From: Cognatitamlana onchidii
Lineage (GTDB): Bacteria; Bacteroidota; Bacteroidia; Flavobacteriales; Flavobacteriaceae
Length of the DNA stretch: 64,000 nt
NCBI RefSeq assembly: GCF_004804355.1
Contig: NZ_SRWZ01000007.1
Span: 62,001 to 126,000 of the forward strand
Direction: 5' to 3'
Shown here: piece after piece, positions 1 to 64,000 of the stretch
How the letters are laid out: the number at the start of each line of letters is the position of its first letter
Position numbering within the stretch: position 1 is the stretch's first letter
The notes under the pieces: generated by a model
Told to the model about the DNA's origin: nothing
Database searches by the model: none
Seen by the model: the letters and a program-made list of their open reading frames with translations, nothing else
Program-made: the position numbers and the translations under genes

Positions 1-489
1 GCCACAATTTTCGCATTGATCTCCATAACTCTCTTCATTACCACATTTAGGGCAGGTACCCACTACAAACCTATCGGCTAAAAATTGATTGGCTTCCTTG
101 TCGTAGAGCTGTTCCGTAGTCTCCTCAATAAACTCTCCTTTATCATATAAGATCTTAAAAAACTCTGAAGCCGTTTCATGATGAATAGGGGCAGACGTTC
201 TTGAATAATTATCATAAGTAATTCCAAAATCTTCGAACGACTTTTTAATAATGGCATGATATTTATCTACAATATCTTGTGGAGACACACCCTCATTCTT
301 TGCTTTTATCGTAATAGGCACACCATGTTCGTCGCTGCCACCAATAAAAGCGACATCGTTCCCTGTTAACCTTAAGAAACGTACATAAATATCTGCTGGT
401 ACATAAACACCTGCTAAATGCCCAATATGAATAGGGCCGTTAGTATAAGGTAAAGCAGTGGTAATGGTATATCTTTTAGGATGGCTCAT
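1..489 (-). CDS. metG: Methionyl-tRNA synthetase, N-terminal 163 codons (partial)
   Basis: Charges tRNA-Met with methionine in the cytoplasm. The reading frame opens with ATG at 489-487 and runs open off the left edge of the window, so only the catalytic N-terminus is present. Seen: a class I aminoacyl-tRNA synthetase HIGH motif within [10 protein letters not shown] near residue 20, then GGSDEHG, and a zinc-knuckle pair CPKCG and CENCG at the truncated edge, which is the MetG/Met-tRNA connective-peptide arrangement. The start is supported by the typical [18 protein letters not shown] opening. The downstream remainder, including KMSKS and the anticodon-binding domain, lies outside the window. 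Confidence 0.95.
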
Positions 490-596
490 TGAATCTATAT
501 TAATCTATCGTTATAAAAGCTTGAAAAAATAAGGTTTTATTATGAGGAACTCGTGGTTGCTCACATTTTCTGATATTCTTATTTTTTACTGCGCCA

Positions 597-604
597 CAAA
601 AGTA
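597..604 (-). promoter_or_regulatory. Candidate -7 box for metG
   Basis: Read on the minus strand this is TACTTTTG, a match to the Bacteroidota -7 consensus TAnnTTTG. It would place the metG transcript start near 590 and give a leader of about 100 nt. Match to consensus only; no clear -33 element was fixed. Confidence 0.4.
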
Positions 605-632
605 ATCAAATAAGCAGGCATTTAGAAAAAAA

Positions 633-1664
633 ATGTACATTTACCGTATGTGGAAAAACCTCCTAAAATTCAGTATATTTTGGATGCTTTTGTGCTTCAT
701 ATCCAACAAGATTGAAGCCCAAAATAATGCGCCAGTAACAACACAACAAATTTTGAAACAACCAGTATATTTAAAAGCAGGAGATACCGTTGCTATTATA
801 GCTCCTTCAGGAATTTTAAGACATAGAACAAGGGAAATAGAGCAAGCTAAAACCTTGCTAAAAAGTTGGGGGCTACATCCAATTTTGGGGAAGCATGTGT
901 TTAGTCAAAACAATCATTTTGCAGGAACAGACGACGATAGATGTGAAGATTTCCAAAAGGCCCTAGACAATCCTAAGGTTAAAGCCATTTGGTGTGCTAG
1001 AGGCGGCTATGGTTCTGTTAGAATTTTAGACCATATCGATTGGACAACATTTAAAGAAAACCCAAAGTGGGTTATTGGTTATTCAGATATTACAGCCATT
1101 CATAATCAAATACATAACGAAGGTATTGAAAGCTTGCATGCCCTTATGTGTGTAAGTTTAACTCAAGATTTATCTGAAATCGAGTCCAGTCTTTCTAGTT
1201 TTAAGAACACTATTTTTGGCAAACCTCTTAGCTATACACTTTCAGGATCTACATATAATAGAACAGGAATAGCCTCTGGACAACTAGTTGGTGGTAATTT
1301 AACGATGCTTCACACCATGCTAGGGTCCGATTCCAGCATAAACACGAATGGAAAAATTCTATTTATTGAAGAAATAGGCGAATATAAATACCATATAGAC
1401 CGTATGTTACAAAGTCTAAAACGGGCAGGATATTTTAAAGACTGCCAAGGCGTAATTGTTGGAGACATGTCTAAACTCAGAAAAAACACAACGCTTTGGG
1501 GGAGTTCTATAGAACAGCTTATCTTGGACGCCCTTTCAGAATATAATTTCCCTATTGCCTTTAATATGCCTGCAGGTCATGAAAAAGAAAACAACGCTTT
1601 AATCCTTGGAAGAACCATAGACTTAGAAGTGGGTAAAAAGGAAACTATTATTAAATTTAGATAA
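633..1664 (+). CDS. LD-carboxypeptidase, peptidase family S66 (LdcA-like)
   Basis: Predicted muramoyl-tetrapeptide carboxypeptidase, removing the terminal D-Ala from tetrapeptides during peptidoglycan recycling or remodelling. Family S66 uses a Ser-Glu-His triad. The likely residues are Ser151 in GYSDITAIH, Glu236 or Glu237 in FIEEIGEYKYH, and His306 in PAGHEKEN. A hydrophobic N-terminus ending in IEAQ (residues 7-30) looks like a signal peptide, so the protein probably acts in the periplasm, unlike the cytoplasmic E. coli LdcA. The start could be ATG 633 or the in-frame ATG at 648 (MWKNLL), and both keep the signal. It is convergent with the next gene with only 3 bases between stops. Confidence 0.9.
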   Translation: MYIYRMWKNLLKFSIFWMLLCFISNKIEAQNNAPVTTQQILKQPVYLKAGDTVAIIAPSGILRHRTREIEQAKTLLKSWGLHPILGKHVFSQNNHFAGTDDDRCEDFQKALDNPKVKAIWCARGGYGSVRILDHIDWTTFKENPKWVIGYSDITAIHNQIHNEGIESLHALMCVSLTQDLSEIESSLSSFKNTIFGKPLSYTLSGSTYNRTGIASGQLVGGNLTMLHTMLGSDSSINTNGKILFIEEIGEYKYHIDRMLQSLKRAGYFKDCQGVIVGDMSKLRKNTTLWGSSIEQLILDALSEYNFPIAFNMPAGHEKENNALILGRTIDLEVGKKETIIKFR

Positions 1665-1667
1665 GAA

Positions 1668-2120
1668 TTAAACACCAAACTGAGTTAAATGATGATCAAG
1701 ATGTTTGTAAAACATATTATTCCATTCATCCTTGGATAGATTCCCAAAGGAGTGCGACTCTTTGCCATCAAAATAACTAGCTCCTAAATCTTGTGTTTTC
1801 TTAAGATAATCTGTTAAACGCGCTTTTTCCTCCACAAAATTCTTAGCATCAGACACTAAAAATTGAGGGGCTGTTCTGCTGTTTTTCTTATATGGTTTCG
1901 GGCCAACTACCGCATTTTTAACAAATAACTTCAACATAAATTTGGTAAACCCGTTTGGCTTCTTGTGTTTATCCTCAAAAGCCATCTCGTAAGTAACATT
2001 GCAATGAGCAAGCATCTGGCCTACACTCATTTTACCCCATAACGGCTGTGTTGTTGGTTTAAGTTTATTGATTCTTTCAATAACCAAATCGGTTTCCTTA
2101 GCGTCAAAAATATTTCTCAT
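1668..2120 (-). CDS. DUF1569 / DinB-like protein
   Basis: A 150-residue protein resembling the DUF1569 branch of the DinB/YfiT-like four-helix-bundle superfamily, whose members often bind a metal through three histidines. Seen: WGKMSVGQMLAHCNVTYE (residues 28-45) with a His at the usual helix position, and HLDHHL at the C-terminus supplying further candidate ligands. No substrate can be named. Known DinB relatives include thiol-dependent transferases, but most DUF1569 members are uncharacterised. It is a single gene with no clear operon partner. Confidence 0.7.
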   Translation of the reverse strand: MRNIFDAKETDLVIERINKLKPTTQPLWGKMSVGQMLAHCNVTYEMAFEDKHKKPNGFTKFMLKLFVKNAVVGPKPYKKNSRTAPQFLVSDAKNFVEEKARLTDYLKKTQDLGASYFDGKESHSFGNLSKDEWNNMFYKHLDHHLTQFGV

Positions 2121-2244
2121 AATTCAAAAAAGATAAATAGATGCTTCTGCAATTTATTTATTTTATTTTTACTTTGAAACAGATGCTATGGGTTTTTACG
2201 ATTTATCGAAGAACGAATGTCCTAATTTAGTTGATAAAAGTGAA

Positions 2245-2997
2245 TTAAAAACCGCGTTCCTTTTGAATCTGTTCGTATGCGGCCTGAACCTTTCTAAATT
2301 TTTCTTCAGCACCCTTTTGGTGCTCCTTTCCTAAATGAATAACCTTATCTGGATGGTATTTTTTGGCCATTCTACGATACGCTTTTTTAATATCGTCTAC
2401 CGAAACATTTTTATCGATCTCTAAAACCTTGTAAGCGTTATCACTATTACTATAAAACATGGCTTTAATACTCTCATAATCCCGAGAACTAATGCCTAAG
2501 TAATTTGAAATGGTATAAATCTGTTTAACCTCATCTTCAGTAACAACACCATCTGCTTTGGCAATTCCGAATAAAAAATGAAGCAATTGTAAACGCGATG
2601 CATGATCCATCATTTGTCTAATCTGCAAGCAAACAGGGCGAACAGAAATGCGTTGCTTATTAATACTTTTAAAGAGTTTAAAGGCATGGTTGGCGCGTTC
2701 CTTTCCATACATAGTTAAAAACTGCTGCCGCACATAATCTAACTCTCTTTGATCTTGTTTTCCATCGGCTTTAATAACCACTGAGGCCAAGATGAGTAAA
2801 CTCACTTCAAAATCACCCGATTGTGTTTGAGGCCTTTGTCTTGTTCTACCTCCTCTGTAAGGCTCATCACCTTTAAAAACGGCTGTACCATTAGACATCG
2901 AATCTATCAAACTTCCTATAGCCACACCAATTATGGCCCCTATAGGGCCTCCAAAAGACCACCCTAATGCGCCACCAATCCATTTTGAAAAACTCAT
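2245..2997 (-). CDS. TerB-like / DnaJ-domain co-chaperone (DjlA type)
   Basis: Domain order: a glycine-rich hydrophobic N-terminus (residues 1-35, probable membrane or glycine-zipper segment), a TerB-like helical domain (about 60-180), and a C-terminal J domain (about 190-250) with the diagnostic HPDK motif in [10 protein letters not shown]. The HPD tripeptide stimulates DnaK ATPase activity. This arrangement matches the DjlA family, a membrane-anchored DnaK co-chaperone. Client proteins are unknown. It is transcribed divergently from the bacilliredoxin gene, and the start [12 protein letters not shown] is preceded by its own -7 box at 3024-3031. Confidence 0.85.
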
Positions 2998-3023
2998 CTG
3001 TAAGTATAAATTTTGTTTATCGT

Positions 3024-3082
3024 CAAATATAATATTTGTTAGTTGATTGTCTAATCCATTTGTTACACAATTGATATCTTTG
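3024..3082. promoter_or_regulatory. Divergent promoters of the DnaJ-domain and bacilliredoxin genes
   Basis: Two -7 boxes face away from each other. On the minus strand, 3024-3031 reads TATATTTG (leader about 20 nt to the DnaJ-domain start at 2997). On the plus strand, 3075-3082 reads TATCTTTG (leader about 32 nt to the bacilliredoxin start at 3120). Both fit TAnnTTTG exactly. Confidence 0.55.
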
Positions 3083-3119
3083 TAGACATAAAAATTGTTA
3101 ATTATTTAAATTTAAAAAT

Positions 3120-3530
3120 ATGTATCCAGCAGAATTAGTAAAACCAATGAGAGAAGACTTAACTAATGTTGGCTTTGAAGAGTTACATACAAGCGAAGCT
3201 GTTGATGCTGCTTTGGCAAAAGAGGGTACTACCTTAGTTGTAGTTAACTCTGTTTGTGGTTGCGCAGCAGCCAATGCTAGACCAGGGGCTAGAATGAGCT
3301 TGCAAAATGCTAAAAAACCAGACAACATTGTAACGGTATTTGCAGGTGTTGACAAAGAAGCTGTTGACACTGCTCGTGGTTATATGGTACCGTTTCCTCC
3401 AAGTTCGCCAAGTATGGCTTTGTTTAAAAATGGAGAACTTGTTCATATGTTAGAACGTCATCACATTGAAGGTCGTCCAGCCGAACTTATTGCTGAAAAC
3501 CTTGTAGATGCCTACAATGAGCATTGTTAA
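3120..3530 (+). CDS. Bacilliredoxin, BrxA/BrxB (YphP/YqiW) family
   Basis: A 136-residue protein of the DUF1094/BrxA-BrxB family with a thioredoxin-like fold. In Firmicutes these proteins remove bacillithiol from mixed disulfides on proteins. Seen: the family CGC redox motif at Cys46-Gly-Cys48 in VNSVCGCAAANARPG, plus the conserved MYPAELVKPMREDL start and ERHHIEGR near the C-terminus. Many Flavobacteriaceae carry bacillithiol synthesis genes, which would fit this role, but none is in this window. Single-gene unit with its own promoter and a strong terminator downstream. Confidence 0.92.
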   Translation: MYPAELVKPMREDLTNVGFEELHTSEAVDAALAKEGTTLVVVNSVCGCAAANARPGARMSLQNAKKPDNIVTVFAGVDKEAVDTARGYMVPFPPSSPSMALFKNGELVHMLERHHIEGRPAELIAENLVDAYNEHC

Positions 3531-3571
3531 AACAGACAGCAACACTCTTAATTAGAGTTAAAAAAACCGAT

Positions 3572-3596
3572 AAAAACCACGATTTTCGTGGTTTTT
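3572..3596 (+). terminator. Rho-independent terminator of the bacilliredoxin gene
   Basis: Perfect 11-bp stem (3572-3582 pairs with 3586-3596) with a 3-nt loop, the right arm running into a T tract. It insulates the gene from the next promoter 10 bases further on. Confidence 0.85.
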
Positions 3597-3605
3597 TTAT
3601 TTTAG

Positions 3606-3635
3606 AACGCAACCTTTGGAGGTCATTTACATCTT
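3606..3635 (+). promoter_or_regulatory. Candidate alternative-sigma (ECF-type) promoter, copy 1
   Basis: AACGCAACCTTT (3606-3617), 11 bases, ACATCTT (3629-3635). The same two blocks with identical spacing occur at 49468-49497 before the ECF sigma operon, and with small changes on the minus strand at 48315-48287. The GCAACC block and a CATCT block about 15 bases apart look like the -35 (AAC-type) and -10 elements of ECF sigma factors. The transcript start would fall near 3641-3643, just before the lipoprotein start. That the ECF factor of this window reads it is my inference. Confidence 0.55.
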
Positions 3636-3652
3636 AAAACAATATGGTCGGA

Positions 3653-4051
3653 ATGAAAAAAACCTATACACTTATTATTATTCTTGTCTTTTTTGCAATC
3701 ATATCCTTTACGTGTAATGATAGTGACGACATGTCTTCTCCGCAACAAGATGAACTGGCAGAACTAATAACTTTAAAAACTGAAATTATATCTCTTGCAA
3801 ATAAATCCATTTGCAACGAAACTACGGAATGTAAATTTATTGGTTTAGGCGCAAAACCCTGTGGCGGGCCATTGGAATATTTAGTGTACTCCACTTCCAT
3901 AAACACCACCAAATTAACAGCTTTAGTAAAAGACTACAATAAAAAAAATGAGGCTTATAACACCAAATGGAATATCGCATCAGATTGTGCGGTTACAACT
4001 CCTCCAACAAGCTTAAATTGTAAAAATAACACTTGTATTGCTGAGTATTAA
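3653..4051 (+). CDS. Small cysteine-rich lipoprotein, unknown function
   Basis: About 132 residues. The N-terminus MKKTYTLIIILVFFAIISFTC has a positive start, a hydrophobic core and a lipobox-like SFTC, so it is probably a lipoprotein anchored in the envelope. The mature part holds six further cysteines (CNETTEC, PCGG, SDC, NCKNNTC), which may form disulfides. I do not recognise a named family. ATG 3653 is preferred over in-frame ATG 3644 because it begins a canonical signal sequence and because the predicted transcript start lies at about 3641-3643. It is preceded by the AACGCAACC promoter motif, suggesting control by an alternative sigma factor, perhaps as part of an envelope response. Confidence 0.75.
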   Translation: MKKTYTLIIILVFFAIISFTCNDSDDMSSPQQDELAELITLKTEIISLANKSICNETTECKFIGLGAKPCGGPLEYLVYSTSINTTKLTALVKDYNKKNEAYNTKWNIASDCAVTTPPTSLNCKNNTCIAEY

Positions 4052-4065
4052 ATCTTGAGTTTTGC

Positions 4066-4073
4066 TATTTTTG
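4066..4073 (+). promoter_or_regulatory. -7 box directly upstream of the acyltransferase start
   Basis: TATTTTTG matches TAnnTTTG exactly and ends only 4 bases before the ATG at 4078. With a transcript start about 5 bases downstream of the box, the mRNA would be leaderless. Confidence 0.5.
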
Positions 4074-4077
4074 GGGC

Positions 4078-4815
4078 ATGTTAAAACTTGTATCATACCC
4101 TTTATCAATTATCTATAACCTGTGCTTTTTCTTAACACTTGTTATATTTCATCCCATTCAATGGTTTTGTTTCAATGTTTTTGGTTATCAAACTCATAAA
4201 AAAAGTGTTGATTTTCTACAACTGGCCTTAATGCGTTGTGCCAATATTTTAGGAACCAGATTCACGTTTACAAATCCCTATAATATTCCAACAAATAGAC
4301 CATTAATTATAGTGGCTAACCACCAAAGTTTACATGACATCTACCCACTAACTTGGTTTATGCGTAAGCACCATCCAAAATTTATTAGTAAAATTGAACT
4401 TGGAAAAGGCATTCCTAGTGTATCCTATAATCTGCGTCATGGTGGGGCAGCGTTAATTGATCGAAAAAACCCAAGACAATCTTTACCCGCCCTTATGAAA
4501 TTTGGCGAATATATTGAATCCAATAAAAGAGCTGCAGTTATTTTTCCAGAGGGAACACGCAGTAAAGATGGTAATCCAAAAAAGTTTCAAATAAAAGGAT
4601 TAGAGATTCTCATTAAAAAAATTCCATCTGCACTAGTCGTACCTGTTACTATTAATAATTCATGGAAAATGCTTAAATATGGGAAGTTTCCCATGGGTTT
4701 AGGCATTCATCTAACATTTACTGTTCATAAACCCATAGAAATAGCTACCTTTGTGAATAAGCAGGATCTAATAAGTAGTGTTGAAACTACAATTACCGAA
4801 CACATAAAACCGTAA
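4078..4815 (+). CDS. 1-acyl-sn-glycerol-3-phosphate acyltransferase (PlsC family)
   Basis: Transfers a fatty acyl group to lysophosphatidic acid to make phosphatidic acid, at the inner membrane. Seen: two hydrophobic segments in residues 1-35, the catalytic HX4D motif at His82-Asp87 (NHQSLHD), and the FPEGTRS substrate-binding motif at 156-162. The length of 245 is normal for the family. The gene lies 9 bases before an acyl-ACP desaturase, which suggests one operon for membrane lipid synthesis. A second PlsC-type gene lies at 51.8-52.5 kb, so which one is the housekeeping PlsC cannot be decided here; an O-acyltransferase with another acceptor is possible. Confidence 0.85.
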   Translation: MLKLVSYPLSIIYNLCFFLTLVIFHPIQWFCFNVFGYQTHKKSVDFLQLALMRCANILGTRFTFTNPYNIPTNRPLIIVANHQSLHDIYPLTWFMRKHHPKFISKIELGKGIPSVSYNLRHGGAALIDRKNPRQSLPALMKFGEYIESNKRAAVIFPEGTRSKDGNPKKFQIKGLEILIKKIPSALVVPVTINNSWKMLKYGKFPMGLGIHLTFTVHKPIEIATFVNKQDLISSVETTITEHIKP

Positions 4816-4824
4816 AATTAAAAT

Positions 4825-5823
4825 ATGTCTTTAAAGAATAAGCGATTAGAAGTAATGAAGTTTTTGGAAAAAGACGTTGATGCGTTAATGGAAAAGTATT
4901 TAATCCCCATTGATAGCATTTGGCAACCAACAGACTTTCTTCCTAATTCTGAGGCACAAGACAGTGCGTTCTTTGAAGAAATTAAGGAGATTCGAGAGCT
5001 TGCAAAAGAATTACCTTATGATTTCTGGGTGGTTTTAGTAGGAGATATGATTACAGAAGAAGCTCTTCCAACCTATGAATCTTGGCTAATGGATGTTGAA
5101 GGCATAGAACAAGTTGACGGTGTTAACGGCTGGGGGAAATGGGTAAAGCAATGGACCGCTGAAGAAAACAGACATGGCGATGTCCTGAACAAATACCTCT
5201 ACCTTTCTGGGCGCGTAAACATGAAAGAAATTGAAATTACCACCCAACACCTTATTGCGGATGGTTTTGACATTGGAACGGATAGAGATCCTTACAAAAA
5301 CTTTGTTTATACAAGTTTCCAAGAATTAGCAACCTATATCTCGCATAATCGTGTTGCTAAAATTGCAAGAAAAAAAGGCAATAAGCGCTTAGCTAAAATG
5401 TGTCAAATAATTTCTGGAGATGAAATGCGTCACCATCATGCTTATTCAGATTTTGTAGATCGTATTTTTAAAGTAGACCCAAGCCAAATGATGATGGCTT
5501 TTCACTACATGATGAAGCAAAAAATAACCATGCCAGCACACTTTTTAAGAGAATCTGGAGGAGCAATTAGTACTGCTTTTGAAGAATTTTCTAATACAGC
5601 ACAGCGTATTGGTGTCTATACTTCTACCGATTATGTAGACATTCTTCAAAAGTTAATAGATCGCTGGGAAATAGATAAAATAACAGGGCTGAATGACGAA
5701 GCTGAAAAAGCGAGAGACTACCTAATGAAACTTCCATCTCGAATGTATAGATTGGCAGATCGCATGAAAATTCCTGAAAATTCATTTCAATTTAAGTGGG
5801 TAGAACCTGCTATTGCTAAGTAA
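4825..5823 (+). CDS. Acyl-[acyl-carrier-protein] desaturase (soluble di-iron)
   Basis: Introduces a cis double bond into acyl-ACP using O2, ferredoxin-type reductant and a di-iron centre, in the cytoplasm. Seen, in order: a Glu in MITEEA (about 78-79), EENRHGD (113-119), Glu167 in SFQELATY, and DEMRHH (199-204). Together these form the ExxH-type carboxylate/His ligand set of type 2 fatty-acid desaturases. Length 332 is typical. It sits 9 bases downstream of the acyltransferase gene and is probably cotranscribed. The requirement for O2 fits the oxygen-dependent haem enzymes elsewhere in the window. Confidence 0.92.
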   Translation: MSLKNKRLEVMKFLEKDVDALMEKYLIPIDSIWQPTDFLPNSEAQDSAFFEEIKEIRELAKELPYDFWVVLVGDMITEEALPTYESWLMDVEGIEQVDGVNGWGKWVKQWTAEENRHGDVLNKYLYLSGRVNMKEIEITTQHLIADGFDIGTDRDPYKNFVYTSFQELATYISHNRVAKIARKKGNKRLAKMCQIISGDEMRHHHAYSDFVDRIFKVDPSQMMMAFHYMMKQKITMPAHFLRESGGAISTAFEEFSNTAQRIGVYTSTDYVDILQKLIDRWEIDKITGLNDEAEKARDYLMKLPSRMYRLADRMKIPENSFQFKWVEPAIAK

Positions 5824-5893
5824 ATTTTAAACTTCTTTGTATGTCAAATTGATTTTCAAAAAGTATCAATAAAGCATACATAACAAGGGATTT

Positions 5894-6547
5894 ATGAACG
5901 CCGAAAGTCTTATTAATAAAACCAAAACCTTTGTAAAAAAAACACTTTCTGGAGCTGAAGGAGGGCACGATTGGTTTCATACTGAACGCGTCTTTAATAA
6001 TGCCTTATTAATTTCAAAAGGCGAAAATGTAGATACCTTAGTGGTTGCCTTAGGGGCTTTACTCCATGATATTGCCGATAGCAAATTCCATAATGGCGAC
6101 GAAACCGTTGGCCCCAAAATAGCACGAGAGTTCTTATTTAAGCATAATGTAGACTCCAAAATTATTGAGCATGTTGCAGCGATTATAGAAAACGTTTCTT
6201 TTAAAGGGGGTAACGAAACTCAAAACTTTAAATCGGCAGAACTCGATGTTATACAAGACGCCGATCGGTTGGATGCCATTGGAGCTATTGGTATTGCCAG
6301 ATGTTTTAACTATGGTGGATTTAAAAATAGAGGGCTCTATGATCCCAATATTAAACCAAACCTAAATATGACCAAGGCGGCGTATAAGAATTCTAAAGCG
6401 CCAACCATAAATCACTTTTACGAAAAACTTCTGCTATTAAAAGACAGAATGCACACCAAAACCGCAAAAAGAGTTGCTCTAGAACGCCATAACTATATGT
6501 TAGATTTTCTAGAACAATTTTATAAGGAATGGGACGGCCTAAAATAA
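5894..6547 (+). CDS. HD-domain phosphohydrolase (YedJ-like)
   Basis: A 217-residue single-domain HD-superfamily metal-dependent phosphohydrolase. Seen: His25 and His29 in GGHDWFHTERV, the HD doublet His58-Asp59 in LHDIADSKF, and Asp124 in DADRLDAIGAIGIAR, the standard H...HD...D ligand order. The E. coli relative YedJ has no firm physiological role, so the substrate (probably a nucleotide) is not assigned. It lies 70 bases downstream of the desaturase on the same strand and converges with the AraC gene. Confidence 0.85.
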   Translation: MNAESLINKTKTFVKKTLSGAEGGHDWFHTERVFNNALLISKGENVDTLVVALGALLHDIADSKFHNGDETVGPKIAREFLFKHNVDSKIIEHVAAIIENVSFKGGNETQNFKSAELDVIQDADRLDAIGAIGIARCFNYGGFKNRGLYDPNIKPNLNMTKAAYKNSKAPTINHFYEKLLLLKDRMHTKTAKRVALERHNYMLDFLEQFYKEWDGLK

Positions 6548-6565
6548 AAGACCTTCTCTATTCCC

Positions 6566-7438
6566 CTAACTAATTAGCATTTTTGTTTCTTTTCTATAAC
6601 TCGATGCACTTTTTCCCGTAATATCATTAAACGTTTTATTAAAGTGCGAAAAATTATTGAATCCACATTCGTAGCAAACATCGGTTACACTCAAATCACT
6701 TTCAGTAAGCAGTTTTGTAGCATGTACTACACGATATTCATTAACCACTTGGGTGAAAGTTTTTCCGGTAGATTTTTTAAAATATCGACAAAAAGCTGGA
6801 ACCGTCATACTTACCAGATCTGCAATTTCATCTAATGCTATATGGCTTTGAAAATTCTTATTCACATACTTGAATATAGTTCCTATTTTCGCACTGTCTT
6901 GAGCTTCCGCTTCGACTGCCAAGCCATCAGCATTAAGCAACTTGTAATCGTCCGTAGACGCCAAATAGTTTAATATTTCCAAGAATTTGATAAGACGCTC
7001 TAAACCTTGGTATTCAAGAAGTTTATCTATTTTAGGTCCAATAACAGCTTTGGTTTCTATTTGAAAACGAATGCCTTTTTTAGCGCGTTCAAACAAAGAC
7101 ACAACATTGACCATTTCAGGAATATCAATAAAATCTTTACCTAAGAAATCGGCTTTAAACTGAATGGTTGTTTCAGATCCATTTGCTGTTAATCGATCGG
7201 TAAATCCATTATGAGGTAAATTAGAACCTATTAATATAAGCTGACTATTATTAAAGTAAGATAAATGACTCCCAATATGAGTTTTACCTTGACCTTTATT
7301 TACATATATTAATTCTAACTCCGGGTGAAAATGCCAGTATGCCTCATTCTTATCAACCTTTTCTGTGTGCTGCTTAATTAAGAGCGAGCTTCCAAAACTC
7401 GGACTTAATTTTTTTAGTGTAGGTTTCTTATTTATCAT
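6566..7438 (-). CDS. AraC-family transcriptional regulator with N-terminal cupin
   Basis: 290 residues: an N-terminal cupin-type sensor domain (about 20-110, with HFHPELELIYVNKG and LPHNGF) followed by a C-terminal pair of helix-turn-helix motifs (about 185-285, ending in the signature YECGFNNFSHFNKTFNDITGKSASSYRK). Such proteins usually bind a small sugar-like or related ligand and activate neighbouring or own promoters. The ligand is unknown. Upstream, across 7439-7575, are its own -7 box and a long inverted repeat, and beyond that the three tandem cassettes, which are candidate targets by position. Confidence 0.88.
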   Translation of the reverse strand: MINKKPTLKKLSPSFGSSLLIKQHTEKVDKNEAYWHFHPELELIYVNKGQGKTHIGSHLSYFNNSQLILIGSNLPHNGFTDRLTANGSETTIQFKADFLGKDFIDIPEMVNVVSLFERAKKGIRFQIETKAVIGPKIDKLLEYQGLERLIKFLEILNYLASTDDYKLLNADGLAVEAEAQDSAKIGTIFKYVNKNFQSHIALDEIADLVSMTVPAFCRYFKKSTGKTFTQVVNEYRVVHATKLLTESDLSVTDVCYECGFNNFSHFNKTFNDITGKSASSYRKETKMLIS

Positions 7439-7456
7439 AGCAGGGCCTTTTTAATA

Positions 7457-7464
7457 CAAAATTA
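7457..7464 (-). promoter_or_regulatory. -7 box of the AraC-family gene
   Basis: Reads TAATTTTG on the minus strand, an exact TAnnTTTG match. It gives a leader of about 13 nt before the start codon at 7438. Confidence 0.45.
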
Positions 7465-7506
7465 CTACTTATTATGCATACATTATATATTTTATTACCC
7501 TAATTG

Positions 7507-7562
7507 TATGCTATTTTAACTTAACAGTAAGTTAACATTGCTTTAACAGTTAAAATAGCATA
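7507..7562. repeat. 15-bp perfect inverted repeat with 26-bp spacer
   Basis: TATGCTATTTTAACT at 7507-7521 is the exact reverse complement of 7548-7562. The spacer itself contains GTTAAC at its centre. No gene ends here, so it is not a terminator. It lies between the AraC promoter and the first cassette promoter, and its right arm overlaps the AACAGTTAAAAT box (7545-7556) that recurs 61 bases before the -7 box of cassette 3. Candidate regulator-binding region. Confidence 0.6.
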
Positions 7563-7580
7563 GATAAGAGCCAAAATTGA

Positions 7581-7613
7581 TGTTTTTTACCATGCCTCTC
7601 TCCTATATCTTTG
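7581..7613 (+). promoter_or_regulatory. Promoter of cassette 1 (ORF-less)
   Basis: TGTTTTTTAC at 7581-7590 and -7 box TATCTTTG at 7606-7613, followed by TTGAATG. The same order (ATGTTTTAC, 15-17 bases, TA[TC]CTTTG, then TTGAAC) recurs before the two secreted-protein genes at 7936-7969 and 8877-8910. Confidence 0.6.
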
Positions 7614-7619
7614 TATTGT

Positions 7620-7787
7620 TGAATGTTAGTATTCATAATACTTAAAACATTTTTCACATTAAAAAGTAGTTTTAAATACTCATAAACTCTTTTCGCAAAG
7701 AGTATCGGTATTCATTAATAATTAGTTTAATGTCTTATTTAGTTTAGTTTAGTTGGTAAAGTGGGCTGTGGTGGCCCACTTTCTTTT
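7620..7787 (+). ncRNA. Candidate ~165-nt RNA from ORF-less cassette
   Basis: Bounded by a promoter shared with the two downstream paralogous genes and by a strong terminator. Inside there is no ORF resembling the paralogues. The longest ATG frame (7623-7685) would give only 20 residues and looks like chance. A perfect 7-bp hairpin with a 4-nt loop sits at 7686-7703, and the stretch before the terminator (ATTAGTTTAATGTCTTATT) is nearly identical to the 3' untranslated region of cassette 2. Either a functional structured RNA or the scar of a deleted paralogue; sequence alone cannot tell. Confidence 0.5.
7758..7786 (+). terminator. Terminator of cassette 1
   Basis: Stem AAAGTGGGC (7758-7766) pairs with 7774-7782 across a 7-nt loop and is followed by CTTTTT. 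Nearly the same stem sequence is used by cassette 2. The 150 bases that follow, up to the next promoter, hold nothing I can support. Confidence 0.85.
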
Positions 7788-7935
7788 TACCAGCTTTTTA
7801 AATCCATAAATTTATATCGCCTCCTTTTTTAAAAGCGCTTTCTGGTAGATTTTGTTTCTATTTTTAACACTACTCTTTTAACCAAAAACAATGCTCAATT
7901 AACCATCAATATAACACACAAAGTCATTAATTTCA

Positions 7936-7969
7936 ATGTTTTACAAAGACCCTCCCCATTATATCTTTG
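7936..7969 (+). promoter_or_regulatory. Promoter of cassette 2
   Basis: ATGTTTTAC (7936-7944), 17 bases, TATCTTTG (7962-7969). The box 61 bases before the -7 element (7901-7912) matches AACAGTTAAAAT of cassettes 1 and 3 at 8 of 12 positions. Confidence 0.6.
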
Positions 7970-7996
7970 TTGTATTGAACCTTAAATATGGTAATT

Positions 7997-8590
7997 ATGA
8001 AACGCATTATTTCAAACACAAAAAAAGCATTCTTAATGGTAGCGCTCTTTGCTACTATTATGGGATTCGCCAATGACGCAAAAATTCTAATCGATAATAA
8101 AACTAAGACGACAGCATTGGTCTTAGAGGATGTAAAAAAAGGAAACCAGATATATATTAAAGACAATAACGGTTTTGTATTATATAAGGAACTTATAGAA
8201 ACCAATGGGATTTACAAAAAAGGATTTGACCTTAATAACTTGCCAGATGGAACCTATATTTTTGAGGTTGAAAAAGATCTAGAAATCAATACCATTCCGT
8301 TTACTGTTAAAGCCAACCATGTTGTTTTTAATGAGGAGCAAGAGTCCACAATTTTTAAGCCACATACAAGACAAGAAGACGATCTGGTATTTATATCAAA
8401 ATTAGCGTCCAGTGCCGAAAGTATTTCTATTAAAGTTTACGCCGTTTATAATGACTCCTCTGCTTTAGTACATTCTGAAAATATTGAAAACGAAACCATT
8501 TTAGAACGTATTTATAAATTGGAAAAAGGCCAATATAAAATAGTGATAAACGCTAACAACAAAACTTACACAACATTTATTAGTAATTAG
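7997..8590 (+). CDS. Secreted protein of unknown function, paralogue A
   Basis: About 197 residues. A signal peptide spans roughly residues 1-27 (MKRIISNTKKAFLMVALFATIMGFAND). The start ATG 7997 is chosen over 7988 because it aligns with the paralogue at 8939 and both share AATTATGAAA at the start. The mature protein has two beta-rich halves. The first, with ETNGIYKKGFDLNNLPDGTYIFEVE, resembles in pattern the beta-sandwich of type IX secretion C-terminal sorting domains, but it sits in the N-terminal half and no C-terminal tail is present. No named family recognised. Monocistronic, with its own promoter and terminator. Confidence 0.75.
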   Translation: MKRIISNTKKAFLMVALFATIMGFANDAKILIDNKTKTTALVLEDVKKGNQIYIKDNNGFVLYKELIETNGIYKKGFDLNNLPDGTYIFEVEKDLEINTIPFTVKANHVVFNEEQESTIFKPHTRQEDDLVFISKLASSAESISIKVYAVYNDSSALVHSENIENETILERIYKLEKGQYKIVINANNKTYTTFISN

Positions 8591-8617
8591 TTTAATGTCT
8601 TATTTAGTTTAGTTTTG

Positions 8618-8643
8618 AAAGTGGGCCTTGATGGCCCACTTTT
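8618..8643 (+). terminator. Terminator of cassette 2
   Basis: Perfect 10-bp stem (8618-8627 with 8633-8642), 5-nt loop, then T residues. The stem matches that of cassette 1 (AAAGTGGGC), evidence that the two units were copied from one another. Confidence 0.88.
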
Positions 8644-8876
8644 CTATTTATGGAAATAACACAAACCGTTTTTAATTGTTTTCTAAAGGAAAACAAAGAG
8701 ATTTTGAGTAGACCTTATTTTTTTCTTGAATACTATACGTTCCATGATACTATTTTATTAGACCGTTTATAAAGACCAAAATTAAACACACTTAACCTCA
8801 ATATATACTCAATTAACTTAACACATATTTAATACAAAAATAACAGTTAAAATCCCACATAAATTGGTCAATTTCA
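8644..8876. other. Gene-free spacer between cassettes 2 and 3
   Basis: No convincing ORF on either strand. It holds a small hairpin (8676-8683 with 8689-8696, 5-nt loop) without a T tract, and the box AACAGTTAAAAT at 8842-8853. That box is identical to 7545-7556 of cassette 1, and both lie exactly 61 bases before their -7 boxes, which suggests a conserved activator or repressor site. Confidence 0.5.
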
Positions 8877-8910
8877 ATGTTTTACAACAATCAAATCTGA
8901 TATACCTTTG
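8877..8910 (+). promoter_or_regulatory. Promoter of cassette 3
   Basis: ATGTTTTAC (8877-8885), 17 bases, TACCTTTG (8903-8910), then TTGAACG. Element order and spacing equal those of cassette 2. Confidence 0.6.
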
Positions 8911-8938
8911 ACTTGTTGAACGTTATAAAACCCAAATT

Positions 8939-9553
8939 ATGAAAAACGTAATTAAACACTCAAAAAAAGGAATCTTAATGGTAATCATGATGACTACCTT
9001 GTTAAGTTTCGCAAACGAAGGATCTTTTTACAGTATTAAAAATGATGCTTCAAGAACCACCCTTACTTTAAAAAGTGTTAAAGAGGGAAACCTGTTATCA
9101 ATTAAAGATAATCACGGAGTCACTTTATATAAAGAATCGATACAGAAATCTGGAACCTATATTAAGGGGTTTGACTTAGTCGCTCTTCCAGATGGCGATT
9201 ATTTATTCGAACTTGAAAAAGATTTAGAGATAAAAACCATCCCGTTTAAGGTAAAATCTAAGGAAGTAACCTTTAACAAAGAGGCTCAAACTATTAGTTT
9301 TAAACCCTTTACTCGAGTTGAAGGCGACATGGTTTTTGTTTCTCAATTAAATCTTAACGAGACACCTCTTGAGATTAAAATTTTCTTTTCTGATGACCGA
9401 TTTTATTCTGATGCTTTTGAATTAGTGCATGCTGAAAAAGTTAAAGGCATAAAAAACATACAAAAAGCATTCAAATTATCGGGAATGGACAAAGGATCTT
9501 ACAAATTAGTATACCATACACAAGGAAGAACCTTTACAAAAACAATCAATTAA
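8939..9553 (+). CDS. Secreted protein of unknown function, paralogue B
   Basis: 204 residues, clearly homologous over its whole length to the protein at 7997-8590: shared KKG/KKA-ILMV signal core, GNLLSIKDNHGVTLYKE versus GNQIYIKDNNGFVLYKE, KGFDL, LPDG, E-LEKDLEI-TIPF, and a C-terminal KGSYKLVYHTQGRTFTK. Signal peptide approximately residues 1-26. Function unknown. The pair is presumably exported to the periplasm or surface. The C-terminus carries no CTD-type sorting signal that I can recognise. Confidence 0.75.
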   Translation: MKNVIKHSKKGILMVIMMTTLLSFANEGSFYSIKNDASRTTLTLKSVKEGNLLSIKDNHGVTLYKESIQKSGTYIKGFDLVALPDGDYLFELEKDLEIKTIPFKVKSKEVTFNKEAQTISFKPFTRVEGDMVFVSQLNLNETPLEIKIFFSDDRFYSDAFELVHAEKVKGIKNIQKAFKLSGMDKGSYKLVYHTQGRTFTKTIN

Positions 9554-9584
9554 AGTCTAGTTCCTTATTTTTAATTTAGTTGAG

Positions 9585-9616
9585 AAAGGTGAGTCATTAA
9601 AATGACTCACCTTTTT
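9585..9616 (+). terminator. Terminator of cassette 3
   Basis: Long perfect stem (9585-9597 with 9602-9614, loop TAAA) followed by T residues. The stem sequence differs from that of cassettes 1 and 2 although the ATTTAGTT stretch before it is partly shared. It also lies just beyond the convergent radical SAM gene and may serve both directions. Confidence 0.85.
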
Positions 9617-9619
9617 CGT

Positions 9620-10693
9620 TCAAAACAATTTTAGCTGACCATGTTTATAAGCACTAAACAATTCTAAATTAAGCTCTGGCATGCGCGCCTCTTTAAAATA
9701 TAATCGCTTTGCCAAACTAACTAGATCATGTATTTGTTCGGCTATTTTACCGTCGCCGCGCATTCTTTGGCCATACCTAGAATCGCTAAGGCGACCTGCA
9801 TGACAACCTTCTATTTGATGCAGTACTTTTTCGGCGCGATCGGGCATGACTTTGTAAATCCACTCTCTAAAAACTTCGCCAATAGCACCATTTAGCCTAA
9901 CAATGGTATGTGATATTGATGTAGCTCCATGTTCACTGACTGCCTTAGCTAAATTCAGAATTTCATGACTATTTATAGCTGGAATAATTGGTGCAAGCAT
10001 AACATTTACAGGAATACCATGACTGGAAAGTACCTTAATTGTGTTTAAGCGCATTTTAATAGATGTTGTTCTAGGCTCTAATACCCATCGTGTTTCTTCG
10101 GATAAAGATGTTATCGAAATATGGATAGCCAACAAATTATTATTAGCAAGGGCTTTCAAAATATCCAAATCTCTTAGTATAAGGGCATTTTTTGTAATTA
10201 TCCCAACGGGGTGCTTATATTTTAAAAACACCTTTAAGCATTGTCGAGTAATCTTATACTTTTTTTCTGCAGGCTGATAGCAATCTGTATTTCCCGACAT
10301 TACAATAGTTTTTGCTTCCCAACATTTCTTTTTTAAATGAGCTTCTAGTAGTTTGTGAGCATTTTTCTTTACTAAAATTTGACGTTCAAAATCTAAACCC
10401 GCCCCATATCCCCAATATTCATGGGTATTTCGCGCATAACAGTAAACGCAACCATGCTCGCAACCTTGGTAAGGATTCATACTATAATTCATACCTACAT
10501 CAGGACTTGTTACCTTATTGACAATAGTTTTTGGAAACACCTCTTGAAAATGGGTTTTATTATCCGCAGGTAACTCACCTTCCTTTAGGCAATACTCTAA
10601 AAAGTCATCCCTTAAGACCTCATTATATTTTAAAAATTTATTTGAAACTTGAGACTGGGCACCACGCCCTTTTAAGTAAGTTTTGGGATTCAT
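9620..10693 (-). CDS. PA0069-family radical SAM protein (SplB-like)
   Basis: 357 residues with the radical SAM cluster motif Cys78-x3-Cys82-x2-Cys85 in GCEHGCVYCYARNTHEYWG, which binds a [4Fe-4S] cluster and S-adenosylmethionine. The NPYQGCEHGCVYCYAR context is diagnostic of the PA0069 group related to spore photoproduct lyase. The physiological substrate of this group is not established, so DNA repair is only a possibility by relationship. Isolated gene, no operon partner evident. Confidence 0.88.
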   Translation of the reverse strand: MNPKTYLKGRGAQSQVSNKFLKYNEVLRDDFLEYCLKEGELPADNKTHFQEVFPKTIVNKVTSPDVGMNYSMNPYQGCEHGCVYCYARNTHEYWGYGAGLDFERQILVKKNAHKLLEAHLKKKCWEAKTIVMSGNTDCYQPAEKKYKITRQCLKVFLKYKHPVGIITKNALILRDLDILKALANNNLLAIHISITSLSEETRWVLEPRTTSIKMRLNTIKVLSSHGIPVNVMLAPIIPAINSHEILNLAKAVSEHGATSISHTIVRLNGAIGEVFREWIYKVMPDRAEKVLHQIEGCHAGRLSDSRYGQRMRGDGKIAEQIHDLVSLAKRLYFKEARMPELNLELFSAYKHGQLKLF

Positions 10694-10812
10694 AACAACT
10701 AGATTGAAAAGTTCTCTTTAAAATTAGCTATAATAAAACTCGGTATATGTTAAAGGAAGACTAGGTTATTAACAAAATCAGGGATTAATTCCTTTATATT
10801 ATCAAGCATAAC

Positions 10813-11595
10813 CTATTCGCCAGGAAACTCGGCCTTACGCTTCTCTAAAAAAGCTGTAGTGCCCTCGGCAAAATCATCAGTGCCAAAACAATTACCAAAC
10901 TCCTGAATCTCGACGTTAAAACCATTAACATGAGACATATAATTTGCGTTTACAGCTTGAATAGCAGAACGTATAGCTACCGATGAGTTTCTTGATATTT
11001 TAGCCGCTATTTTATAACACAAGTCTAATAAATCCTCTTGGGAAGTTACATGGTTTACTAAACCAAACGATAATGCCTGATTCGCATCAATCATGCCCGC
11101 GGTCATAATCATTTCCATAGCTCTTCCTTTACCCACCAATTGAGGTAACCGCTGCGTACCACCATACCCTGGTATAACCCCTAAAGACACTTCTGGAAGC
11201 CCCATTTTTGCGTTATCACTGGCAACTCTAAAATGACAAGCCATGGCTAATTCAAGTCCACCGCCCAACGCAAAACCGTTAACTGCTGCAATAACTGGTG
11301 TCGATAAATTTTGAACAAAATCAAACAAAAGCTCTTGCCCTTTTGCTGCTAGCTCGGTGCCTTCATCAACGTTAAAATGTGCAAATTCACTAATGTCTGC
11401 TCCTGCAATAAAGGCTTTCTCGCCACTTCCTGTTACTACAATAACTTTTGTTGTCTTATCTTGATCTGCGCTTTTAAAAGCATCGTGAAGTTCACTAATT
11501 GTCTCTTTATTAAGTGCGTTTAATTTTTTTGGTCTATTAATGGTAATTGTCGTTATTCCATTATTTTCTTGGGTAAAAATGTTGTTGTATACCAT
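10813..11595 (-). CDS. Enoyl-CoA hydratase / crotonase family protein
   Basis: 260 residues of the crotonase fold. Oxyanion-hole segments are GADIS (about 65-69) and GGGLELA (111-117). The two acidic catalytic positions of true hydratases are filled: Glu115 in GGGLELAMACHFR and Glu135 in PEVSLGVIPGYGGTQRL. This supports syn-hydration of 2-enoyl-CoA in fatty or amino acid degradation; the exact acyl chain is not predictable. It follows a small secreted-protein gene with a 3-base gap on the same strand, so the two are probably cotranscribed. Confidence 0.88.
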   Translation of the reverse strand: MVYNNIFTQENNGITTITINRPKKLNALNKETISELHDAFKSADQDKTTKVIVVTGSGEKAFIAGADISEFAHFNVDEGTELAAKGQELLFDFVQNLSTPVIAAVNGFALGGGLELAMACHFRVASDNAKMGLPEVSLGVIPGYGGTQRLPQLVGKGRAMEMIMTAGMIDANQALSFGLVNHVTSQEDLLDLCYKIAAKISRNSSVAIRSAIQAVNANYMSHVNGFNVEIQEFGNCFGTDDFAEGTTAFLEKRKAEFPGE

Positions 11596-11598
11596 AAT

Positions 11599-12024
11599 TT
11601 ATTCTTTATATACTGTTAAACCTACTATATGAGAAGTTTCAGACTCATAAAACCTTAATGCTGTTTTTACAACTTTATCTGATTTATCTCTTGGTGATTT
11701 TGTGATGTATCTTGCTTTAGAGTTATTTAGATTCACGGTGAATTCCTGGTTTAAATCATCCTCCTTTGAAAAGAACATTATTACTTTTCCTTCTATTTTC
11801 CAAGTCCCTTTTCCATAAAAGTTTTCTTCCGGGTTCCTTTCTCCTGCAACTCTTAAAAAATGATATAAAAATGTACCATCTTGGTTTAACGTTATTGTCC
11901 ACTGAATTATGGTACCGTCTTCTCTAGGCTCTTCACTTCCTCTATTATAAACACCTGCTTGAGAAAACACATGTAACGTAAATAAGAAAGTAATTATTAT
12001 TAGAAGCTTACTTTTTAAATTCAT
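11599..12024 (-). CDS. Small secreted beta-rich protein, unknown function
   Basis: 141 residues. The N-terminus MNLKSKLLIIITFLFTLHVFSQ is a clear signal peptide. The mature part alternates short strands (WTITLNQDGTFLYHFLR, GKGTWKIEGKVIMFFS) in the manner of small lipocalin-like proteins that report deviations of a beta barrel; no named family is claimed. Located between the histidine kinase and the crotonase gene on the same strand (39-base and 3-base gaps), but the functional relation is unclear. Confidence 0.65.
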   Translation of the reverse strand: MNLKSKLLIIITFLFTLHVFSQAGVYNRGSEEPREDGTIIQWTITLNQDGTFLYHFLRVAGERNPEENFYGKGTWKIEGKVIMFFSKEDDLNQEFTVNLNNSKARYITKSPRDKSDKVVKTALRFYESETSHIVGLTVYKE

Positions 12025-12063
12025 CTTTTATTTATAGGACTCCTGACTCTGCAGAAATTACAG

Positions 12064-13548
12064 TTATTCTTTTGGAAATGTAACTTTAAAGGTCGTTCCT
12101 TTATCTTTTTCAGAAACAAAAGAAATACTTCCTTTATAAGTCTCCAGAATATTCTTTACCATTGCTAAACCAAGGCCCATACCACTGGATTTAGTAGTAA
12201 ACTTAGGCTCAAATACTTTGCTTTTATTTTCTTCGGCTACCCCCGCTCCATTATCTGAGACCTTAATAATAACCTCGTCGTTAAGCTCACTAACAGAAAT
12301 CTCAATTTTTGGCATGGTTTCATCTGGAATAGATTGAATCCCATTTTTCACTAAGTTAGTAACCACTCTAATTAATTGTGTTCTGTCAAACTTTGCAATA
12401 ATCTCGTCTGCATCTGCTTTAAACAAAATATAATCTTCATTAAAAATATCTAAGGCTAACTTAATAATTTTAACAACATTCAAAGTTTCATTTTGTTGCG
12501 CTGGCATCTTAGCAAAATTTGAAAACGCCGAAGCAATTGAACTCATGGTGTCTATTTGTTGTATCAAAGTCTTACTGAATTCATCTAATTTTACATGAAT
12601 TTGTGCATCATTAGGGTCAAACTTTCTTTGAAAATTTTGAACTGTTAGACGCATTGGGGTTAATGGGTTTTTAATTTCATGAGCCACTTGTTTTGCCATT
12701 TCTCTCCATGCTTGTTCGCGTTCGCTTTTTGCCAATTGCACAGCACTTTCTTCCAGCTCATCAATCATACTGTTATATGAATTTACCAAAGTGGATATCT
12801 CTTCACTCATATCGTCAACCTCAATTTTTTCATTTAAGCGCTCTAATCTCGTGGCATTAATTTTATCACTTATTGTTTTCAAAGACTTTGTGATGTACTT
12901 CGATAATAAAAAAGCAATAGCAATAGCCATAAGAAGCACCACTATAAAAGCAAAACCTATTCGAGTTAAAAATTCCTTAAGCTCTTTATCTAAAAAATCG
13001 TCTTTTTCTAAATATGGAATATTTAATATCGCGAGTGGTTTGGAACGATTATCTGTAATATAGGTGTACGATGACTGAAAGGTCTCTCCATTTTCTTTAA
13101 GCTTATCTACATACCTGTGTTGCGCAACCTCTAATGCATTATTAAACTCTACAGTATTACTTATGGCATTCATAATATCGGCCGTCAAGCAAACCTCGGA
13201 GCCCGTGTTTTGCAAACCAGCTTTTGATGAAATTAATAATCCGCCTTCTAAATCGTAAATATTTATTTGAAGCTTATGGATATCTGCAATATTGTAGACC
13301 TCATCTTTAAATATATATGGGATATTTTCAGTAATAACCTCCCATGTATTTTGACGTCCGTTTAGTACCCGTTTTAAATGGGTTCTAATATTTTCTTCCT
13401 TTCGCTCTAAACGTGCTTTATGATAATCTGCACTTTGCTCTTTATATTGATAAATAGCTACAGCTGCAATTAATACAGACCCCAGTAATACCAATAAAAT
13501 CATGGCAATAAATATTCTGGTCCGTAAGGATAATTTTTTGAGTTTCAA
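12064..13548 (-). CDS. Membrane sensor histidine kinase (NtrY-like)
   Basis: 494 residues: TM helix 1 (about 11-31), a periplasmic sensor region (about 32-190), TM helix 2 (about 197-216), a HAMP region (about 217-270), a dimerisation/phosphoacceptor domain with His290 in QVAHEIKNPLTPMR, and a HATPase domain with N box VKNGIQSIP, DNGAGV and GMGLGLAMV. The NPLTPMRLTVQ signature is that of NtrY/PhoR-type kinases. No response-regulator gene is adjacent, so it is an orphan in this window and its partner and signal are unknown. Confidence 0.9.
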   Translation of the reverse strand: MKLKKLSLRTRIFIAMILLVLLGSVLIAAVAIYQYKEQSADYHKARLERKEENIRTHLKRVLNGRQNTWEVITENIPYIFKDEVYNIADIHKLQINIYDLEGGLLISSKAGLQNTGSEVCLTADIMNAISNTVEFNNALEVAQHRYVDKLKENGETFQSSYTYITDNRSKPLAILNIPYLEKDDFLDKELKEFLTRIGFAFIVVLLMAIAIAFLLSKYITKSLKTISDKINATRLERLNEKIEVDDMSEEISTLVNSYNSMIDELEESAVQLAKSEREQAWREMAKQVAHEIKNPLTPMRLTVQNFQRKFDPNDAQIHVKLDEFSKTLIQQIDTMSSIASAFSNFAKMPAQQNETLNVVKIIKLALDIFNEDYILFKADADEIIAKFDRTQLIRVVTNLVKNGIQSIPDETMPKIEISVSELNDEVIIKVSDNGAGVAEENKSKVFEPKFTTKSSGMGLGLAMVKNILETYKGSISFVSEKDKGTTFKVTFPKE

Positions 13549-13740
13549 AAGCTATCTAAGTGTCTGTTTTAACGAATCTAAATATAGCAATAATCAAACC
13601 AAAAGCCTTCAATCATTCAACTTAAATATAAAAGAGTAAAAATCTGAATATTAAAAATTGAAGTCTTAAAAGGGACTTTGTTCTCTCAAAAAAAGAATCA
13701 TCAAAAAAACTTAATCTAGCCCAATATCAATAACCAAGTA

Positions 13741-14289
13741 TTAAGCGTCTGGGTTATTCTCTCTAAAATTCTTGTATAACTTAAAGCCCAACATGATAAG
13801 GATGCCAAGCACCAAAATACCAATAACACCCCATATCCAATTAATGGCACTTTTTAAGATAACCAGAAAGATAACCGCAAACAAAATAAAGGTAGCACCC
13901 TCATTCCAGATGCGCATATAACTCGATGTTTTTCGTACGTCATCTATTTGCAACTGTTTGTAATATTTATGTGTTATGAGGTGGTAAGCAAATAACAATA
14001 AAATGAATCCTATTTTTACCTGCATCCAATCTTCATAAATAAGGGTTGGATTTATGTAGAATAAAATAAGACCGAATAGTAACGCGAGTATAGCTGAAGG
14101 CCAAGTAATAATAAACCAAAGCCGTTTTGCCATTAGTTTGAGCTGTTTTCCAAGTATTTCCTTTTCTGGAGACGGCTTTTGAAAAGCCTCAATTTGATAA
14201 ACAAAAAGTCTTGGGGTATAAAATAACCCAGCAAACCAAGTAATCACAAAAATTAAATGAAAGGCCTTAAAATAGTAGTAATACGCCAT
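13741..14289 (-). CDS. hemJ: Protoporphyrinogen oxidase HemJ (CopD-like membrane protein)
   Basis: 182 residues with several membrane helices (about 7-25, 55-75, 84-105, 125-165). HemJ oxidises protoporphyrinogen IX to protoporphyrin IX and is the common form in bacteria without HemG or HemY. Seen: the family pattern FKAFHLIFVITWFAGLFYTPRLFVY with the conserved His in helix 1. It follows ferrochelatase with a 3-base gap, so the last two steps of haem synthesis are in one operon. Other CopD-like proteins look similar, but the haem context makes HemJ the best call. Confidence 0.85.
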   Translation of the reverse strand: MAYYYYFKAFHLIFVITWFAGLFYTPRLFVYQIEAFQKPSPEKEILGKQLKLMAKRLWFIITWPSAILALLFGLILFYINPTLIYEDWMQVKIGFILLLFAYHLITHKYYKQLQIDDVRKTSSYMRIWNEGATFILFAVIFLVILKSAINWIWGVIGILVLGILIMLGFKLYKNFRENNPDA

Positions 14290-14292
14290 GAA

Positions 14293-15327
14293 CTAAGCTA
14301 TTTTAACAGATGATTTCACCCACTCATTAATCCAATTAGAAAGTAAGTCTACGAATGCTTGATCGTCATTTAAACAAGGAACAGTAGTGAATTCCTGTCC
14401 TCCAACCTCATGGAAAAGTTCCTGACCTTCCATGGCTATTTCTTCAAGTGTTTCTAAACAATCACTCACAAAGGCCGGAGTTACTATAGCCATATTCTTA
14501 ACACCTTGCTTTCCTAAACGCTCAATGGTTCTATCTGTATAAGGTTGCAACCAAGGGTCAAAACCCAATCTGGATTGAAATGAGGTTGAGTAAGTACCTT
14601 CTTTTAAGTTTAATCTTTGCGCTACTAAACGGGTAACCTCTTTACATTGATGTCTATAACAAAACTCATGAGCTGGAGAGGGTGTTGAGCAACAGCTGCC
14701 ATCAATTTTACAATGAGATTTAGTGATATCACTTTTTCTTATATGTCGCTCTGGAACACCATGGTATGAAAAAAGCAAATGGTCATATGGTTTACTCTTT
14801 AAGTGTGCCTTAATAGAATTAGAAAGCACCTCGATATAATCAGGCTTGTTATAAAAAGCAGGGACCGAGGTTATTTTAAGGTTAGGAAAATGAAGCTTAC
14901 GCAACTTTTCAGCCAAAACTTCTATCGTTTCGGTTGTAGCCATGGCAAATTGTGGATATAACGGAAATAATAGGACATCATCAACGCCTTGGTCTACCAA
15001 TGCATCTAAACCTTTTTGAATCGACATACTCCCATAACGCATTGCTAAAGCCACAGGCACTTCTACTTGTTTCTGTATTTTACCTTGTAACCTCTCGGAA
15101 ATCACAATAAGAGGCGACCCTTCTTCCCACCAAATTTTCTTATAAGCAGCCGCAGAAGCTTTGGGTCTGGTTTTTAAAATAATCCCTCTTACCAATAATG
15201 CTCTGGCCACATAAGGAATATCTATAACCCTTTCATCCATTAAAAATTCCCCTAAGTACTTTTTAACATCTTTAGGTTCTGGGCTATCTGGAGAACCAAG
15301 ATTTACAAGTAGTATTCCTTTTTTCAT
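14293..15327 (-). CDS. hemH: Ferrochelatase
   Basis: Inserts Fe2+ into protoporphyrin IX, the final step of protohaem synthesis. 344 residues from ATG 15327 (MKKGILLVNLGSPDSPEP); an in-frame ATG at 15333 would add Met-Cys. Seen: the catalytic His189 in FSYHGVPERHI and FVSDCLETLEEIAMEG with the conserved Glu. Between them is a cysteine-rich stretch (Cys206, 212, 213, 223, 228), which may bind a cluster or metal. A -7 box at 15346-15353 gives a leader of about 14 nt. It leads the hemH-hemJ operon. Confidence 0.95.
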   Translation of the reverse strand: MKKGILLVNLGSPDSPEPKDVKKYLGEFLMDERVIDIPYVARALLVRGIILKTRPKASAAAYKKIWWEEGSPLIVISERLQGKIQKQVEVPVALAMRYGSMSIQKGLDALVDQGVDDVLLFPLYPQFAMATTETIEVLAEKLRKLHFPNLKITSVPAFYNKPDYIEVLSNSIKAHLKSKPYDHLLFSYHGVPERHIRKSDITKSHCKIDGSCCSTPSPAHEFCYRHQCKEVTRLVAQRLNLKEGTYSTSFQSRLGFDPWLQPYTDRTIERLGKQGVKNMAIVTPAFVSDCLETLEEIAMEGQELFHEVGGQEFTTVPCLNDDQAFVDLLSNWINEWVKSSVKIA

Positions 15328-15345
15328 GCACATTTTTAATTATTA

Positions 15346-15353
15346 CAAAAATA
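15346..15353 (-). promoter_or_regulatory. -7 box of hemH-hemJ
   Basis: Reads TATTTTTG on the minus strand, an exact TAnnTTTG match 19 bases before the hemH ATG. Confidence 0.5.
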
Positions 15354-15400
15354 CAACACAAATTACATAAGTGTCAACTTGCTAGATACAAATAGTACGC

Positions 15401-15562
15401 CTATTTCTTTTCTTTTAAATTAAATTGCGCATAATTTAATACCGACCCCTTTTCATTATTACTCAAATCTTGAAATATACCACACGAAACATTTGGCTTC
15501 GCTAGGGTTTTTTGATTCTCGCCTTTAAAAAAAGTAGCTATTTCTGGTGTTAAATACTTCAT
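15401..15562 (-). CDS. Possible 53-residue protein downstream of the AraC gene
   Basis: An open frame from ATG 15562 to TAG 15401, starting MKYLTPEIATFFKGENQ and ending in a charged KEKK tail, with one Cys (Cys27) and no signal peptide or membrane segment. It lies 53 bases after the AraC-family stop on the same strand and just upstream of the hemH promoter, filling most of an otherwise 282-base gap. Its amino acid composition looks protein-like. No family recognised. It may be a real small protein cotranscribed with the regulator, or chance. Confidence 0.4.
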   Translation of the reverse strand: MKYLTPEIATFFKGENQKTLAKPNVSCGIFQDLSNNEKGSVLNYAQFNLKEKK

Positions 15563-15615
15563 AACTAATAATTTTATGTGTTTTTGGATAACTTTCTAAA
15601 TTAAACTAAGAAATA

Positions 15616-16512
15616 TTAATTTAACGACATGATATATTTTTTTGGCGTTGTACCATATTTTTTCTTAAAAGCTGCAATAAAGTGGCTAGAGGTACTATAC
15701 CCTACTTTATGGCCTACTTCATTCACATTGTCTTCACCCGCCTCAAGCAATTTTCTGGCTACCTCCATTTTATAGTCTAATAAAAAGCTAAATACCGAAT
15801 CGCCATAAATTTGTTTAAAACCCTCTTTTAATTTCTTTAAACTTAATCCAATCTCGTCCGCCAATTCCTGCAAGCTTGGTGGCTCTGCCATTCTAGATAC
15901 AACGATGTCTTTTGCCTTTCTTATTTTAATCACGTTGGCTTCATCGACCAAAAACGGACACTGCTCTACATTGGCATCCTCATTTCTATTAAAGTATAAA
16001 CTTAATAGTTCGTAAGCCTTTCCTTTAAAATAAATATGCTTAATAGAGCTGTTTAAACTGTAATTTATCAGCTGATTTAAAACAATAGCCATGGACGGAG
16101 AAATAACCCCATCCTTATAATACTTCTTATCCTTATTATCATCATTTAAGAATGAAATATGATCCGCTTCAGAAGAAAATAACCCATGAAACTTCTTAAT
16201 AGGAATTAGCACTGAAACAATCCAAGAATTTGGGTCTACAAGAAGATTAATTGGCAACTCTCTCTGCGGATTGTAAAGTAACAGTGAGTTCTCTTCATGA
16301 ATATCCAACGTATACCTACCCTGATTAAAAACAAACTTCGTGGTTCCCTTTACACAAAAATGAAATTGAATGAACGAGCTATCAATTGCTTTTAAAACAC
16401 TTTGAGGACTTTGTTCTTCATTTTTAAATGTTAAAACCACAACACCATCATCTACCATTGTTTCATCAAAAGTACTTTTAGCGACATTTTTTTGATCTAA
16501 TTCTTGACTCAT
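15616..16512 (-). CDS. AraC-family regulator next to the haem genes
   Basis: 298 residues: a divergent N-terminal sensor domain (about 1-180, with FQFHFCVKGTTKFVFNQGRYTL of cupin character) and a C-terminal AraC helix-turn-helix region (about 195-298, with LQELADEIGLSLKKLKEGFK and VGYSTSSHFIAAFKKKYGTTPKKY). Transcribed divergently from hemA across a 191-base region that contains two dyads. By position it may control hemA and possibly itself. The ligand is unknown; a haem or redox signal is only a guess. Confidence 0.85.
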   Translation of the reverse strand: MSQELDQKNVAKSTFDETMVDDGVVVLTFKNEEQSPQSVLKAIDSSFIQFHFCVKGTTKFVFNQGRYTLDIHEENSLLLYNPQRELPINLLVDPNSWIVSVLIPIKKFHGLFSSEADHISFLNDDNKDKKYYKDGVISPSMAIVLNQLINYSLNSSIKHIYFKGKAYELLSLYFNRNEDANVEQCPFLVDEANVIKIRKAKDIVVSRMAEPPSLQELADEIGLSLKKLKEGFKQIYGDSVFSFLLDYKMEVARKLLEAGEDNVNEVGHKVGYSTSSHFIAAFKKKYGTTPKKYIMSLN

Positions 16513-16560
16513 TTTTAAGCGTTATTTAGATTCATTCTATATTAAGGTCTTCAAAACTGC

Positions 16561-16609
16561 CTATTTCCCTACAAAAATATGACATTTATCATATTTATTA
16601 GAGAAATAG
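16561..16609. promoter_or_regulatory. 49-bp nested dyad between the AraC gene and hemA
   Basis: The inner repeat AAATATGA, 6 bases, TCATATTT (16575-16596) and the outer repeat CTATTTC (16561-16567) / GAAATAG (16603-16609) share almost the same centre (16585). The inner pair has the half-site geometry of CRP/FNR-family sites (TATGA-N6-TCATA against TGTGA-N6-TCACA). It overlaps a minus-strand -7 box TATTTTTG at 16572-16579 for the AraC gene, so a protein bound here should affect regulator expression. Confidence 0.6.
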
Positions 16610-16631
16610 CTTTAAAAAACCACAAACGACA

Positions 16632-16681
16632 CTAAAAGTTCTTTTAGCGTTACTTTTTTTTAAACCATCCCTATATTTTTG
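16632..16681 (+). promoter_or_regulatory. hemA promoter with adjacent palindrome
   Basis: The -7 box TATTTTTG lies at 16674-16681, 22 bases before the hemA ATG. Upstream at 16632-16647 is CTAAAAG-TT-CTTTTAG, perfect in both 7-bp arms, located close to where the -33 element should fall and therefore well placed for a repressor or activator. Confidence 0.55.
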
Positions 16682-16703
16682 CTACACAATTTCAAACTGA
16701 GCA

Positions 16704-17966
16704 ATGCAGAAATACAATATTTCACGGAGTAACTACTTTTATGCCATAGGCTTAAGCTACAAAAAAGCCGATGCTGATATAAGAGGTCGCTTTAGTTTAG
16801 ATGATGAATCTAAGCACGCATTGCTCCAACAAGCCAAAGAAAATGATATTGAAAGTTTGGTAGTTACTTCTACGTGTAACAGAACCGAAATATATGGTTT
16901 TGCACAACATCCTTACCAGCTTATTCAATTACTTTGTGATAACACTAATGGCACCGTAGAAGAGTTTCGTGATGTTGCTTACATTCACAAAAACAAAGAG
17001 GCTATAGCTCATATGTTCCGTGTAGGTTCAGGTTTAGACAGCCAGATTTTAGGTGATTTTGAAATTATAAGCCAATTAAAAGCAAGCACCAAATTATCAA
17101 GAAAGCATGGTTTATTAAACCACTTTACAGAACGTTTGGTTAATGCCGTGATTCAGGCGAGTAAGCGTATTAAAACAGAAACAAACATTTCATCAGGAGC
17201 AACCTCTGTTTCCTTTGCTTCCGTACAATACATCTTTAATACGATTGAAAACGTATCAGATAAAAACATTTTACTCTTCGGAACAGGTAAAATAGGTAGA
17301 AACACTTGTGAAAACCTCGTAAAGCATACCGAAAACGAGCACATTACACTTATCAATAGAACAAAAGATAAAGCTGAAAAAATTGCTGGCAAATTCAACT
17401 TAGTGGTCAAGGATTATGCTAATTTGCAGGAAGAAATAAGTCATTCCGATATTTTAATTGTTGCCACAGGAGCCCAACGCCCAACAATTGACAAACATCT
17501 TATTCAAAGCAAAAAGCCACTTTTAATTTTAGATTTATCCATTCCTAAAAATGTAAATGAAAATGTTGAAGAGTTAGACCATGTTTCTTTGGTTCATTTA
17601 GATCATCTATCTAAAATTACAGATGAAACTCTTGAAGCTAGAAAAGCGCATATTCCTGATGCCGAAGTTATTATTGAAGAGGTTAAAACCGAATTTAACA
17701 GCTGGTTAGAAACACGAAAATTTGCGCCCACAATTAAGGCCTTAAAGCATAAATTAACAGATTTTGCCGCTGCCGAATTAGACACGCAACGCAAAAAAAT
17801 AAGTGATTTTAATGAAGCGCAAGCCGAGTTAATCAGTAATAAAATCATTCAAAAAATTACCAATCATTTTGCGCATCATTTAAAAGATGATGATGTATCT
17901 ACTGATGATAGCCTGGAACTCATCAAAAAAGTATTTCAGTTAGAACCTTCCACAAAAAATGTCTAA
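16704..17966 (+). CDS. hemA: Glutamyl-tRNA reductase
   Basis: Reduces the glutamyl group of Glu-tRNA to glutamate-1-semialdehyde with NADPH, the first committed step of C5-pathway tetrapyrrole synthesis. 420 residues. Seen: the catalytic Cys58 in TSTCNRTEIYG, the GSGLDSQILGDFEI motif, a nucleotide-binding segment LLFGTGKIGRN, and a C-terminal helical dimerisation domain. It opens the plus-strand haem operon and overlaps hemCD by 8 bases, so translation is probably coupled. Its partner HemL (semialdehyde aminotransferase) is not in the window. Confidence 0.96.
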   Translation: MQKYNISRSNYFYAIGLSYKKADADIRGRFSLDDESKHALLQQAKENDIESLVVTSTCNRTEIYGFAQHPYQLIQLLCDNTNGTVEEFRDVAYIHKNKEAIAHMFRVGSGLDSQILGDFEIISQLKASTKLSRKHGLLNHFTERLVNAVIQASKRIKTETNISSGATSVSFASVQYIFNTIENVSDKNILLFGTGKIGRNTCENLVKHTENEHITLINRTKDKAEKIAGKFNLVVKDYANLQEEISHSDILIVATGAQRPTIDKHLIQSKKPLLILDLSIPKNVNENVEELDHVSLVHLDHLSKITDETLEARKAHIPDAEVIIEEVKTEFNSWLETRKFAPTIKALKHKLTDFAAAELDTQRKKISDFNEAQAELISNKIIQKITNHFAHHLKDDDVSTDDSLELIKKVFQLEPSTKNV

Positions 17967-19533
17967 AACCATAAGAATTGGTACTCGCGATAGTGAATTA
18001 GCACTTTGGCAAGCCAACATTGTACAAAATTTACTTGAAAAAGCAGGTCATAAAACAGAATTAGTACCTGTAAAATCTACTGGAGATTTAGTACTCGACA
18101 AGCCTCTTTACGAACTAGGGATAACCGGTATTTTTACGCGTACACTTGATATCGCCATGTTGAATCATGATATTGATATTGCTGTACACTCGCTTAAAGA
18201 CGTGCCTACCGTTTTACCAAAAGGTATTGTCCAAGCTGCCGTTTTAAAACGTGGTAATGTGAACGACACCTTAGTTTTTAAAGATAATGAAGAGTTTTTA
18301 GGGGCGAAAGAGGCGGTTATCGCTACAGGAAGCTTGCGAAGAAAAGCACAGTGGCTTAATCGTTACCCCACACACACCATTACAGATTTGCGGGGTAACG
18401 TCAATTCCCGGTTACAAAAACTTCAAAATAACGACTGGAACGGTGCTATTTTCGCTGCTGCTGGCATTGGCAGAATTGGTATTAGACCCGAAGAAGCTAT
18501 CAATTTAGACTGGATGATCCCTGCACCTGCACAAGGTGCTATTATGATTACGGCTTTAGATGAAGACGCATTCGTAAAAGAAGCTTGTGCCTCGTTAAAC
18601 CATGAGGAAACAGAGATTTGCACCACCATAGAACGCAAATTTCTTAACCGGTTAGAAGGCGGATGCACGGCTCCAATAGGGGCCCTAGCTAAAATTAAAG
18701 ATGAAGAAATACTCTTTAAAGGTATTCTTTTAAGTAAAGATGGCTCAAAAAAAATACAAGTAGAACGTTCTGAAAAATTAGGCAAACATGAAGATTTAGC
18801 GGTCTTTTGCGCAGACTATATAATAGAACGTGGTGGTAAACGTTTAATGGATGAGATTAAATACTCAAATAAAGTTACCAATGTGTTTTCTACTAAAAAG
18901 TTAACCCAAGATCAGCAAAAATTATTCCACGAGAAAGTGGTTGTTAAAAGCGACGATTTTATAAAAATAAGTTTGAATCGTATCCGCCCTCAAATTTTAA
19001 AATCAGAAATTGAAAATGTTATTCTTACAAGCAAAAATGCTGTTGAAGCGCTAATCACGAATTACTCCGCAGAAGAATTACAATTTAAAAATATTTATTG
19101 TGTGGGTCGCAGAACAAAGCGCTTAATAGAACGTAAAATAGGTCCTGTGAAACATGCTGCTAAAAACGCAAAAGCGTTAGCAGACTATTTAGTGGAGTAT
19201 ATTGAAGGTACTAAAGTAACTTATTTTTGCAGTGACATTAGGTTGGATGCATTACCTACTATTTTGAGCGAAAACAATATAGCGGTAAATGAAGTAGAAG
19301 CATACCAAACTAAATATGATGGCAGTAAAGTGGAAAACTCTGTGGAGAGCGCTATGTTTTATAGCCCATCAACAGTTGAGAGTTTTGTTCGCAGTAATAA
19401 AAATGATGTTATAGCCTTTTGTATTGGAGAAACCACAGCAAGTGAAGCTAAACAGCATTTTAAAGATGTTAGGGTGGCAAAAGTACCAACTGTAGAGAGT
19501 GTAATTGAGTTAGTGAATCAGCATTATATTTAA
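17959..19533 (+). CDS. hemCD: Fused porphobilinogen deaminase / uroporphyrinogen-III synthase
   Basis: 524 residues carrying two successive haem enzymes. Residues 1 to about 300 are HemC, which polymerises four porphobilinogens: HSLKD (77-81) with the catalytic Asp, GSLRRKAQ, and Cys236 in [12 protein letters not shown] that anchors the dipyrromethane cofactor. Residues from about 305 to 524 match HemD in length and low-conservation style ([28 protein letters not shown]), which closes and inverts the linear tetrapyrrole. The fusion would hand unstable hydroxymethylbilane directly to HemD. No internal stop or frameshift. Confidence 0.93.
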
Positions 19534-19552
19534 AACGTCATTACGAGGAAGT

Positions 19553-20578
19553 ATGATAAAAAACGATTTATTTTTAAGAGCATTAAAAGGAGAAACAGTA
19601 AACCGTCCGCCAGTATGGATGATGCGACAAGCAGGACGTTACTTACCAGAATTCATGGAAATTAAGGCAAAGTACGATTTCTTTACGCGTTGCCAAACTC
19701 CTGAATTAGCAAGTGAAATTACCGTGCAGCCTATCCGCAGATACGGTATGGACGCTGCCATTTTATTCAGTGATATTTTGGTCATTCCGCAAGCCATGAA
19801 TATCGAGGTGCAAATGAAACCTAATTTTGGACCATATTTGCCTAATCCTGTGCGTTCTCAAAAAGATGTAGATAATGTTATTGTACCCGATGTAACCGTA
19901 GAATTAGATTACGTATACCAAACCATAAAAGCCACCAAAGAGAAGCTTAATAATGAAATTCCATTAATTGGTTTTGCAGGGTCTCCTTGGACTATTTTAT
20001 GTTATTGCGTGCAAGGTCAAGGCAGTAAAAACTTTGATAAAGCCAAAGAGTTTTGTTTTACAAACCCAGTTGCAGCCCATCAATTGCTTCAAAAAATTAC
20101 AGATACTACGATTGCCTATTTAAAAGAGAAAGTAAAAGCAGGTTGTAATGCAGTACAAGTGTTCGATTCTTGGGGAGGCATGTTATCGCCTGTCGATTAT
20201 CAAGAATTTTCATGGCAATATATTCAGCAAATTATTGATGCTTTAAAAGACGATGCCCCTGTAATTGCTTTCGGAAAAGGCTGTTGGTTTGCACTGGGCG
20301 AAATGGCAAAATCTGGTGCGTCTGCATTGGGTGTAGACTGGACCTGTTCTCCAAGGAACGCGCGCTATTTAACAGGAGGGAACATAACGTTGCAAGGTAA
20401 TTTCGATCCTACACGCCTGTTTTCACCACCAGCAGAAATAAAAAAAATGGTGCACCAAATGATTAACGATTTTGGGAAAGACAAATATATTGTTAACCTT
20501 GGCCATGGCATCTTGCCTAATATTGGTTTAGATCATGCCAAAGCGTTTATTGATGCCGTAAAAGAGTACGAAAGTTAA
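19553..20578 (+). CDS. hemE: Uroporphyrinogen decarboxylase
   Basis: Removes four acetate carboxyls from uroporphyrinogen III to give coproporphyrinogen III, in the cytosol without cofactor. 341 residues. Seen: the diagnostic N-terminal [16 protein letters not shown] (about 18-33), [10 protein letters not shown] with the catalytic Asp, and [16 protein letters not shown]. It lies 19 bases after hemCD, in the same operon. Confidence 0.97.
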
Positions 20579-20592
20579 AATAATTGTGCGTT

Positions 20593-20677
20593 ACCTACTT
20601 TTTTTGAATAACAATTGGTTTCAGTAATCACCTTATAGCCGTAAAAAGTAGGTTTGCCCTGCCTGCTGTTAGGCAGG
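20593..20677. repeat. Inverted-repeat element between hemE and the EI24 gene
   Basis: ACCTACTTTTT (20593-20603) is repeated inverted as AAAAAGTAGGT (20643-20653). Directly after it a GC-rich hairpin forms from CCTGCCT (20658-20664) and AGGCAGG (20671-20677). The GC-rich stretch stands out from its surroundings. It may be a dispersed intergenic repeat or a processing or attenuation site within the haem operon. I found no second copy in the window. Confidence 0.45.
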
Positions 20678-20729
20678 CCTTCGAGGAGCTTGAACAAATT
20701 CCTCAATCCCCTAGCGTAAAAGGAAAGTT

Positions 20730-21488
20730 ATGATTAAAACTATCATTTCAGGAATTCAAGCATACTTCGGAGCATTCAGCTTAATATCAAAACTAAAACT
20801 CTGGAAATACTTTGCCATTCCTATGCTGATTAGTTTTGTCACAGCAACTATGGTTTTCGGTTTAGCCTATTTACTATCAGATAACCTAGGTGATTTTATC
20901 TCAAAAATCTGGATATGGGACTGGGGTAAAGCCACCTTTTCATCCATTAGCAATTTTATTGGAGGTCTTATTATTGTGGTTATTGGTCTTATACTATTTA
21001 AACACATCATCATGGCATTATCGGCGCCATTTATGAGTCCCGTTTCCGAGAAGATAGAAGCCCATTTCACAGCCAACCCATCACACTCTTCCCGAGACAC
21101 CTCGTTTATCCAACAACTTTGGCGAGGGATAAAAATTAATGGTAGAAATTTGATAATGGAACTAGTTTTAACTATTCCTATTTTACTCTTAAAATTCATT
21201 CCTGTGGTTAATATTTTTTCAACCATATTGTTATTCATGGTCCAAGCCTATTACGCCGGTTTTGGTAATATGGATTATACTTTAGAGCGTCATTTTCAAT
21301 ATAAAGAGAGTGTACGATTTGTACGTAAGCACCGAGGGTTAGCCATTGGCAATGGTATTGTTTTTATCCTTGTTTTACTGGTTCCTCTAATTGGTGTAAT
21401 TTTAGTATTACCTTTATCTGTAACAGCTGCTTCAACAAGAACTGTTAAAGCTCTCCAATTAAACCCGAGTCCAGTTGATGCAACTTAA
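20730..21488 (+). CDS. EI24 / CysZ-like integral membrane protein
   Basis: 252 residues with about five hydrophobic segments (about 27-50, 70-95, 140-165, 168-185, 205-235). The layout and FGAFSLISKLKLWKYFAIPMLIS opening match the EI24-domain family, which includes the sulfate permease CysZ. Substrate unknown here; no sulfur genes are near. It overlaps the GNAT gene by 14 bases and lies inside the haem locus, so it is probably cotranscribed with haem genes. Confidence 0.8.
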   Translation: MIKTIISGIQAYFGAFSLISKLKLWKYFAIPMLISFVTATMVFGLAYLLSDNLGDFISKIWIWDWGKATFSSISNFIGGLIIVVIGLILFKHIIMALSAPFMSPVSEKIEAHFTANPSHSSRDTSFIQQLWRGIKINGRNLIMELVLTIPILLLKFIPVVNIFSTILLFMVQAYYAGFGNMDYTLERHFQYKESVRFVRKHRGLAIGNGIVFILVLLVPLIGVILVLPLSVTAASTRTVKALQLNPSPVDAT

Positions 21489-22020
21489 TTTAGGCTCATA
21501 TTACATGTCACCAATTCAACCAAAAGACGGTTGGGGTTGCTGCAATTTTGTTGTGACTAACGAAGATCGCTTAAAACGTTATTTCCCAAAAACCTTACAA
21601 CAGAACTTATCCCCAGACTTATCCAATATTTTTGTCCAGAAAAAACTAAAACAATTCGTATCGAAAGAAGAGTTTTTATTCACAATAAAAACTACTAAGA
21701 CAAAAAAAATAGTAGGTCTAATTTATATTAAAGAATTGGACTGGTTAAACAAACAAGGCGAGTTTGCCTATGCCATCAGTTATGACATTGAAAAACAAGG
21801 CATAATGACAAAAGCCATTAGCCAGTTATCTGACTATGCTTTTGAAAAACTTGGCCTAAAAACCTTGCAAATTATTGTTCATAGAAGTAATTTAGGCAGT
21901 GTTAAAGTTGCAGAAAACTGTAATTATACATGGATAAAAACGCTAAAAAACGAGTACACACCTCAAGGAGAACAAGCTCTAAACATGGAGTTATATGAAC
22001 TCTATAAACACATTGAATAA
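21475..22020 (+). CDS. GNAT-family N-acetyltransferase (RimJ/RimL type)
   Basis: 181 residues with the GNAT layout: an N-terminal strand pair, KKIVGLIYIKELDW, the acetyl-CoA region GEFAYAISYDIEKQGIMTKAISQLSDYAF with the Q/RxxGxx/A-type loop in weakened form, and the C-terminal VHRSNLGSVKVAENCNYTW typical of the RimJ/RimL branch that acetylates protein N-termini or small amines. Target unknown. Overlaps the EI24 gene upstream and ends immediately before hemF. Confidence 0.8.
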   Translation: MMQLNLGSYYMSPIQPKDGWGCCNFVVTNEDRLKRYFPKTLQQNLSPDLSNIFVQKKLKQFVSKEEFLFTIKTTKTKKIVGLIYIKELDWLNKQGEFAYAISYDIEKQGIMTKAISQLSDYAFEKLGLKTLQIIVHRSNLGSVKVAENCNYTWIKTLKNEYTPQGEQALNMELYELYKHIE

Positions 22021-22923
22021 ATGAAAAACAAATTCTACCAATATATCCAGGATTTACAAGATAGTATCACCACAAAACTAGAAACTATCGACAGTAAGGC
22101 TAAGTTTAAACAAGACCTATGGAAACGTCCAGAAGGTGGTGGCGGACGCACCCGTGTTATTGAAAACGGCGCGGTTTTTGAAAAAGGAGGCGTGAATATT
22201 TCTGGCGTTCACGGCAAACTACCAAAATCTATGCAAGTATATTTTAATGTTGGTGTTGTTGATTTTTTTGCCTGTGGATTGAGCCTAGTATTACATCCCA
22301 AAAACCCTATGGTTCCCACCGTTCATGCCAACTGGCGTTATTTTGAAATGTATGATGAAGATGGTAGTATTATTGATAGCTGGTTTGGAGGCGGACAAGA
22401 TTTAACGCCTTATTACCTGTTTGAAGACGATGCAAAGCACTTTCATCAAACATGTAAAACGGCATGCGATAAACACAACCCTGAGTTTTATCCCATATAC
22501 AAAAAACGCTGCGACGAGTATTTTTATAACACCCACAGGAATGAAGGCAGAGGAGTTGGGGGGCTGTTTTTCGACTACTGCAAAACATCTGACGACATGA
22601 CAATGGAAAATTGGTACAACTTTGTAACCGAAATTGGGAATAGCTTCTTAACAGCTTATACCCCGATAGTTGAAAAACGAAAGGATTTACCATACACTAA
22701 AGCCAACCGAGATTGGCAAGAAATAAGACGAGGACGCTACGTAGAATTTAACTTAGTACATGACAAAGGGACTTTGTTTGGTCTAAAAACCAACGGCCGT
22801 ATAGAAAGTATTCTAATGAGTTTACCGCCTCATGTGCAGTGGGTATATGACCACCACCCTAAACCAGGAAGTGAAGAAGCCAAGCTGCTTGAAGTGTTAG
22901 CCAACCCTAAAACATGGGCATAA
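22021..22923 (+). CDS. hemF: Oxygen-dependent coproporphyrinogen III oxidase
   Basis: Decarboxylates two propionates of coproporphyrinogen III to vinyl groups using O2. 300 residues. Seen: GGGGRTRVIENGAVFEKGGVN (residues 39-59), the substrate motif VHANWRYFE, GGGQDLTPYYLFEDD, and GRYVEFNLVHDKGTLFGLKT near the C-terminus. The use of HemF rather than HemN points to an aerobic life. Its ATG directly follows the GNAT stop, and its end overlaps the next gene by 10 bases. Confidence 0.96.
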   Translation: MKNKFYQYIQDLQDSITTKLETIDSKAKFKQDLWKRPEGGGGRTRVIENGAVFEKGGVNISGVHGKLPKSMQVYFNVGVVDFFACGLSLVLHPKNPMVPTVHANWRYFEMYDEDGSIIDSWFGGGQDLTPYYLFEDDAKHFHQTCKTACDKHNPEFYPIYKKRCDEYFYNTHRNEGRGVGGLFFDYCKTSDDMTMENWYNFVTEIGNSFLTAYTPIVEKRKDLPYTKANRDWQEIRRGRYVEFNLVHDKGTLFGLKTNGRIESILMSLPPHVQWVYDHHPKPGSEEAKLLEVLANPKTWA

Positions 22924-23894
22924 AACAAATTTTCCTTGCTTCTTTTTTATTTTGTTTTGTGCATCTGTGTTCGGCTCAAGATAGTATTCAAACGGTTTCA
23001 TACGAAACACTTAATGGTCACACAAAAAAATTTCTAAATAGAATTACAGGGCGCTTGTTTTATGTAAACACATCCAATGCACTCCAGTTAAACGACAGAA
23101 ATTCAGATCTCTTTTTTAAACTCACGCCGAACAAACAAGATAGAATAGGCGCCTCAATTGCATTTAGATCCATTCAAATATCTTATGCTTTTGCACCTAA
23201 TTTTCTCTCAAATAATAAAGATAACACAGGCTCAAGACTATTTAACCTCAACTTTAGAAACTACTTTGGGAAACATTGGATGCAAACCATAATGCTTTAC
23301 AATGAAAAAGGATTTTATTTAAGTAACAACGAATTCAACACCTATTATCCTAACATTAAGTCGTTTAAAATTGGGGGAGGCACATCGTATATAATAAATG
23401 AAAACTTCTCCTTTAAAGCCATTGTTGGACAAAATGAAAAACAACTAAAAAGTGCAGGATCTTTTATTCCGCGGTTTGTTTACTTCTATTCGGAATTTAA
23501 CTTTAATTTTGACGATCCCAATTCAGCCAGTAACTTGTACAGCTTCGATATAGCATTTGCCCCATCCTACTATTACAATTTTGTACCGTCTAAAAACCTT
23601 TTAATCTCTGCAGGAGCCTCTGCTGGAATAGGGATTAATTTCTCAAACTCGACAACTCAAAGCTTAACATCTCTTCTAACCGAACTTAATTTTAGAGGAT
23701 CTCTAACGTACGATATTGAAAACCTCTATTTGGGAACCCACTATAGCTACCTTGTTCTTAATCACAACACCGACCGGCAAACCTATGTTAAAGATAACAT
23801 CCCATATTTTGAAATATTTGTTGGCTATAGATTCAAAGCTCCAAGAAAACTAATATATAAAGCCGATATTATAGACGACAAATTAGGGCTATAA
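22914..23894 (+). CDS. Outer-membrane beta-barrel-like protein (DUF4421-like)
   Basis: 326 residues. Signal peptide about 1-21 (MGIKQIFLASFLFCFVHLCSA). The mature chain is rich in alternating aromatic/polar strands (ISYAFAPNFLS, FNLNFRNYFGK, SFKIGGGTSYII, YFEIFVGYRFKAP), as expected for a monomeric outer-membrane barrel. It looks like the Bacteroidota family DUF4421, a call made from memory of its general look. Start overlaps hemF by 10 bases, so it is translationally linked to haem synthesis. Transport of a porphyrin or precursor would be an inference only. Confidence 0.65.
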   Translation: MGIKQIFLASFLFCFVHLCSAQDSIQTVSYETLNGHTKKFLNRITGRLFYVNTSNALQLNDRNSDLFFKLTPNKQDRIGASIAFRSIQISYAFAPNFLSNNKDNTGSRLFNLNFRNYFGKHWMQTIMLYNEKGFYLSNNEFNTYYPNIKSFKIGGGTSYIINENFSFKAIVGQNEKQLKSAGSFIPRFVYFYSEFNFNFDDPNSASNLYSFDIAFAPSYYYNFVPSKNLLISAGASAGIGINFSNSTTQSLTSLLTELNFRGSLTYDIENLYLGTHYSYLVLNHNTDRQTYVKDNIPYFEIFVGYRFKAPRKLIYKADIIDDKLGL

Positions 23895-23947
23895 AGATTA
23901 GGCAAAATTCGATCCAAGTCGCAACCAACCGAAAGCAGATATATTAT

Positions 23948-23955
23948 TAACTTTG
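23948..23955 (+). promoter_or_regulatory. -7 box of hemB
   Basis: TAACTTTG, an exact TAnnTTTG match 21 bases before the hemB ATG, indicating that hemB can be transcribed separately from the upstream operon. Confidence 0.5.
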
Positions 23956-23976
23956 CGTTCAATAAAGCAATAGAGT

Positions 23977-24969
23977 ATGTTCCCATTACGAAGAAATAGA
24001 AGACTAAGAGCCAACGATGCCATACGATCATTAGTTCGAGAAACCATAATTACACCAAACGATTTTTTAGTCCCGCTCTTTGTAGTGGAAGGTAAAGGCT
24101 TAAAAGATGAAATTCCATCCATGCCCAATTACTTTCGATATAGTTTAGATCTACTTGAAGGCGAGGTGAAAGAGCTTTGGAATCTGGGTTTAAAATCGGT
24201 TTTACTTTTTGTAAAAGTACCCGACAATTTAAAAGACAACAAAGGGGCTGAAGCTTTAAATCCAGACGGCTTAATGCAACGCGCCATTAAAACGGTTAAA
24301 AATGTGTGTCCGGATATGTTGGTCATGACCGATGTGGCTCTAGACCCGTACTCAGCTTATGGGCATGATGGCATTATTGAAAATGGACTAATAGTAAACG
24401 ACCCTACCGCAGAGTTTTTAGCAGAAATGAGTATTTCCCATGCTGAGGCAGGGGCCAATTTTGTAGCACCAAGTGATATGATGGATGGGCGTATTTTAAC
24501 CATTCGTGAAGCTTTAGAAGATGAAGGTTTCATCAATACAGGCATCATGAGCTATTCAGCCAAATATGCTTCCGCATTTTACGGGCCTTTTCGGGATGCT
24601 TTAGATTCTGCTCCAGTAGATTTGGTGGATATCCCTAAAGACAAAAAAACCTATCAAATGGATTTTGGGAACCGTTTTGAGGCCATCAAAGAAACCGAAA
24701 TGGATATTGATGAAGGGGCCGACATTGTGATGGTTAAGCCCGGCATTTCTTATTTAGATATTTTAAGAGAGATAAAAAATGAAGTGGATGTACCTGTTGC
24801 TGTGTATCAAGTATCTGGAGAATATGCCATGATTAAAGCCGCTTCTGAAAAAGGTTGGTTGGATCATGACCAAATTATGATGGAAACAACAATAGCATTT
24901 AAAAGAGCTGGAGCAGATATTATTGCTTCTTATTTTGCTAAGGATGTTGTTAAGATTTTAAATGGATAA
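23977..24969 (+). CDS. hemB: Porphobilinogen synthase (delta-aminolevulinate dehydratase)
   Basis: Condenses two 5-aminolevulinates to porphobilinogen. 330 residues. The two Schiff-base lysines are visible: Lys196 in SYSAKYASAFYGPFRDA and Lys254 in VMVKPGISYLDI. The metal-binding loop reads MTDVALDPYSAYGHDG: the cysteines used for catalytic zinc in E. coli and animals are replaced by Ala/Asp, as in the magnesium-type enzymes of Pseudomonas and plants. Has its own -7 box and ends the haem locus. Confidence 0.96.
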   Translation: MFPLRRNRRLRANDAIRSLVRETIITPNDFLVPLFVVEGKGLKDEIPSMPNYFRYSLDLLEGEVKELWNLGLKSVLLFVKVPDNLKDNKGAEALNPDGLMQRAIKTVKNVCPDMLVMTDVALDPYSAYGHDGIIENGLIVNDPTAEFLAEMSISHAEAGANFVAPSDMMDGRILTIREALEDEGFINTGIMSYSAKYASAFYGPFRDALDSAPVDLVDIPKDKKTYQMDFGNRFEAIKETEMDIDEGADIVMVKPGISYLDILREIKNEVDVPVAVYQVSGEYAMIKAASEKGWLDHDQIMMETTIAFKRAGADIIASYFAKDVVKILNG

Positions 24970-25047
24970 AAAATCATCAATTGAAACTAGCATAAGTTAT
25001 CTTTAGTGTAGTCGAGGGATTGCTAAGGGCGTTGTGAAGTTAATATC

Positions 25048-27795
25048 TTAATTATTTTCCAATCTTTTTTCAACAGTATAAGAGGTTTCAAAATACCCAA
25101 TTTTTCCATCTGGTGTAATAGCCTCTATAATGATGAGTTTGTCACCTATAATGTCATCATTGTAAAATTCCAGTTCAATGTCTCCTTTGTTATCGGTGAA
25201 CAAAGAAGGTTCCCAGTGTAATACTGGTCGTAAATCTGGCATATCCCAATCTTCAGGTTTTAAGGTCTCGTATTTTGGTTGATAAAACTCGGGGGTAATT
25301 GAAAAACCGGAAAACTTTCCTCTAAAAATACCTTTTGCATATCGTAGAGCTTCCATTCCAATACTGCCATAGGTATATATACTTATAATAGCCATGTGTT
25401 GGGCACCAAGCACTCTTTTAGGCCTTTTTATAACTTCAACGCTTTTTATATTTTCGATGGTTAAATAGGGCAATAAAGTAATAGCTTCTTGACCAACCGG
25501 ATAGCCATCCATATAATATAAAGTCGAATCTGCACTAGCAATATGTGCTAGTAGAAAGCTTCCCCCATTTGGTATTTGCACTACTCTAAATATAATATCA
25601 TCTGGGAACTTAGTGCTAAGAAGGTCGTATAATCCAGACATCCATTTTTCTTCTCTCTCTTTGAGTTGTTCATTCTCAATGACGATATCTGGAGGTCCGT
25701 GGAGTTTAAACATTCTTTCGCGTTCTGGTGTTACGTTGTAGCCCGTTAATTCTACGGCATCCAACTCTACGGTGTTGTCGTCCAAATCGAACCCAGTTAC
25801 GGCTTGTCTTTCTTGCTTTTTAATCTCTAAAAAGTCATTTATAATACTATCTGGGAGCGCTATTACTTCTTCTTTCTCATAGGTGATTTTAGGCGGGGGT
25901 ATCGGTGCGTCTATCTTAATAGAATATTCTTTGGCTCGCCCTTTTTTGTTGGAAGATTGTATTATAACATCTAGCTTATCGCCATAAGGGTCAAATAAAT
26001 CAAAAGCAAAATTACCAGTACTGTCCACTTCATGAGTATAAACTCTAGGTGGTTTACCCGAGGTCATTAAGATTAAATTCACGTCATTTTTAGGTACTTT
26101 GTTTTCATTCCAGATGGCACCCACCTTCCCAGAAACACGTAAGGCGGTTTCAGGTTGTATATCAAAAATAGGGTTTGCATCTTCAAAACTATACTTATAA
26201 TTGCGCCAACCCTGTGTAAGCATAAGGGCTTCTATATCTCGTTTTCTGTATATGTTGTTATTGTTAAAGTAATGTGTGGGGTGCTCAATATGCCCTTTTA
26301 ATTCTGAGTTTAATAAAAAATAGGATAGAATGTTACCTTTAAATTGCGCGGTTTGCGCTATTTGATTTTTATCTACAACTAAGGCGGAAAGATTTGCCTC
26401 AACTGGCCTGCCATCACTATTGGCAACATTAAACTTAAGAGCCGTTTTATCTCTCTGGCTGTAATATTGCCCTTCGGTTTCTTTAACAATATTTAAATTA
26501 TCGGCTTCATTAAGATGAAAAAACAAACGCTCACACAATGGTGTTTTATGCTCACTTAGCAATGTAACATTAAGAATGCCTTGGGGTAATTTTTGTTTGG
26601 GTATCGAGGCATTATAAGGTGCATTGGATAATGATACTGGAAATTCCTTTAATATCTCACCTTTGGATTTAAGTTGTATCCAATAATCACGGGTGGTTTT
26701 AACCTTGGAAGTCATATTTATGTTCATGTAACTTGTTGTTTCCGTTATACCTAAAACGTGCCCTTCGGGATACACATTTGGGAGTTCAAACTTACAGGTG
26801 ACATCATATTTAGAATTAATTTTACCATAATAAGTTTTGTGTAATTTTGGTGTAAAAAACACATAGCCCATACCTAGCTTATTGGTTTTAATCGGCACCA
26901 CAATACTATCCTTTTCATCAACGATAACACCATTAATTTCTATACCCAAACCTCTATAGTTTAATGCCTTAAACGCAAGCTTACCGGCTAAGCCATCAAT
27001 TAACTTCCCACTTTCAGGAAAAAACTGTAGGTCTATAAACGCTCTATCTATGGCGATGGTTTTGTCGTATGTTTTCTCTACCCTTGTTTGAAAGTTCTTT
27101 AGCTTGGTGTCCTCTAGTTTCATTTTTAGGTTTACCGAAACCGCATCTTCAGGGAGTACATATTGTAACTTGTAAAACCCATTTTCTCTTTTAATTTCTA
27201 TGGTGTCTAAAAACGTTTCGGTTTTAATGTAAACCGTTACATCCTTTTTATAGTCGGGTTTTATAAGTTCTGGGAAAAGTTGGGCAAATACTTCGTGCTG
27301 GCCATCCTCTTCTTGATACAATGTTATGTTTTGTATGGGTGATGGCCGTGGGTTGCCATTGGCAGGAAGCAGGTTAACGTATTGCTTGAACATGAAATCC
27401 TCGCCAAAGTTTTTATTCCACGCTGTATAGGCCCTTATTAAATAGCGTCCGGGGGTATAGGTCTGTTCCAATTTAAAACCATTATCGGCCATTCCATTTA
27501 CTAACTTCAACGTTTTTGTGGCTACAATGTCCTTATCAAAATCGATAAGTTCTACGTACAAAACACTACTTAGTCTTGTTGGTGCGTTTTTGGCGTCTGT
27601 TACTATGGCCTTAAACCAGATGGTTTCCTCGTTGGTAAATACAGAATTATTGAGTTGTAGGTATATTTTTTCGGCGTAAGAGGTTCTGGAAACTGTATTA
27701 GTAACAATAATAGTATCTTGTGCGTTTAATGAAGGAATTGAAGACAACACATGGTAAATACAAAATATAATCTTAAACGAGTGGAGCAGTTTCAT
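25048..27795 (-). CDS. Macroglobulin-like / TonB-plug protein, copy 2
   Basis: 915 residues with a signal peptide (about 1-25). A macroglobulin MG2-like domain (about 35-140: AEKIYLQLNNSVFTNEETIWFKAIV, GRYLIRAYTAWN) is followed by further beta domains, a linker with LDAVELTGYNVTPERERMFKLHGPP, and a TonB-receptor plug-like domain (about 720-800: ADSTLYYMDGYPVG, IKSVEVIKRPKR). The C-terminal LHWEPSLFTDNKGDIELEFYNDD segment resembles the closing beta domain of these proteins. There is no outer-membrane barrel after the plug and no thioester motif. Start overlaps the stop of the upstream paralogue (ATGA). Function of this Bacteroidota family is unknown; envelope or surface location inferred. Confidence 0.75.
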   Translation of the reverse strand: MKLLHSFKIIFCIYHVLSSIPSLNAQDTIIVTNTVSRTSYAEKIYLQLNNSVFTNEETIWFKAIVTDAKNAPTRLSSVLYVELIDFDKDIVATKTLKLVNGMADNGFKLEQTYTPGRYLIRAYTAWNKNFGEDFMFKQYVNLLPANGNPRPSPIQNITLYQEEDGQHEVFAQLFPELIKPDYKKDVTVYIKTETFLDTIEIKRENGFYKLQYVLPEDAVSVNLKMKLEDTKLKNFQTRVEKTYDKTIAIDRAFIDLQFFPESGKLIDGLAGKLAFKALNYRGLGIEINGVIVDEKDSIVVPIKTNKLGMGYVFFTPKLHKTYYGKINSKYDVTCKFELPNVYPEGHVLGITETTSYMNINMTSKVKTTRDYWIQLKSKGEILKEFPVSLSNAPYNASIPKQKLPQGILNVTLLSEHKTPLCERLFFHLNEADNLNIVKETEGQYYSQRDKTALKFNVANSDGRPVEANLSALVVDKNQIAQTAQFKGNILSYFLLNSELKGHIEHPTHYFNNNNIYRKRDIEALMLTQGWRNYKYSFEDANPIFDIQPETALRVSGKVGAIWNENKVPKNDVNLILMTSGKPPRVYTHEVDSTGNFAFDLFDPYGDKLDVIIQSSNKKGRAKEYSIKIDAPIPPPKITYEKEEVIALPDSIINDFLEIKKQERQAVTGFDLDDNTVELDAVELTGYNVTPERERMFKLHGPPDIVIENEQLKEREEKWMSGLYDLLSTKFPDDIIFRVVQIPNGGSFLLAHIASADSTLYYMDGYPVGQEAITLLPYLTIENIKSVEVIKRPKRVLGAQHMAIISIYTYGSIGMEALRYAKGIFRGKFSGFSITPEFYQPKYETLKPEDWDMPDLRPVLHWEPSLFTDNKGDIELEFYNDDIIGDKLIIIEAITPDGKIGYFETSYTVEKRLENN

Positions 27796-30635
27796 CGGTA
27801 ATTTTCGTTTTTCTCTTCTATACCGTATGTTGTTTCAGAATATCCAATTTTCCCATCAGGTGTAATGGTTTCAATTATGATGAGTTTGTCTCCAATACTA
27901 TCGTCATTATAAAATTCAATTTGGGCTTTGCCCCTTTGGTTTGTGTATAACGAAGGCTCCCAGTGTAACAACGCTCGCAAATCTGGAATGTCCCAATCTT
28001 CGGGTTTTAAAACAGCGTATTTAGGGGCATAAAATTCTTTCTTCACAGATAACCCTGAAACTCTACCTTTATAGATGCCTTTAGTAGGCATAAGTGCTGA
28101 AATACCATTACTACCAAAGGTATATATACTAAGGACAGCTATGTTACTCATATTTGCTGCACTATCTCTCTCAAATGGATTCAATCTAGGATATGCCTCT
28201 CTTAGATAATCCACAAACATACCTTTGGGCCTTCTTAAAATCTCAACACTTTTAACACTTCTTACGGGCAAATAAGGTAAAAACTCATATTCTAAACCAC
28301 TAACTACTTCTCCATCAATATAAACAAGTGTAAAATCTGCATTAACCACATGCGCGGCTTCAAAAGTTGATGCTCTCTCAAAGCCCATTCCCAACGTATC
28401 TGGGGGAATTCCAATGAGGTCTTCCATATACTTTACGCTTTTAAAAGCAATATCATCTGGAAATTTAGCTAAAAGAAGAGCGTATAATCCAGACATCCAG
28501 TCCTCTTCTTCTTTTTCAAGGGCTTCATTTTCTATGACAACATCAGGTGGTCCATGTAGTTTTAGTATTTTCTCACGTTCTGGTGTTAAATTATAACCCG
28601 TTAGTTCAACCGCATCCAGTGCAACGTGCTCACTAGAGAGTTTAAAATCCTTATTGGTTTCATACTCAGTAATACGGTGTTCTACAAAATCTTTATATAC
28701 TTTTTTGCCGCTTAACATAGTTTCTTTAGCCTGAAAACTTACCTTGGGAGGATCTAACGGAGGGTCTAACCTAATATTGTAATTTTTTGGCAGCCCTTTT
28801 TTATTCGTTGCCTGAATAATAACATCAAGGTTATCAGCAAAATAATTATTTAAATTAAAAGTAAACTTCCCTAAGCTATCTGTAACCCTAGTTTGCGTAC
28901 CAAACGAAGGTTTTGTAATCATGGTAAGATTAACTGGCTTTTTAGGTATTTTATTTTCGTTAAAAACAGCACCTACACGACCCGGAATCGACACATTAAC
29001 TTCTGGTTGGTATTCAAAATCGGTTTGTTTATCTGGACTGTTATAAACATACTGTCGCCAACCTTGAGTTAGCATAAGCGCCTCAAGATCGCGCTTCCTG
29101 GTTGTATCAGCCGAGCTAAAGTAATAATTAGGGTTTTCTATAAACCCCTTTAGTTCAGAATTTAAAAGAAAACATGCCAGGATGTTAGGCTGGAGTTTCT
29201 GGTGTGAATTTAGTTTGTTTTTATCTATTACAAGTACAGAAAAATTTGCCTCAACGGGCTTGTTATTTTTATTAGAAACTGCTACGTTTAATGTCGTTTT
29301 ATCGCGCTGCGCGTAAAACGTATTATCCGTCTCTGCCGATATGTTTAGTACCCTCTTTGTATTTAAATTAAAAAATAACCGCTCGCAACGTGGAGATTCA
29401 TCTTCATCAAATAATCTAACACTAGAAATACCATGAGGAAGATCCATTTTATTTATGAAAACCTCATGCTCTCCGCCTTTTAGTTTAAAAGTATGCTCCT
29501 TAATTAAGACACCACGACTTTTTATCTGAAAATACAACCGACCAGAATTCTTGACATTGCTTTTAATAATCAATCTAAAAAAGTCTTGAGTTTCCATAAC
29601 ACTAAGCATATAACCTTCAGGCAAAACTTCGGGTAACGGATATTTATAAATAACATCCTGCTCTATTATTTTACCATAATAAGATTCACCAATACTTGGC
29701 TTGAAAAACGTATAACCCATTCCGAGTTTATTAGTTGAAAAAGATCCAGCTGCACTATCGGCTTCATCAACAATTTGCCCTTGCACGTACTCCCCCAACC
29801 CTTTGTAATTAATGGATTTATAGGCTATTTTATTTATAAACCCACCTATCATTTGTCCTCCTTCTGGAAAAAACTGTAAGTCTAAAAACTCTTGGTTTAG
29901 AGCAATCGTCCTGGAGTAAGTATTTATTGCTTTGCGCTTTCGATTTTTTAATTTAATATCTTCAAGTTTTATCTTAAGTTTTACCGAAACCAAATCTTTT
30001 GGGAGTTGGTAATTAAAAAGATACTCCTTATTATTTCTTTTAATTTGAACGGAGTCCAAAAGGCCTTCTGAATAAACGTATACGATTATATCCTTTTTGT
30101 ATTCGTCTTTAATTTCTTCTGGAAAAACACTTGCGGACAGTCTAATTAGATTTTCTTTTGTTTCAGTAATTGTGATCTTCCTTATCACATCTCGGTTATT
30201 AATAGTTTCTAAATCAAGAATGTCTATGTATTGTTCATAAATAAAATCCTGTCCAAAATTACGATTCCACGTGGTATATGCTCTAACTAAATAACGACCG
30301 GAGGCCAAGGTATTACTTAATTTGAAAAATCCATCGGACAAGCCATTTTCTAGTTTAAGGGTTTTTGTCTCGAGAATATTCTTATCAAAATCAATAAGAT
30401 CTACATATAAAACACCGCTTATTGATGAGGGTTTATTTAAGCTATTTGTTACTATGGCTTTAAACCAAATAGTCTCACCTGTTGTAAACATCGTATTGCT
30501 TAATTGAAGATATATTTTTTCGGCGTAGGATGATTTGGAAATCTTAGTATTCACATCGGCAACTTTTGTTTGTGCCAAACAAACCGTCACAAAGAGTGAA
30601 CCCATTAGAACAATGATAGACTTCTTATTAAGCAA
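27792..30635 (-). CDS. Macroglobulin-like / TonB-plug protein, copy 1
   Basis: 947 residues, paralogous along its whole length to the downstream 915-residue protein (for example SYAEKIYLQLSNTMFTTGETIWFKAIVTN; RDLEALMLTQGWRQYVYN; LDAVELTGYNLTPEREKILKLHGPPDVV; ALLHWEPSLYTNQRGKAQIEFYNDD). Signal peptide about 1-22. The plug-like region (about 740-830) carries an insertion of about 25 residues relative to copy 2 (FVDYLREAYPRLNPFERDS). Again no barrel follows and no thioester motif is seen. First gene of a two-gene operon with an ATGA stop-start overlap. Possibly an envelope protein that pairs with its copy; role unknown. Confidence 0.75.
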   Translation of the reverse strand: MLNKKSIIVLMGSLFVTVCLAQTKVADVNTKISKSSYAEKIYLQLSNTMFTTGETIWFKAIVTNSLNKPSSISGVLYVDLIDFDKNILETKTLKLENGLSDGFFKLSNTLASGRYLVRAYTTWNRNFGQDFIYEQYIDILDLETINNRDVIRKITITETKENLIRLSASVFPEEIKDEYKKDIIVYVYSEGLLDSVQIKRNNKEYLFNYQLPKDLVSVKLKIKLEDIKLKNRKRKAINTYSRTIALNQEFLDLQFFPEGGQMIGGFINKIAYKSINYKGLGEYVQGQIVDEADSAAGSFSTNKLGMGYTFFKPSIGESYYGKIIEQDVIYKYPLPEVLPEGYMLSVMETQDFFRLIIKSNVKNSGRLYFQIKSRGVLIKEHTFKLKGGEHEVFINKMDLPHGISSVRLFDEDESPRCERLFFNLNTKRVLNISAETDNTFYAQRDKTTLNVAVSNKNNKPVEANFSVLVIDKNKLNSHQKLQPNILACFLLNSELKGFIENPNYYFSSADTTRKRDLEALMLTQGWRQYVYNSPDKQTDFEYQPEVNVSIPGRVGAVFNENKIPKKPVNLTMITKPSFGTQTRVTDSLGKFTFNLNNYFADNLDVIIQATNKKGLPKNYNIRLDPPLDPPKVSFQAKETMLSGKKVYKDFVEHRITEYETNKDFKLSSEHVALDAVELTGYNLTPEREKILKLHGPPDVVIENEALEKEEEDWMSGLYALLLAKFPDDIAFKSVKYMEDLIGIPPDTLGMGFERASTFEAAHVVNADFTLVYIDGEVVSGLEYEFLPYLPVRSVKSVEILRRPKGMFVDYLREAYPRLNPFERDSAANMSNIAVLSIYTFGSNGISALMPTKGIYKGRVSGLSVKKEFYAPKYAVLKPEDWDIPDLRALLHWEPSLYTNQRGKAQIEFYNDDSIGDKLIIIETITPDGKIGYSETTYGIEEKNENYR

Positions 30636-30700
30636 AATATTCTCTTTTTCCTTTAAATATAAGGATTAGTAGTCATACTTCGACCAATTTTTAGTTAAAT

Positions 30701-30708
30701 TACTTTTG
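30701..30708 (+). promoter_or_regulatory. -7 box of the CNNM/CBS gene
   Basis: TACTTTTG, an exact TAnnTTTG match; leader about 25 nt to the ATG at 30738. Confidence 0.45.
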
Positions 30709-30737
30709 TAAATTAGCACCTTACTAAAACCTATTTA

Positions 30738-31823
30738 ATGAGCGCATTAATTTTCTGGGCAACCATTTCTATTTTCTTTTCCTTTTTATGTTCTATTCTC
30801 GAAGCCGTTTTACTTAGTGTTACACCAACATTTATTAATGTAAAAAAACAAGAGGGAAAAGATTATGCTACTACTTTGGAAGAGTTAAAAAAAGATGTAG
30901 ATAAACCATTAATTGCTATACTAACACTAAATACCATTGCGCATACTTTAGGTGCCATGATGGTGGGTATTGAAGCCGAAAAACTGCCCTATAAAATTGA
31001 ACTCTGGGGTATTAATACCGTGGGCATTGTTTCGGCCATCATGACTTTTTTAATTTTAGTGGCTTCTGAAATAATTCCTAAAACCATTGGGGCTACCTAC
31101 TGGAAAAGCTTGGCGAATTTTGCTTCCAAGACCTTAACTATTCTCATTTTTCCGTTAAAATGGACAGGGATTTTATGGCTGTTACAGCTTACAACAAAAC
31201 TAATTGGAGGAAAAGGACATGGGAGTGTATTGAGTAGAGAAGGCTTTATGGCCATGACCGATATTGCGCATGAAGAAGGTGTTTTTCAAGAAAATGAAAG
31301 TAAGATTATTAAAAATTTGCTCACATTCAAAGAGGTCTTTGCTAAAGATGTCATGACTCCCAGAACCGTTATGGAAACTGAAGATGAAAACACTAGTGTT
31401 GAAGATTTTTTTAGACGAAATTTAAACCTTCGATTTTCTCGAATTCCAGTTTACACTAATAATCCAGACAATATCACGGGGCTTGTGCTTAAAGATGAAA
31501 TCTTTAAGGAAATGGCACTCGATAATAACTCCAAAAAGTTAGCAGATCTAAAACGCCATATTATAGTAGTGAACAGAAGTCTTGCTATACCGATCTTATT
31601 TGAAAAATTGGTTGAAAGCAGGAATCATATGGCTTTAGTAGTAGATGAGTATGGCTCGGTAAGTGGACTGGTAACCATGGAAGATGTTATTGAAACCTTA
31701 CTAGGGTTAGAAATCATGGACGAAAGCGATAGTGTTTCAGACCTGCAAGTCCTGGCCAGAAAAAGTTGGGAATCAAGAGCAAAAAAACTAGGCATATTTG
31801 ATCCCGATTCATCAGAAAAGTAA
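30738..31823 (+). CDS. CNNM-domain protein with CBS pair (hemolysin C / CorB-like)
   Basis: 361 residues: an N-terminal CNNM (DUF21) membrane domain with about three to four helices (residues 1-150), then two CBS motifs (about 190-330: VFAKDVMTPRTVMETEDENTSVEDFF and MALVVDEYGSVSGLVTMEDVIETLLG). Family members are implicated in magnesium or cobalt transport and resistance. The usual C-terminal CorC_HlyC domain is missing, the protein ending about 35 residues after the second CBS motif, so it is a short form. Its stop overlaps the next start by one base (TAATG). Confidence 0.88.
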   Translation: MSALIFWATISIFFSFLCSILEAVLLSVTPTFINVKKQEGKDYATTLEELKKDVDKPLIAILTLNTIAHTLGAMMVGIEAEKLPYKIELWGINTVGIVSAIMTFLILVASEIIPKTIGATYWKSLANFASKTLTILIFPLKWTGILWLLQLTTKLIGGKGHGSVLSREGFMAMTDIAHEEGVFQENESKIIKNLLTFKEVFAKDVMTPRTVMETEDENTSVEDFFRRNLNLRFSRIPVYTNNPDNITGLVLKDEIFKEMALDNNSKKLADLKRHIIVVNRSLAIPILFEKLVESRNHMALVVDEYGSVSGLVTMEDVIETLLGLEIMDESDSVSDLQVLARKSWESRAKKLGIFDPDSSEK

Positions 31824-32296
31824 TGGAGACTTGTACCATTAACACACCTCTTGGGTTCGCAAAAATTGTTGGTGACATACATGGTATTTCTTCGGTTATT
31901 GTGCTCAATTCTGAAGAAATAATTACGGACATTATTCCTATTGAACTTGAAGATTGCGTTATTCAGCTTCAAGAGTATTTTGGTGGTAGTAGAAAACAAT
32001 TCAATATAAAACTAAACCCTCAAGGCACCGATTTCCAGAAAAAAGTTTGGGAGCAGCTCAATCAAATTCCTTTTGGAAAAACCATCTCGTATCTTGAATT
32101 GTCTAAACAATTAGGAGACACCAAAGCCATACGCGCTGTTGCAAATGCCAACGGTAAAAACCCCATATGGATTATTACGCCTTGCCATCGTGTTATTGGC
32201 AGTGACGGTTCACTTACAGGTTATGCCGGAGGTTTACATAGAAAACAGTGGCTTCTCAATCATGAAAGCCCCTACAAGCAACAATCGCTGTTTTAG
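31823..32296 (+). CDS. ogt: Methylated-DNA-[protein]-cysteine S-methyltransferase
   Basis: Suicide repair enzyme that takes the alkyl group from O6-alkylguanine onto its own cysteine. 157 residues. Seen: Cys121 in the active-site PCHRVIGSDG motif, preceded by KAIRAVANANGKNPIWIITP, the DNA-binding helix FQKKVWEQLNQIPFGKTISY, and GGLHRKQWLLNHE. The length fits a one-domain Ogt/AGT; there is no Ada-type N-terminal domain. Linked to the CNNM gene by a one-base TAATG overlap. Functional relation of the two is not obvious. Confidence 0.92.
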   Translation: METCTINTPLGFAKIVGDIHGISSVIVLNSEEIITDIIPIELEDCVIQLQEYFGGSRKQFNIKLNPQGTDFQKKVWEQLNQIPFGKTISYLELSKQLGDTKAIRAVANANGKNPIWIITPCHRVIGSDGSLTGYAGGLHRKQWLLNHESPYKQQSLF

Positions 32297-32727
32297 GTTT
32301 TAATTTGCATATCATAATTGGAAGCGGTCTTTATAACTTCATTAATGATACTTTCTGAAATAGATTTAGCTCGTGCATTTTCTATATCGGCCTGTATGCC
32401 AACGTTTTCAAAAAAACGTCTAAAGCCTTTTGGACTATGAATATTTACCCATTTACAGGGCTTGTCACTTACATTGCCAAAGGTATGAATGGTATTTTCA
32501 GGTAAATCAACGGTTTCTCCTGCCTTAACCACCCTAACTTCTCCTGAAACCATAAATTCCATTTCACCTTCAGTAATTAAAAAGCTCTCTTTTAAACCTG
32601 TATGAACATGCGGTGGTGGTCCCGGAACCCCTGCAGGTGTTTCTCCAAAGGCTAAATCATAATCGCCAGACGTATTATGCAATGTTACCTTGTGCCCCAA
32701 AACCCATTTTGTAACTGTATTTTTCAT
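32293..32727 (-). CDS. Cupin-domain protein under probable TetR control
   Basis: 144 residues from ATG 32727 (MKNTVTKWVLG). The frame extends upstream to a GTG at 32748 (MRQKSHK...), but that stretch is the operator palindrome, so ATG 32727 is preferred. A single cupin fold with HVHTGLKESFLITEGEMEFMVSG (His metal ligands) and PENTIHTFGN. Such proteins are small metal-binding barrels, sometimes enzymes (dioxygenase, isomerase) and sometimes sensors. Divergently transcribed from the TetR gene with two palindromes between. Likely repressed by it; the inducer is unknown. Confidence 0.82.
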   Translation of the reverse strand: MKNTVTKWVLGHKVTLHNTSGDYDLAFGETPAGVPGPPPHVHTGLKESFLITEGEMEFMVSGEVRVVKAGETVDLPENTIHTFGNVSDKPCKWVNIHSPKGFRRFFENVGIQADIENARAKSISESIINEVIKTASNYDMQIKT

Positions 32728-32731
32728 TTTA

Positions 32732-32747
32732 TGAGATTTTTGTCTCA
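32732..32747. promoter_or_regulatory. TetR-type operator 1
   Basis: TGAGATTTTTGTCTCA, a 16-bp dyad immediately upstream of the cupin ATG. It shares TGTCTCA with operator 2, and the centres of the two are 53 bp apart, close to five helical turns. Position is right to block cupin transcription or translation. Confidence 0.65.
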
Positions 32748-32784
32748 CAAATATAAAATTTGTTTTTGAGTTTTCAAATTTTTA

Positions 32785-32800
32785 TAAGACATTTGTCTCA
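32785..32800. promoter_or_regulatory. TetR-type operator 2
   Basis: TAAGACATTTGTCTCA, a 16-bp dyad (TGAGACA and TGTCTTA arms) ending at the first base of the TetR-family ATG. Bound protein here would stop transcription of its own gene, consistent with autorepression. Confidence 0.65.
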
Positions 32801-33396
32801 TGACCAATTCATCATTAAACACAGGACGCAGTAAACAAAAGCAACTCACCAGACAAAACATACTTCGTACAACACAAAAACTTCTAGAACAGCAAACACC
32901 ATTAACCCTTGAGGAAGTCGCACAAGCCGCCGGAATTTCCCGAGCCACCATTTACCGGTACTTTTCAAATATTGATGTGCTTTATTCTGAAGCGAGTCTG
33001 GATTTAGTCACCCATTCCACAGCATCTATTTTTAAAGACATCGAGCATTTATCGGTGGTTGATCGTATTCTTCATATTCAATCTTATTTCAATAAACTGG
33101 CACTTCGTAATGAAATGGCATTCAGAACCTATTTAAGTATCTATCTAAAAGAATCGGAAACCGCAAAATCCACACGCGGATCAAGACGCACTGCTGCTCT
33201 AAAACTTGCCATTCAGCCATACAGGCATCAAATTCCGAAAAAAGATTACCAAAAACTCATTACGGTTGCGACCGCCTTAATGGGAATTGAACCTTTTGTC
33301 GTGGGTAAAGATGTGTGCGGATTAACTAGTGAAGAGACCGAAAAGCACCTCAATTGGGGCTTAAAAACCATTTTGGAAACAGTATTTAAACCTTAA
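32800..33396 (+). CDS. TetR/AcrR-family transcriptional repressor
   Basis: 198 residues with an N-terminal helix-turn-helix (about 20-65: TRQNILRTTQKLLEQQTPLTLEEVAQAAGISRATIYRYFSN) followed by a helical ligand-binding domain whose specificity cannot be read. Divergent from the cupin gene. The two shared palindromes at 32732-32747 and 32785-32800 are its likely operators. The second overlaps its own start codon. Confidence 0.9.
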   Translation: MTNSSLNTGRSKQKQLTRQNILRTTQKLLEQQTPLTLEEVAQAAGISRATIYRYFSNIDVLYSEASLDLVTHSTASIFKDIEHLSVVDRILHIQSYFNKLALRNEMAFRTYLSIYLKESETAKSTRGSRRTAALKLAIQPYRHQIPKKDYQKLITVATALMGIEPFVVGKDVCGLTSEETEKHLNWGLKTILETVFKP

Positions 33397-33426
33397 AAGT
33401 CAAATCTTACTTTTACCATATTATTA

Positions 33427-33451
33427 TTATATTTAGTACAGCTAAATATAA
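33427..33451. repeat. A/T-rich inverted repeat just before the serine hydrolase start
   Basis: TTATATTTAG (33427-33436) and CTAAATATAA (33442-33451) are exact reverse complements with a 5-nt spacer, ending 4 bases before the ATG at 33456. Could be an operator or, as RNA, a hairpin hiding the start codon region. Confidence 0.5.
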
Positions 33452-33455
33452 ACCT

Positions 33456-34613
33456 ATGACGTTCCTTAAAAAACATGTAAAATGGGTCGTAATTCTTATC
33501 GGCCTTGTTATTCTTGCATTATATATCACAGATACCGATTATCTTTTAAAAGCGGTAAGAACCATTTACCTTAACGGATATACCACTGCCTTTTTAGAAG
33601 ATTACAAGTATTTTGACAATCAAATGGTTAACAACGCCGAGCCACAACCTTGGCCAATTCATAAAGATTATAACATCGTAAAAGAAACGGCAACCCTTGA
33701 TTCCATTAATAATTCTAACGGAACCATCGCTTATGTGATTATTAAAAACGACAGTATTTGGTTTGAAAATTATTACGATGGTTTTAATGAAAACTCCAAA
33801 AGCAATTCGTTTTCTATAGCTAAAAGTTATGTGTCTGGACTCATGTTTAAAGCCATTGAGCAAGGTTATATCAAAGGGCTTGACCAACCTGTTAGTGACT
33901 TCCTACCTACCTTTAATGAAGGTTTAGCCGCTAAAATGACTGTTGGACACCTAAGCAGTATGGCTTCTGGAACCTCGTGGGACGAGCAGTATTATTCACC
34001 ATTTTCTATTGTGACCAGAGCCTATTTTGATGACGACTTAGAAAAAGTCATGCTAGGTTTGGATGTGGTTACCGAGCCTGGGAAAAGCTTTAAATACTCA
34101 AGTGGCGACACCCAAATGCTAGCAATGGTTATTGAAAAGGCTACCGGGAAAAAACTTTATGACTATTTAACTGAAAGTTTTTGGAAACCTTTAGGATGTG
34201 AAAACCCAACCCTTTGGCAAGTTGACAGTGAAGCCCACGATTTGGTAAAAGCCTACTGTTGTATTGCCAGTAACGCCAAAGATTTTGCCCGTTTCGGAAA
34301 ACTGTACAAAGACCACGGCAAATGGAATAACAAACAAGTTTTAGACTCCACAGCTGTGGCTAAATCCGTAACACCTGTGTATCCTGATGGCGACATGTAC
34401 GGTTACGGTATGTGGTTAAAAACAATTGGCGCCAAAAACTTTTTTATGATGCGTGGTCATTTGGGGCAATACGTAATTGTTGAACCAACTGACAATGTGA
34501 TTATTGTTCGTTTAGGGCATTCCAAAGGAAATGATGAAAAAGTTGGTGAATTTACAACGGATATTTTCACGTACATTGAAGAGGCTTATAACATGTTGAA
34601 CTCCAAATCTTAA
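33456..34613 (+). CDS. Membrane-anchored serine hydrolase (beta-lactamase class C-like)
   Basis: 385 residues, one N-terminal membrane segment (about 9-25), then a penicillin-binding-protein-like hydrolase domain. Seen: the S-x-x-K nucleophile motif Ser120-Ile-Ala-Lys123 in NSFSIAKSYVSG, a Tyr motif in KYSSGDTQM, and HLGQYVIVEP near the C-terminus where the third motif falls. The family includes beta-lactamases, D,D-peptidases and esterases (6-aminohexanoate hydrolase type); the substrate cannot be inferred. Faces the periplasm. Monocistronic, with a hairpin directly in front. Confidence 0.85.
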   Translation: MTFLKKHVKWVVILIGLVILALYITDTDYLLKAVRTIYLNGYTTAFLEDYKYFDNQMVNNAEPQPWPIHKDYNIVKETATLDSINNSNGTIAYVIIKNDSIWFENYYDGFNENSKSNSFSIAKSYVSGLMFKAIEQGYIKGLDQPVSDFLPTFNEGLAAKMTVGHLSSMASGTSWDEQYYSPFSIVTRAYFDDDLEKVMLGLDVVTEPGKSFKYSSGDTQMLAMVIEKATGKKLYDYLTESFWKPLGCENPTLWQVDSEAHDLVKAYCCIASNAKDFARFGKLYKDHGKWNNKQVLDSTAVAKSVTPVYPDGDMYGYGMWLKTIGAKNFFMMRGHLGQYVIVEPTDNVIIVRLGHSKGNDEKVGEFTTDIFTYIEEAYNMLNSKS

Positions 34614-34695
34614 AATTTTGTTATTTAACAAACAATCTTATTGTAAGAAAATATTTTATTTTTAATTTGATTGAAACGGCATCAATCAATCCTTT

Positions 34696-36915
34696 ATGAA
34701 CAAGACAATTATATTTCTCTTTCCATTACTTATAAACTTCTTTGCGCCTGCGCAAAACCCTCATAATTTAGATTTTGAAGAATATAGCTACCATTTGAAA
34801 TTACCTAAAAAATGGTTTATCTGGGGCAATTATATTATAGGTGCGGATACGCTTCATGCGCATTCTGGAAAATATTCTGGAAAAATTACTTCAAACAAAA
34901 CAGAAGATTCTTTTGGAAGTATAGCATATCGCATCCCCGTAACTTACGAAGGAAAATCTATTCGTCTTGAAGGCTATATGAAAACCAAAGATGTCAAAAA
35001 TGGCTTTGCTGGATTGCTACTAAGAATAGATGGCAAAGATAAAATGTTAGGTTTTGACAATATGAAAAATCAAAATATTCATGGTACCAATGACTGGCAT
35101 AAATATTCCATTACATTACCATTTCCTGAGGAAGCTGAAAGAATATATATAGCAGGAATTTTAGTAGGCAAAGGAGAAGCCTGGTTTGATGATTATGAAT
35201 TAACTATAGACGGCAAAAACATTCAAACCCTAAAAGAAAAAGAGGAGTCCATTTATAAGGCCGATTTGGATAAAGAATTTGATTCTGGTTCGCAAATTAG
35301 TTTTCCTGCACTTGATGAAAACCTTGTTGGTAATTTAGACCTTTTAGGTAAAGTCTGGGGGTTCTTAAAATACTATCATCCAGCTGTTGGAGCAGGTGAA
35401 TACAATTGGGATTATGAATTATTTAGAATACTCCCAAAATATCTGAATTCTAAAAACGACTCTGAAAGAGATGTAATTCTTGTTAATTGGATTAATACTT
35501 TAGGGGAAGTTAAACCCTGTAAATCATGTAAAGATACACCAACTGATGCCGTTTTAAAACCTGACTTAACTTGGATTGATAATAACTCATTATCGAACTC
35601 ATTAATTTCAAAACTAAAATATATTCAAAAAAACAGACACCAAGGAAACCATTACTATATTGGCATGACTACTAAGGTAGGGAATTCAGAGTTTAAAAAT
35701 GAAAATCCATATTCAAATATGGCCTTCCCAGATTCTGGATTTCGTCTTTTAGCATTATATCGATATTGGAATATGATGCAATATTTTAATCCGAACAGGC
35801 GCTTAACGGATAAAAATTGGAACGATGTGCTATCAGCCTACATTCCAAAATTCATTAATGCTAAAACGGAACTCGAATATGAACTAACCTTGATACAAGT
35901 AATTGGTGAAGTAAACGATACGCATGCCAATTTATCGGGCGACCGTGATAAAGTTGAGAAACATCGTGGATTTTATTTCCCTCCCGTTCATTTACGCTTT
36001 ATAGAAAACAAATTAATAGTTGATGACTATTTCAACCCAGAAATGAAACCTGAAATAGGTTTAGAAATAGGAGATGTTATCACCCATGTTAACCAGAAAC
36101 CTATTGAAGATATTTTAAAAGAAAACCACGATTTCTACCCAGCATCAAACCAATCAGCGCGCCTTCGTGACATGTCACATGATATCTTAAGGTCTAAATC
36201 TAAAACAATAAATATAACTTATCTCAGAAATAAACAGTCATTTACTAAAGAACTACAATTATTCAAAAAAGCAGACTTAAACTACTATACTTGGTATAGG
36301 TATGAAATTGGTGGCGAAAGCTATAAAATGCTTGACCATAATATTGGTTATATAACCCTTAAAAACATCAGAGTTCCTGAAGTCAGGATAATCAGAAAGG
36401 AATTTATCGACACCCAAGGTATCATTGTTGATATTCGAAATTATCCTGCGAAATTTATGCCTTTTGTTTTGGGCTCCTTTTTTACTTCAAAACCCAGTCC
36501 ATTCGTTAAATTTACAATTGGAAACGTGAATAATCCTGGAGAATTTTCCTTTGGAAAAACATTGTCTATCACTCCAGAAGAAACCTGCTACAAAGGAAAA
36601 GTTGTAGTTTTAGTTAATGAGCTATCCCAAAGTCAAGCAGAATACACAGCCATGGCTTTTAGAGCGGGTGATAATGTGACCATTATGGGAAGTACAACTG
36701 CAGGAGCAGATGGAAACGTATCCAATATTCCTCTACCTGGAGGTTTAAGCACTAGGATTTCGGGTATAGGTGTTTATTACCCAGACGGAAGAGAAACACA
36801 GCGCGTTGGTATTGTTCCAGATGTAGAGGTAAAACCAACTATTATAGGAATAAAACAAGGTAGAGATGAAGTTTTAGAAAAAGCTATAGAATACTTTAAT
36901 GATTCAAAACAATGA
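34696..36915 (+). CDS. Secreted S41-family (C-terminal processing-like) peptidase
   Basis: 739 residues with a signal peptide (about 1-19, ending APAQ). The N-terminal beta domain (about 25-175) looks like a carbohydrate-binding jelly roll. A linker carries a CKSCK pair, then a PDZ-like segment (about 430-520: FIENKLIVDDYFN, LEIGDVITHVNQKPIED) and the S41 catalytic domain. The nucleophile is probably Ser646 in VLVNELSQSQAEYTAMAF, followed by GSTTAGADGN. Substrate unknown. The stop overlaps the next ATG (ATGA), so an exonuclease-like gene is co-translated. Confidence 0.85.
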   Translation: MNKTIIFLFPLLINFFAPAQNPHNLDFEEYSYHLKLPKKWFIWGNYIIGADTLHAHSGKYSGKITSNKTEDSFGSIAYRIPVTYEGKSIRLEGYMKTKDVKNGFAGLLLRIDGKDKMLGFDNMKNQNIHGTNDWHKYSITLPFPEEAERIYIAGILVGKGEAWFDDYELTIDGKNIQTLKEKEESIYKADLDKEFDSGSQISFPALDENLVGNLDLLGKVWGFLKYYHPAVGAGEYNWDYELFRILPKYLNSKNDSERDVILVNWINTLGEVKPCKSCKDTPTDAVLKPDLTWIDNNSLSNSLISKLKYIQKNRHQGNHYYIGMTTKVGNSEFKNENPYSNMAFPDSGFRLLALYRYWNMMQYFNPNRRLTDKNWNDVLSAYIPKFINAKTELEYELTLIQVIGEVNDTHANLSGDRDKVEKHRGFYFPPVHLRFIENKLIVDDYFNPEMKPEIGLEIGDVITHVNQKPIEDILKENHDFYPASNQSARLRDMSHDILRSKSKTINITYLRNKQSFTKELQLFKKADLNYYTWYRYEIGGESYKMLDHNIGYITLKNIRVPEVRIIRKEFIDTQGIIVDIRNYPAKFMPFVLGSFFTSKPSPFVKFTIGNVNNPGEFSFGKTLSITPEETCYKGKVVVLVNELSQSQAEYTAMAFRAGDNVTIMGSTTAGADGNVSNIPLPGGLSTRISGIGVYYPDGRETQRVGIVPDVEVKPTIIGIKQGRDEVLEKAIEYFNDSKQ

Positions 36916-37625
36916 TTAACAAACTACACCTTGAAAACATTTTGTTTCTAGATATTGAAACGGTTCCGGAGGTTCAGCATTTTTCCGAATTAAACGGAAC
37001 CAAACAAGCACTTTGGGACACCAAATCGAAGTACCAACGCAAAGACGATTATACAGCTGAAGAGTTTTACGAACGGGCTGGTATTTGGGCCGAATTTGGT
37101 AAAATAGTTTGTATTTCGGTGGGCTATTTTAATATTCAAAACGATTTAAAACGCTTTAGAGTGACCTCATTTTATGGCGATGAAATTGCGATTTTAAAAG
37201 ATTTTAAAAATCTACTAGCCACCCATTTTAACCAAACCAAACACTTACTGTGTGCTCATAATGGAAAAGAGTTTGACTTTCCGTACATCGCACGGCGTAT
37301 GATTATTCATAATATAGAATTGCCTCCTAAACTGAATCTGTTTGGAAAAAAACCTTGGGAAGTGCCCCATCTAGACACCTTAGAATTATGGAAATTTGGC
37401 GATTATAAAACCTACACCTCTTTAAAACTTTTAACCAACGTTCTAGGCATTCCTTCTCCCAAAGATGATATTGATGGCAGTGAAGTATGCCGCGTATTTT
37501 ATGAAGAAAACGATATTGACAGAATCATAACTTATTGCGAGAAAGACACCATTGCTGTAGCTCAGATATTTTTGAGACTTCGTGGCGATGACTTGTTGAC
37601 TGATGATGATATTATGCATATATAG
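36912..37625 (+). CDS. Predicted 3'-5' exonuclease, DnaQ / PolB-like superfamily
   Basis: 237 residues of the RNase H-like DEDD exonuclease fold. Exo I is Asp14-Ile-Glu16 in LFLDIETVPE. Exo II lies in LLCAHNGKEFDFPYIARRM, and Exo III in YCEKDTIAVAQIF. Looks like the stand-alone proteins annotated as 3'-5' exonuclease related to the DNA polymerase B proofreading domain. Role in DNA or RNA trimming not established. Overlaps the S41 peptidase gene by 4 bases, an unexpected pairing. Confidence 0.85.
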   Translation: MINKLHLENILFLDIETVPEVQHFSELNGTKQALWDTKSKYQRKDDYTAEEFYERAGIWAEFGKIVCISVGYFNIQNDLKRFRVTSFYGDEIAILKDFKNLLATHFNQTKHLLCAHNGKEFDFPYIARRMIIHNIELPPKLNLFGKKPWEVPHLDTLELWKFGDYKTYTSLKLLTNVLGIPSPKDDIDGSEVCRVFYEENDIDRIITYCEKDTIAVAQIFLRLRGDDLLTDDDIMHI

Positions 37626-37651
37626 TTCTTGCCATAGGAGTTAAGAAAAAG

Positions 37652-37659
37652 TAAATTTG
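37652..37659 (+). promoter_or_regulatory. -7 box of the ABC ATPase gene
   Basis: TAAATTTG matches TAnnTTTG and ends 4 bases before the ATG at 37664, predicting a leaderless or near-leaderless mRNA. Confidence 0.5.
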
Positions 37660-37663
37660 CAAC

Positions 37664-39343
37664 ATGAACAATCACCCAATATTAAAAGTAGAAAACCTAT
37701 CCATCGCATTTGGCGAACATGAGGTTATTCACGGTATTTCGTATCATTTGAATAAGAATGAAATCTTGGGGATTGTTGGCGAATCGGGTTCGGGAAAATC
37801 GGTATCCTCGTTAGCCATCTTAGGTCTGCTTCCAAAGAATATTTCGAAAATTACTTCTGGTAGTATTGCATTTCTGGGTAAAGATTTGGCAACGCTCTCA
37901 AATAAGGAATTTCAAAAAATTAGAGGAAAAAAAATCGCCATGATTTTTCAAGAACCTATGAGCTCCTTAAACCCATCTATGACCTGTGGCGCGCAAGTAC
38001 TTGAAATTTTATTAAATCACACCAGGATCAATAAAAAAGAAGGAATAAGCGAAACCATATTATTATTTGAAAAAGTAAAACTCCCAAACCCAGAACGTGT
38101 TTTTAATGCATATCCTCATGAAATCTCTGGAGGACAAAAACAACGTGTCATGATTGCTATGGCTATTGCCTGCAAACCAGATGTTTTAATTGCCGACGAA
38201 CCAACAACAGCCCTAGATGTAACAGTTCAGAAGGAAATTATTGAGCTTTTAAAAGAGCTTCAAAGCATTACAAAAATGAGCATTGTGTTTATCACTCACG
38301 ATCTTGCACTAATTTCTGAAATTGCAGATAGCGTTTTAGTGATGTATAAAGGGCACATTGTCGAGCAAGGTTCTGTAAGCACCATTTTTAAGACCCCTAA
38401 ACATAACTACACAAAAGCCTTAATTAATTCCAGACCTTCTTTAAACACAAGATTAAAAACCTTACCTACCATTCAAAACTTTTTAGAAGACGACATTAAA
38501 ACGGAAGTAATTACTAAAGAGAACCGCCAAACCAGACATAAGGAATTGTATAATGGTACGCCTCTTCTTGAAGTTGTTAATATTGAAAAAGAATACCTAT
38601 CGAAATCGGGCTTATTTGGAAAACCTACGTCATTTAAGGCTGTTAATAATTTAAGCTTCAAGCTATTTGAAGGTGAAACTTTGGGTCTTGTTGGAGAGTC
38701 TGGCTGCGGAAAATCAACCTTAGGCAATGCCATTTTACAATTGGATAAAGCCACGGCTGGTAAAATCTTATACCAAGGCGTTGATATTACCAAGCTTTCT
38801 AAAACAGAAACTAGAAAGCTAAGAAAAGACATTCAAATAATTTTTCAAGACCCATATTCTTCGCTTAACCCAAGAATTCCAATTGGTCAAGCCATTATGG
38901 AGCCTATGAAGGTTCATGGGCTTTATCAGACCGATTCGAATAGAAAGGAAAAGGCTATTGGTTTATTAGAACAAGTCGGTTTATCTGAAGAACATTTCAA
39001 CAGATATCCACATGAGTTTTCAGGTGGCCAGAGGCAGCGTGTTGGCATTGCTAGAACCATTGCTTTAAACCCAAAACTGATTGTTTGTGACGAATCTGTA
39101 TCGGCCTTAGACATATCTGTTCAAGCGCAAGTTTTAAACCTGCTTAACGAGCTAAAAAACAGCTTTAAATTCACTTATATTTTTATCTCTCATGACTTAG
39201 CTGTTGTAAAATATATGTCTGATCAATTATTAGTTATGAATAAAGGACAAATTGAAGAATTGGATGATGCCGATACCATTTACAACCATCCTAAAAAAGC
39301 CTATACCAAAAAACTGATTGATGCCATACCAAAGGGGCTATAA
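37664..39343 (+). CDS. Fused double-ATPase of a peptide ABC importer (DppD-DppF / YejF type)
   Basis: 559 residues holding two complete nucleotide-binding domains. Domain 1 (about 5-255) has Walker A GESGSGKS (39-46), signature SGGQKQR and Walker B VLIADEPTTALD. Domain 2 (about 290-550) has GESGCGKS, SGGQRQR and LIVCDESVSALD, where the usual Pro after the catalytic Glu is Ser. The oligopeptide/nickel class of importers carries this fusion. The permease and binding-protein genes are not adjacent, so this gene is on its own here. Followed by a perfect bidirectional terminator. Confidence 0.9.
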   Translation: MNNHPILKVENLSIAFGEHEVIHGISYHLNKNEILGIVGESGSGKSVSSLAILGLLPKNISKITSGSIAFLGKDLATLSNKEFQKIRGKKIAMIFQEPMSSLNPSMTCGAQVLEILLNHTRINKKEGISETILLFEKVKLPNPERVFNAYPHEISGGQKQRVMIAMAIACKPDVLIADEPTTALDVTVQKEIIELLKELQSITKMSIVFITHDLALISEIADSVLVMYKGHIVEQGSVSTIFKTPKHNYTKALINSRPSLNTRLKTLPTIQNFLEDDIKTEVITKENRQTRHKELYNGTPLLEVVNIEKEYLSKSGLFGKPTSFKAVNNLSFKLFEGETLGLVGESGCGKSTLGNAILQLDKATAGKILYQGVDITKLSKTETRKLRKDIQIIFQDPYSSLNPRIPIGQAIMEPMKVHGLYQTDSNRKEKAIGLLEQVGLSEEHFNRYPHEFSGGQRQRVGIARTIALNPKLIVCDESVSALDISVQAQVLNLLNELKNSFKFTYIFISHDLAVVKYMSDQLLVMNKGQIEELDDADTIYNHPKKAYTKKLIDAIPKGL

Positions 39344-39381
39344 AAAAAGGTCATTTTTATTTAAATAAAAATGACCTTTTT
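39344..39381. terminator. Long perfect palindromic terminator after the ABC gene
   Basis: Two 19-bp arms (39344-39362, 39363-39381) form an uninterrupted perfect palindrome with A-tract and T-tract ends, able to terminate transcription in both directions. It begins right at the ABC stop codon. Confidence 0.85.
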
Positions 39382-39405
39382 AAAAACTAAACTATCTAAA
39401 TATAA

Positions 39406-39534
39406 TTAAAGCATAAATATCTTTTTAGTTAGATAGTACAAACTTCTAAAAAACTGCAAATTCTCCTTTAAGGTCTCTTTGAATTTGCTCTCTTCGTTCG
39501 TAGGTAGTTCAGGTAGATTTGTGGCAATATTCAT
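39406..39534 (-). CDS. Possible 42-residue protein
   Basis: Open frame from ATG 39534 to TAA 39406, starting MNIATNLPELPTNEESKFK with an amphipathic charged middle and a hydrophobic, basic end (FFRSLYYLTKKIFML). It could be a small protein that associates with membranes. It lies in a 325-base region between the ABC terminator and scoB that otherwise holds nothing; the frame ends 24 bases before the terminator palindrome, which would serve it on the minus strand. Unproven. Confidence 0.35.
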   Translation of the reverse strand: MNIATNLPELPTNEESKFKETLKENLQFFRSLYYLTKKIFML

Positions 39535-39706
39535 AGATTTAAAAGTTTATGGCAGATTTTAAAAAATCTTAGGTTACTTGTTTTTTGGGAGTACTAATAT
39601 CGAATTTATTTTCAATTTAATCGTTAAAAAACATATTAATTCGATGAAATGTTTATTTATTTAACATTTAGCCCTTATTTCATCGAAACCACACCTACTT
39701 TTTTAC

Positions 39707-40360
39707 TTACAGAACCATTTCAGGAATAGTGCCTTCAACAATTAAACGGCCTTCAGTCGCATTCCTAATATCGTCCACACTTACGCCTGGTGCCCGTTCC
39801 AACAGTTTAAAACCCCTTGGAGTAACTTCTAGCACAGCCATGTTGGTTACCACTTTTTTTACGCAGCCCACTCCCGTTAACGGAAGCGAACATTTCTTTA
39901 AGAGTTTTGAGGCCCCTCGTTTATTAGTATGCATCATGGCCACAATAATATTTTCTGCACTCGCCACTAAATCCATTGCACCTCCCATTCCCTTAACCAT
40001 CTTCCCTGGAATTTTCCAATTGGCAATATCGCCGTTTTCAGCAACCTCCATAGCGCCTAATATGGTAAGATCAACATGCTGTCCTCTTATCATTGAAAAG
40101 CTTAGTGCAGAATCAAAAAAACTTGCTCCAGGTAAGGTTGTAATAGTTTGCTTTCCTGCATTAATAATATCGGCATCCTCTTCACCCTCAAAGGGGAAAG
40201 GCCCCATTCCTAAAACCCCATTTTCACTTTGAAATTCAACCTCAATATCATGCCTTACGTAATTTGCTACTAACGTTGGAATACCAATTCCTAAGTTCAC
40301 ATAATAACCATCCTGAACTTCTTTTGCTATACGCTTAGCAATACCATTTTTATCTAACAT
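39707..40360 (-). CDS. scoB: Succinyl-CoA:3-ketoacid CoA-transferase, subunit B
   Basis: With subunit A, transfers CoA between succinyl-CoA and acetoacetate, in ketone-body or acetoacetate use. 217 residues. The catalytic glutamate that carries CoA is Glu46 in VEFQSENGVLGMGP. Also GIGIPTLVANYV and LPLTGVGCVKKVVTNMAVLEV. Follows subunit A on the same strand with a 76-base gap. Confidence 0.95.
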   Translation of the reverse strand: MLDKNGIAKRIAKEVQDGYYVNLGIGIPTLVANYVRHDIEVEFQSENGVLGMGPFPFEGEEDADIINAGKQTITTLPGASFFDSALSFSMIRGQHVDLTILGAMEVAENGDIANWKIPGKMVKGMGGAMDLVASAENIIVAMMHTNKRGASKLLKKCSLPLTGVGCVKKVVTNMAVLEVTPRGFKLLERAPGVSVDDIRNATEGRLIVEGTIPEMVL

Positions 40361-40436
40361 TTCTTTTGGTTTATACAGTTACAACATATAAAAGCTTATA
40401 TCCTAGTTCTTTTTTTGGGGTAAAACCATAGCCGCT

Positions 40437-41141
40437 TTAAGTACTTTTTTGTCTTACAGTACGCTGTTCAATTCGTTTTTCATAAACAGCTCCCTGAAAA
40501 ATACGTTTAACAAATATTCCAGGAATATGAATTTGATTAGGATCTAACTCCCCTAAAGGTACAAGCTCCTCAACCTCAGCAACTGTAATTTTAGCAGCTC
40601 CGCACATATTTGGATTGAAATTCCTTGCTGTTCCTTTAAAAATAAGATTACCTGCTTCATCACCTTTCCAGGCTTTTACAAACGCAAAATCGGCTTTAAA
40701 AGCATGTTCTAAAACATACATTTTCCCATCAAATTCACGAGTTTCTTTACCTTCAGCTACTTCGGTACCATAACCAGCTGGTGTATAAATTGCTGGAAAA
40801 CCTGCCTGTGCAGCTCTACATCGTTCGGCCAAAGTACCTTGAGGAATAAGTTCTACTTCCAATTCCCCAGAGAGCATTTGACGCTCAAATTCATCATTCT
40901 CACCCACGTATGACGAAACCATTTTTTTTATTTGTTTTTGCTGTAATAACAACCCCAAACCAAAATCATCAACTCCTGCATTATTAGAAATACATGTAAG
41001 TCCGCTCACCCCAAGTTTTACCAATTGTGCAATGGCATTTTCGGGAATACCGCTAAGACCAAAACCACCAAGCATGAATGTCATATTATTAGTAACGCCT
41101 ATAAGAGCTTCTTCAACGCTAGACACTTTCTTATTTATCAT
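40437..41141 (-). CDS. scoA: Succinyl-CoA:3-ketoacid CoA-transferase, subunit A
   Basis: 234 residues of the CoA-transferase family I alpha subunit: [19 protein letters not shown] with the CoA-binding glycine loop, [17 protein letters not shown], and [18 protein letters not shown]. Pairs with scoB to make the heterodimeric or heterotetrameric enzyme. First gene of the two-gene operon; a terminator on the minus strand for the neighbouring PBP1A gene lies just upstream at 41211-41240. Confidence 0.95.
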
Positions 41142-41210
41142 TATTATTCAGTTTATGCTGTCTAAATTTACGAATAATTGAATAATTTGTTCTAAACAAT
41201 AACAATTTAA

Positions 41211-41240
41211 AAAACCATTCTTTAATTAAAGAATGGTTTT
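41211..41240 (-). terminator. Terminator of the PBP1A operon
   Basis: Perfect 30-bp palindrome (arms 41211-41225 and 41226-41240) starting 31 bases after the PBP1A stop. On the minus strand it ends in a T run. It separates pbp1A from scoA. Confidence 0.85.
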
Positions 41241-41270
41241 CAATATTTTAGAAAGTACCCTAGATTTTTT

Positions 41271-43619
41271 TTAAAAGTCTAGCTCTGGGAGATCATCCTC
41301 GAGCGTATTATTATCGATATCTTCAGGATTATCACTGCCCGAGCAATCCACACGAATAGAAAGGTTCTCTGGCGCTTCAAACTCGGCTTTAGATATATTT
41401 AAAGTTTCATCGGTATAACAGCTTTTCATGTATACGCCCCAAATAGGTAATGCCATAGCTGCTCCTTGTCCGTAGGTAATGGATTTAAAATGAGCCGCTC
41501 TATCTTCTGCTCCAACCCAAACCCCTGTTACTAAATTTGGCACCATACCCATAAACCAACCATCACTTTGGTTTTGCGTGGTTCCTGTTTTTCCAGCAAT
41601 AGGGTTTTCAAACTCATAAGGGTAGCCTGTTATTATTTCTCTATAATCTACTCTTACCTTATCTCTGCCCCTTCCTCTTAACCTCGCTCCTGAACCAGAC
41701 TGTGTAACCCCTTCCATAAGTTTAACTGCAACATAAGCTGTTTCTGCACTTAAAACATCTCTGGTTTCTGGCTTAAACTGGTACAAAATAGTACCGTTTT
41801 TATCTTCGATACTTGTAACCATAACGGGTTTCGTATAAACACCTTGATTAGCAAACGTTGAATAGGCTCCCACCATTTCGTAAACACTAATTTCAGATAC
41901 CCCTAAAGCAATTGCAGGAACGGGAAGAATCTCTGACTCAATTCCCAATTTTTTTGCCAAATTTACTACCGGTTGTGGCCCTACTTTATCAATTAATCTG
42001 GCCGTAATGGTATTGACAGAGTTTGCAAGCGCATTTTTTAAGGTTCTAGTACCACCATAATCATTTTCACCATTCGAATTTCTTGGACACCATTCCTCTG
42101 GGTTACCAAACTTATTGGCCTCTATACAAAAAGGGGTGTCGGGAAATTCATCACAAGGAGAAAAGTGTAATTGATCGATGGCTGTGGCATAAACCAAAGG
42201 TTTAAAGGTTGAACCTATTTGACGTTTACCTTGCTTTACCATATCATACTGAAAATGCCTATAATTCATACCTCCAACCCAAGCTTTAACATGCCCTGTT
42301 TGCGGATCCATAGACATCATGCCCGTTCTTAGAAACATTTTATAGTACCGCATAGAGTCTATGGGTTTAAGTATGGTATCAATCTCTGAAGGCTTCCCAT
42401 CTTTCCATGCAAAAACAGACATCTTAACAGGCTTATAAAAAGATTCTTCAATTTCTTTATTAGACTTTTTAAGATCGTACTTCATATGCCGCCAGCGTTC
42501 TGATTGTTTCATGGATCGATTCATAAGCGCCTTAATCTCTTCCTGATCTAAATCCAAAAATGGTGCCGTTGGATTTCGTTTAGGTGTATTTTGATTAAAA
42601 AACTCGGCTTGTAACCTAGGCATATGCTGCTGCACTGCATCTTCCGCGTACTGCTGCATGCGAGAGTCTATAGTGGTGTATATTTTTAGCCCATCGTTAT
42701 ACAAATTCCATTTTGAACCATCAGGCTTTGGGTTCTTTTTAATCCAATCTTTCATAAAACCGTCCAAATACCCCCTAAAATAAGTGGCAATACCTTCGCG
42801 ATGTGACTCTGGTGAATAGTTTAAATCTAAATCTGTTGCTTGAAGAGAATCTTTTAGGTGTTCATCTATAAAATCATACTTATACATTTGAGCCAAAACT
42901 ACATTGCGTCTTTCTTTCACCAATTCAGGTCGCCTTCTCGGATTAAAAAGTGATGAATTCTTAAACATTCCCACTAACATAGCGGCTTCTTTCAACTCTA
43001 GATCTCTTGGTTCTTTGCCAAAGTATATTTTGGCCGCACTTCTAATACCATCAGCATTATTCAAAAAATCATAAATATTAAAATACTGTGCAATAATCTC
43101 TTCTTTGGTGTATTGACGCTCTAATCGAATGGCTATAACCCATTCTTTTAGTTTTTGAAGCACACGTTCAACAATATTTTTTGATCCTTCCCCGTGAAAC
43201 AATTGTTTCGCTAGTTGCTGAGAAATAGTACTTGCTCCACCTCCACTTCCTAGTTTAACAGCTGCCCTTAATGTACCACGAGCATCAATACCCGAATGTT
43301 CATAAAATCTAGCATCCTCGGTTGCAATCAATGCCTCTACAAGATATTCTGACAATTCATCATAGCTAACAGGTGTTCTATTATCATTAAAGTAAAACTT
43401 CCCTAAAGTTTTTCCATCTGAAGAAATAATTTCGGTAGCTAAATTCGTTTTTGGATTCTCTAATTGGGTATGATCTGGCATTTCACCAAAAGCACCCCAA
43501 GAAGCTAATAAAAACAGTAGTGCTACACATAAAATTGCTCCTGAGAAGATAATCCAAAACCAACGTATATATTTTGAAAAGTCTTGAACCGCTTTTGTGT
43601 CTTTTTTTGCTTTAGCCAT
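41271..43619 (-). CDS. Class A penicillin-binding protein 1A (transglycosylase/transpeptidase)
   Basis: 782 residues: cytoplasmic N-terminus, one TM helix (about 18-42), GT51 glycosyltransferase domain with the catalytic EDARFYEHSGID motif near residue 95, and a transpeptidase domain with SxxK in GSTFKPLVYA, SxN in ANSVNTI, and KTGTTQNQSDGW. The C-terminus is rich in acidic residues. Polymerises and crosslinks peptidoglycan. It follows gldH with a 53-base gap in an operon with RicT; the terminator is at 41211-41240. Confidence 0.94.
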   Translation of the reverse strand: MAKAKKDTKAVQDFSKYIRWFWIIFSGAILCVALLFLLASWGAFGEMPDHTQLENPKTNLATEIISSDGKTLGKFYFNDNRTPVSYDELSEYLVEALIATEDARFYEHSGIDARGTLRAAVKLGSGGGASTISQQLAKQLFHGEGSKNIVERVLQKLKEWVIAIRLERQYTKEEIIAQYFNIYDFLNNADGIRSAAKIYFGKEPRDLELKEAAMLVGMFKNSSLFNPRRRPELVKERRNVVLAQMYKYDFIDEHLKDSLQATDLDLNYSPESHREGIATYFRGYLDGFMKDWIKKNPKPDGSKWNLYNDGLKIYTTIDSRMQQYAEDAVQQHMPRLQAEFFNQNTPKRNPTAPFLDLDQEEIKALMNRSMKQSERWRHMKYDLKKSNKEIEESFYKPVKMSVFAWKDGKPSEIDTILKPIDSMRYYKMFLRTGMMSMDPQTGHVKAWVGGMNYRHFQYDMVKQGKRQIGSTFKPLVYATAIDQLHFSPCDEFPDTPFCIEANKFGNPEEWCPRNSNGENDYGGTRTLKNALANSVNTITARLIDKVGPQPVVNLAKKLGIESEILPVPAIALGVSEISVYEMVGAYSTFANQGVYTKPVMVTSIEDKNGTILYQFKPETRDVLSAETAYVAVKLMEGVTQSGSGARLRGRGRDKVRVDYREIITGYPYEFENPIAGKTGTTQNQSDGWFMGMVPNLVTGVWVGAEDRAAHFKSITYGQGAAMALPIWGVYMKSCYTDETLNISKAEFEAPENLSIRVDCSGSDNPEDIDNNTLEDDLPELDF

Positions 43620-43672
43620 AGTATAAGTCTCTTAAGTTAAAGGTAGCCTTAAGTTTTTAAAAGTTCCGTTGG

Positions 43673-44167
43673 TTATTTTTGCGTTAGGGTTTCAATTCTA
43701 AATCCAACATCGGTAATGCCCTCCAACTCTATAACCCCATTCACCTTTCCTTGCTCCCTCATGGCATGTTGAATGTTTACAGTATATTCGCCTAGTTCAT
43801 TAAACACAACCTGTTCTTTATACCATAACTTGTTTTCTTTTATATCTGTGTAACCCGTTCCAAGAAGTTTTCCACTAGGCTCTGCCATTTTATATTCTAG
43901 AGTATCCTTAACGGTTTTACCATGAGGAAAAACCATTTCAACTATTAGGAATAAATTGTTGTACTTATAAGCATTGGTGTTTCTTAGATTTACAAATAGA
44001 TTGTAAGGGTTTATTGAATCGGGAGGGGTTAGATTAAAACTTATTATAGAATCTTTATGCCATTTTTCTGGAACCGATTTATATTTATCGAAAACTTGAT
44101 TGGAATCGCAACCAACAAGCATAAAACAACCTATCAAAAAAAATAACAAGACTCTATTTTGTAGCAT
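43673..44167 (-). CDS. gldH: Gliding motility lipoprotein GldH
   Basis: 164 residues from ATG 44167 (MLQNRVLLFFLIGCFMLVGCDSN). The start is set there because a lipoprotein signal with lipobox LVGC begins at this Met; the longer open frame upstream lies inside the RicT gene. GldH belongs to the Gld set required for gliding motility and type IX secretion in Flavobacterium. Seen: the mature region WHKDSIISFNLTPPDSINPYNLFVNLRNTNAYKYNNLFLIV and NIQHAMREQGKVNGV typical of the family. The start overlaps the ricT stop by 14 bases, so the two are cotranscribed. Confidence 0.88.
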   Translation of the reverse strand: MLQNRVLLFFLIGCFMLVGCDSNQVFDKYKSVPEKWHKDSIISFNLTPPDSINPYNLFVNLRNTNAYKYNNLFLIVEMVFPHGKTVKDTLEYKMAEPSGKLLGTGYTDIKENKLWYKEQVVFNELGEYTVNIQHAMREQGKVNGVIELEGITDVGFRIETLTQK

Positions 44168-45407
44168 TCTTTTTGTTTTGAGGTTTTCTTTTTTTGTTTC
44201 TATTTCTATTTTTTGGTTTAGGGGTTGCAGCAGTAGTTGTCTTGTTTTTATTAGACTCCGTGCTTTTATTTTTTTGATTCCCTTTCCTTCTATTATTTCT
44301 ACGTTTTTTATTACGTTTTGGACCATCAAAACGTGTTAAACTATCTTGACCTACAACGTTTTCAAACTCAGTTTTAGTATCTTCAACCAAATCCGATGCG
44401 TATTCTTCAAGACTAGCAATTTTCTTTTTTATTTTGTTGAGTTCTATAATTTCATTGGCCTGAACCGTGGTAATCTTATGCCAATTCATCCACTCTCCTT
44501 CATAAGCATACCACATATGGCCTTTGAAAATATCTGTTTTTTGGCATACAGCAGTTCCTTTTTCTGTATAGAGTTTGGTATCTGTTTTCGGGAAATCTTT
44601 TAAGGCATCAAGATAAGTGTCTAGCTCATAATTTAAACAGCATTTTAGTTTCCCACATTGCCCTGCCAGTTTTTGAGGATTTAATGATAACTGCTGATAT
44701 CTTGCTGCCGAGGTGCTTACCGAACGAAAATCTGTTAACCACGTAGAGCAGCATAACTCTCTTCCACAGGATCCTATACCCCCAAGTCTTGCCGCCTCTT
44801 GACGAAACCCAACTTGCTTCATTTCAATACGGGTTCTAAACTCTCGAGCAAACACCTTTATTAATTCTCTAAAATCAACACGTTCTTCTGCAGTGTAATA
44901 AAACGTAGCCTTACTGGCATCTCCCTGAAATTCAATATCTGAAATTTTCATTTGAAGCTTGAGATCGATGGCAAACTGGCGCGCTTTTACCTTCATAGGC
45001 TCTTCTCTGTCCCGAGCTTTTTGCCAAATATCGATGTCTTTTTGAGAAGCTTTTCTATAAATCTTTAAGGCTGCTTCAGTATCTTCTGATATATTTTTGC
45101 GCTTCATTTGGATACGCACCAACTCTCCTGTAAGAGTTACCATACCAATATCATGACCTGCTTTTGCTTGTGTAGCAACAATATCACCGATGCTTAAGGT
45201 TAAATTTTCAGTATTGTGGTAATATTCTTTTCTACCATTTTTATACCGTACCTCAACCCAGTTATAAGGTTTTTCACCACTAGGAAGAGACATATTCGAT
45301 AACCAATCGAAAACGGTTAATTTATTGCAACTGTCTGTTCCACAAGTACCATTATTCTTGCAACCCTTTGGAGAGCCGTCTTTTGTTGAGCAACTTGCGC
45401 AAGCCAT
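44154..45407 (-). CDS. ricT: PSP1-domain protein, RicT/YaaT type
   Basis: 417 residues. An N-terminal cysteine cluster (CASCS, CKNNGTCGTDSC) is followed by the PSP1 region (about 60-250) with CGRELCCSTWL, CGKLKCCLNYE. Such cysteines are expected to hold [4Fe-4S] clusters in the Bacillus RicAFT (YaaT) complex. The last 50 residues form a Lys/Asn-rich disordered tail. In Bacillus the complex affects RNA processing; here RicA and RicF genes are not near. It sits upstream of gldH and PBP1A, so transcription is shared with a motility and a cell-wall gene. Confidence 0.88.
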   Translation of the reverse strand: MACASCSTKDGSPKGCKNNGTCGTDSCNKLTVFDWLSNMSLPSGEKPYNWVEVRYKNGRKEYYHNTENLTLSIGDIVATQAKAGHDIGMVTLTGELVRIQMKRKNISEDTEAALKIYRKASQKDIDIWQKARDREEPMKVKARQFAIDLKLQMKISDIEFQGDASKATFYYTAEERVDFRELIKVFAREFRTRIEMKQVGFRQEAARLGGIGSCGRELCCSTWLTDFRSVSTSAARYQQLSLNPQKLAGQCGKLKCCLNYELDTYLDALKDFPKTDTKLYTEKGTAVCQKTDIFKGHMWYAYEGEWMNWHKITTVQANEIIELNKIKKKIASLEEYASDLVEDTKTEFENVVGQDSLTRFDGPKRNKKRRNNRRKGNQKNKSTESNKNKTTTAATPKPKNRNRNKKRKPQNKKNATK

Positions 45408-45522
45408 ATTTTATATATTGAATTCGTTAATAATTATATTATTACGAATGAAGATTCATACTGTTTTATAATCTGTAAATATATGATTATTATCAGGACT
45501 TAAAAAGGAGATTTTTAACAAG

Positions 45523-45753
45523 TTAAACCTGTTTTACAGAGATAATCTTTACAGGGCATGCTTTGGCAGCATTATCGCATGCTTCGAAAATTACCTCGTC
45601 GTTAGACTTGAGCGTGAAAAACCCTTTTTTGTTATTAGAATGCAGTAATACCGTTTTGCCGTCTTTCTTTGACATTTGAAACTGACTAGGCGCTAATTCT
45701 ACACAATAATTACACCCAATACATTTATTACGTTGTAAGGTAACTACAACCAT
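45523..45753 (-). CDS. Small [4Fe-4S] ferredoxin
   Basis: 76 residues. The cluster ligands are C11, C14, C17 (CIGCNYC) and the C-terminal Cys66-Pro, with a further Cys59. This is the single-cluster CxxCxxC...CP arrangement. A one-base stop-start overlap links it to the U32 peptidase-like gene upstream, so it probably supplies electrons to, or is made with, that iron-sulfur protein. Confidence 0.88.
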   Translation of the reverse strand: MVVVTLQRNKCIGCNYCVELAPSQFQMSKKDGKTVLLHSNNKKGFFTLKSNDEVIFEACDNAAKACPVKIISVKQV

Positions 45754-46997
45754 TAGACTTCTACTTTGTTTTCAACAATTTTATAAAGCTTGTCTGATTG
45801 ACGAATTCTAAATGGCAACTTCAAGGTAATCATATCTCCCTTTAAAGCTTCTGATAATTTTTCATCATTCACGAACATATGATCCACCACTAACTCTTGT
45901 GCTCCTGTTGTTGGCCCTGTTACCAAAACGGTATCGCCTACAGTCACATTATAAGCTTCAATTTTAAACTCGCCTACCATGGCTTTTGGGAAAAAATGTG
46001 TTCCTTTACCAATGTATACTTTTTTCTGTGTAGCATGCGAACCAGAACCTTTACTCCAAGCTCCTAATTTTTGACCAAGATAATAACCGCTCCAAAAGCC
46101 TCTGTTGTAAACGGTTTCCAGAGTTTGCATCCATGAGACAACCTCTTCTTTACTATAGGTGCCGCTTTCAATACTATCTATAGCTTCTCTATAACATTTA
46201 ATTACTTTAGCCACATACTCTGGCGCTCTTCCTCGGCCCTCAATCTTTAGTACTTTAATTCCTGCATCAACCACTTCATCTAAAAAATCAATGGTGCACA
46301 AATCTTTCGGAGACATGATGTACTCATTATCTAATTCCATTTCAAAACCAGTTTCCTGATCTATCACTGTATATTTCTTTCTGCAATTTTGTTTACAAGC
46401 CCCTCTATTTGCAGATGAATTTTGAGAATGTAAACTCAGATAACATTTCCCAGAAACCGCCATACACAAGGCACCGTGACCAAATATTTCGATCTCTACT
46501 AGCTTACCTGAAGGCCCTTTTATTTGCTCTTTTTTAATTTGCTCGGTTATCTTTTTTACCTGTCGTAAACTTAACTCCCTGCTTAACACCATAGTATCTG
46601 CAAACATGGCATAAAACTTAACCGTTTCAATATTGGTTACATTTATTTGAGTTGATATATGCACCTCCATTTGCGCCTCTCTTGCCATGGCTATAACCGC
46701 CTGATCCATAGCAATAACCGCTGTAATATCTGCTTCTTTGGCTTTTTTTATTAAGGTTTTTACTATTGATAAGTCGTGGTCGTAAACAATTGTATTTAGG
46801 GTTAAATAACTCCTAACCTCTTTGGCTTTGCAACGTTTAGCTATTTCAGAAAGATCATCTAAAGTAAAGTTTATTGAGGCCCTAGCTCTCATATTAAGTT
46901 GTTCCACACCAAAATATACAGAATCTGCACCATTATCTAAAGCAGCCTGAAGTGACTCAAAGTTACCCGCTGGTGCCATTAATTCAATCTTTTGCAT
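45753..46997 (-). CDS. trhP: U32-family protein, probable tRNA 5-hydroxyuridine synthase TrhP
   Basis: 414 residues of the peptidase U32 family, which despite the name includes RNA-modifying proteins (RlhA, TrhP/YegQ). Seen: MAPAGNFESLQAALDNGADSVYFG and the U32 signature EIFGHGALCMAVSGKCYLS, followed by SSANRGACKQNCRKKY. The cysteines probably bind a [4Fe-4S] cluster. In E. coli TrhP makes ho5U at position 34 of tRNAs from prephenate in an O2-independent route. The neighbour trhO (5-base gap) makes the same product using O2, which strongly supports TrhP over RlhA. Confidence 0.82.
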   Translation of the reverse strand: MQKIELMAPAGNFESLQAALDNGADSVYFGVEQLNMRARASINFTLDDLSEIAKRCKAKEVRSYLTLNTIVYDHDLSIVKTLIKKAKEADITAVIAMDQAVIAMAREAQMEVHISTQINVTNIETVKFYAMFADTMVLSRELSLRQVKKITEQIKKEQIKGPSGKLVEIEIFGHGALCMAVSGKCYLSLHSQNSSANRGACKQNCRKKYTVIDQETGFEMELDNEYIMSPKDLCTIDFLDEVVDAGIKVLKIEGRGRAPEYVAKVIKCYREAIDSIESGTYSKEEVVSWMQTLETVYNRGFWSGYYLGQKLGAWSKGSGSHATQKKVYIGKGTHFFPKAMVGEFKIEAYNVTVGDTVLVTGPTTGAQELVVDHMFVNDEKLSEALKGDMITLKLPFRIRQSDKLYKIVENKVEV

Positions 46998-47002
46998 AAC
47001 GC

Positions 47003-48079
47003 TTACCTTAGTTTATCTGTTTTTAACGTTTCGAAGATATTCCGTAAATCCTTTTTATAAGGTAAATGATCTGCTCTTCCCTTTTTAAAGATATCATTGC
47101 TATTTCCCTGACCTTTTCTTAAAGCCTTTTGTTCTTCATAAGGTAAAGCATGAATCTCTTTACAGGCTGTTGAACAGCAGTTGTTCATTTCCTCCTTACA
47201 CGCTTCGCATTGTATGAATAGCAAATGGCACGCATCGTTGGCACAATTGGTATGGACATCGGCAGGATTACCGCACTGATGACAACAGGCAATAACATCC
47301 TCACTTATTTTTTCTGCTCTTCGCTCATCAAAAACAAAGTTTTTCCCGATAAACTTGTTCTCAAGCTCCTGTTCTTTCACCTGTCTGGTATACTCAATTA
47401 TCCCTCCTTCAAGCTGAAATACATTTTTAAAGCCTTTATACTTAAAATAAGCACTTGCCTTTTCACAACGGATTCCCCCAGTACAATACATAACCAAATT
47501 CTTGTCCTCTTTATAGGATTTTAGATCGTCTCCAATAATATCGAGAGATTCACGAAATGTATCAACATCGGGGGTGATCGCATTTTTAAAATGCCCTATT
47601 TCACTTTCGTAGTGATTGCGCATATCTACCAATACCGTCTTTTCGTCTTCTATAAGTTCATTAAAACGTTCGGCACCAACATGCACCCCTTTATTGGTGA
47701 CATCGAAGGAATCGTCGTTTAAACCATCAGCCACAATTTTATGACGTACTTTAACTTTCAATTTCAAAAAAGACATGTTGTCTTGCTCTACAGCCACATT
47801 CAGTCTAATATCTTTTAAAAATGTAATGGTATCTAAATGGGATTTAAAGGCATTAAATTTATCAGCGGGCAAGGAAAGTTGACCATTTATACCTTCTGTT
47901 GCAACATAAATACGACCTAGAACATCTAAATCATTCCAAACTACAAATAATTGATCTCTAAATTCTTGAGGGTTCTCAATTTTGGCATATTGATAGAAAG
48001 ACAAGGTTAATCGATCTTTTCCTGCTTTCTCGATTAACTCAGCTCTTTCTTTAGCACTTAATTTATTGTACAGTTGCAT
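47003..48079 (-). CDS. trhO: tRNA uridine(34) hydroxylase TrhO (YceA, rhodanese family)
   Basis: 358 residues: an acylphosphatase-like N-terminus, a rhodanese domain with active Cys199 in NLVMYCTGGIRCEKASAYF, and a Cys-rich C-terminus (CCHQCGNPADVHTNCANDACHLLF, CEACKEEMNNCC). TrhO catalyses O2-dependent 5-hydroxylation of U34 in tRNA, the first step to cmo5U/mo5U. First gene of the trhO-trhP-ferredoxin operon, so both known ho5U routes are encoded side by side. Confidence 0.9.
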   Translation of the reverse strand: MQLYNKLSAKERAELIEKAGKDRLTLSFYQYAKIENPQEFRDQLFVVWNDLDVLGRIYVATEGINGQLSLPADKFNAFKSHLDTITFLKDIRLNVAVEQDNMSFLKLKVKVRHKIVADGLNDDSFDVTNKGVHVGAERFNELIEDEKTVLVDMRNHYESEIGHFKNAITPDVDTFRESLDIIGDDLKSYKEDKNLVMYCTGGIRCEKASAYFKYKGFKNVFQLEGGIIEYTRQVKEQELENKFIGKNFVFDERRAEKISEDVIACCHQCGNPADVHTNCANDACHLLFIQCEACKEEMNNCCSTACKEIHALPYEEQKALRKGQGNSNDIFKKGRADHLPYKKDLRNIFETLKTDKLR

Positions 48080-48103
48080 GCTATACTAATTTTAAGGTTA
48101 AAG

Positions 48104-48145
48104 CCGCATACATGCGGAGTTAGAAATATTTGAGGCGCAAAAATA
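48104..48145 (-). promoter_or_regulatory. trhO promoter and leader hairpin
   Basis: A minus-strand -7 box TATTTTTG lies at 48138-48145, giving a leader of about 50 nt before the trhO ATG (48079). Inside the leader, CCGCAT at 48104-48109 and ATGCGG at 48112-48117 form an inverted repeat with only 2 bases between, best read as a DNA operator. Confidence 0.45.
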
Positions 48146-48179
48146 CAACTTTAAAAGCAAGTTAAGCCGAATCACAAAA

Positions 48180-48217
48180 AAAAAGGCATTTAAAACTAAA
48201 TATTTAAATGCCTTTTT
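48180..48217. terminator. Orphan terminator between recA and trhO
   Basis: 15-bp perfect stem (48180-48194 with 48203-48217), 8-nt loop. T tract of ten on the minus strand and five on the plus strand. Best explained as the end of the predicted minus-strand small RNA. Confidence 0.85.
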
Positions 48218-48235
48218 GAGTTAGTTTGAGTTAGT
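48216..48235. repeat. Perfect tandem 10-bp repeat
   Basis: TTGAGTTAGT twice in a row on the plus strand (ACTAACTCAA in the predicted RNA), located just before the terminator stem. In a regulatory RNA a doubled single-stranded motif could be a base-pairing seed. Confidence 0.55.
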
Positions 48236-48251
48236 CAATAGGATTCTTTGA

Positions 48252-48259
48252 TAAATTTG
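48252..48259 (+). promoter_or_regulatory. Possible recA -7 box
   Basis: TAAATTTG matches TAnnTTTG, with TTTG 23 bases further upstream (48225-48228). It would give a recA leader of about 160 nt with the palindrome 48274-48289 just inside it. Low confidence because other A/T-rich segments nearer recA could serve. Confidence 0.3.
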
Positions 48260-48273
48260 ATAGCAAAAATTTC

Positions 48274-48289
48274 CTTACTTATAAGTAAG
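48274..48289. promoter_or_regulatory. 16-bp perfect palindrome at the predicted RNA start
   Basis: CTTACTTATAAGTAAG equals its own reverse complement. It overlaps the -10 element and start point of the predicted small RNA and lies upstream of recA, so a bound repressor would affect the RNA and perhaps recA. I cannot say whether it is a LexA-type box, as Bacteroidota SOS boxes are poorly defined. Confidence 0.5.
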
Positions 48290-48315
48290 ATACTCGACAA
48301 ACAAAAAGGTTGCGT
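48287..48315 (-). promoter_or_regulatory. Candidate alternative-sigma (ECF-type) promoter, copy 2
   Basis: On the minus strand: ACGCAACCTTT (48315-48305), 11 bases, GTATCTT (48293-48287). Matches the motif at 3606-3635 and 49468-49497 in the first block (11 of 11 bases) and in 5 of 7 bases of the second, with identical spacing. Confidence 0.55.
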
Positions 48316-48427
48316 GAACAAGCTAAATAATTTTATATGGTATCTACTTTTTGTGTTGAAAACTATTATTGTGATATGATAAAAGATATAGTATTTTAGC
48401 CTACACAATTAAGAAAAAACAAGATAC

Positions 48428-49429
48428 ATGAGCACTGAAAAAGACGCTAAATTAAAGGCACTTAAACTAACATTAGACAAATTAGATAAGGCTTACGGAA
48501 AAGGAACCGTAATGAAGATGAGTGATGCCGCCATACAAGATGTTGATGCCATTTCATCTGGGTCTTTAGGATTAGACATTGCATTAGGCGTTGGAGGGTA
48601 TCCTAGAGGGCGAGTAATTGAAATATATGGTCCAGAATCATCGGGAAAAACAACGCTAACATTACACGCTATTGCAGAAGCTCAAAAATCTGGAGGCATT
48701 GCAGCATTTATTGATGCTGAACATGCATTCGACAGGTTCTATGCAGAAAAACTAGGTGTAGATATTGATAATCTCATTATTTCTCAGCCAGACAATGGTG
48801 AGCAAGCCTTAGAAATTGCCGATAATTTAATTCGTTCGGGGGCGATTGATATTGTTGTTGTAGATTCTGTGGCAGCACTTACTCCCAAAAGTGAAATTGA
48901 AGGAGAAATGGGCGATTCTAAAATGGGATTACACGCACGTTTAATGTCGCAAGCGCTTAGAAAACTAACCTCGTCTATTAGTAAAACAAATTGTACGGTT
49001 ATTTTCATTAACCAATTACGTGAAAAAATTGGTGTTATGTTTGGAAACCCAGAAACCACAACTGGGGGTAATGCTCTTAAATTTTATGCTTCGGTAAGAT
49101 TAGACATAAGAAGGTCTACGCAAATAAAAGAATCGGACGGTACAGTAGCAGGTAATAAAACGCGCGTAAAAGTGGTAAAAAATAAGGTAGCACCACCTTT
49201 TAAAATGGCCGAATTTGATATTATGTACGGAGAAGGCGTTTCTAAAGTAGGTGAAATTTTAGACTTAGCCGTTGAATACGACATTGTAAAAAAGAGTGGG
49301 TCTTGGTTTAGTTATGATGAGACTAAATTAGGACAGGGGCGAGATGCTGTTAAAGCACTCATAAAAGACAACCCTGAACTCATGGACGAACTTGAAACCA
49401 AAGTAAGGACCCTAGTCGCAGAAAAATAA
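48428..49429 (+). CDS. recA: Recombinase A
   Basis: DNA strand-exchange ATPase of homologous recombination and the SOS co-protease. 333 residues. Walker A GPESSGKT (about 69-76), the Walker B region [14 protein letters not shown], and [21 protein letters not shown] (loop L2 region with the conserved PETTTGG). The C-terminus is short, as usual in Bacteroidota. Monocistronic: the upstream region is unusually rich in signals and a clean terminator follows. Confidence 0.98.
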
Positions 49430-49432
49430 ATT

Positions 49433-49456
49433 AAAATCCCGTTTTTACGGGATTTT
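49433..49456 (+). terminator. recA terminator
   Basis: AAAATCCCGT (49433-49442) pairs with 49447-49456 across a TTTT loop, followed by T residues. It begins 3 bases after the recA stop. Confidence 0.88.
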
Positions 49457-49467
49457 TTTTGCCCCCT

Positions 49468-49497
49468 AACGCAACCTTTTAACCTAATTGACATCTT
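49468..49497 (+). promoter_or_regulatory. Candidate alternative-sigma (ECF-type) promoter, copy 3, before the ECF operon
   Basis: AACGCAACCTTT (49468-49479), 11 bases, ACATCTT (49491-49497), identical in both blocks and spacing to 3606-3635. Downstream is the ECF sigma gene (GTG 49682), giving a long leader of about 175 nt. A promoter of the factor's own type here would make the operon autoregulated, as is common for ECF sigma factors. The rest of the 185-base leader holds nothing else I recognise. Confidence 0.55.
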
Positions 49498-49681
49498 CAA
49501 CGTACAAGCATCTATTTGCGTTTTACGCTCTTATTGTCTTTGGTGAAAAAATATTGTAATTTGCTGAAGTTGTATTTTAAGGACTCATTAATGGTTTTGT
49601 AATCAAATTTTTAGATAAAGCCATTTTTAGCTCCATAAAAACAGTGATATTGAACTAGTAATAACTAAAATAGAGGTTTAA

Positions 49682-50230
49682 GTGAGTTTAGATCAACTCA
49701 TAAAAAATTGTAAAAAGCAAAATACTAAAGCGCAAAGCGAACTGTACCATCTGTTTGCCAGTAAATTGTTTGCCATATGCTTAAAGTATTCTAGAAACCG
49801 CAGTGAAGCTGAAGACAATCTGCAGGATGCTTTTATCACAATTTTTAAAAAAATTGAGCAATATAAGCACAAAGGATCCTTTGAGGGCTGGATAAAACGA
49901 ATAACGGTTAACACTGTTTTACAGCGTTATCGAAATGAAAAGGTGTTTGAGCTTATAAATGAACATATTATTGAAGACCCTTTAGTAGAAATTGATGAGC
50001 ACCGTATTTCCATTGATTATTTATTAGGGATTATTCAAGAATTACCCGATAGATACAGATTGGTTTTTAACCTTTATGTGTTAGACGGTTATTCTCATAA
50101 AGAGATAGCAAGTATGCTAGACATAAATATAGGTACTTCAAAATCAAATTTAGCAAGGGCTAGACAAATTTTGAGACAAACTATAGAACAATACAGAATT
50201 AAAGAACAAGAACACACGCAATCCTTATAA
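49682..50230 (+). CDS. ECF sigma factor (sigma-70 family)
   Basis: 182 residues with sigma region 2 (about 10-75: KAQSELYHLFASKLFAICLKYSRNRSEAEDNLQDAFITIFKKIEQYKHKGSFEGWIKRI) and region 4 (about 115-170: LPDRYRLVFNLYVLDGYSHKEIASMLDINIGTSKSNLARARQIL). No region 1 or 3, so group 4. The start is GTG 49682; an in-frame stop codon lies immediately before it. One-base overlap with the next gene, which encodes a membrane protein with anti-sigma-like layout. Probable target: the AACGCAACC motif promoters. Confidence 0.9.
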   Translation: MSLDQLIKNCKKQNTKAQSELYHLFASKLFAICLKYSRNRSEAEDNLQDAFITIFKKIEQYKHKGSFEGWIKRITVNTVLQRYRNEKVFELINEHIIEDPLVEIDEHRISIDYLLGIIQELPDRYRLVFNLYVLDGYSHKEIASMLDINIGTSKSNLARARQILRQTIEQYRIKEQEHTQSL

Positions 50231-51693
50231 TGCGCGAAAAGAAACATATAGATCGAATTTTTCAGGAGAGCTTTAAAGATTTTGAGGCCATACCTAGTGA
50301 TTCCGTATGGAATACTATTGAAGAGCGTCTTGAAAAAAAGAACAGGAAGCGCCGTATAATCCCTTTATGGTGGCGCTATACCGGGGTTGCAGCTTTACTA
50401 CTCTTGTTTTTATCATTAGGGGGTCTGTACCTACAGAATAATCAAACAACCCCAAATATTCAAGTTGTCGATACCGAATCGCAAGAGTTAAACAATCTAC
50501 AAAATTTAAACAAAAGTTCTACTAGTGTTGTAAATAATGAGGTAATTGATAATGCGTCATCTAATTCTAACACGAACTCAGAAAACACCTTGTTTCAACA
50601 AAAACAGGAAGTTCAGCATGGTTTTACGAGCTCAAATGGTCAAACAATTATAACCAGTCCTAATTCAAAAGTGAACCAGCGCAACCAGTTATTATCCAAT
50701 CAACAAGAGCATTCTAATAAGGTAGTAGCTTCTTCTAATATTTCTGATAAACATCAAAAGATTGCCAGTACAGAAACAAATAAAAAAGAACAAAATGCGC
50801 AACTTGAGAGCCCTATAATTGATAAAGAAGACTTTAACAATTTAGCCTCTAAACAAAATAGTGTAGCGCTAAGTACGGTTCAAGAAAAAAACGCCAACAA
50901 TCTTCGCAAAACAAATATCAATGAAAACACGTTAACCATTGAAGAAGCCATTGACAAAAACAAAGATATAACACCTAGTAACATCCCTGAAAACAGATGG
51001 AGCGTTGCCCCTAATATTGCGCCTGTTTATTTCAATACTTTAAGCCAAGGTTCTACTATAGATGGGCAATTTAATAATAATGCTAAAACTGGCGATGTAA
51101 ACATGAGTTATGGGATTGCTACCAGTTATGCAATAAACAAAAAACTAAAAATACGCTCTGGTATTAACAAAGTTAATTTGGGCTACAACACAAACGATAT
51201 TATCGTTTATCAATCAAATGGTGTTGGTAGTAGCGCTCTAAGAAATGTTAACGAATCTAGTACGAGCTTGGCCGTTGCAAGCGATCAATCCATAGAAAGT
51301 AATAGCTCATTAAATACTGTAATTAGCACTAATTCTTCAATAAATCAATCGTTTGGATATATAGAAGTACCTTTAGAGGTTCAATATACTTTTGTCGATA
51401 AAAGAGTAGGTATTAACGTTATTGGCGGGTTTAGTTCCTTTTTCTTAGAGAGTAATGAAATATATTCTGAAATAGATAATGGCACTAGATCTTATCTGGG
51501 AGAAGCCAATAATATAAATGATATTAGTTACAGTGCCAATGTAGGCCTCGGTTTAAACTATAGATTTTCAAAGAAAATTGATTTGAACTTAGAGCCTACT
51601 TTTAAATATCAATTTAACACATTTAGCAATACATCGGGTAATTTCACACCGTTCTTTATTGGTGTTTACACTGGGTTTGCAATAAAGTTCTAG
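50230..51693 (+). CDS. Membrane protein with anti-sigma-like N-terminus and outer-membrane barrel domain
   Basis: 487 residues. A charged cytoplasmic N-terminus (1-48, DRIFQESFKDFEAIPSDSVWNTIEERL) and one TM helix (about 49-68) are followed by a long Asn/Gln/Ser-rich linker (about 70-250). The C-terminal part (about 255-487) shows beta-barrel strands such as YGIATSYAINKKLKIRSGINKV and FGYIEVPLEVQYTF, ending FFIGVYTGFAIKF. It starts inside the sigma factor stop (TAATG). The layout suggests an anti-sigma or signal-transducing partner spanning the periplasm, but no zinc-binding anti-sigma motif is seen. Confidence 0.75.
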   Translation: MREKKHIDRIFQESFKDFEAIPSDSVWNTIEERLEKKNRKRRIIPLWWRYTGVAALLLLFLSLGGLYLQNNQTTPNIQVVDTESQELNNLQNLNKSSTSVVNNEVIDNASSNSNTNSENTLFQQKQEVQHGFTSSNGQTIITSPNSKVNQRNQLLSNQQEHSNKVVASSNISDKHQKIASTETNKKEQNAQLESPIIDKEDFNNLASKQNSVALSTVQEKNANNLRKTNINENTLTIEEAIDKNKDITPSNIPENRWSVAPNIAPVYFNTLSQGSTIDGQFNNNAKTGDVNMSYGIATSYAINKKLKIRSGINKVNLGYNTNDIIVYQSNGVGSSALRNVNESSTSLAVASDQSIESNSSLNTVISTNSSINQSFGYIEVPLEVQYTFVDKRVGINVIGGFSSFFLESNEIYSEIDNGTRSYLGEANNINDISYSANVGLGLNYRFSKKIDLNLEPTFKYQFNTFSNTSGNFTPFFIGVYTGFAIKF

Positions 51694-51743
51694 GTTTTGG
51701 TTAGATCTGGACATTGATTTTAATTAAGCTCAAAATCAATGTC

Positions 51744-51777
51744 AAAAAAACTGTTTGGTAAAACAAACAGTTTTTTT
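51744..51777. terminator. Bidirectional terminator after the sigma operon
   Basis: 14-bp stem (51744-51757 with 51764-51777) rich in A on the left and T on the right. It serves the sigma operon and, on the minus strand, the PlsC-like gene that ends at 51783. Another hairpin (51710-51721 with 51732-51743, no T tract) stands just before it. Confidence 0.85.
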
Positions 51778-51782
51778 ATGTT

Positions 51783-52520
51783 TTATGAATTGAATTCTTG
51801 TAGCTGATCTTTTATTATTCGTCTTGACTGAATATTCAAAGGTTTCGTATCTTCAATTTCTAATCCTTTCGTATCAATAAATTTGTGAATTTTAACCCGC
51901 ATTTTACCAGGTCCACCGCTAAAAAAAGTATATGAAAGTCGCTTTTTATTATCCCCAAAAGTAAGAGGTACTATTGGTATTTGGTGGTTTATTGCCAACC
52001 TAAAGGCACCATCTTTAAATTCATCTAATTCAATATGTTCTTCAGGAACGCCTCCCTCAGGAAAAATACATATGCTTAATCCAGACTTTATTCTTCGCTG
52101 TGCTCTTAAAAAAACGGCTTGTCTACTTTTAGCCGAACTCCTATCAACAAGAATACATGTTCGCTTATAAAAAAAACCAAAAAGAGGAATTTTTGCTAAT
52201 TCTGCTTTTCCAACAAAAACAAAAGGGTTTTTAATAGAAACCAACATCAGCATGATATCTGCCATGGAGGTATGATTTGCAATAAACATATAACTTTTTC
52301 CTATCTCGGGCGTTTGTTCACGTTCTATAAGATAAGCAAATCCCATGCCTATCAAAATAAACTTGGCCCATAATCTGGCAAGCTTAAAGAAAAACGGATA
52401 CCACGATTCTTTAGATATGGAAACAAGAAGTATTGGGAATAAAACAATGATTGGCAAGGTTACCAATATGTAAAACCAAACACGGTAGAGTGTCCAGAAG
52501 ATGTACTTTAATACCTTCAT
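51783..52520 (-). CDS. Lysophospholipid acyltransferase (PlsC family), second copy
   Basis: 245 residues with a hydrophobic N-terminus (about 9-35), HX4D as His83...Asp88 in NHTSMADIML, and FPEGGVPEEH as the second motif (EGTR replaced by EGGV). Acylates a lysophospholipid or related acceptor at the inner membrane. A different paralogue lies at 4078-4815, and this copy deviates from canonical 1-acyl-glycerol-3-phosphate acyltransferases in the second motif, so its acceptor may differ. Confidence 0.82.
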   Translation of the reverse strand: MKVLKYIFWTLYRVWFYILVTLPIIVLFPILLVSISKESWYPFFFKLARLWAKFILIGMGFAYLIEREQTPEIGKSYMFIANHTSMADIMLMLVSIKNPFVFVGKAELAKIPLFGFFYKRTCILVDRSSAKSRQAVFLRAQRRIKSGLSICIFPEGGVPEEHIELDEFKDGAFRLAINHQIPIVPLTFGDNKKRLSYTFFSGGPGKMRVKIHKFIDTKGLEIEDTKPLNIQSRRIIKDQLQEFNS

Positions 52521-52582
52521 CGTGCCTAAAAGTACTATTATAAATTGATTATCTTTAAATCAAATAACTTAAATCTTGAATT

Positions 52583-52819
52583 ATGATATATGCATTATTA
52601 ATTGGGGCGATAGCTGGGTGGCTAGCAGGAAAACTAATGAAGGGTGGTGGATTTGGACTTTTACTTAATGTTATAATTGGTATAATTGGAGGCGTTGTTG
52701 GTAATTGGTTATTTGCCACCATAGGAATCTCAATAACAGGCGGTTTAGTAGGTGATATCCTTACAGGTGTTATTGGCGCCTGTGCCATATTATTCATTGC
52801 AGGGCTTTTTAAAAAATAA
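52583..52819 (+). CDS. GlsB/YeaQ/YmgE-family small membrane protein
   Basis: 78 residues, almost entirely hydrophobic with Gly-rich helices (about 3-20, 28-50, 55-76): MIYALLIGAIAGWLAGKLMKGGGFGLLLNVIIGIIGGVVGNWLF. The LAGKLMKGGGFG start is the hallmark of the transglycosylase-associated/stress-response membrane family. Function unknown, probably in envelope stress. It is transcribed divergently from the PlsC gene. Confidence 0.85.
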   Translation: MIYALLIGAIAGWLAGKLMKGGGFGLLLNVIIGIIGGVVGNWLFATIGISITGGLVGDILTGVIGACAILFIAGLFKK

Positions 52820-52880
52820 TGAATTAGGTGATTTTATAAAAGTGGTAAGAGCCTCCTTTTTTTATTGCGGAACTTATCTT

Positions 52881-52888
52881 TAAATTTG
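52881..52888 (+). promoter_or_regulatory. -7 box of trpS
   Basis: TAAATTTG, an exact TAnnTTTG match 18 bases before ATG 52907. It overlaps the extra upstream codons of the longer open frame, which argues that translation does not begin at 52865. Confidence 0.55.
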
Positions 52889-52906
52889 CGCCTTATTGGA
52901 AAAACT

Positions 52907-53875
52907 ATGGCACGCATACTTACAGGTATTCAAAGTACAGGAACCCCACATTTAGGTAATATTTTAGGGGCTATATTACCGGCTATTAAAATGGCTGAAA
53001 ACCCAGAAAATGATTCTTATTTGTTTATAGCAAACCTGCATACACTTACTCAAATAAAAGATGCTAAAGTATTACGAGAAAACACCTACTCAACGGCTGC
53101 CACTTGGCTTGCGTTTGGCCTAGATGTTGAAAAAACGGTATTTTACAGACAAAGTGATATTCCTCAAGTAACAGAACTATCTTGGTATTTAAGCTGTTTT
53201 TTTCCTTATCAACGTTTAACCTTAGCGCATAGTTTTAAAGATAAAGCAGATAGACTAGAAGATGTGAATTCGGGTTTATTTACATACCCTATGTTAATGG
53301 CTGCCGATATTTTGCTTTATGATGCCGAGATTATTCCCGTTGGAAAAGACCAATTACAACATATTGAAATGACTCGTGATGTGGCGTCGCGTTTTCATGC
53401 TAAAGTTGGCGATACCTTTGTAATGCCTCAAGGAAAAATTCAGGAACATACCATGCTCATTCCAGGAACAGATGGTGAGAAAATGAGTAAAAGTAGAAAC
53501 AATACCATAAATATCTTTCTAACTGATAAAAAACTTAGAAAACAGATTATGGGAATTCAAACGGATAGCACCCCGCTTGAAGATCCAAAAGATTGGAAAA
53601 CCTGTAATTGTTTCGCTATTTATAGTTTACTCGCCTCTGCTGCACAAATTGAAACCATGAAAGCTAATTATGAAAATGGGGGATACGGCTATGGACATGC
53701 TAAACAGGCCCTTTATGAATTAGTCGTTGAAAAATTTGCGGTTCCGCGCGAAAAGTATAACTACTACATGAGTAACCTGAACGAGGTTGATAAAGCTCTG
53801 GCTGTTGGTGCCGAAAAAGCGAAATTAATTGCTAATAACGTTTTAAGTAGAGTAAGAGAGAAAGTTGGGTATTAA
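52907..53875 (+). CDS. trpS: Tryptophanyl-tRNA synthetase
   Basis: 322 residues from ATG 52907 (MARILTGIQSTGTPHLGN). The frame extends upstream to 52865, but that stretch overlaps the promoter. Class I synthetase signatures: TPHLGN (HIGH) near residue 12 and GEKMSKS near residue 195. Charges tRNA-Trp. Single gene followed closely by the surface protein gene (15-base gap). Confidence 0.96.
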   Translation: MARILTGIQSTGTPHLGNILGAILPAIKMAENPENDSYLFIANLHTLTQIKDAKVLRENTYSTAATWLAFGLDVEKTVFYRQSDIPQVTELSWYLSCFFPYQRLTLAHSFKDKADRLEDVNSGLFTYPMLMAADILLYDAEIIPVGKDQLQHIEMTRDVASRFHAKVGDTFVMPQGKIQEHTMLIPGTDGEKMSKSRNNTINIFLTDKKLRKQIMGIQTDSTPLEDPKDWKTCNCFAIYSLLASAAQIETMKANYENGGYGYGHAKQALYELVVEKFAVPREKYNYYMSNLNEVDKALAVGAEKAKLIANNVLSRVREKVGY

Positions 53876-53890
53876 TTAAAAATTAAGATT

Positions 53891-55363
53891 ATGTTTAAGA
53901 AAGCTTTAGTAATTTCCTTATTCGCTATCTATAGTTTTCAAGCCCAAAACGGATTGCCATTTTCTTCAAATAAAAAAGTTTACACAAAAGGCTATTCTAC
54001 ATTAATAGGAAATAATATAGTTAGCACCCACCCAACTAAAACCTATCAAGGCAACTCTTTCAACGATGTTTTAAGTTTAAGATATATAGATGTTGACAAG
54101 GATAAAACCACTTTTAGTTCTAGTAAAGCTACCTTAGAAACAACGCAAAAAGGTCAAAAAGTAGCATACGCCGCATTATATTGGAGTGCGATATATAAAT
54201 ATGATAAAGGCCGCACGGTAACAAAAAAACTATCGGGACATAATAAGAACATAAAACAAATGTTCTACGAAGGCGATAATATACGCTCTACCGACGTTAA
54301 TTCCATTTTGTTTAAAACTCCAAACAGCGAATACCGCCCAATTAAAGGTCGTATTATATATGATAGTTTTAACAAAGAGCATGCCTTTCCTGAAACCAAA
54401 CCTTATGTTTGCTACGCCGATGTGACTTCGATATTACAAAACTTAAAGCAACATAATGGAGAATATACGGTAGCCAATATAAAAGCAACACAAGGTATGC
54501 TTTCCGGTGGTGCAGCTGGGGGTTGGCTACTTTATGTTATATTCGAAGACGACAATAGTTCGCCAAAATATTTTACAGCTTATAATGGTTTTATTAATGT
54601 TTTTAAAAAACCTGTAGATATTGTTTTTGAAGATTTTAAAGCCCCTGAAACTGGGCAAATAAAAACATCGATTTTACTTGGTGCCTTAGAAGGTGATAAA
54701 AAATTTAAAACAGATTTTTGTTCTTTTCTAGATTATAAAAGTGAAACCTACATCCCACTTTTTAATAGACTTAGGCCCAAGCTTAATTTTTTTAATGGTA
54801 GTATTACTATTAATGAAAGCTTTTATAATAATAGAGTCCCAAATAACGAGAATACATTAGGGTTTGATTTGCTAAAAATGGAAATCCCTAATTCTAATAA
54901 TAGTATTATTTCAAATAATATGCGACATGCCCAGGTTAGTTTTAACTCTAAAGCAGATCAGTTCTATTTGTTTTTCGTCGCTTTTGAAACAGAAATCAAT
55001 CCTATTTTCTTAGAAAGCAAAACTAACACGGAATCTATCTTGGTCATTGAAAAAAATAAAGAACCAATAATAGACCAAGACCTAGAGAAAATAAAAAATC
55101 TTAAAACCTTATCTATTCCATCCATTGAAAAAGGATATTACTTGGTAACGAATGTATTTGCTTCAAAAAGCAATGCTTCAAACTGGATGACTATCCTGAA
55201 GGCCAAAGGATTTGAAACCAAGTCCTATATTAATCCCAAAAACGGATGGACTTATGTTTATTTAGATAGAGATGAAGACCCCGTTCTTATTTACGAAAGG
55301 CAAAAGGAACTTTCTAAACTAGACTATTTTGAAGACATCTGGATTTTAAAAATCAATTTTTAA
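53891..55363 (+). CDS. Secreted protein with adhesin-type N-terminus and C-terminal SPOR-like domain
   Basis: 490 residues. Signal peptide about 1-18. The N-terminal part (about 20-250: GYSTLIGNNIVSTHP, SLRYIDVDKDKTTFSSSKATLETT, VAYAALYWSAIY) resembles the N-terminal domain common to large Flavobacteriaceae surface proteins, here without the long repeats. The C-terminal about 75 residues (GYYLVTNVFASKSNASNWMTILKAKGFETKSY) resemble SPOR, which binds denuded glycan strands. So a surface domain is joined to a peptidoglycan-binding one. The gene is convergent with dprA, overlapping its end by 4 bases. Confidence 0.72.
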   Translation: MFKKALVISLFAIYSFQAQNGLPFSSNKKVYTKGYSTLIGNNIVSTHPTKTYQGNSFNDVLSLRYIDVDKDKTTFSSSKATLETTQKGQKVAYAALYWSAIYKYDKGRTVTKKLSGHNKNIKQMFYEGDNIRSTDVNSILFKTPNSEYRPIKGRIIYDSFNKEHAFPETKPYVCYADVTSILQNLKQHNGEYTVANIKATQGMLSGGAAGGWLLYVIFEDDNSSPKYFTAYNGFINVFKKPVDIVFEDFKAPETGQIKTSILLGALEGDKKFKTDFCSFLDYKSETYIPLFNRLRPKLNFFNGSITINESFYNNRVPNNENTLGFDLLKMEIPNSNNSIISNNMRHAQVSFNSKADQFYLFFVAFETEINPIFLESKTNTESILVIEKNKEPIIDQDLEKIKNLKTLSIPSIEKGYYLVTNVFASKSNASNWMTILKAKGFETKSYINPKNGWTYVYLDRDEDPVLIYERQKELSKLDYFEDIWILKINF

Positions 55364-56463
55364 ATCAGCTCAAATAATTTTCCAGGTAAAGGCCTAACCA
55401 CCCCTTTTAATTCCATATTTAAAAGCATACTTGCCACCTTAAAAATGGGTAAACTGCAATGAAGCGCAATCGTATCCAATTGTTGTTTTTCGTTTTCTTT
55501 GAGGTAATTATAAATGACTTTTTCGCTACCATCTAACTCCACAAAAAGTTGTTTCTGTATAGCTGGTTTTTCAACATTATCTAGCTGCCAGTTTAGCAAA
55601 TACGGGACATCTAAAGGTGTTGTAAGCATATGGGCTTTTTGATGTTTAATTAAATTATTACAGCCTATACTTTGGCTATCAGAAATCCTACCCGGAACAG
55701 CAAAAACATCTCTATTATAGGAATTTGCAATATCGGCTGTTACTAAGCTTCCTCCTTTTTCAGCAGATTCAATCACCACCGTGGCTTCACTTAATCCAGC
55801 AATAATTCTATTTCGTTTTAAAAAATTATTCTTGTCAAATATATCGGTACTCCAAAAATCGGACAAAAACCCACCATTCTTCTCAACGTCTACCATATAC
55901 TTTTTATGAACCCTAGGGTATATTTGATTAAGTCCGTGTGCCAAACACCCAATAGTTTGTAGGCCCTTCTGTATCGCTGCTTTATGTGCCGTGATATCTG
56001 TACCGTATGCAAAGCCAGAAACTATTATTGGATTGTAAATTGCTAGTTCTTCAATTAGTTTTTCACAAAATGCTATACCATAGGTCGTAATCTTTCTAGT
56101 GCCAACCACACTAATTATTGGTCGATTATCAAAATCAATATTTCCAACTTGAAATAGTAAAATGGGAGCGTCAATGCAATGCTTTAGCTTTTCAGGGTAA
56201 TTTTCACTTTTAAAATAAGATGTTTTAATACCATTATTTTTGATGAACTCTAGCTCTTTTTCAGCCTCCTTTAAATGATTTGCCTTTGTTAATTCAGTAA
56301 CCGTAACACTACCTATACCATCTATTTTCAATAAATTTTGTCTTTTTTCTTTAAGCACCGCTTCCGCCGAACCGCAAGAAGCCATAAGACGTTTGGCTAA
56401 AATATCTCCAACATTAGGAACGTGTTGGAGTGCTAAAGTATAGAGCAAATCATTTTCGGTCAT
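55360..56463 (-). CDS. dprA: DNA processing protein DprA (Smf)
   Basis: Loads RecA on incoming single-stranded DNA during transformation. 367 residues: an N-terminal helix-hairpin-helix-like part (LQHVPNVGDILAKRL), a Rossmann-like core with ISVVGTRKITTYGIAFCEKL, SGFAYGTDITAHKAAI, GGFLSDFW and SEKGGSLVTADIANSYNRDVFAVPG, and a C-terminal winged-helix-like segment (EKVIYNYLKENEKQQLDTIALHCSLPIFKVASMLLNMELKGVV). Its stop overlaps the surface protein gene by 4 bases. Confidence 0.95.
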   Translation of the reverse strand: MTENDLLYTLALQHVPNVGDILAKRLMASCGSAEAVLKEKRQNLLKIDGIGSVTVTELTKANHLKEAEKELEFIKNNGIKTSYFKSENYPEKLKHCIDAPILLFQVGNIDFDNRPIISVVGTRKITTYGIAFCEKLIEELAIYNPIIVSGFAYGTDITAHKAAIQKGLQTIGCLAHGLNQIYPRVHKKYMVDVEKNGGFLSDFWSTDIFDKNNFLKRNRIIAGLSEATVVIESAEKGGSLVTADIANSYNRDVFAVPGRISDSQSIGCNNLIKHQKAHMLTTPLDVPYLLNWQLDNVEKPAIQKQLFVELDGSEKVIYNYLKENEKQQLDTIALHCSLPIFKVASMLLNMELKGVVRPLPGKLFELI

Positions 56464-56554
56464 TCTATATCATTGATAATGAAATTACAATAAAAGAATT
56501 TTTGCCCTGTTAATAAATAGTTAAGACTAAATTTTTACAAAAAGCATAATTTTT

Positions 56555-56562
56555 TAACTTTG
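56555..56562 (+). promoter_or_regulatory. -7 box of the HU-SPOR gene
   Basis: TAACTTTG, an exact match, ends 5 bases before the ATG at 56568, again predicting a leaderless mRNA. Confidence 0.5.
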
Positions 56563-56567
56563 GTCGT

Positions 56568-57503
56568 ATGCAATTAGAAACCTACATTAGCGATTTACTT
56601 TATAGATATGAATGCGTTACCATTCCTGACTTTGGGTCTTTTTTAACGCAGTGCGTGTCGGCAACTATTGAACCTGAGTCTCATACATTTTATGCTCCTA
56701 AAAAAGTACTGTCTTTTAATGAGCAAATTCAACAAAATGATGGTTTATTAGCACATTATATCGCCGACATTGAAAAAATTCCATTTGAGGTTGCTAACAA
56801 AAAAATTGCAAAACGTGTCAAACTTTTAAAATCGTATTTAACCCAAGGAGAAACCTTAACGTTTAAAAATATTGGCGACATTGTTTTTAATAACGAGGGG
56901 AAAATATTGTTTGAGCCAACATATCAGTTAAACTATTTAACAGATGCTTTTGGTTTATCCCAATTTGTGTCCGCTGAGGTAAAACGAGAATCTTTTAAGG
57001 AAGAAGTTAAATCTATTGAACGCGTTATTCCTATTGCAGTTACTCCAGAAAAACGTAAGTCAAGACCTTATTTAAAATACGCTGCTGTAGCCCTTATTGC
57101 GCTTACTCTTGGCGGTTTTGGGGCTTCAAAGTTTTACGTAGATAAGATTGAAGCTCATAACCAGTTAGCTCAAGAAGAAGCCATTAAGGAATTAGATTCG
57201 AGAATACAACAAGCCACTTTTAACTTAAACCCATTGCCGTCCATTACTTTAAATGTTACGAAGCAAACGGGTAATTATCATATTGTAGCTGGGGCCTTCA
57301 GAATTGAAAGCAATTGCGATAAAAAAGTTAAGCAACTAAAAGCCCAAGGGTATAGTGCTAGAAAAATAGGAGCCAACAAATATGGACTTCATCAGGTAGT
57401 TTATGCCAGCTATGAAGGCCGATTAGACGCTCTAAAAGCACTTAGAAACATTAAGAGGACTCACAACAGCGAAGCATGGCTTCTAGTTAAAAGATTAGAC
57501 TAG
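56568..57503 (+). CDS. HU-CCDC81 and SPOR domain protein
   Basis: 311 residues: an N-terminal HU/CCDC81-like domain (about 1-110: ISDLLYRYECVTIPDFGSFLTQ, LKSYLTQGETLTFKNIGDI), a basic linker, a TM helix (about 168-187: YLKYAAVALIALTLGGFGASKF), and a periplasmic SPOR domain (about 230-311: NYHIVAGAFRIESNCDKKVKQLKAQGYSARKIG). It links a cytoplasmic DNA- or self-binding-like domain to the cell wall across the inner membrane, probably at the division site. Only dprA lies between it and the SPOR-like protein at 53891. Confidence 0.85.
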   Translation: MQLETYISDLLYRYECVTIPDFGSFLTQCVSATIEPESHTFYAPKKVLSFNEQIQQNDGLLAHYIADIEKIPFEVANKKIAKRVKLLKSYLTQGETLTFKNIGDIVFNNEGKILFEPTYQLNYLTDAFGLSQFVSAEVKRESFKEEVKSIERVIPIAVTPEKRKSRPYLKYAAVALIALTLGGFGASKFYVDKIEAHNQLAQEEAIKELDSRIQQATFNLNPLPSITLNVTKQTGNYHIVAGAFRIESNCDKKVKQLKAQGYSARKIGANKYGLHQVVYASYEGRLDALKALRNIKRTHNSEAWLLVKRLD

Positions 57504-57544
57504 TCTATCCTGCGCTAAACTCCGTTTTACAGCTTTAAAATATG

Positions 57545-57552
57545 TAACTTTG
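57545..57552 (+). promoter_or_regulatory. -7 box of the thioesterase gene
   Basis: TAACTTTG, an exact match 18 bases before ATG 57571. It overlaps the alternative TTG start of the longer frame (57550), so ATG 57571 is the real start. Confidence 0.6.
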
Positions 57553-57570
57553 CACATCAAAAAATTGGTG

Positions 57571-58080
57571 ATGAAAGCAAAGACTCCAGAACAATCAAAA
57601 ACCATAATGACCGATTTGGTTCTTCCCAGTGAAACAAATCCTTTAAACAACCTATTTGGCGGAGAGTTATTGGCACGAATGGATAGAGCCGCCAGTATCT
57701 CTGCCCGCAGACACTCAAGACGTATTGTTGTAACGGCCTCAGTAAACCACGTAGCATTTAACAGAGCTGTTCCTTTAGGAAGTGTTGTTACTGTTGAGGC
57801 CAAAGTTTCTAGGGCATTTAAAACATCTATGGAAGTTTATATTGATGTTTGGACCGAAGATAGAGAGTCTGGCGAACGCACCAAAGCCAACGAGGCTATT
57901 TATACCTTTGTTGCTGTAGACGAAACAGGAAGACCCATAAGCATACCCGAAATTATTCCAGACACGCCCTTAGAAATAGAACGGTATGAAGCGGCTTTAC
58001 GAAGAAAACAATTAAGCCTTCTATTAGCAGGAAAAATAGGTCCAGAACAAGCCAGCGAGTTAAAAGCTCTATTTGAGTAA
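57571..58080 (+). CDS. Acyl-CoA thioesterase (hotdog fold, YciA/BFIT-like)
   Basis: 169 residues from ATG 57571 (MKAKTPEQSKTIMTDLVLPSETN). Hydrolyses acyl-CoA thioesters. Seen: NPLNNLFGGELLARMDRAASISARRHS with the catalytic Asp region typical of hotdog thioesterases, then VVTASVNHVAFNRAVPLGSVVTVEAKV. Chain-length preference unknown. Confidence 0.88.
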   Translation: MKAKTPEQSKTIMTDLVLPSETNPLNNLFGGELLARMDRAASISARRHSRRIVVTASVNHVAFNRAVPLGSVVTVEAKVSRAFKTSMEVYIDVWTEDRESGERTKANEAIYTFVAVDETGRPISIPEIIPDTPLEIERYEAALRRKQLSLLLAGKIGPEQASELKALFE

Positions 58081-58134
58081 TTAAACCTTTATAGTTTTTG
58101 TGAGTCTTAAAAGCAGAACCAAATTTAAAATGCT

Positions 58135-58347
58135 ATGAGACTTACTTTAATGTTATTCATTTTTAGTGTTGTATTAAGCACCTCCTCCTGTGCTACCCAT
58201 GTAACTCCAAGACCAGCAAAAGTTACTGTAATTAAAACACCTCCTAAACACTATAGGGTTGTTAAAATTAAAGGTCAACGGTACTATGTTTGGAATGGAA
58301 AACACTACAGAAAAACAAAAAAAGGTTATGTTGTTGTAAGGGTTTAA
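58135..58347 (+). CDS. Small lipoprotein, Tyr/Lys-rich, unknown function
   Basis: 70 residues. Signal with lipobox-like STSSC (residues 15-19), then a short mature part rich in Lys, Arg, Tyr and Val (KGQRYYVWNGKHYRKTKKGYVVVRV). The basic tail suggests contact with polyanions or the cell wall. No named family is claimed, though YY-rich envelope lipoproteins of this sort are frequent in Bacteroidota. Monocistronic. Confidence 0.7.
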   Translation: MRLTLMLFIFSVVLSTSSCATHVTPRPAKVTVIKTPPKHYRVVKIKGQRYYVWNGKHYRKTKKGYVVVRV

Positions 58348-58474
58348 ATTGTTTAGAGCTCCATATATACGCACGTTAGGACGAGATAAATCGGTTCGAT
58401 TGCCCCGATATTTTTTTGAAAACACTATCTTAATAATGTGATTAGGTTAAATGTGTACGTACTAGAAAACAACC

Positions 58475-59704
58475 TTACATTTTATAAATCCAGCTTCCAG
58501 GGTTTTCTGTATTAAAGCCTTTTGAAATAGTAAAACTCAAAATGGTTTCTCCATTACTAGGGTTTGTAAACACCTCTCCAATACTCTGTTTTGTAGTCAC
58601 TCTATCTCCTTTTTTTACGTACACCGATGCTAGATTTTTATAAATGGTTAAATAATTACCATGGCGTATCATAACAATAGGGTTTACATTTTTCAACTTA
58701 ATAATTTCACTCACTTCACCATTAAAAACAGCTCTGGCCTTGGCACCTTTTGAAGTTGCAATTCTCACGCCATTACTCTTAATGGTTAAAGAACGGTCTA
58801 TAGGGTGCCTTTGGGTACCATAGCCTAACCTTACTACGCCGCGTTCTACCGGCCATGGCAACTTTCCTTTGTTCGCCATAAAGTTGGAAGCCAAAACCTT
58901 CTCTTCGGCTGTTAGAGCAAATGTTTTCGACGATGTGGCCTTTCCTGCTTTTTTGTTTGATTTAGCAATAGCCGCCTTAATAATTTTATCAATTTCTCGG
59001 TCTATTTTAGCTGCTTCTCTTTGCTTTTTCTTAATCTGTGCTGTATATCTAGATAAGTTTTTCTTAATGGAAGCCATCAGCACCTGATGTCCCTTTCGTT
59101 CTTCTTCTAAAGACCTTTGAGTAATCCTGTTTTCGGCAATTAATTTCTTTTTTTCTTGTTGCTGCTCCAATAGCTTCACATTTATCTCTTGTAAATCAAC
59201 TGTTTTTTGCTTTATAATCTCTCCCTGCTGTCTTTGATGCTCCGAATACTGCTTAATGTATTGCAAGCGCTTGTAGGCTTGTTTAAAATCATCAGAGGAT
59301 AAAAGAAACATGACTTTACTTTGCTGATTTCGACTTTTGTAAGATTTCACAATCATATCGGCATAGTCTTCTTTTAACTGCTCAAGTTCATCTCTTAAAA
59401 CCGTTATTTTCTTTTGGTTTGAATTGATTTGACGTGTAAGTAAATTTGCTTGTTGATTAGTGACCTTTATTAAATTTGATAAGACATTAATTTTATAATT
59501 GAAATCTTCAATTAAAGACAATTGTGATTTTTCTCTTGACTTATTCTCAGCCCTTAACGCATTAATTTTCTGAATTTCACGCCTTAATTCTTGACGGCGC
59601 GATTCTAACTGCTTTTGCTTATTGTTTTGAGAAAACCCTAAACCTACACATAACAGAATAGCTATTATAGCAATATTTTTACACAATGATTTGGCTCTAA
59701 TCAT
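58475..59704 (-). CDS. envC: EnvC-like murein hydrolase activator (degenerate LytM/M23 domain)
   Basis: 409 residues: signal peptide (about 1-25), long coiled coil (about 27-255), and a C-terminal LytM-type domain (about 290-409). In active M23 peptidases zinc is held by HxxxD and HxH. Here the corresponding sites read NGVRIATSKG, IRHGNYLTIYKNLA and ILSFTIS, so the ligands are lost, as in E. coli EnvC. It is thus likely an activator of a cell-wall amidase at division, not an enzyme. Start overlaps the DUF4292 gene by 4 bases; last gene of the minus-strand operon. Confidence 0.88.
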   Translation of the reverse strand: MIRAKSLCKNIAIIAILLCVGLGFSQNNKQKQLESRRQELRREIQKINALRAENKSREKSQLSLIEDFNYKINVLSNLIKVTNQQANLLTRQINSNQKKITVLRDELEQLKEDYADMIVKSYKSRNQQSKVMFLLSSDDFKQAYKRLQYIKQYSEHQRQQGEIIKQKTVDLQEINVKLLEQQQEKKKLIAENRITQRSLEEERKGHQVLMASIKKNLSRYTAQIKKKQREAAKIDREIDKIIKAAIAKSNKKAGKATSSKTFALTAEEKVLASNFMANKGKLPWPVERGVVRLGYGTQRHPIDRSLTIKSNGVRIATSKGAKARAVFNGEVSEIIKLKNVNPIVMIRHGNYLTIYKNLASVYVKKGDRVTTKQSIGEVFTNPSNGETILSFTISKGFNTENPGSWIYKM

Positions 59705-60468
59705 TCAAGTTCAATTTTTTTGAATCCTGCAGGTATTTTAAAAGGAAACCTGAGTGCTTCGTTTAAAGAAACATTTTTATATTCAAGGTTAATTATTGTT
59801 TCTTCGTTGGCCTCAACCGCTATAACCTTAATCTTTTCAGGGATTAATTGCGCCCCTATCTCTTGATATGATAAATAATCTATTTGAAGGTGCCTAAAGG
59901 TTTTAGGCTGTGAAATTTGCTGTGACTTTACTTTAAAATTAGTTGGATAAAGCAAAAAGAAAATTTCGAAGAGGGCCTGTTGCTCTTTAGGTTGAACAAT
60001 ATAGGACTCGCCGTCTACTTCAGAGGAATACTCACTTGATTTTAACGGGTAAAGTGTTTCGGCAAAAAGTAAGTTTTGTACTTTCTCAAAATCTAATTCT
60101 GTGCCTAATAAATCACTTAAATACTTAAAATCACCTTCAAAACAGGTATTGTCTAGCTTATTATAAAAACTTACTTTTTCGGGGGTGACCATAGCTCTAA
60201 TCACCGAAAAAGTAGCATTAATCCATAAAACTTCATCCTTTTTTGCCCTAAAACTAACAGAATGTGTTTGAGACTTGCCCTTTTGAATAATATTAATTTT
60301 AAGCTTTGCTTGAAGTGTTTCGAAATTTGCTGCCTGCCTGCTGTTTTCTTTAATAAGTTGCCTTGTAGATAGTTTAAAGTTAGCTTCACCAGCACGTGCT
60401 GTTTTAACCGACTTACAACTTACAAAAACGAATAAAATACTGATTAAAACGCAGATATATTTTCCCAT
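59701..60468 (-). CDS. DUF4292 lipoprotein
   Basis: 255 residues. Signal with lipobox FVSC (about residues 15-18) and the DUF4292-type mature body (LQAKLKINIIQKGKSQTHSVSFRAKKDEVLWINATF; YLSYQEIGAQLIPEKIKVIAVEANEETIINLEYKNVSLNE). Resembles a large LolA/LolB-like half-barrel in pattern. Envelope function presumed. One-base overlap with the TPR gene upstream, ATGA overlap with envC downstream; cotranscription is very likely. Confidence 0.8.
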   Translation of the reverse strand: MGKYICVLISILFVFVSCKSVKTARAGEANFKLSTRQLIKENSRQAANFETLQAKLKINIIQKGKSQTHSVSFRAKKDEVLWINATFSVIRAMVTPEKVSFYNKLDNTCFEGDFKYLSDLLGTELDFEKVQNLLFAETLYPLKSSEYSSEVDGESYIVQPKEQQALFEIFFLLYPTNFKVKSQQISQPKTFRHLQIDYLSYQEIGAQLIPEKIKVIAVEANEETIINLEYKNVSLNEALRFPFKIPAGFKKIELE

Positions 60469-61832
60469 TAATTTCCAGATTGTAATTCTTTTGCTCTATC
60501 ACTGAACGTTTTTGCCTTAGAGGTATTGTTTAATAAGCTGTATGCTTTGCTTAATTGTTTATAAAAATCTACCTCCATGCTATTATTGTCTATTATGTAA
60601 TCTAGGCCAAGCTCTAAAGATTCTATAGCAAGTTTTGGATGATTTAATGCGTTCTGTGAAACACCGTCCAGCAAATATAGCAAAGGCTGAGAGGGATACT
60701 TGCCTAAAGCCTCTTTGGTCATGATTTGAGCTTTTTCATACATGCCTAAATCGATATGCAGCAATATGGTGCTCTTTAAAACCTTAAAATTATTTGGTTC
60801 TAACGATAAAGCCGATTCAAAATAGTTTAGTGCTTTCTCCTTTTCTCCTTTGGCTAAATAATACTGACCCAATTCTATAAGTGTTTTGCTATCGTTAGTA
60901 TTGCTTACCAATGCTGTAGCCTCCACTAAATCGGCCTCGTACGCTGGGTGCGCTTTTACAAAAGACACAAAGTCTGCTAAGACTTTTAGTTTCGCATTTG
61001 GCTTAATTTCTGGACTTTTAACCACTATTTTCATAGACTCGATGGCCTTTTCAGTCTCATTGTCTTCCAAATAAAACTTATATAATGCCAGATGCACTTT
61101 TTGAGAATTTGGGTTTATCTTAAGTAGTTCTTTAGCCACTTTAAAGGCTTTCTCCTTTTCATTATTCTCACTGTACCTAAAAATCAAAGCCAAATAATTT
61201 GACTCCTTCTCAGGATTGTTCTCTAAGCGCTGTTGTAAATTCTTTATTTGGTCGTCCTTTCTTCCGGTAGCGTTATAAATAGTATTTCTCATCATATCCC
61301 TACTTACAGAATTACCAAACTCAGCGTCTAATTCATCCAAAATAATTAAAGCTTCGTCATATTTTTCGGTTCTTAAATACAGGGCAGCAAGGTCTTCTTT
61401 ATAGTCTGGATGATATTTAACTAAAAGTCTCACGGTTTCAATAGCTTTTTCATGCTCATTTTGAGCAGCGTAGAACCCGTACAATTCATCTAAAAACCAT
61501 TCGTTATCTGGGGCCTTGGCAACAGCTTCTTTAAAGGCGTTTTCGGCAGCATCAAAATTTTTGAGTTTGCTGTAGCATTTCCCTAATTCAAAATAAAGTA
61601 CGGGCACAGTATTATCCAAATTCACACATGCTGTAAAAGCTTCAACTGCCTTATCAAAATTTTCAATACTTTTTTGTTTTAGGCCCTCATAAAATGACTC
61701 CTGAAATTTGTCTTCTATATCCCCTAAATCATCATCTGGAGTTTTATTAAAATCAACTTGCGCATCACATAGCCTTGGAGCAACGATTACTCCAAAAAAC
61801 ATGGTTAATATACAAATGGTTTTAAGCCTCAT
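60468..61832 (-). CDS. Secreted tetratricopeptide-repeat protein
   Basis: 454 residues with a signal peptide (about 1-24, ending CDA) and a chain of TPR-like helical repeats over almost the full length, e.g. PVLYFELGKCYSKLKNFDAAENAFKEAVAKAPDN and KTLIELGQYYLAKGEKEKALNYFESALSLEPNN. A protein-interaction scaffold, presumably in the periplasm. Its start overlaps the ABM-like gene by 11 bases and its end overlaps the DUF4292 gene, so it belongs to the division/envelope operon. Confidence 0.85.
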   Translation of the reverse strand: MRLKTICILTMFFGVIVAPRLCDAQVDFNKTPDDDLGDIEDKFQESFYEGLKQKSIENFDKAVEAFTACVNLDNTVPVLYFELGKCYSKLKNFDAAENAFKEAVAKAPDNEWFLDELYGFYAAQNEHEKAIETVRLLVKYHPDYKEDLAALYLRTEKYDEALIILDELDAEFGNSVSRDMMRNTIYNATGRKDDQIKNLQQRLENNPEKESNYLALIFRYSENNEKEKAFKVAKELLKINPNSQKVHLALYKFYLEDNETEKAIESMKIVVKSPEIKPNAKLKVLADFVSFVKAHPAYEADLVEATALVSNTNDSKTLIELGQYYLAKGEKEKALNYFESALSLEPNNFKVLKSTILLHIDLGMYEKAQIMTKEALGKYPSQPLLYLLDGVSQNALNHPKLAIESLELGLDYIIDNNSMEVDFYKQLSKAYSLLNNTSKAKTFSDRAKELQSGN

Positions 61833-62139
61833 ACGTTTTTTTCTCTAGCAAATCTTCAACGACTTCAAACTCATCTAAAATCTTTATTTCTTCACAAGCA
61901 GATTTCATTAAGTCTCTAAATTTCAAGGCTTCTTTAGAAAGGTTTTTTCCTGCATTCTCAAAAATTGCTTTTTCTGGCCATTGTGCATAAGCCATATACT
62001 CTAACGGTCCTTTTTTATGCAAACGAGACCCTAGGCTCCCTTCATATTTATATATATGTGATGTTAAGCCCTTCCAGCCTTTAACAAAAGCTTCTGCTAA
62101 TGTTTCTTTTACCTTAAACCGATATAAGACAATATACAT
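61822..62139 (-). CDS. ABM-like dimeric alpha/beta-barrel protein
   Basis: 105 residues resembling the antibiotic biosynthesis monooxygenase (ABM) / dimeric ferredoxin-like barrel fold: MYIVLYRFKVKETLAEAFVKGWKGLTSHIYKYEGSLGSRLHKK and YMAYAQWPEKAIFENAG. Many such proteins are not monooxygenases. Its role inside this envelope operon is unclear. The 5-base gap after the nucleotidyltransferase gene and the 11-base overlap with the TPR gene show close coupling. Confidence 0.75.
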   Translation of the reverse strand: MYIVLYRFKVKETLAEAFVKGWKGLTSHIYKYEGSLGSRLHKKGPLEYMAYAQWPEKAIFENAGKNLSKEALKFRDLMKSACEEIKILDEFEVVEDLLEKKTYEA

Positions 62140-62144
62140 ACAAT

Positions 62145-63164
62145 TTATTCTAGAACCGAATAATCGCCAATACTAATACTGGTAAACTCCCCGTTATATT
62201 TAACATGGTTTCCAATCATGGCTTGGTCTAATTTAGCATTTTTAATACTAGAATGCGTTTGGATTAGGCTATTTTTAACAATTGAATTGTCTATAACTGT
62301 ATGATCTCCAACCGAAACAAAAGGTCCGATTGTACAATCTTTTAAAACAACATTCTCGCCAATAAAGCATGGCTCAATTATAGATGTATTTTGTAAAGTG
62401 GCCGTACTAGCTATGAGCTGCTCATTGCCATCCGCCTTTAAAAAGCCTAACATTCTTTGGTTAGTTTCTATGGTAATGGCTTTATTACCACAGTCCATCC
62501 ATTCATCAACCGTTCCTGTTTTAAATATTTTGCCATCGGCCATCATGCGTTTTATACCGTCATTAATTTGATATTCTCCACCATTCATAATATTTTCATC
62601 CAAGATTTCTTGTAGTTTCCCTTTTAAAACGCCAACATCTTTAAAATAGTAAATTCCAATAACCGCTTGATCAGAAACAAATGTTTCTGGCTTTTCAACT
62701 AATTCTGTTATTTCATTATTCTGATTCAATTTTACAACCCCATAGGCTTCAGGGTTTTCAACTTGTTTTGTCCAAATAACGCTATCTGCCTGAGGGTCTA
62801 AATCGAATTCTGCACGAATAAGCGTATCGGCATAGGCAATTACGGCGGGTCCAGATAATGATGGTTTGGCGCACATAATGGCATGACCAGTTCCTAAGGG
62901 TTGGTCTTGACGATAAATTGATGCTTTGGCTCCTAAACCTTTAGCAAGTGCTTCCAAACTTGCCACAACCTCATCGCCAAACCAAGCCGGATCACCTAAA
63001 ACAAAGGCAATTTCTTCAATGGGTTGTTTTAAAACTTTTGCTATATCCTTTACTAATCTATGCACTATAGGCTGACCAGCAACTGGGATAAGAGGTTTTG
63101 GAACTGTTAAACTATGCGGACGCAGTCTAGAACCACGTCCTGCCATTGGAACTATAATTTTCAT
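62145..63164 (-). CDS. Sugar-phosphate nucleotidyltransferase
   Basis: 339 residues: NTP-transferase domain (about 1-235) with the GRGSRLRPHSLTVPKPLIPV signature (residues 9-28) and PLGTGHAI, followed by a left-handed beta-helix-like C-terminus (QNTSIIEPCFIGENVVLKDCTIGPFVSVGDHTVI). Activates a sugar-1-phosphate with UTP or dTTP for surface polysaccharide synthesis. Exact sugar (glucose, mannose or glucosamine) cannot be fixed. It precedes the flippase-linked genes in reverse order and shares their operon. Confidence 0.85.
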   Translation of the reverse strand: MKIIVPMAGRGSRLRPHSLTVPKPLIPVAGQPIVHRLVKDIAKVLKQPIEEIAFVLGDPAWFGDEVVASLEALAKGLGAKASIYRQDQPLGTGHAIMCAKPSLSGPAVIAYADTLIRAEFDLDPQADSVIWTKQVENPEAYGVVKLNQNNEITELVEKPETFVSDQAVIGIYYFKDVGVLKGKLQEILDENIMNGGEYQINDGIKRMMADGKIFKTGTVDEWMDCGNKAITIETNQRMLGFLKADGNEQLIASTATLQNTSIIEPCFIGENVVLKDCTIGPFVSVGDHTVIDNSIVKNSLIQTHSSIKNAKLDQAMIGNHVKYNGEFTSISIGDYSVLE

Positions 63165-63190
63165 TTTTATTTTTTTTATTAATAGCTTTT

Positions 63191-63625
63191 TTACTTGACT
63201 CCAGTACTACCAAACCCTCCAGATCCACGTTCTGTTTCGGAGAGCTCATCTACTTCTATCCATTCAGCGCGCTCATGTTTTGCTACAACCAATTGGGCAA
63301 TACGCTCGCCGTTATTGATTGTAAATTCTTCATGGGATAAGTTCACTAGAATAACCCCTACTTCACCTCTGTAATCTGCATCTATAGTGCCTGGAGCATT
63401 CAATACTGTAATCCCTTTTTTTGCAGCCAAACCACTTCTTGGGCGCACTTGAGCTTCGAGCCCTACTGGAAGCTCCAAAAACAAACCCGTACCAACAATG
63501 CTTCTTTCCAAAGGTTTTAATATTCTGGGCTCTGACAAATTAGCTCTTAAGTCCATGCCAGCAGAGGCTAAGGTTTCGTAATTGGGTAAACTATGATTTG
63601 ATTTATTTATGATTTTAATTTTCAT
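63191..63625 (-). CDS. dut: dUTP diphosphatase (dUTPase)
   Basis: Hydrolyses dUTP to dUMP and pyrophosphate, keeping uracil out of DNA. 144 residues with all five trimeric-dUTPase motifs: [46 protein letters not shown] and the C-terminal [10 protein letters not shown]. Overlaps the flippase gene by 11 bases. Confidence 0.96.
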
Positions 63626-64000
63626 TGTTCTTATTTAAAAGCTGTTTAACTTCTTCTTTTTCTGAAATATAAATAATACCCAAAAATACAACTAACAGTG
63701 AAATTCCAACGTAATAATTACCCCTAAATTGATAAAAAGATACCATTGAAAATGATATTGTAAGCACTAAATACACCACAATTTTCTTAATATTATAGGG
63801 TATGGGGTAATATTTTTTACCAAAATAATACGAAAGCAGCATCATAGAAGCATAGGCAGATAGGGTTGCTATAGCAGATCCTTTGTAACTCATTATTGGG
63901 ATCAGCCAAAAGTTAAGAGCCAAGGTAAGTACGGCTCCAAATACGGATATATATGCTCCGAATTTTGTTCTGTCCGTAATCTTATACCAGACAGACAAAT
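63615..64000 (-). CDS. Polysaccharide flippase, C-terminal part (partial)
   Basis: The frame runs off the right edge. The visible 128 codons have no true start (the frame begins with Leu-Ser-Val-Trp, not a Met) and show about four membrane helices: [57 protein letters not shown] and [15 protein letters not shown]. This is the look of the C-terminus of an oligosaccharide (Wzx/MOP-type) flippase. Export of a lipid-linked glycan is an inference strengthened by the sugar nucleotidyltransferase nearby. Confidence 0.75.

Follow-up and report, generated by a model that had tools for sequence, protein, structure and literature searches.

The window analysed here, a 64,000-nucleotide stretch of the Cognatitamlana onchidii genome, carries recA (48428..49429, plus strand) and, on the minus strand, the UPF0176/rhodanese gene trhO (47003..48079), both assigned by Pfam. 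Between them, direct reading of the minus strand from 48315 to 48176 reveals a promoter (ACGCAACC-N16-ATCT), then a stretch of ~105 nt that contains no usable ORF, and finally a terminator. The promoter is of the ECF type, with the -35 element ACGCAACC at 48308..48315 and the -10 element TATCTT, for which the family consensus is CATCTA, at 48287..48292. The original prediction had recognised this promoter, the sequence of which reads CACGCAACC and not AACGCAACC, and had also given the length of the RNA as ~105 nt, which agrees with the distance from the predicted start near 48280 (placed to within 5 nt by analogy with ECF promoters) to the T-run; the predicted transcript would thus occupy 48176..48280. 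As had been stated, no ATG frame of note exists in this interval, the sole ATG sitting within the terminator. The latter is a stem-loop of 15 pairs with an 8-nt loop (48180..48217, minus strand), in which only 3 of the pairs are G-C; its T-run, previously counted as ten residues, comprises nine (48184-48176), five of them inside the stem. Next to the stem, the tandem pair of ACTAACTCAA (48216..48235, minus strand) is exact, with copies at 48235-48226 and 48225-48216. The terminator ends ~95 nt before the start of trhO, which has a promoter of its own, marked by TATTTTTG at 48138..48145 (minus strand), a sigma-A type -7 box of the consensus TAnnTTTG (PMC9723704).

Taken singly, the promoter, the terminator and the 16-bp perfect palindrome of the region are little above chance, and it is the comparison with relatives that lifts the locus well above it. 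Terminator-like sites number 4 against 2.9 expected, and exact 2x10 tandems occur in two places against 0.2 expected. The predicted RNA folds with an MFE z of -3.1, most of which is accounted for by the terminator. The palindrome CTTACTTATAAGTAAG (48274..48289, both strands) is present as described and overlaps the end of the -10 element and the predicted start; since the window holds 3 such palindromes against 2.1 +/- 1.5 expected, it stands at chance level. Its proposed role as a repressor site is not supported, and the dyad is not conserved either: arm pairing scores 3.86 among 58 relatives, versus 3.77 +/- 0.11 for arms swapped between species (103/500 as high).

The conservation of the unit, which many marine members of the family carry beside recA, has been followed through 80 Flavobacteriaceae trhO loci, with counts limited to those in which recA precedes trhO with room for a sigma gene. 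The promoter is found in the recA-trhO intergenic region of 62/66 loci that carry an ECF gene and in 0/6 of those that do not (Fisher p 1.3e-6; the independent losses on the tree are two only). Across the 62 aligned sites CGCAACC is invariant, CATCTA follows at nearly fixed spacing, and the T-C-T of the -10 element is kept in 59; nearly all of these loci have the same CGCAACC motif 5' of the sigma gene. Most of the relatives' units terminate in a hairpin of altered yet paired stem (GCACTTT/AAAGTGC, GTCCTTT/AAAGGAC, GCCCTTT/AAAGGGC), as read by a simple terminator scan that chose another hairpin in a few loci, e.g., L024, L055, L060 and L064. Among 249 genomes of the family, the pattern of promoter plus GCTAT yields 91 forward sites against 2 in reversed sequence. 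The best match outside the window's own genome lies in another genus (G017; E 2.3e-15) and extends exactly from the -35 element to the terminator. The original prediction had been staked on promoter and terminator conservation in relatives with the recA-trhO order intact, and both are conserved there. On the other hand, conservation is poor across the central part of the RNA, and the 5' box of the window has diverged further than most. The unit is also dispensable, because it is absent from the near relatives L038 and L029; in the closest relative by trhO (L021), the contig ends 231 bases before trhO and the unit is not in sight.

Beyond recA lies the gene for an ECF sigma factor (49682..50230, plus strand; Pfam Sigma70_r2 and r4_2, TIGR02937), a predicted stress sigma factor, the operon of which is preceded by a matching ECF promoter (49469..49496, plus strand) of the same motif as the RNA unit. 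It is followed by a membrane protein with a C-terminal outer-membrane beta-barrel domain (50230..51693, plus strand; OMP_b-brl_2, 1.8e-6), probably the anti-sigma partner, as judged from its position in the operon and an NCBIfam hint of only E 0.19. The pattern ACGCAACCTTT-N12-16-ATCT has 3 sites in the 3.4-Mb genome and 0 in the reversed control, and all 3 fall in the window, at the RNA unit, the ECF sigma gene and a lipoprotein-like ORF. It is very probable that the minus-strand interval is a conserved ECF-driven transcription unit. A literature search for the promoter motif returned nothing pertinent by title and abstract.

What the original prediction had overlooked is that in many relatives this unit is a small-protein gene. 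At ~30 recA-trhO loci it encodes a peptide of 27-30 aa, MKFFKKIIFNNALGVSVAIHINSNCKADGG and its kin, which ends in NCKADGG. M1, C25 and the final GG are invariant in the family, the latter by construction, as the peptide search demanded it. The peptide is under purifying selection in these relatives, with a pS of 0.47 against a pN of 0.17 and pS exceeding pN in 99% of pairs. It occurs in ~50/249 genomes of the family, nearly always in single copy, and the 30 best matches all lie beside recA, with the promoter motif 53-281 nt upstream. Neither Pfam nor NCBIfam contains a match; the peptide represents an unrecorded 30-aa protein family. Members with the ending CKADGG or a variant of it are seen beside recA at L012, L042, L075 and L152-L181. 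Several coding loci (L039, L040, L043, L066) have an insertion that puts the start codon of the peptide inside an inverted repeat, ATCTG...CAGAT(G), an arrangement reminiscent of gated translation.

In contrast to these relatives, a search of the window's genome for the peptide found none. Alignment with two coding loci (L012/L075) and with the half-decayed L053 places a small-ORF remnant, ATC AAA TTT ATC AAA GAA TCC TAT TGA, at 48235..48261 on the minus strand, where the coding start ATG AAA TTC TTT AAA has become ATC AAA TTT ATC AAA, after which come a stop and CTAACTC. This heptamer, which is matched by the first copy of the tandem ACTAACTCAA, follows the peptide's stop codon in the coding forms. 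Most of the ORF has been deleted, and the start codon has been lost (ATG to ATC) within a 5' box (48256..48274, minus strand) that reads GGAAATTTTTGCTATCAAA here and GGGAAATNTTGCTATGAAA in its family form and is found in coding and non-coding relatives alike. By alignment, then, the predicted RNA of the window is a derivative of a small-protein mRNA that has lost its ORF. The copy in G017 is likewise a short deletion derivative without a start codon, L053 is an intermediate in which ORF remnants are still readable, and the frames of both L045 and L053 are breaking. On a tree of recA plus trhO, parsimony places at least six changes between the coding and non-coding states among promoter-bearing loci; several forks of this tree are weakly supported and parsimony cannot separate gain from loss, but the decayed remnants in L045, L053 and L067 speak for loss. 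Among the non-coding loci, 34 from many genera retain promoter and terminator. Ten non-coding Winogradskyella share ~0.88 pairwise identity over the promoter and first ~30 nt, as against 0.1-0.6 in the former ORF region, a pattern that argues for a function in the RNA 5' end after the loss of the peptide.

Promoter, terminator, the link to the sigma gene, the relatives' peptide and its loss here are thus established at the level of sequence comparison. The explanation we lean towards, with somewhat better than even confidence once a regulatory function is included, is that the ~105-nt RNA is an independent, sigma-ECF-dependent sRNA descended from a small-protein mRNA. The neighbouring ECF sigma factor would read the promoter of the unit, and the RNA would be made from the minus strand towards trhO and stopped at the intrinsic terminator. 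In this lineage the unit has lost most of the ORF by deletion, and the start codon as well, but has kept promoter, 5' box and terminator. What is left would still function as an sRNA, the likeliest mechanism being base pairing through the unstructured 5' portion of the RNA (GGAAAUUUUUGCUAUCAAA) or through the ACUAACUCAA repeats. The earlier claim of an independent small RNA accordingly stands as regards the minus-strand unit, with its conserved promoter and terminator, and is amended as regards its origin.

MicA and RybB are sigma-E dependent sRNAs of enterobacteria, and such sRNAs act by pairing. The present unit resembles them in being a short, independent unit without an ORF that ends at an intrinsic terminator and has, as far as sequence can tell, an ECF-type promoter shared with a sigma gene; in addition, the sigma operon here includes a membrane/outer-membrane protein. 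It differs from them in that there is no sequence or Rfam relationship, in that the RNA is encoded next to its own sigma gene, across recA, and in its descent from a protein-coding gene, while outer-membrane protein targeting is only a candidate here. A search of Rfam release 15 gave no covariance-model match above the gathering score (the best sub-threshold match reaches 23.6 bits vs 59), and matches at a lax threshold were set aside as noise. The relatives' unit resembles dual-function sRNAs such as SgrS/SgrT in that a small conserved ORF sits on one short transcript with a terminator, and this ORF can be missing from a unit that is otherwise retained. A selected small ORF within the transcript is present in ~30 relatives and missing from the window; peptide and RNA are unrelated to SgrS/SgrT, and the regulatory action is putative here. 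Within the family, a transcriptome study of F. psychrophilum describes 85 new RNAs, among them Rfp18, which is tied to metalloproteases; these small RNAs, compared by description only, share with the present one a conservation beyond the species (PMC9723704). The window RNA could conceivably be one of these RNAs, Rfp18 included.

The main rival is that the small-protein gene is dead in this lineage, its promoter and terminator merely lingering and its RNA being made without function. Such a relic would account for the deletion derivatives without a start codon in the window and G017, for the breaking frames and for the loss of the unit in two relatives, and it fits the target searches, which found none. 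Exact complements of TTGAGTTAGT occur in 14 places vs 7 for the reversed sequence, two of them being the locus itself, and those of TTTSATAGCAA in 15 places vs 7; in neither set does one lie clearly at a 5' end. One TTGAGTTAGT complement lies 48 nt before hemE, within the preceding gene. The relatives' recA-ECF operons were also searched for complement sites, and none is conserved. A relic is nevertheless rather unlikely in our view: promoter and terminator have survived in many non-coding loci and genera, and it is mainly the conserved 5' end of the non-coding Winogradskyella, beside a decaying ORF region, that leads us to prefer an sRNA.

It has also to be considered that the ECF promoter feeds trhO and that the hairpin is an attenuator or partial stop in the trhO 5' region. 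The unit does lie on the same strand as trhO and close upstream of it, and in F. psychrophilum trhO (YceA) is itself described downstream of an ECF-type promoter, SM6, whose motif has a CGT -10 box as against CATCTA here (PMC9723704). However, the window has a TAnnTTTG promoter that separates trhO from the terminator, as is also seen in relatives, no alternative anti-terminator structure is seen, and three loci (L033, L060, L092) keep the unit with trhO 1.7-2.4 kb away, which makes such a cis-acting leader quite improbable. Least credible of all, to the point of being nearly negligible, is a very short peptide translated in the window from a non-ATG start. An 11-codon TTG frame (MLSNLSKNPID) is indeed present, but it is not kept in G017 (TTG CTA TAA) or in other non-coding relatives, and it bears no resemblance to the family peptide.

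A broader reading can be advanced tentatively, and with less than even confidence: at one ECF-controlled locus, a 30-aa gene may have been deprived of its ORF on several occasions and have turned into a functional sRNA, with the function that persists residing in the conserved 5' end. Were this messenger-to-regulator series real, its coding, decaying and non-coding stages could be compared between sister genera. Knowledge of sRNAs and ECF regulons in the Flavobacteriaceae is sparse. The locus adds an ECF promoter motif that is both conserved and anchored by synteny (ACGCAACCTTTTT-N10-CATCTA), the new peptide family and a site at which ORF loss and RNA survival can be tested across sister genera.

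Several further observations concern the unit and its putative regulon. In one clade (L068, L076, L078, L079, L085, L089) the ECF gene beside recA has been lost, and the RNA unit has been lost too. In the Muricauda/Maribacter group (L077, L080, L087, L093, L094, L098), the order seen in the window's relatives is inverted, with ACTAACTC close to the 5' end and the GCTATGAAA box close to the terminator. The third copy of the ECF promoter (window 3607-4051, plus strand) stands 10 bases before the 135-aa lipoprotein-like ORF at 3644, a probable member of the ECF regulon. A looser promoter pattern adds two sites, one at a 145-aa lipoprotein-like ORF and the other at the 28-codon ORF MKLLLIVSVLIIVNLLLLTFSVNKKTEP. 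The latter (L114, ~1501-1680; G000:C4:94223) encodes a single-span membrane product, has an ECF promoter on its 5' side and a terminator, and may be read as a second small protein of the ECF regulon.
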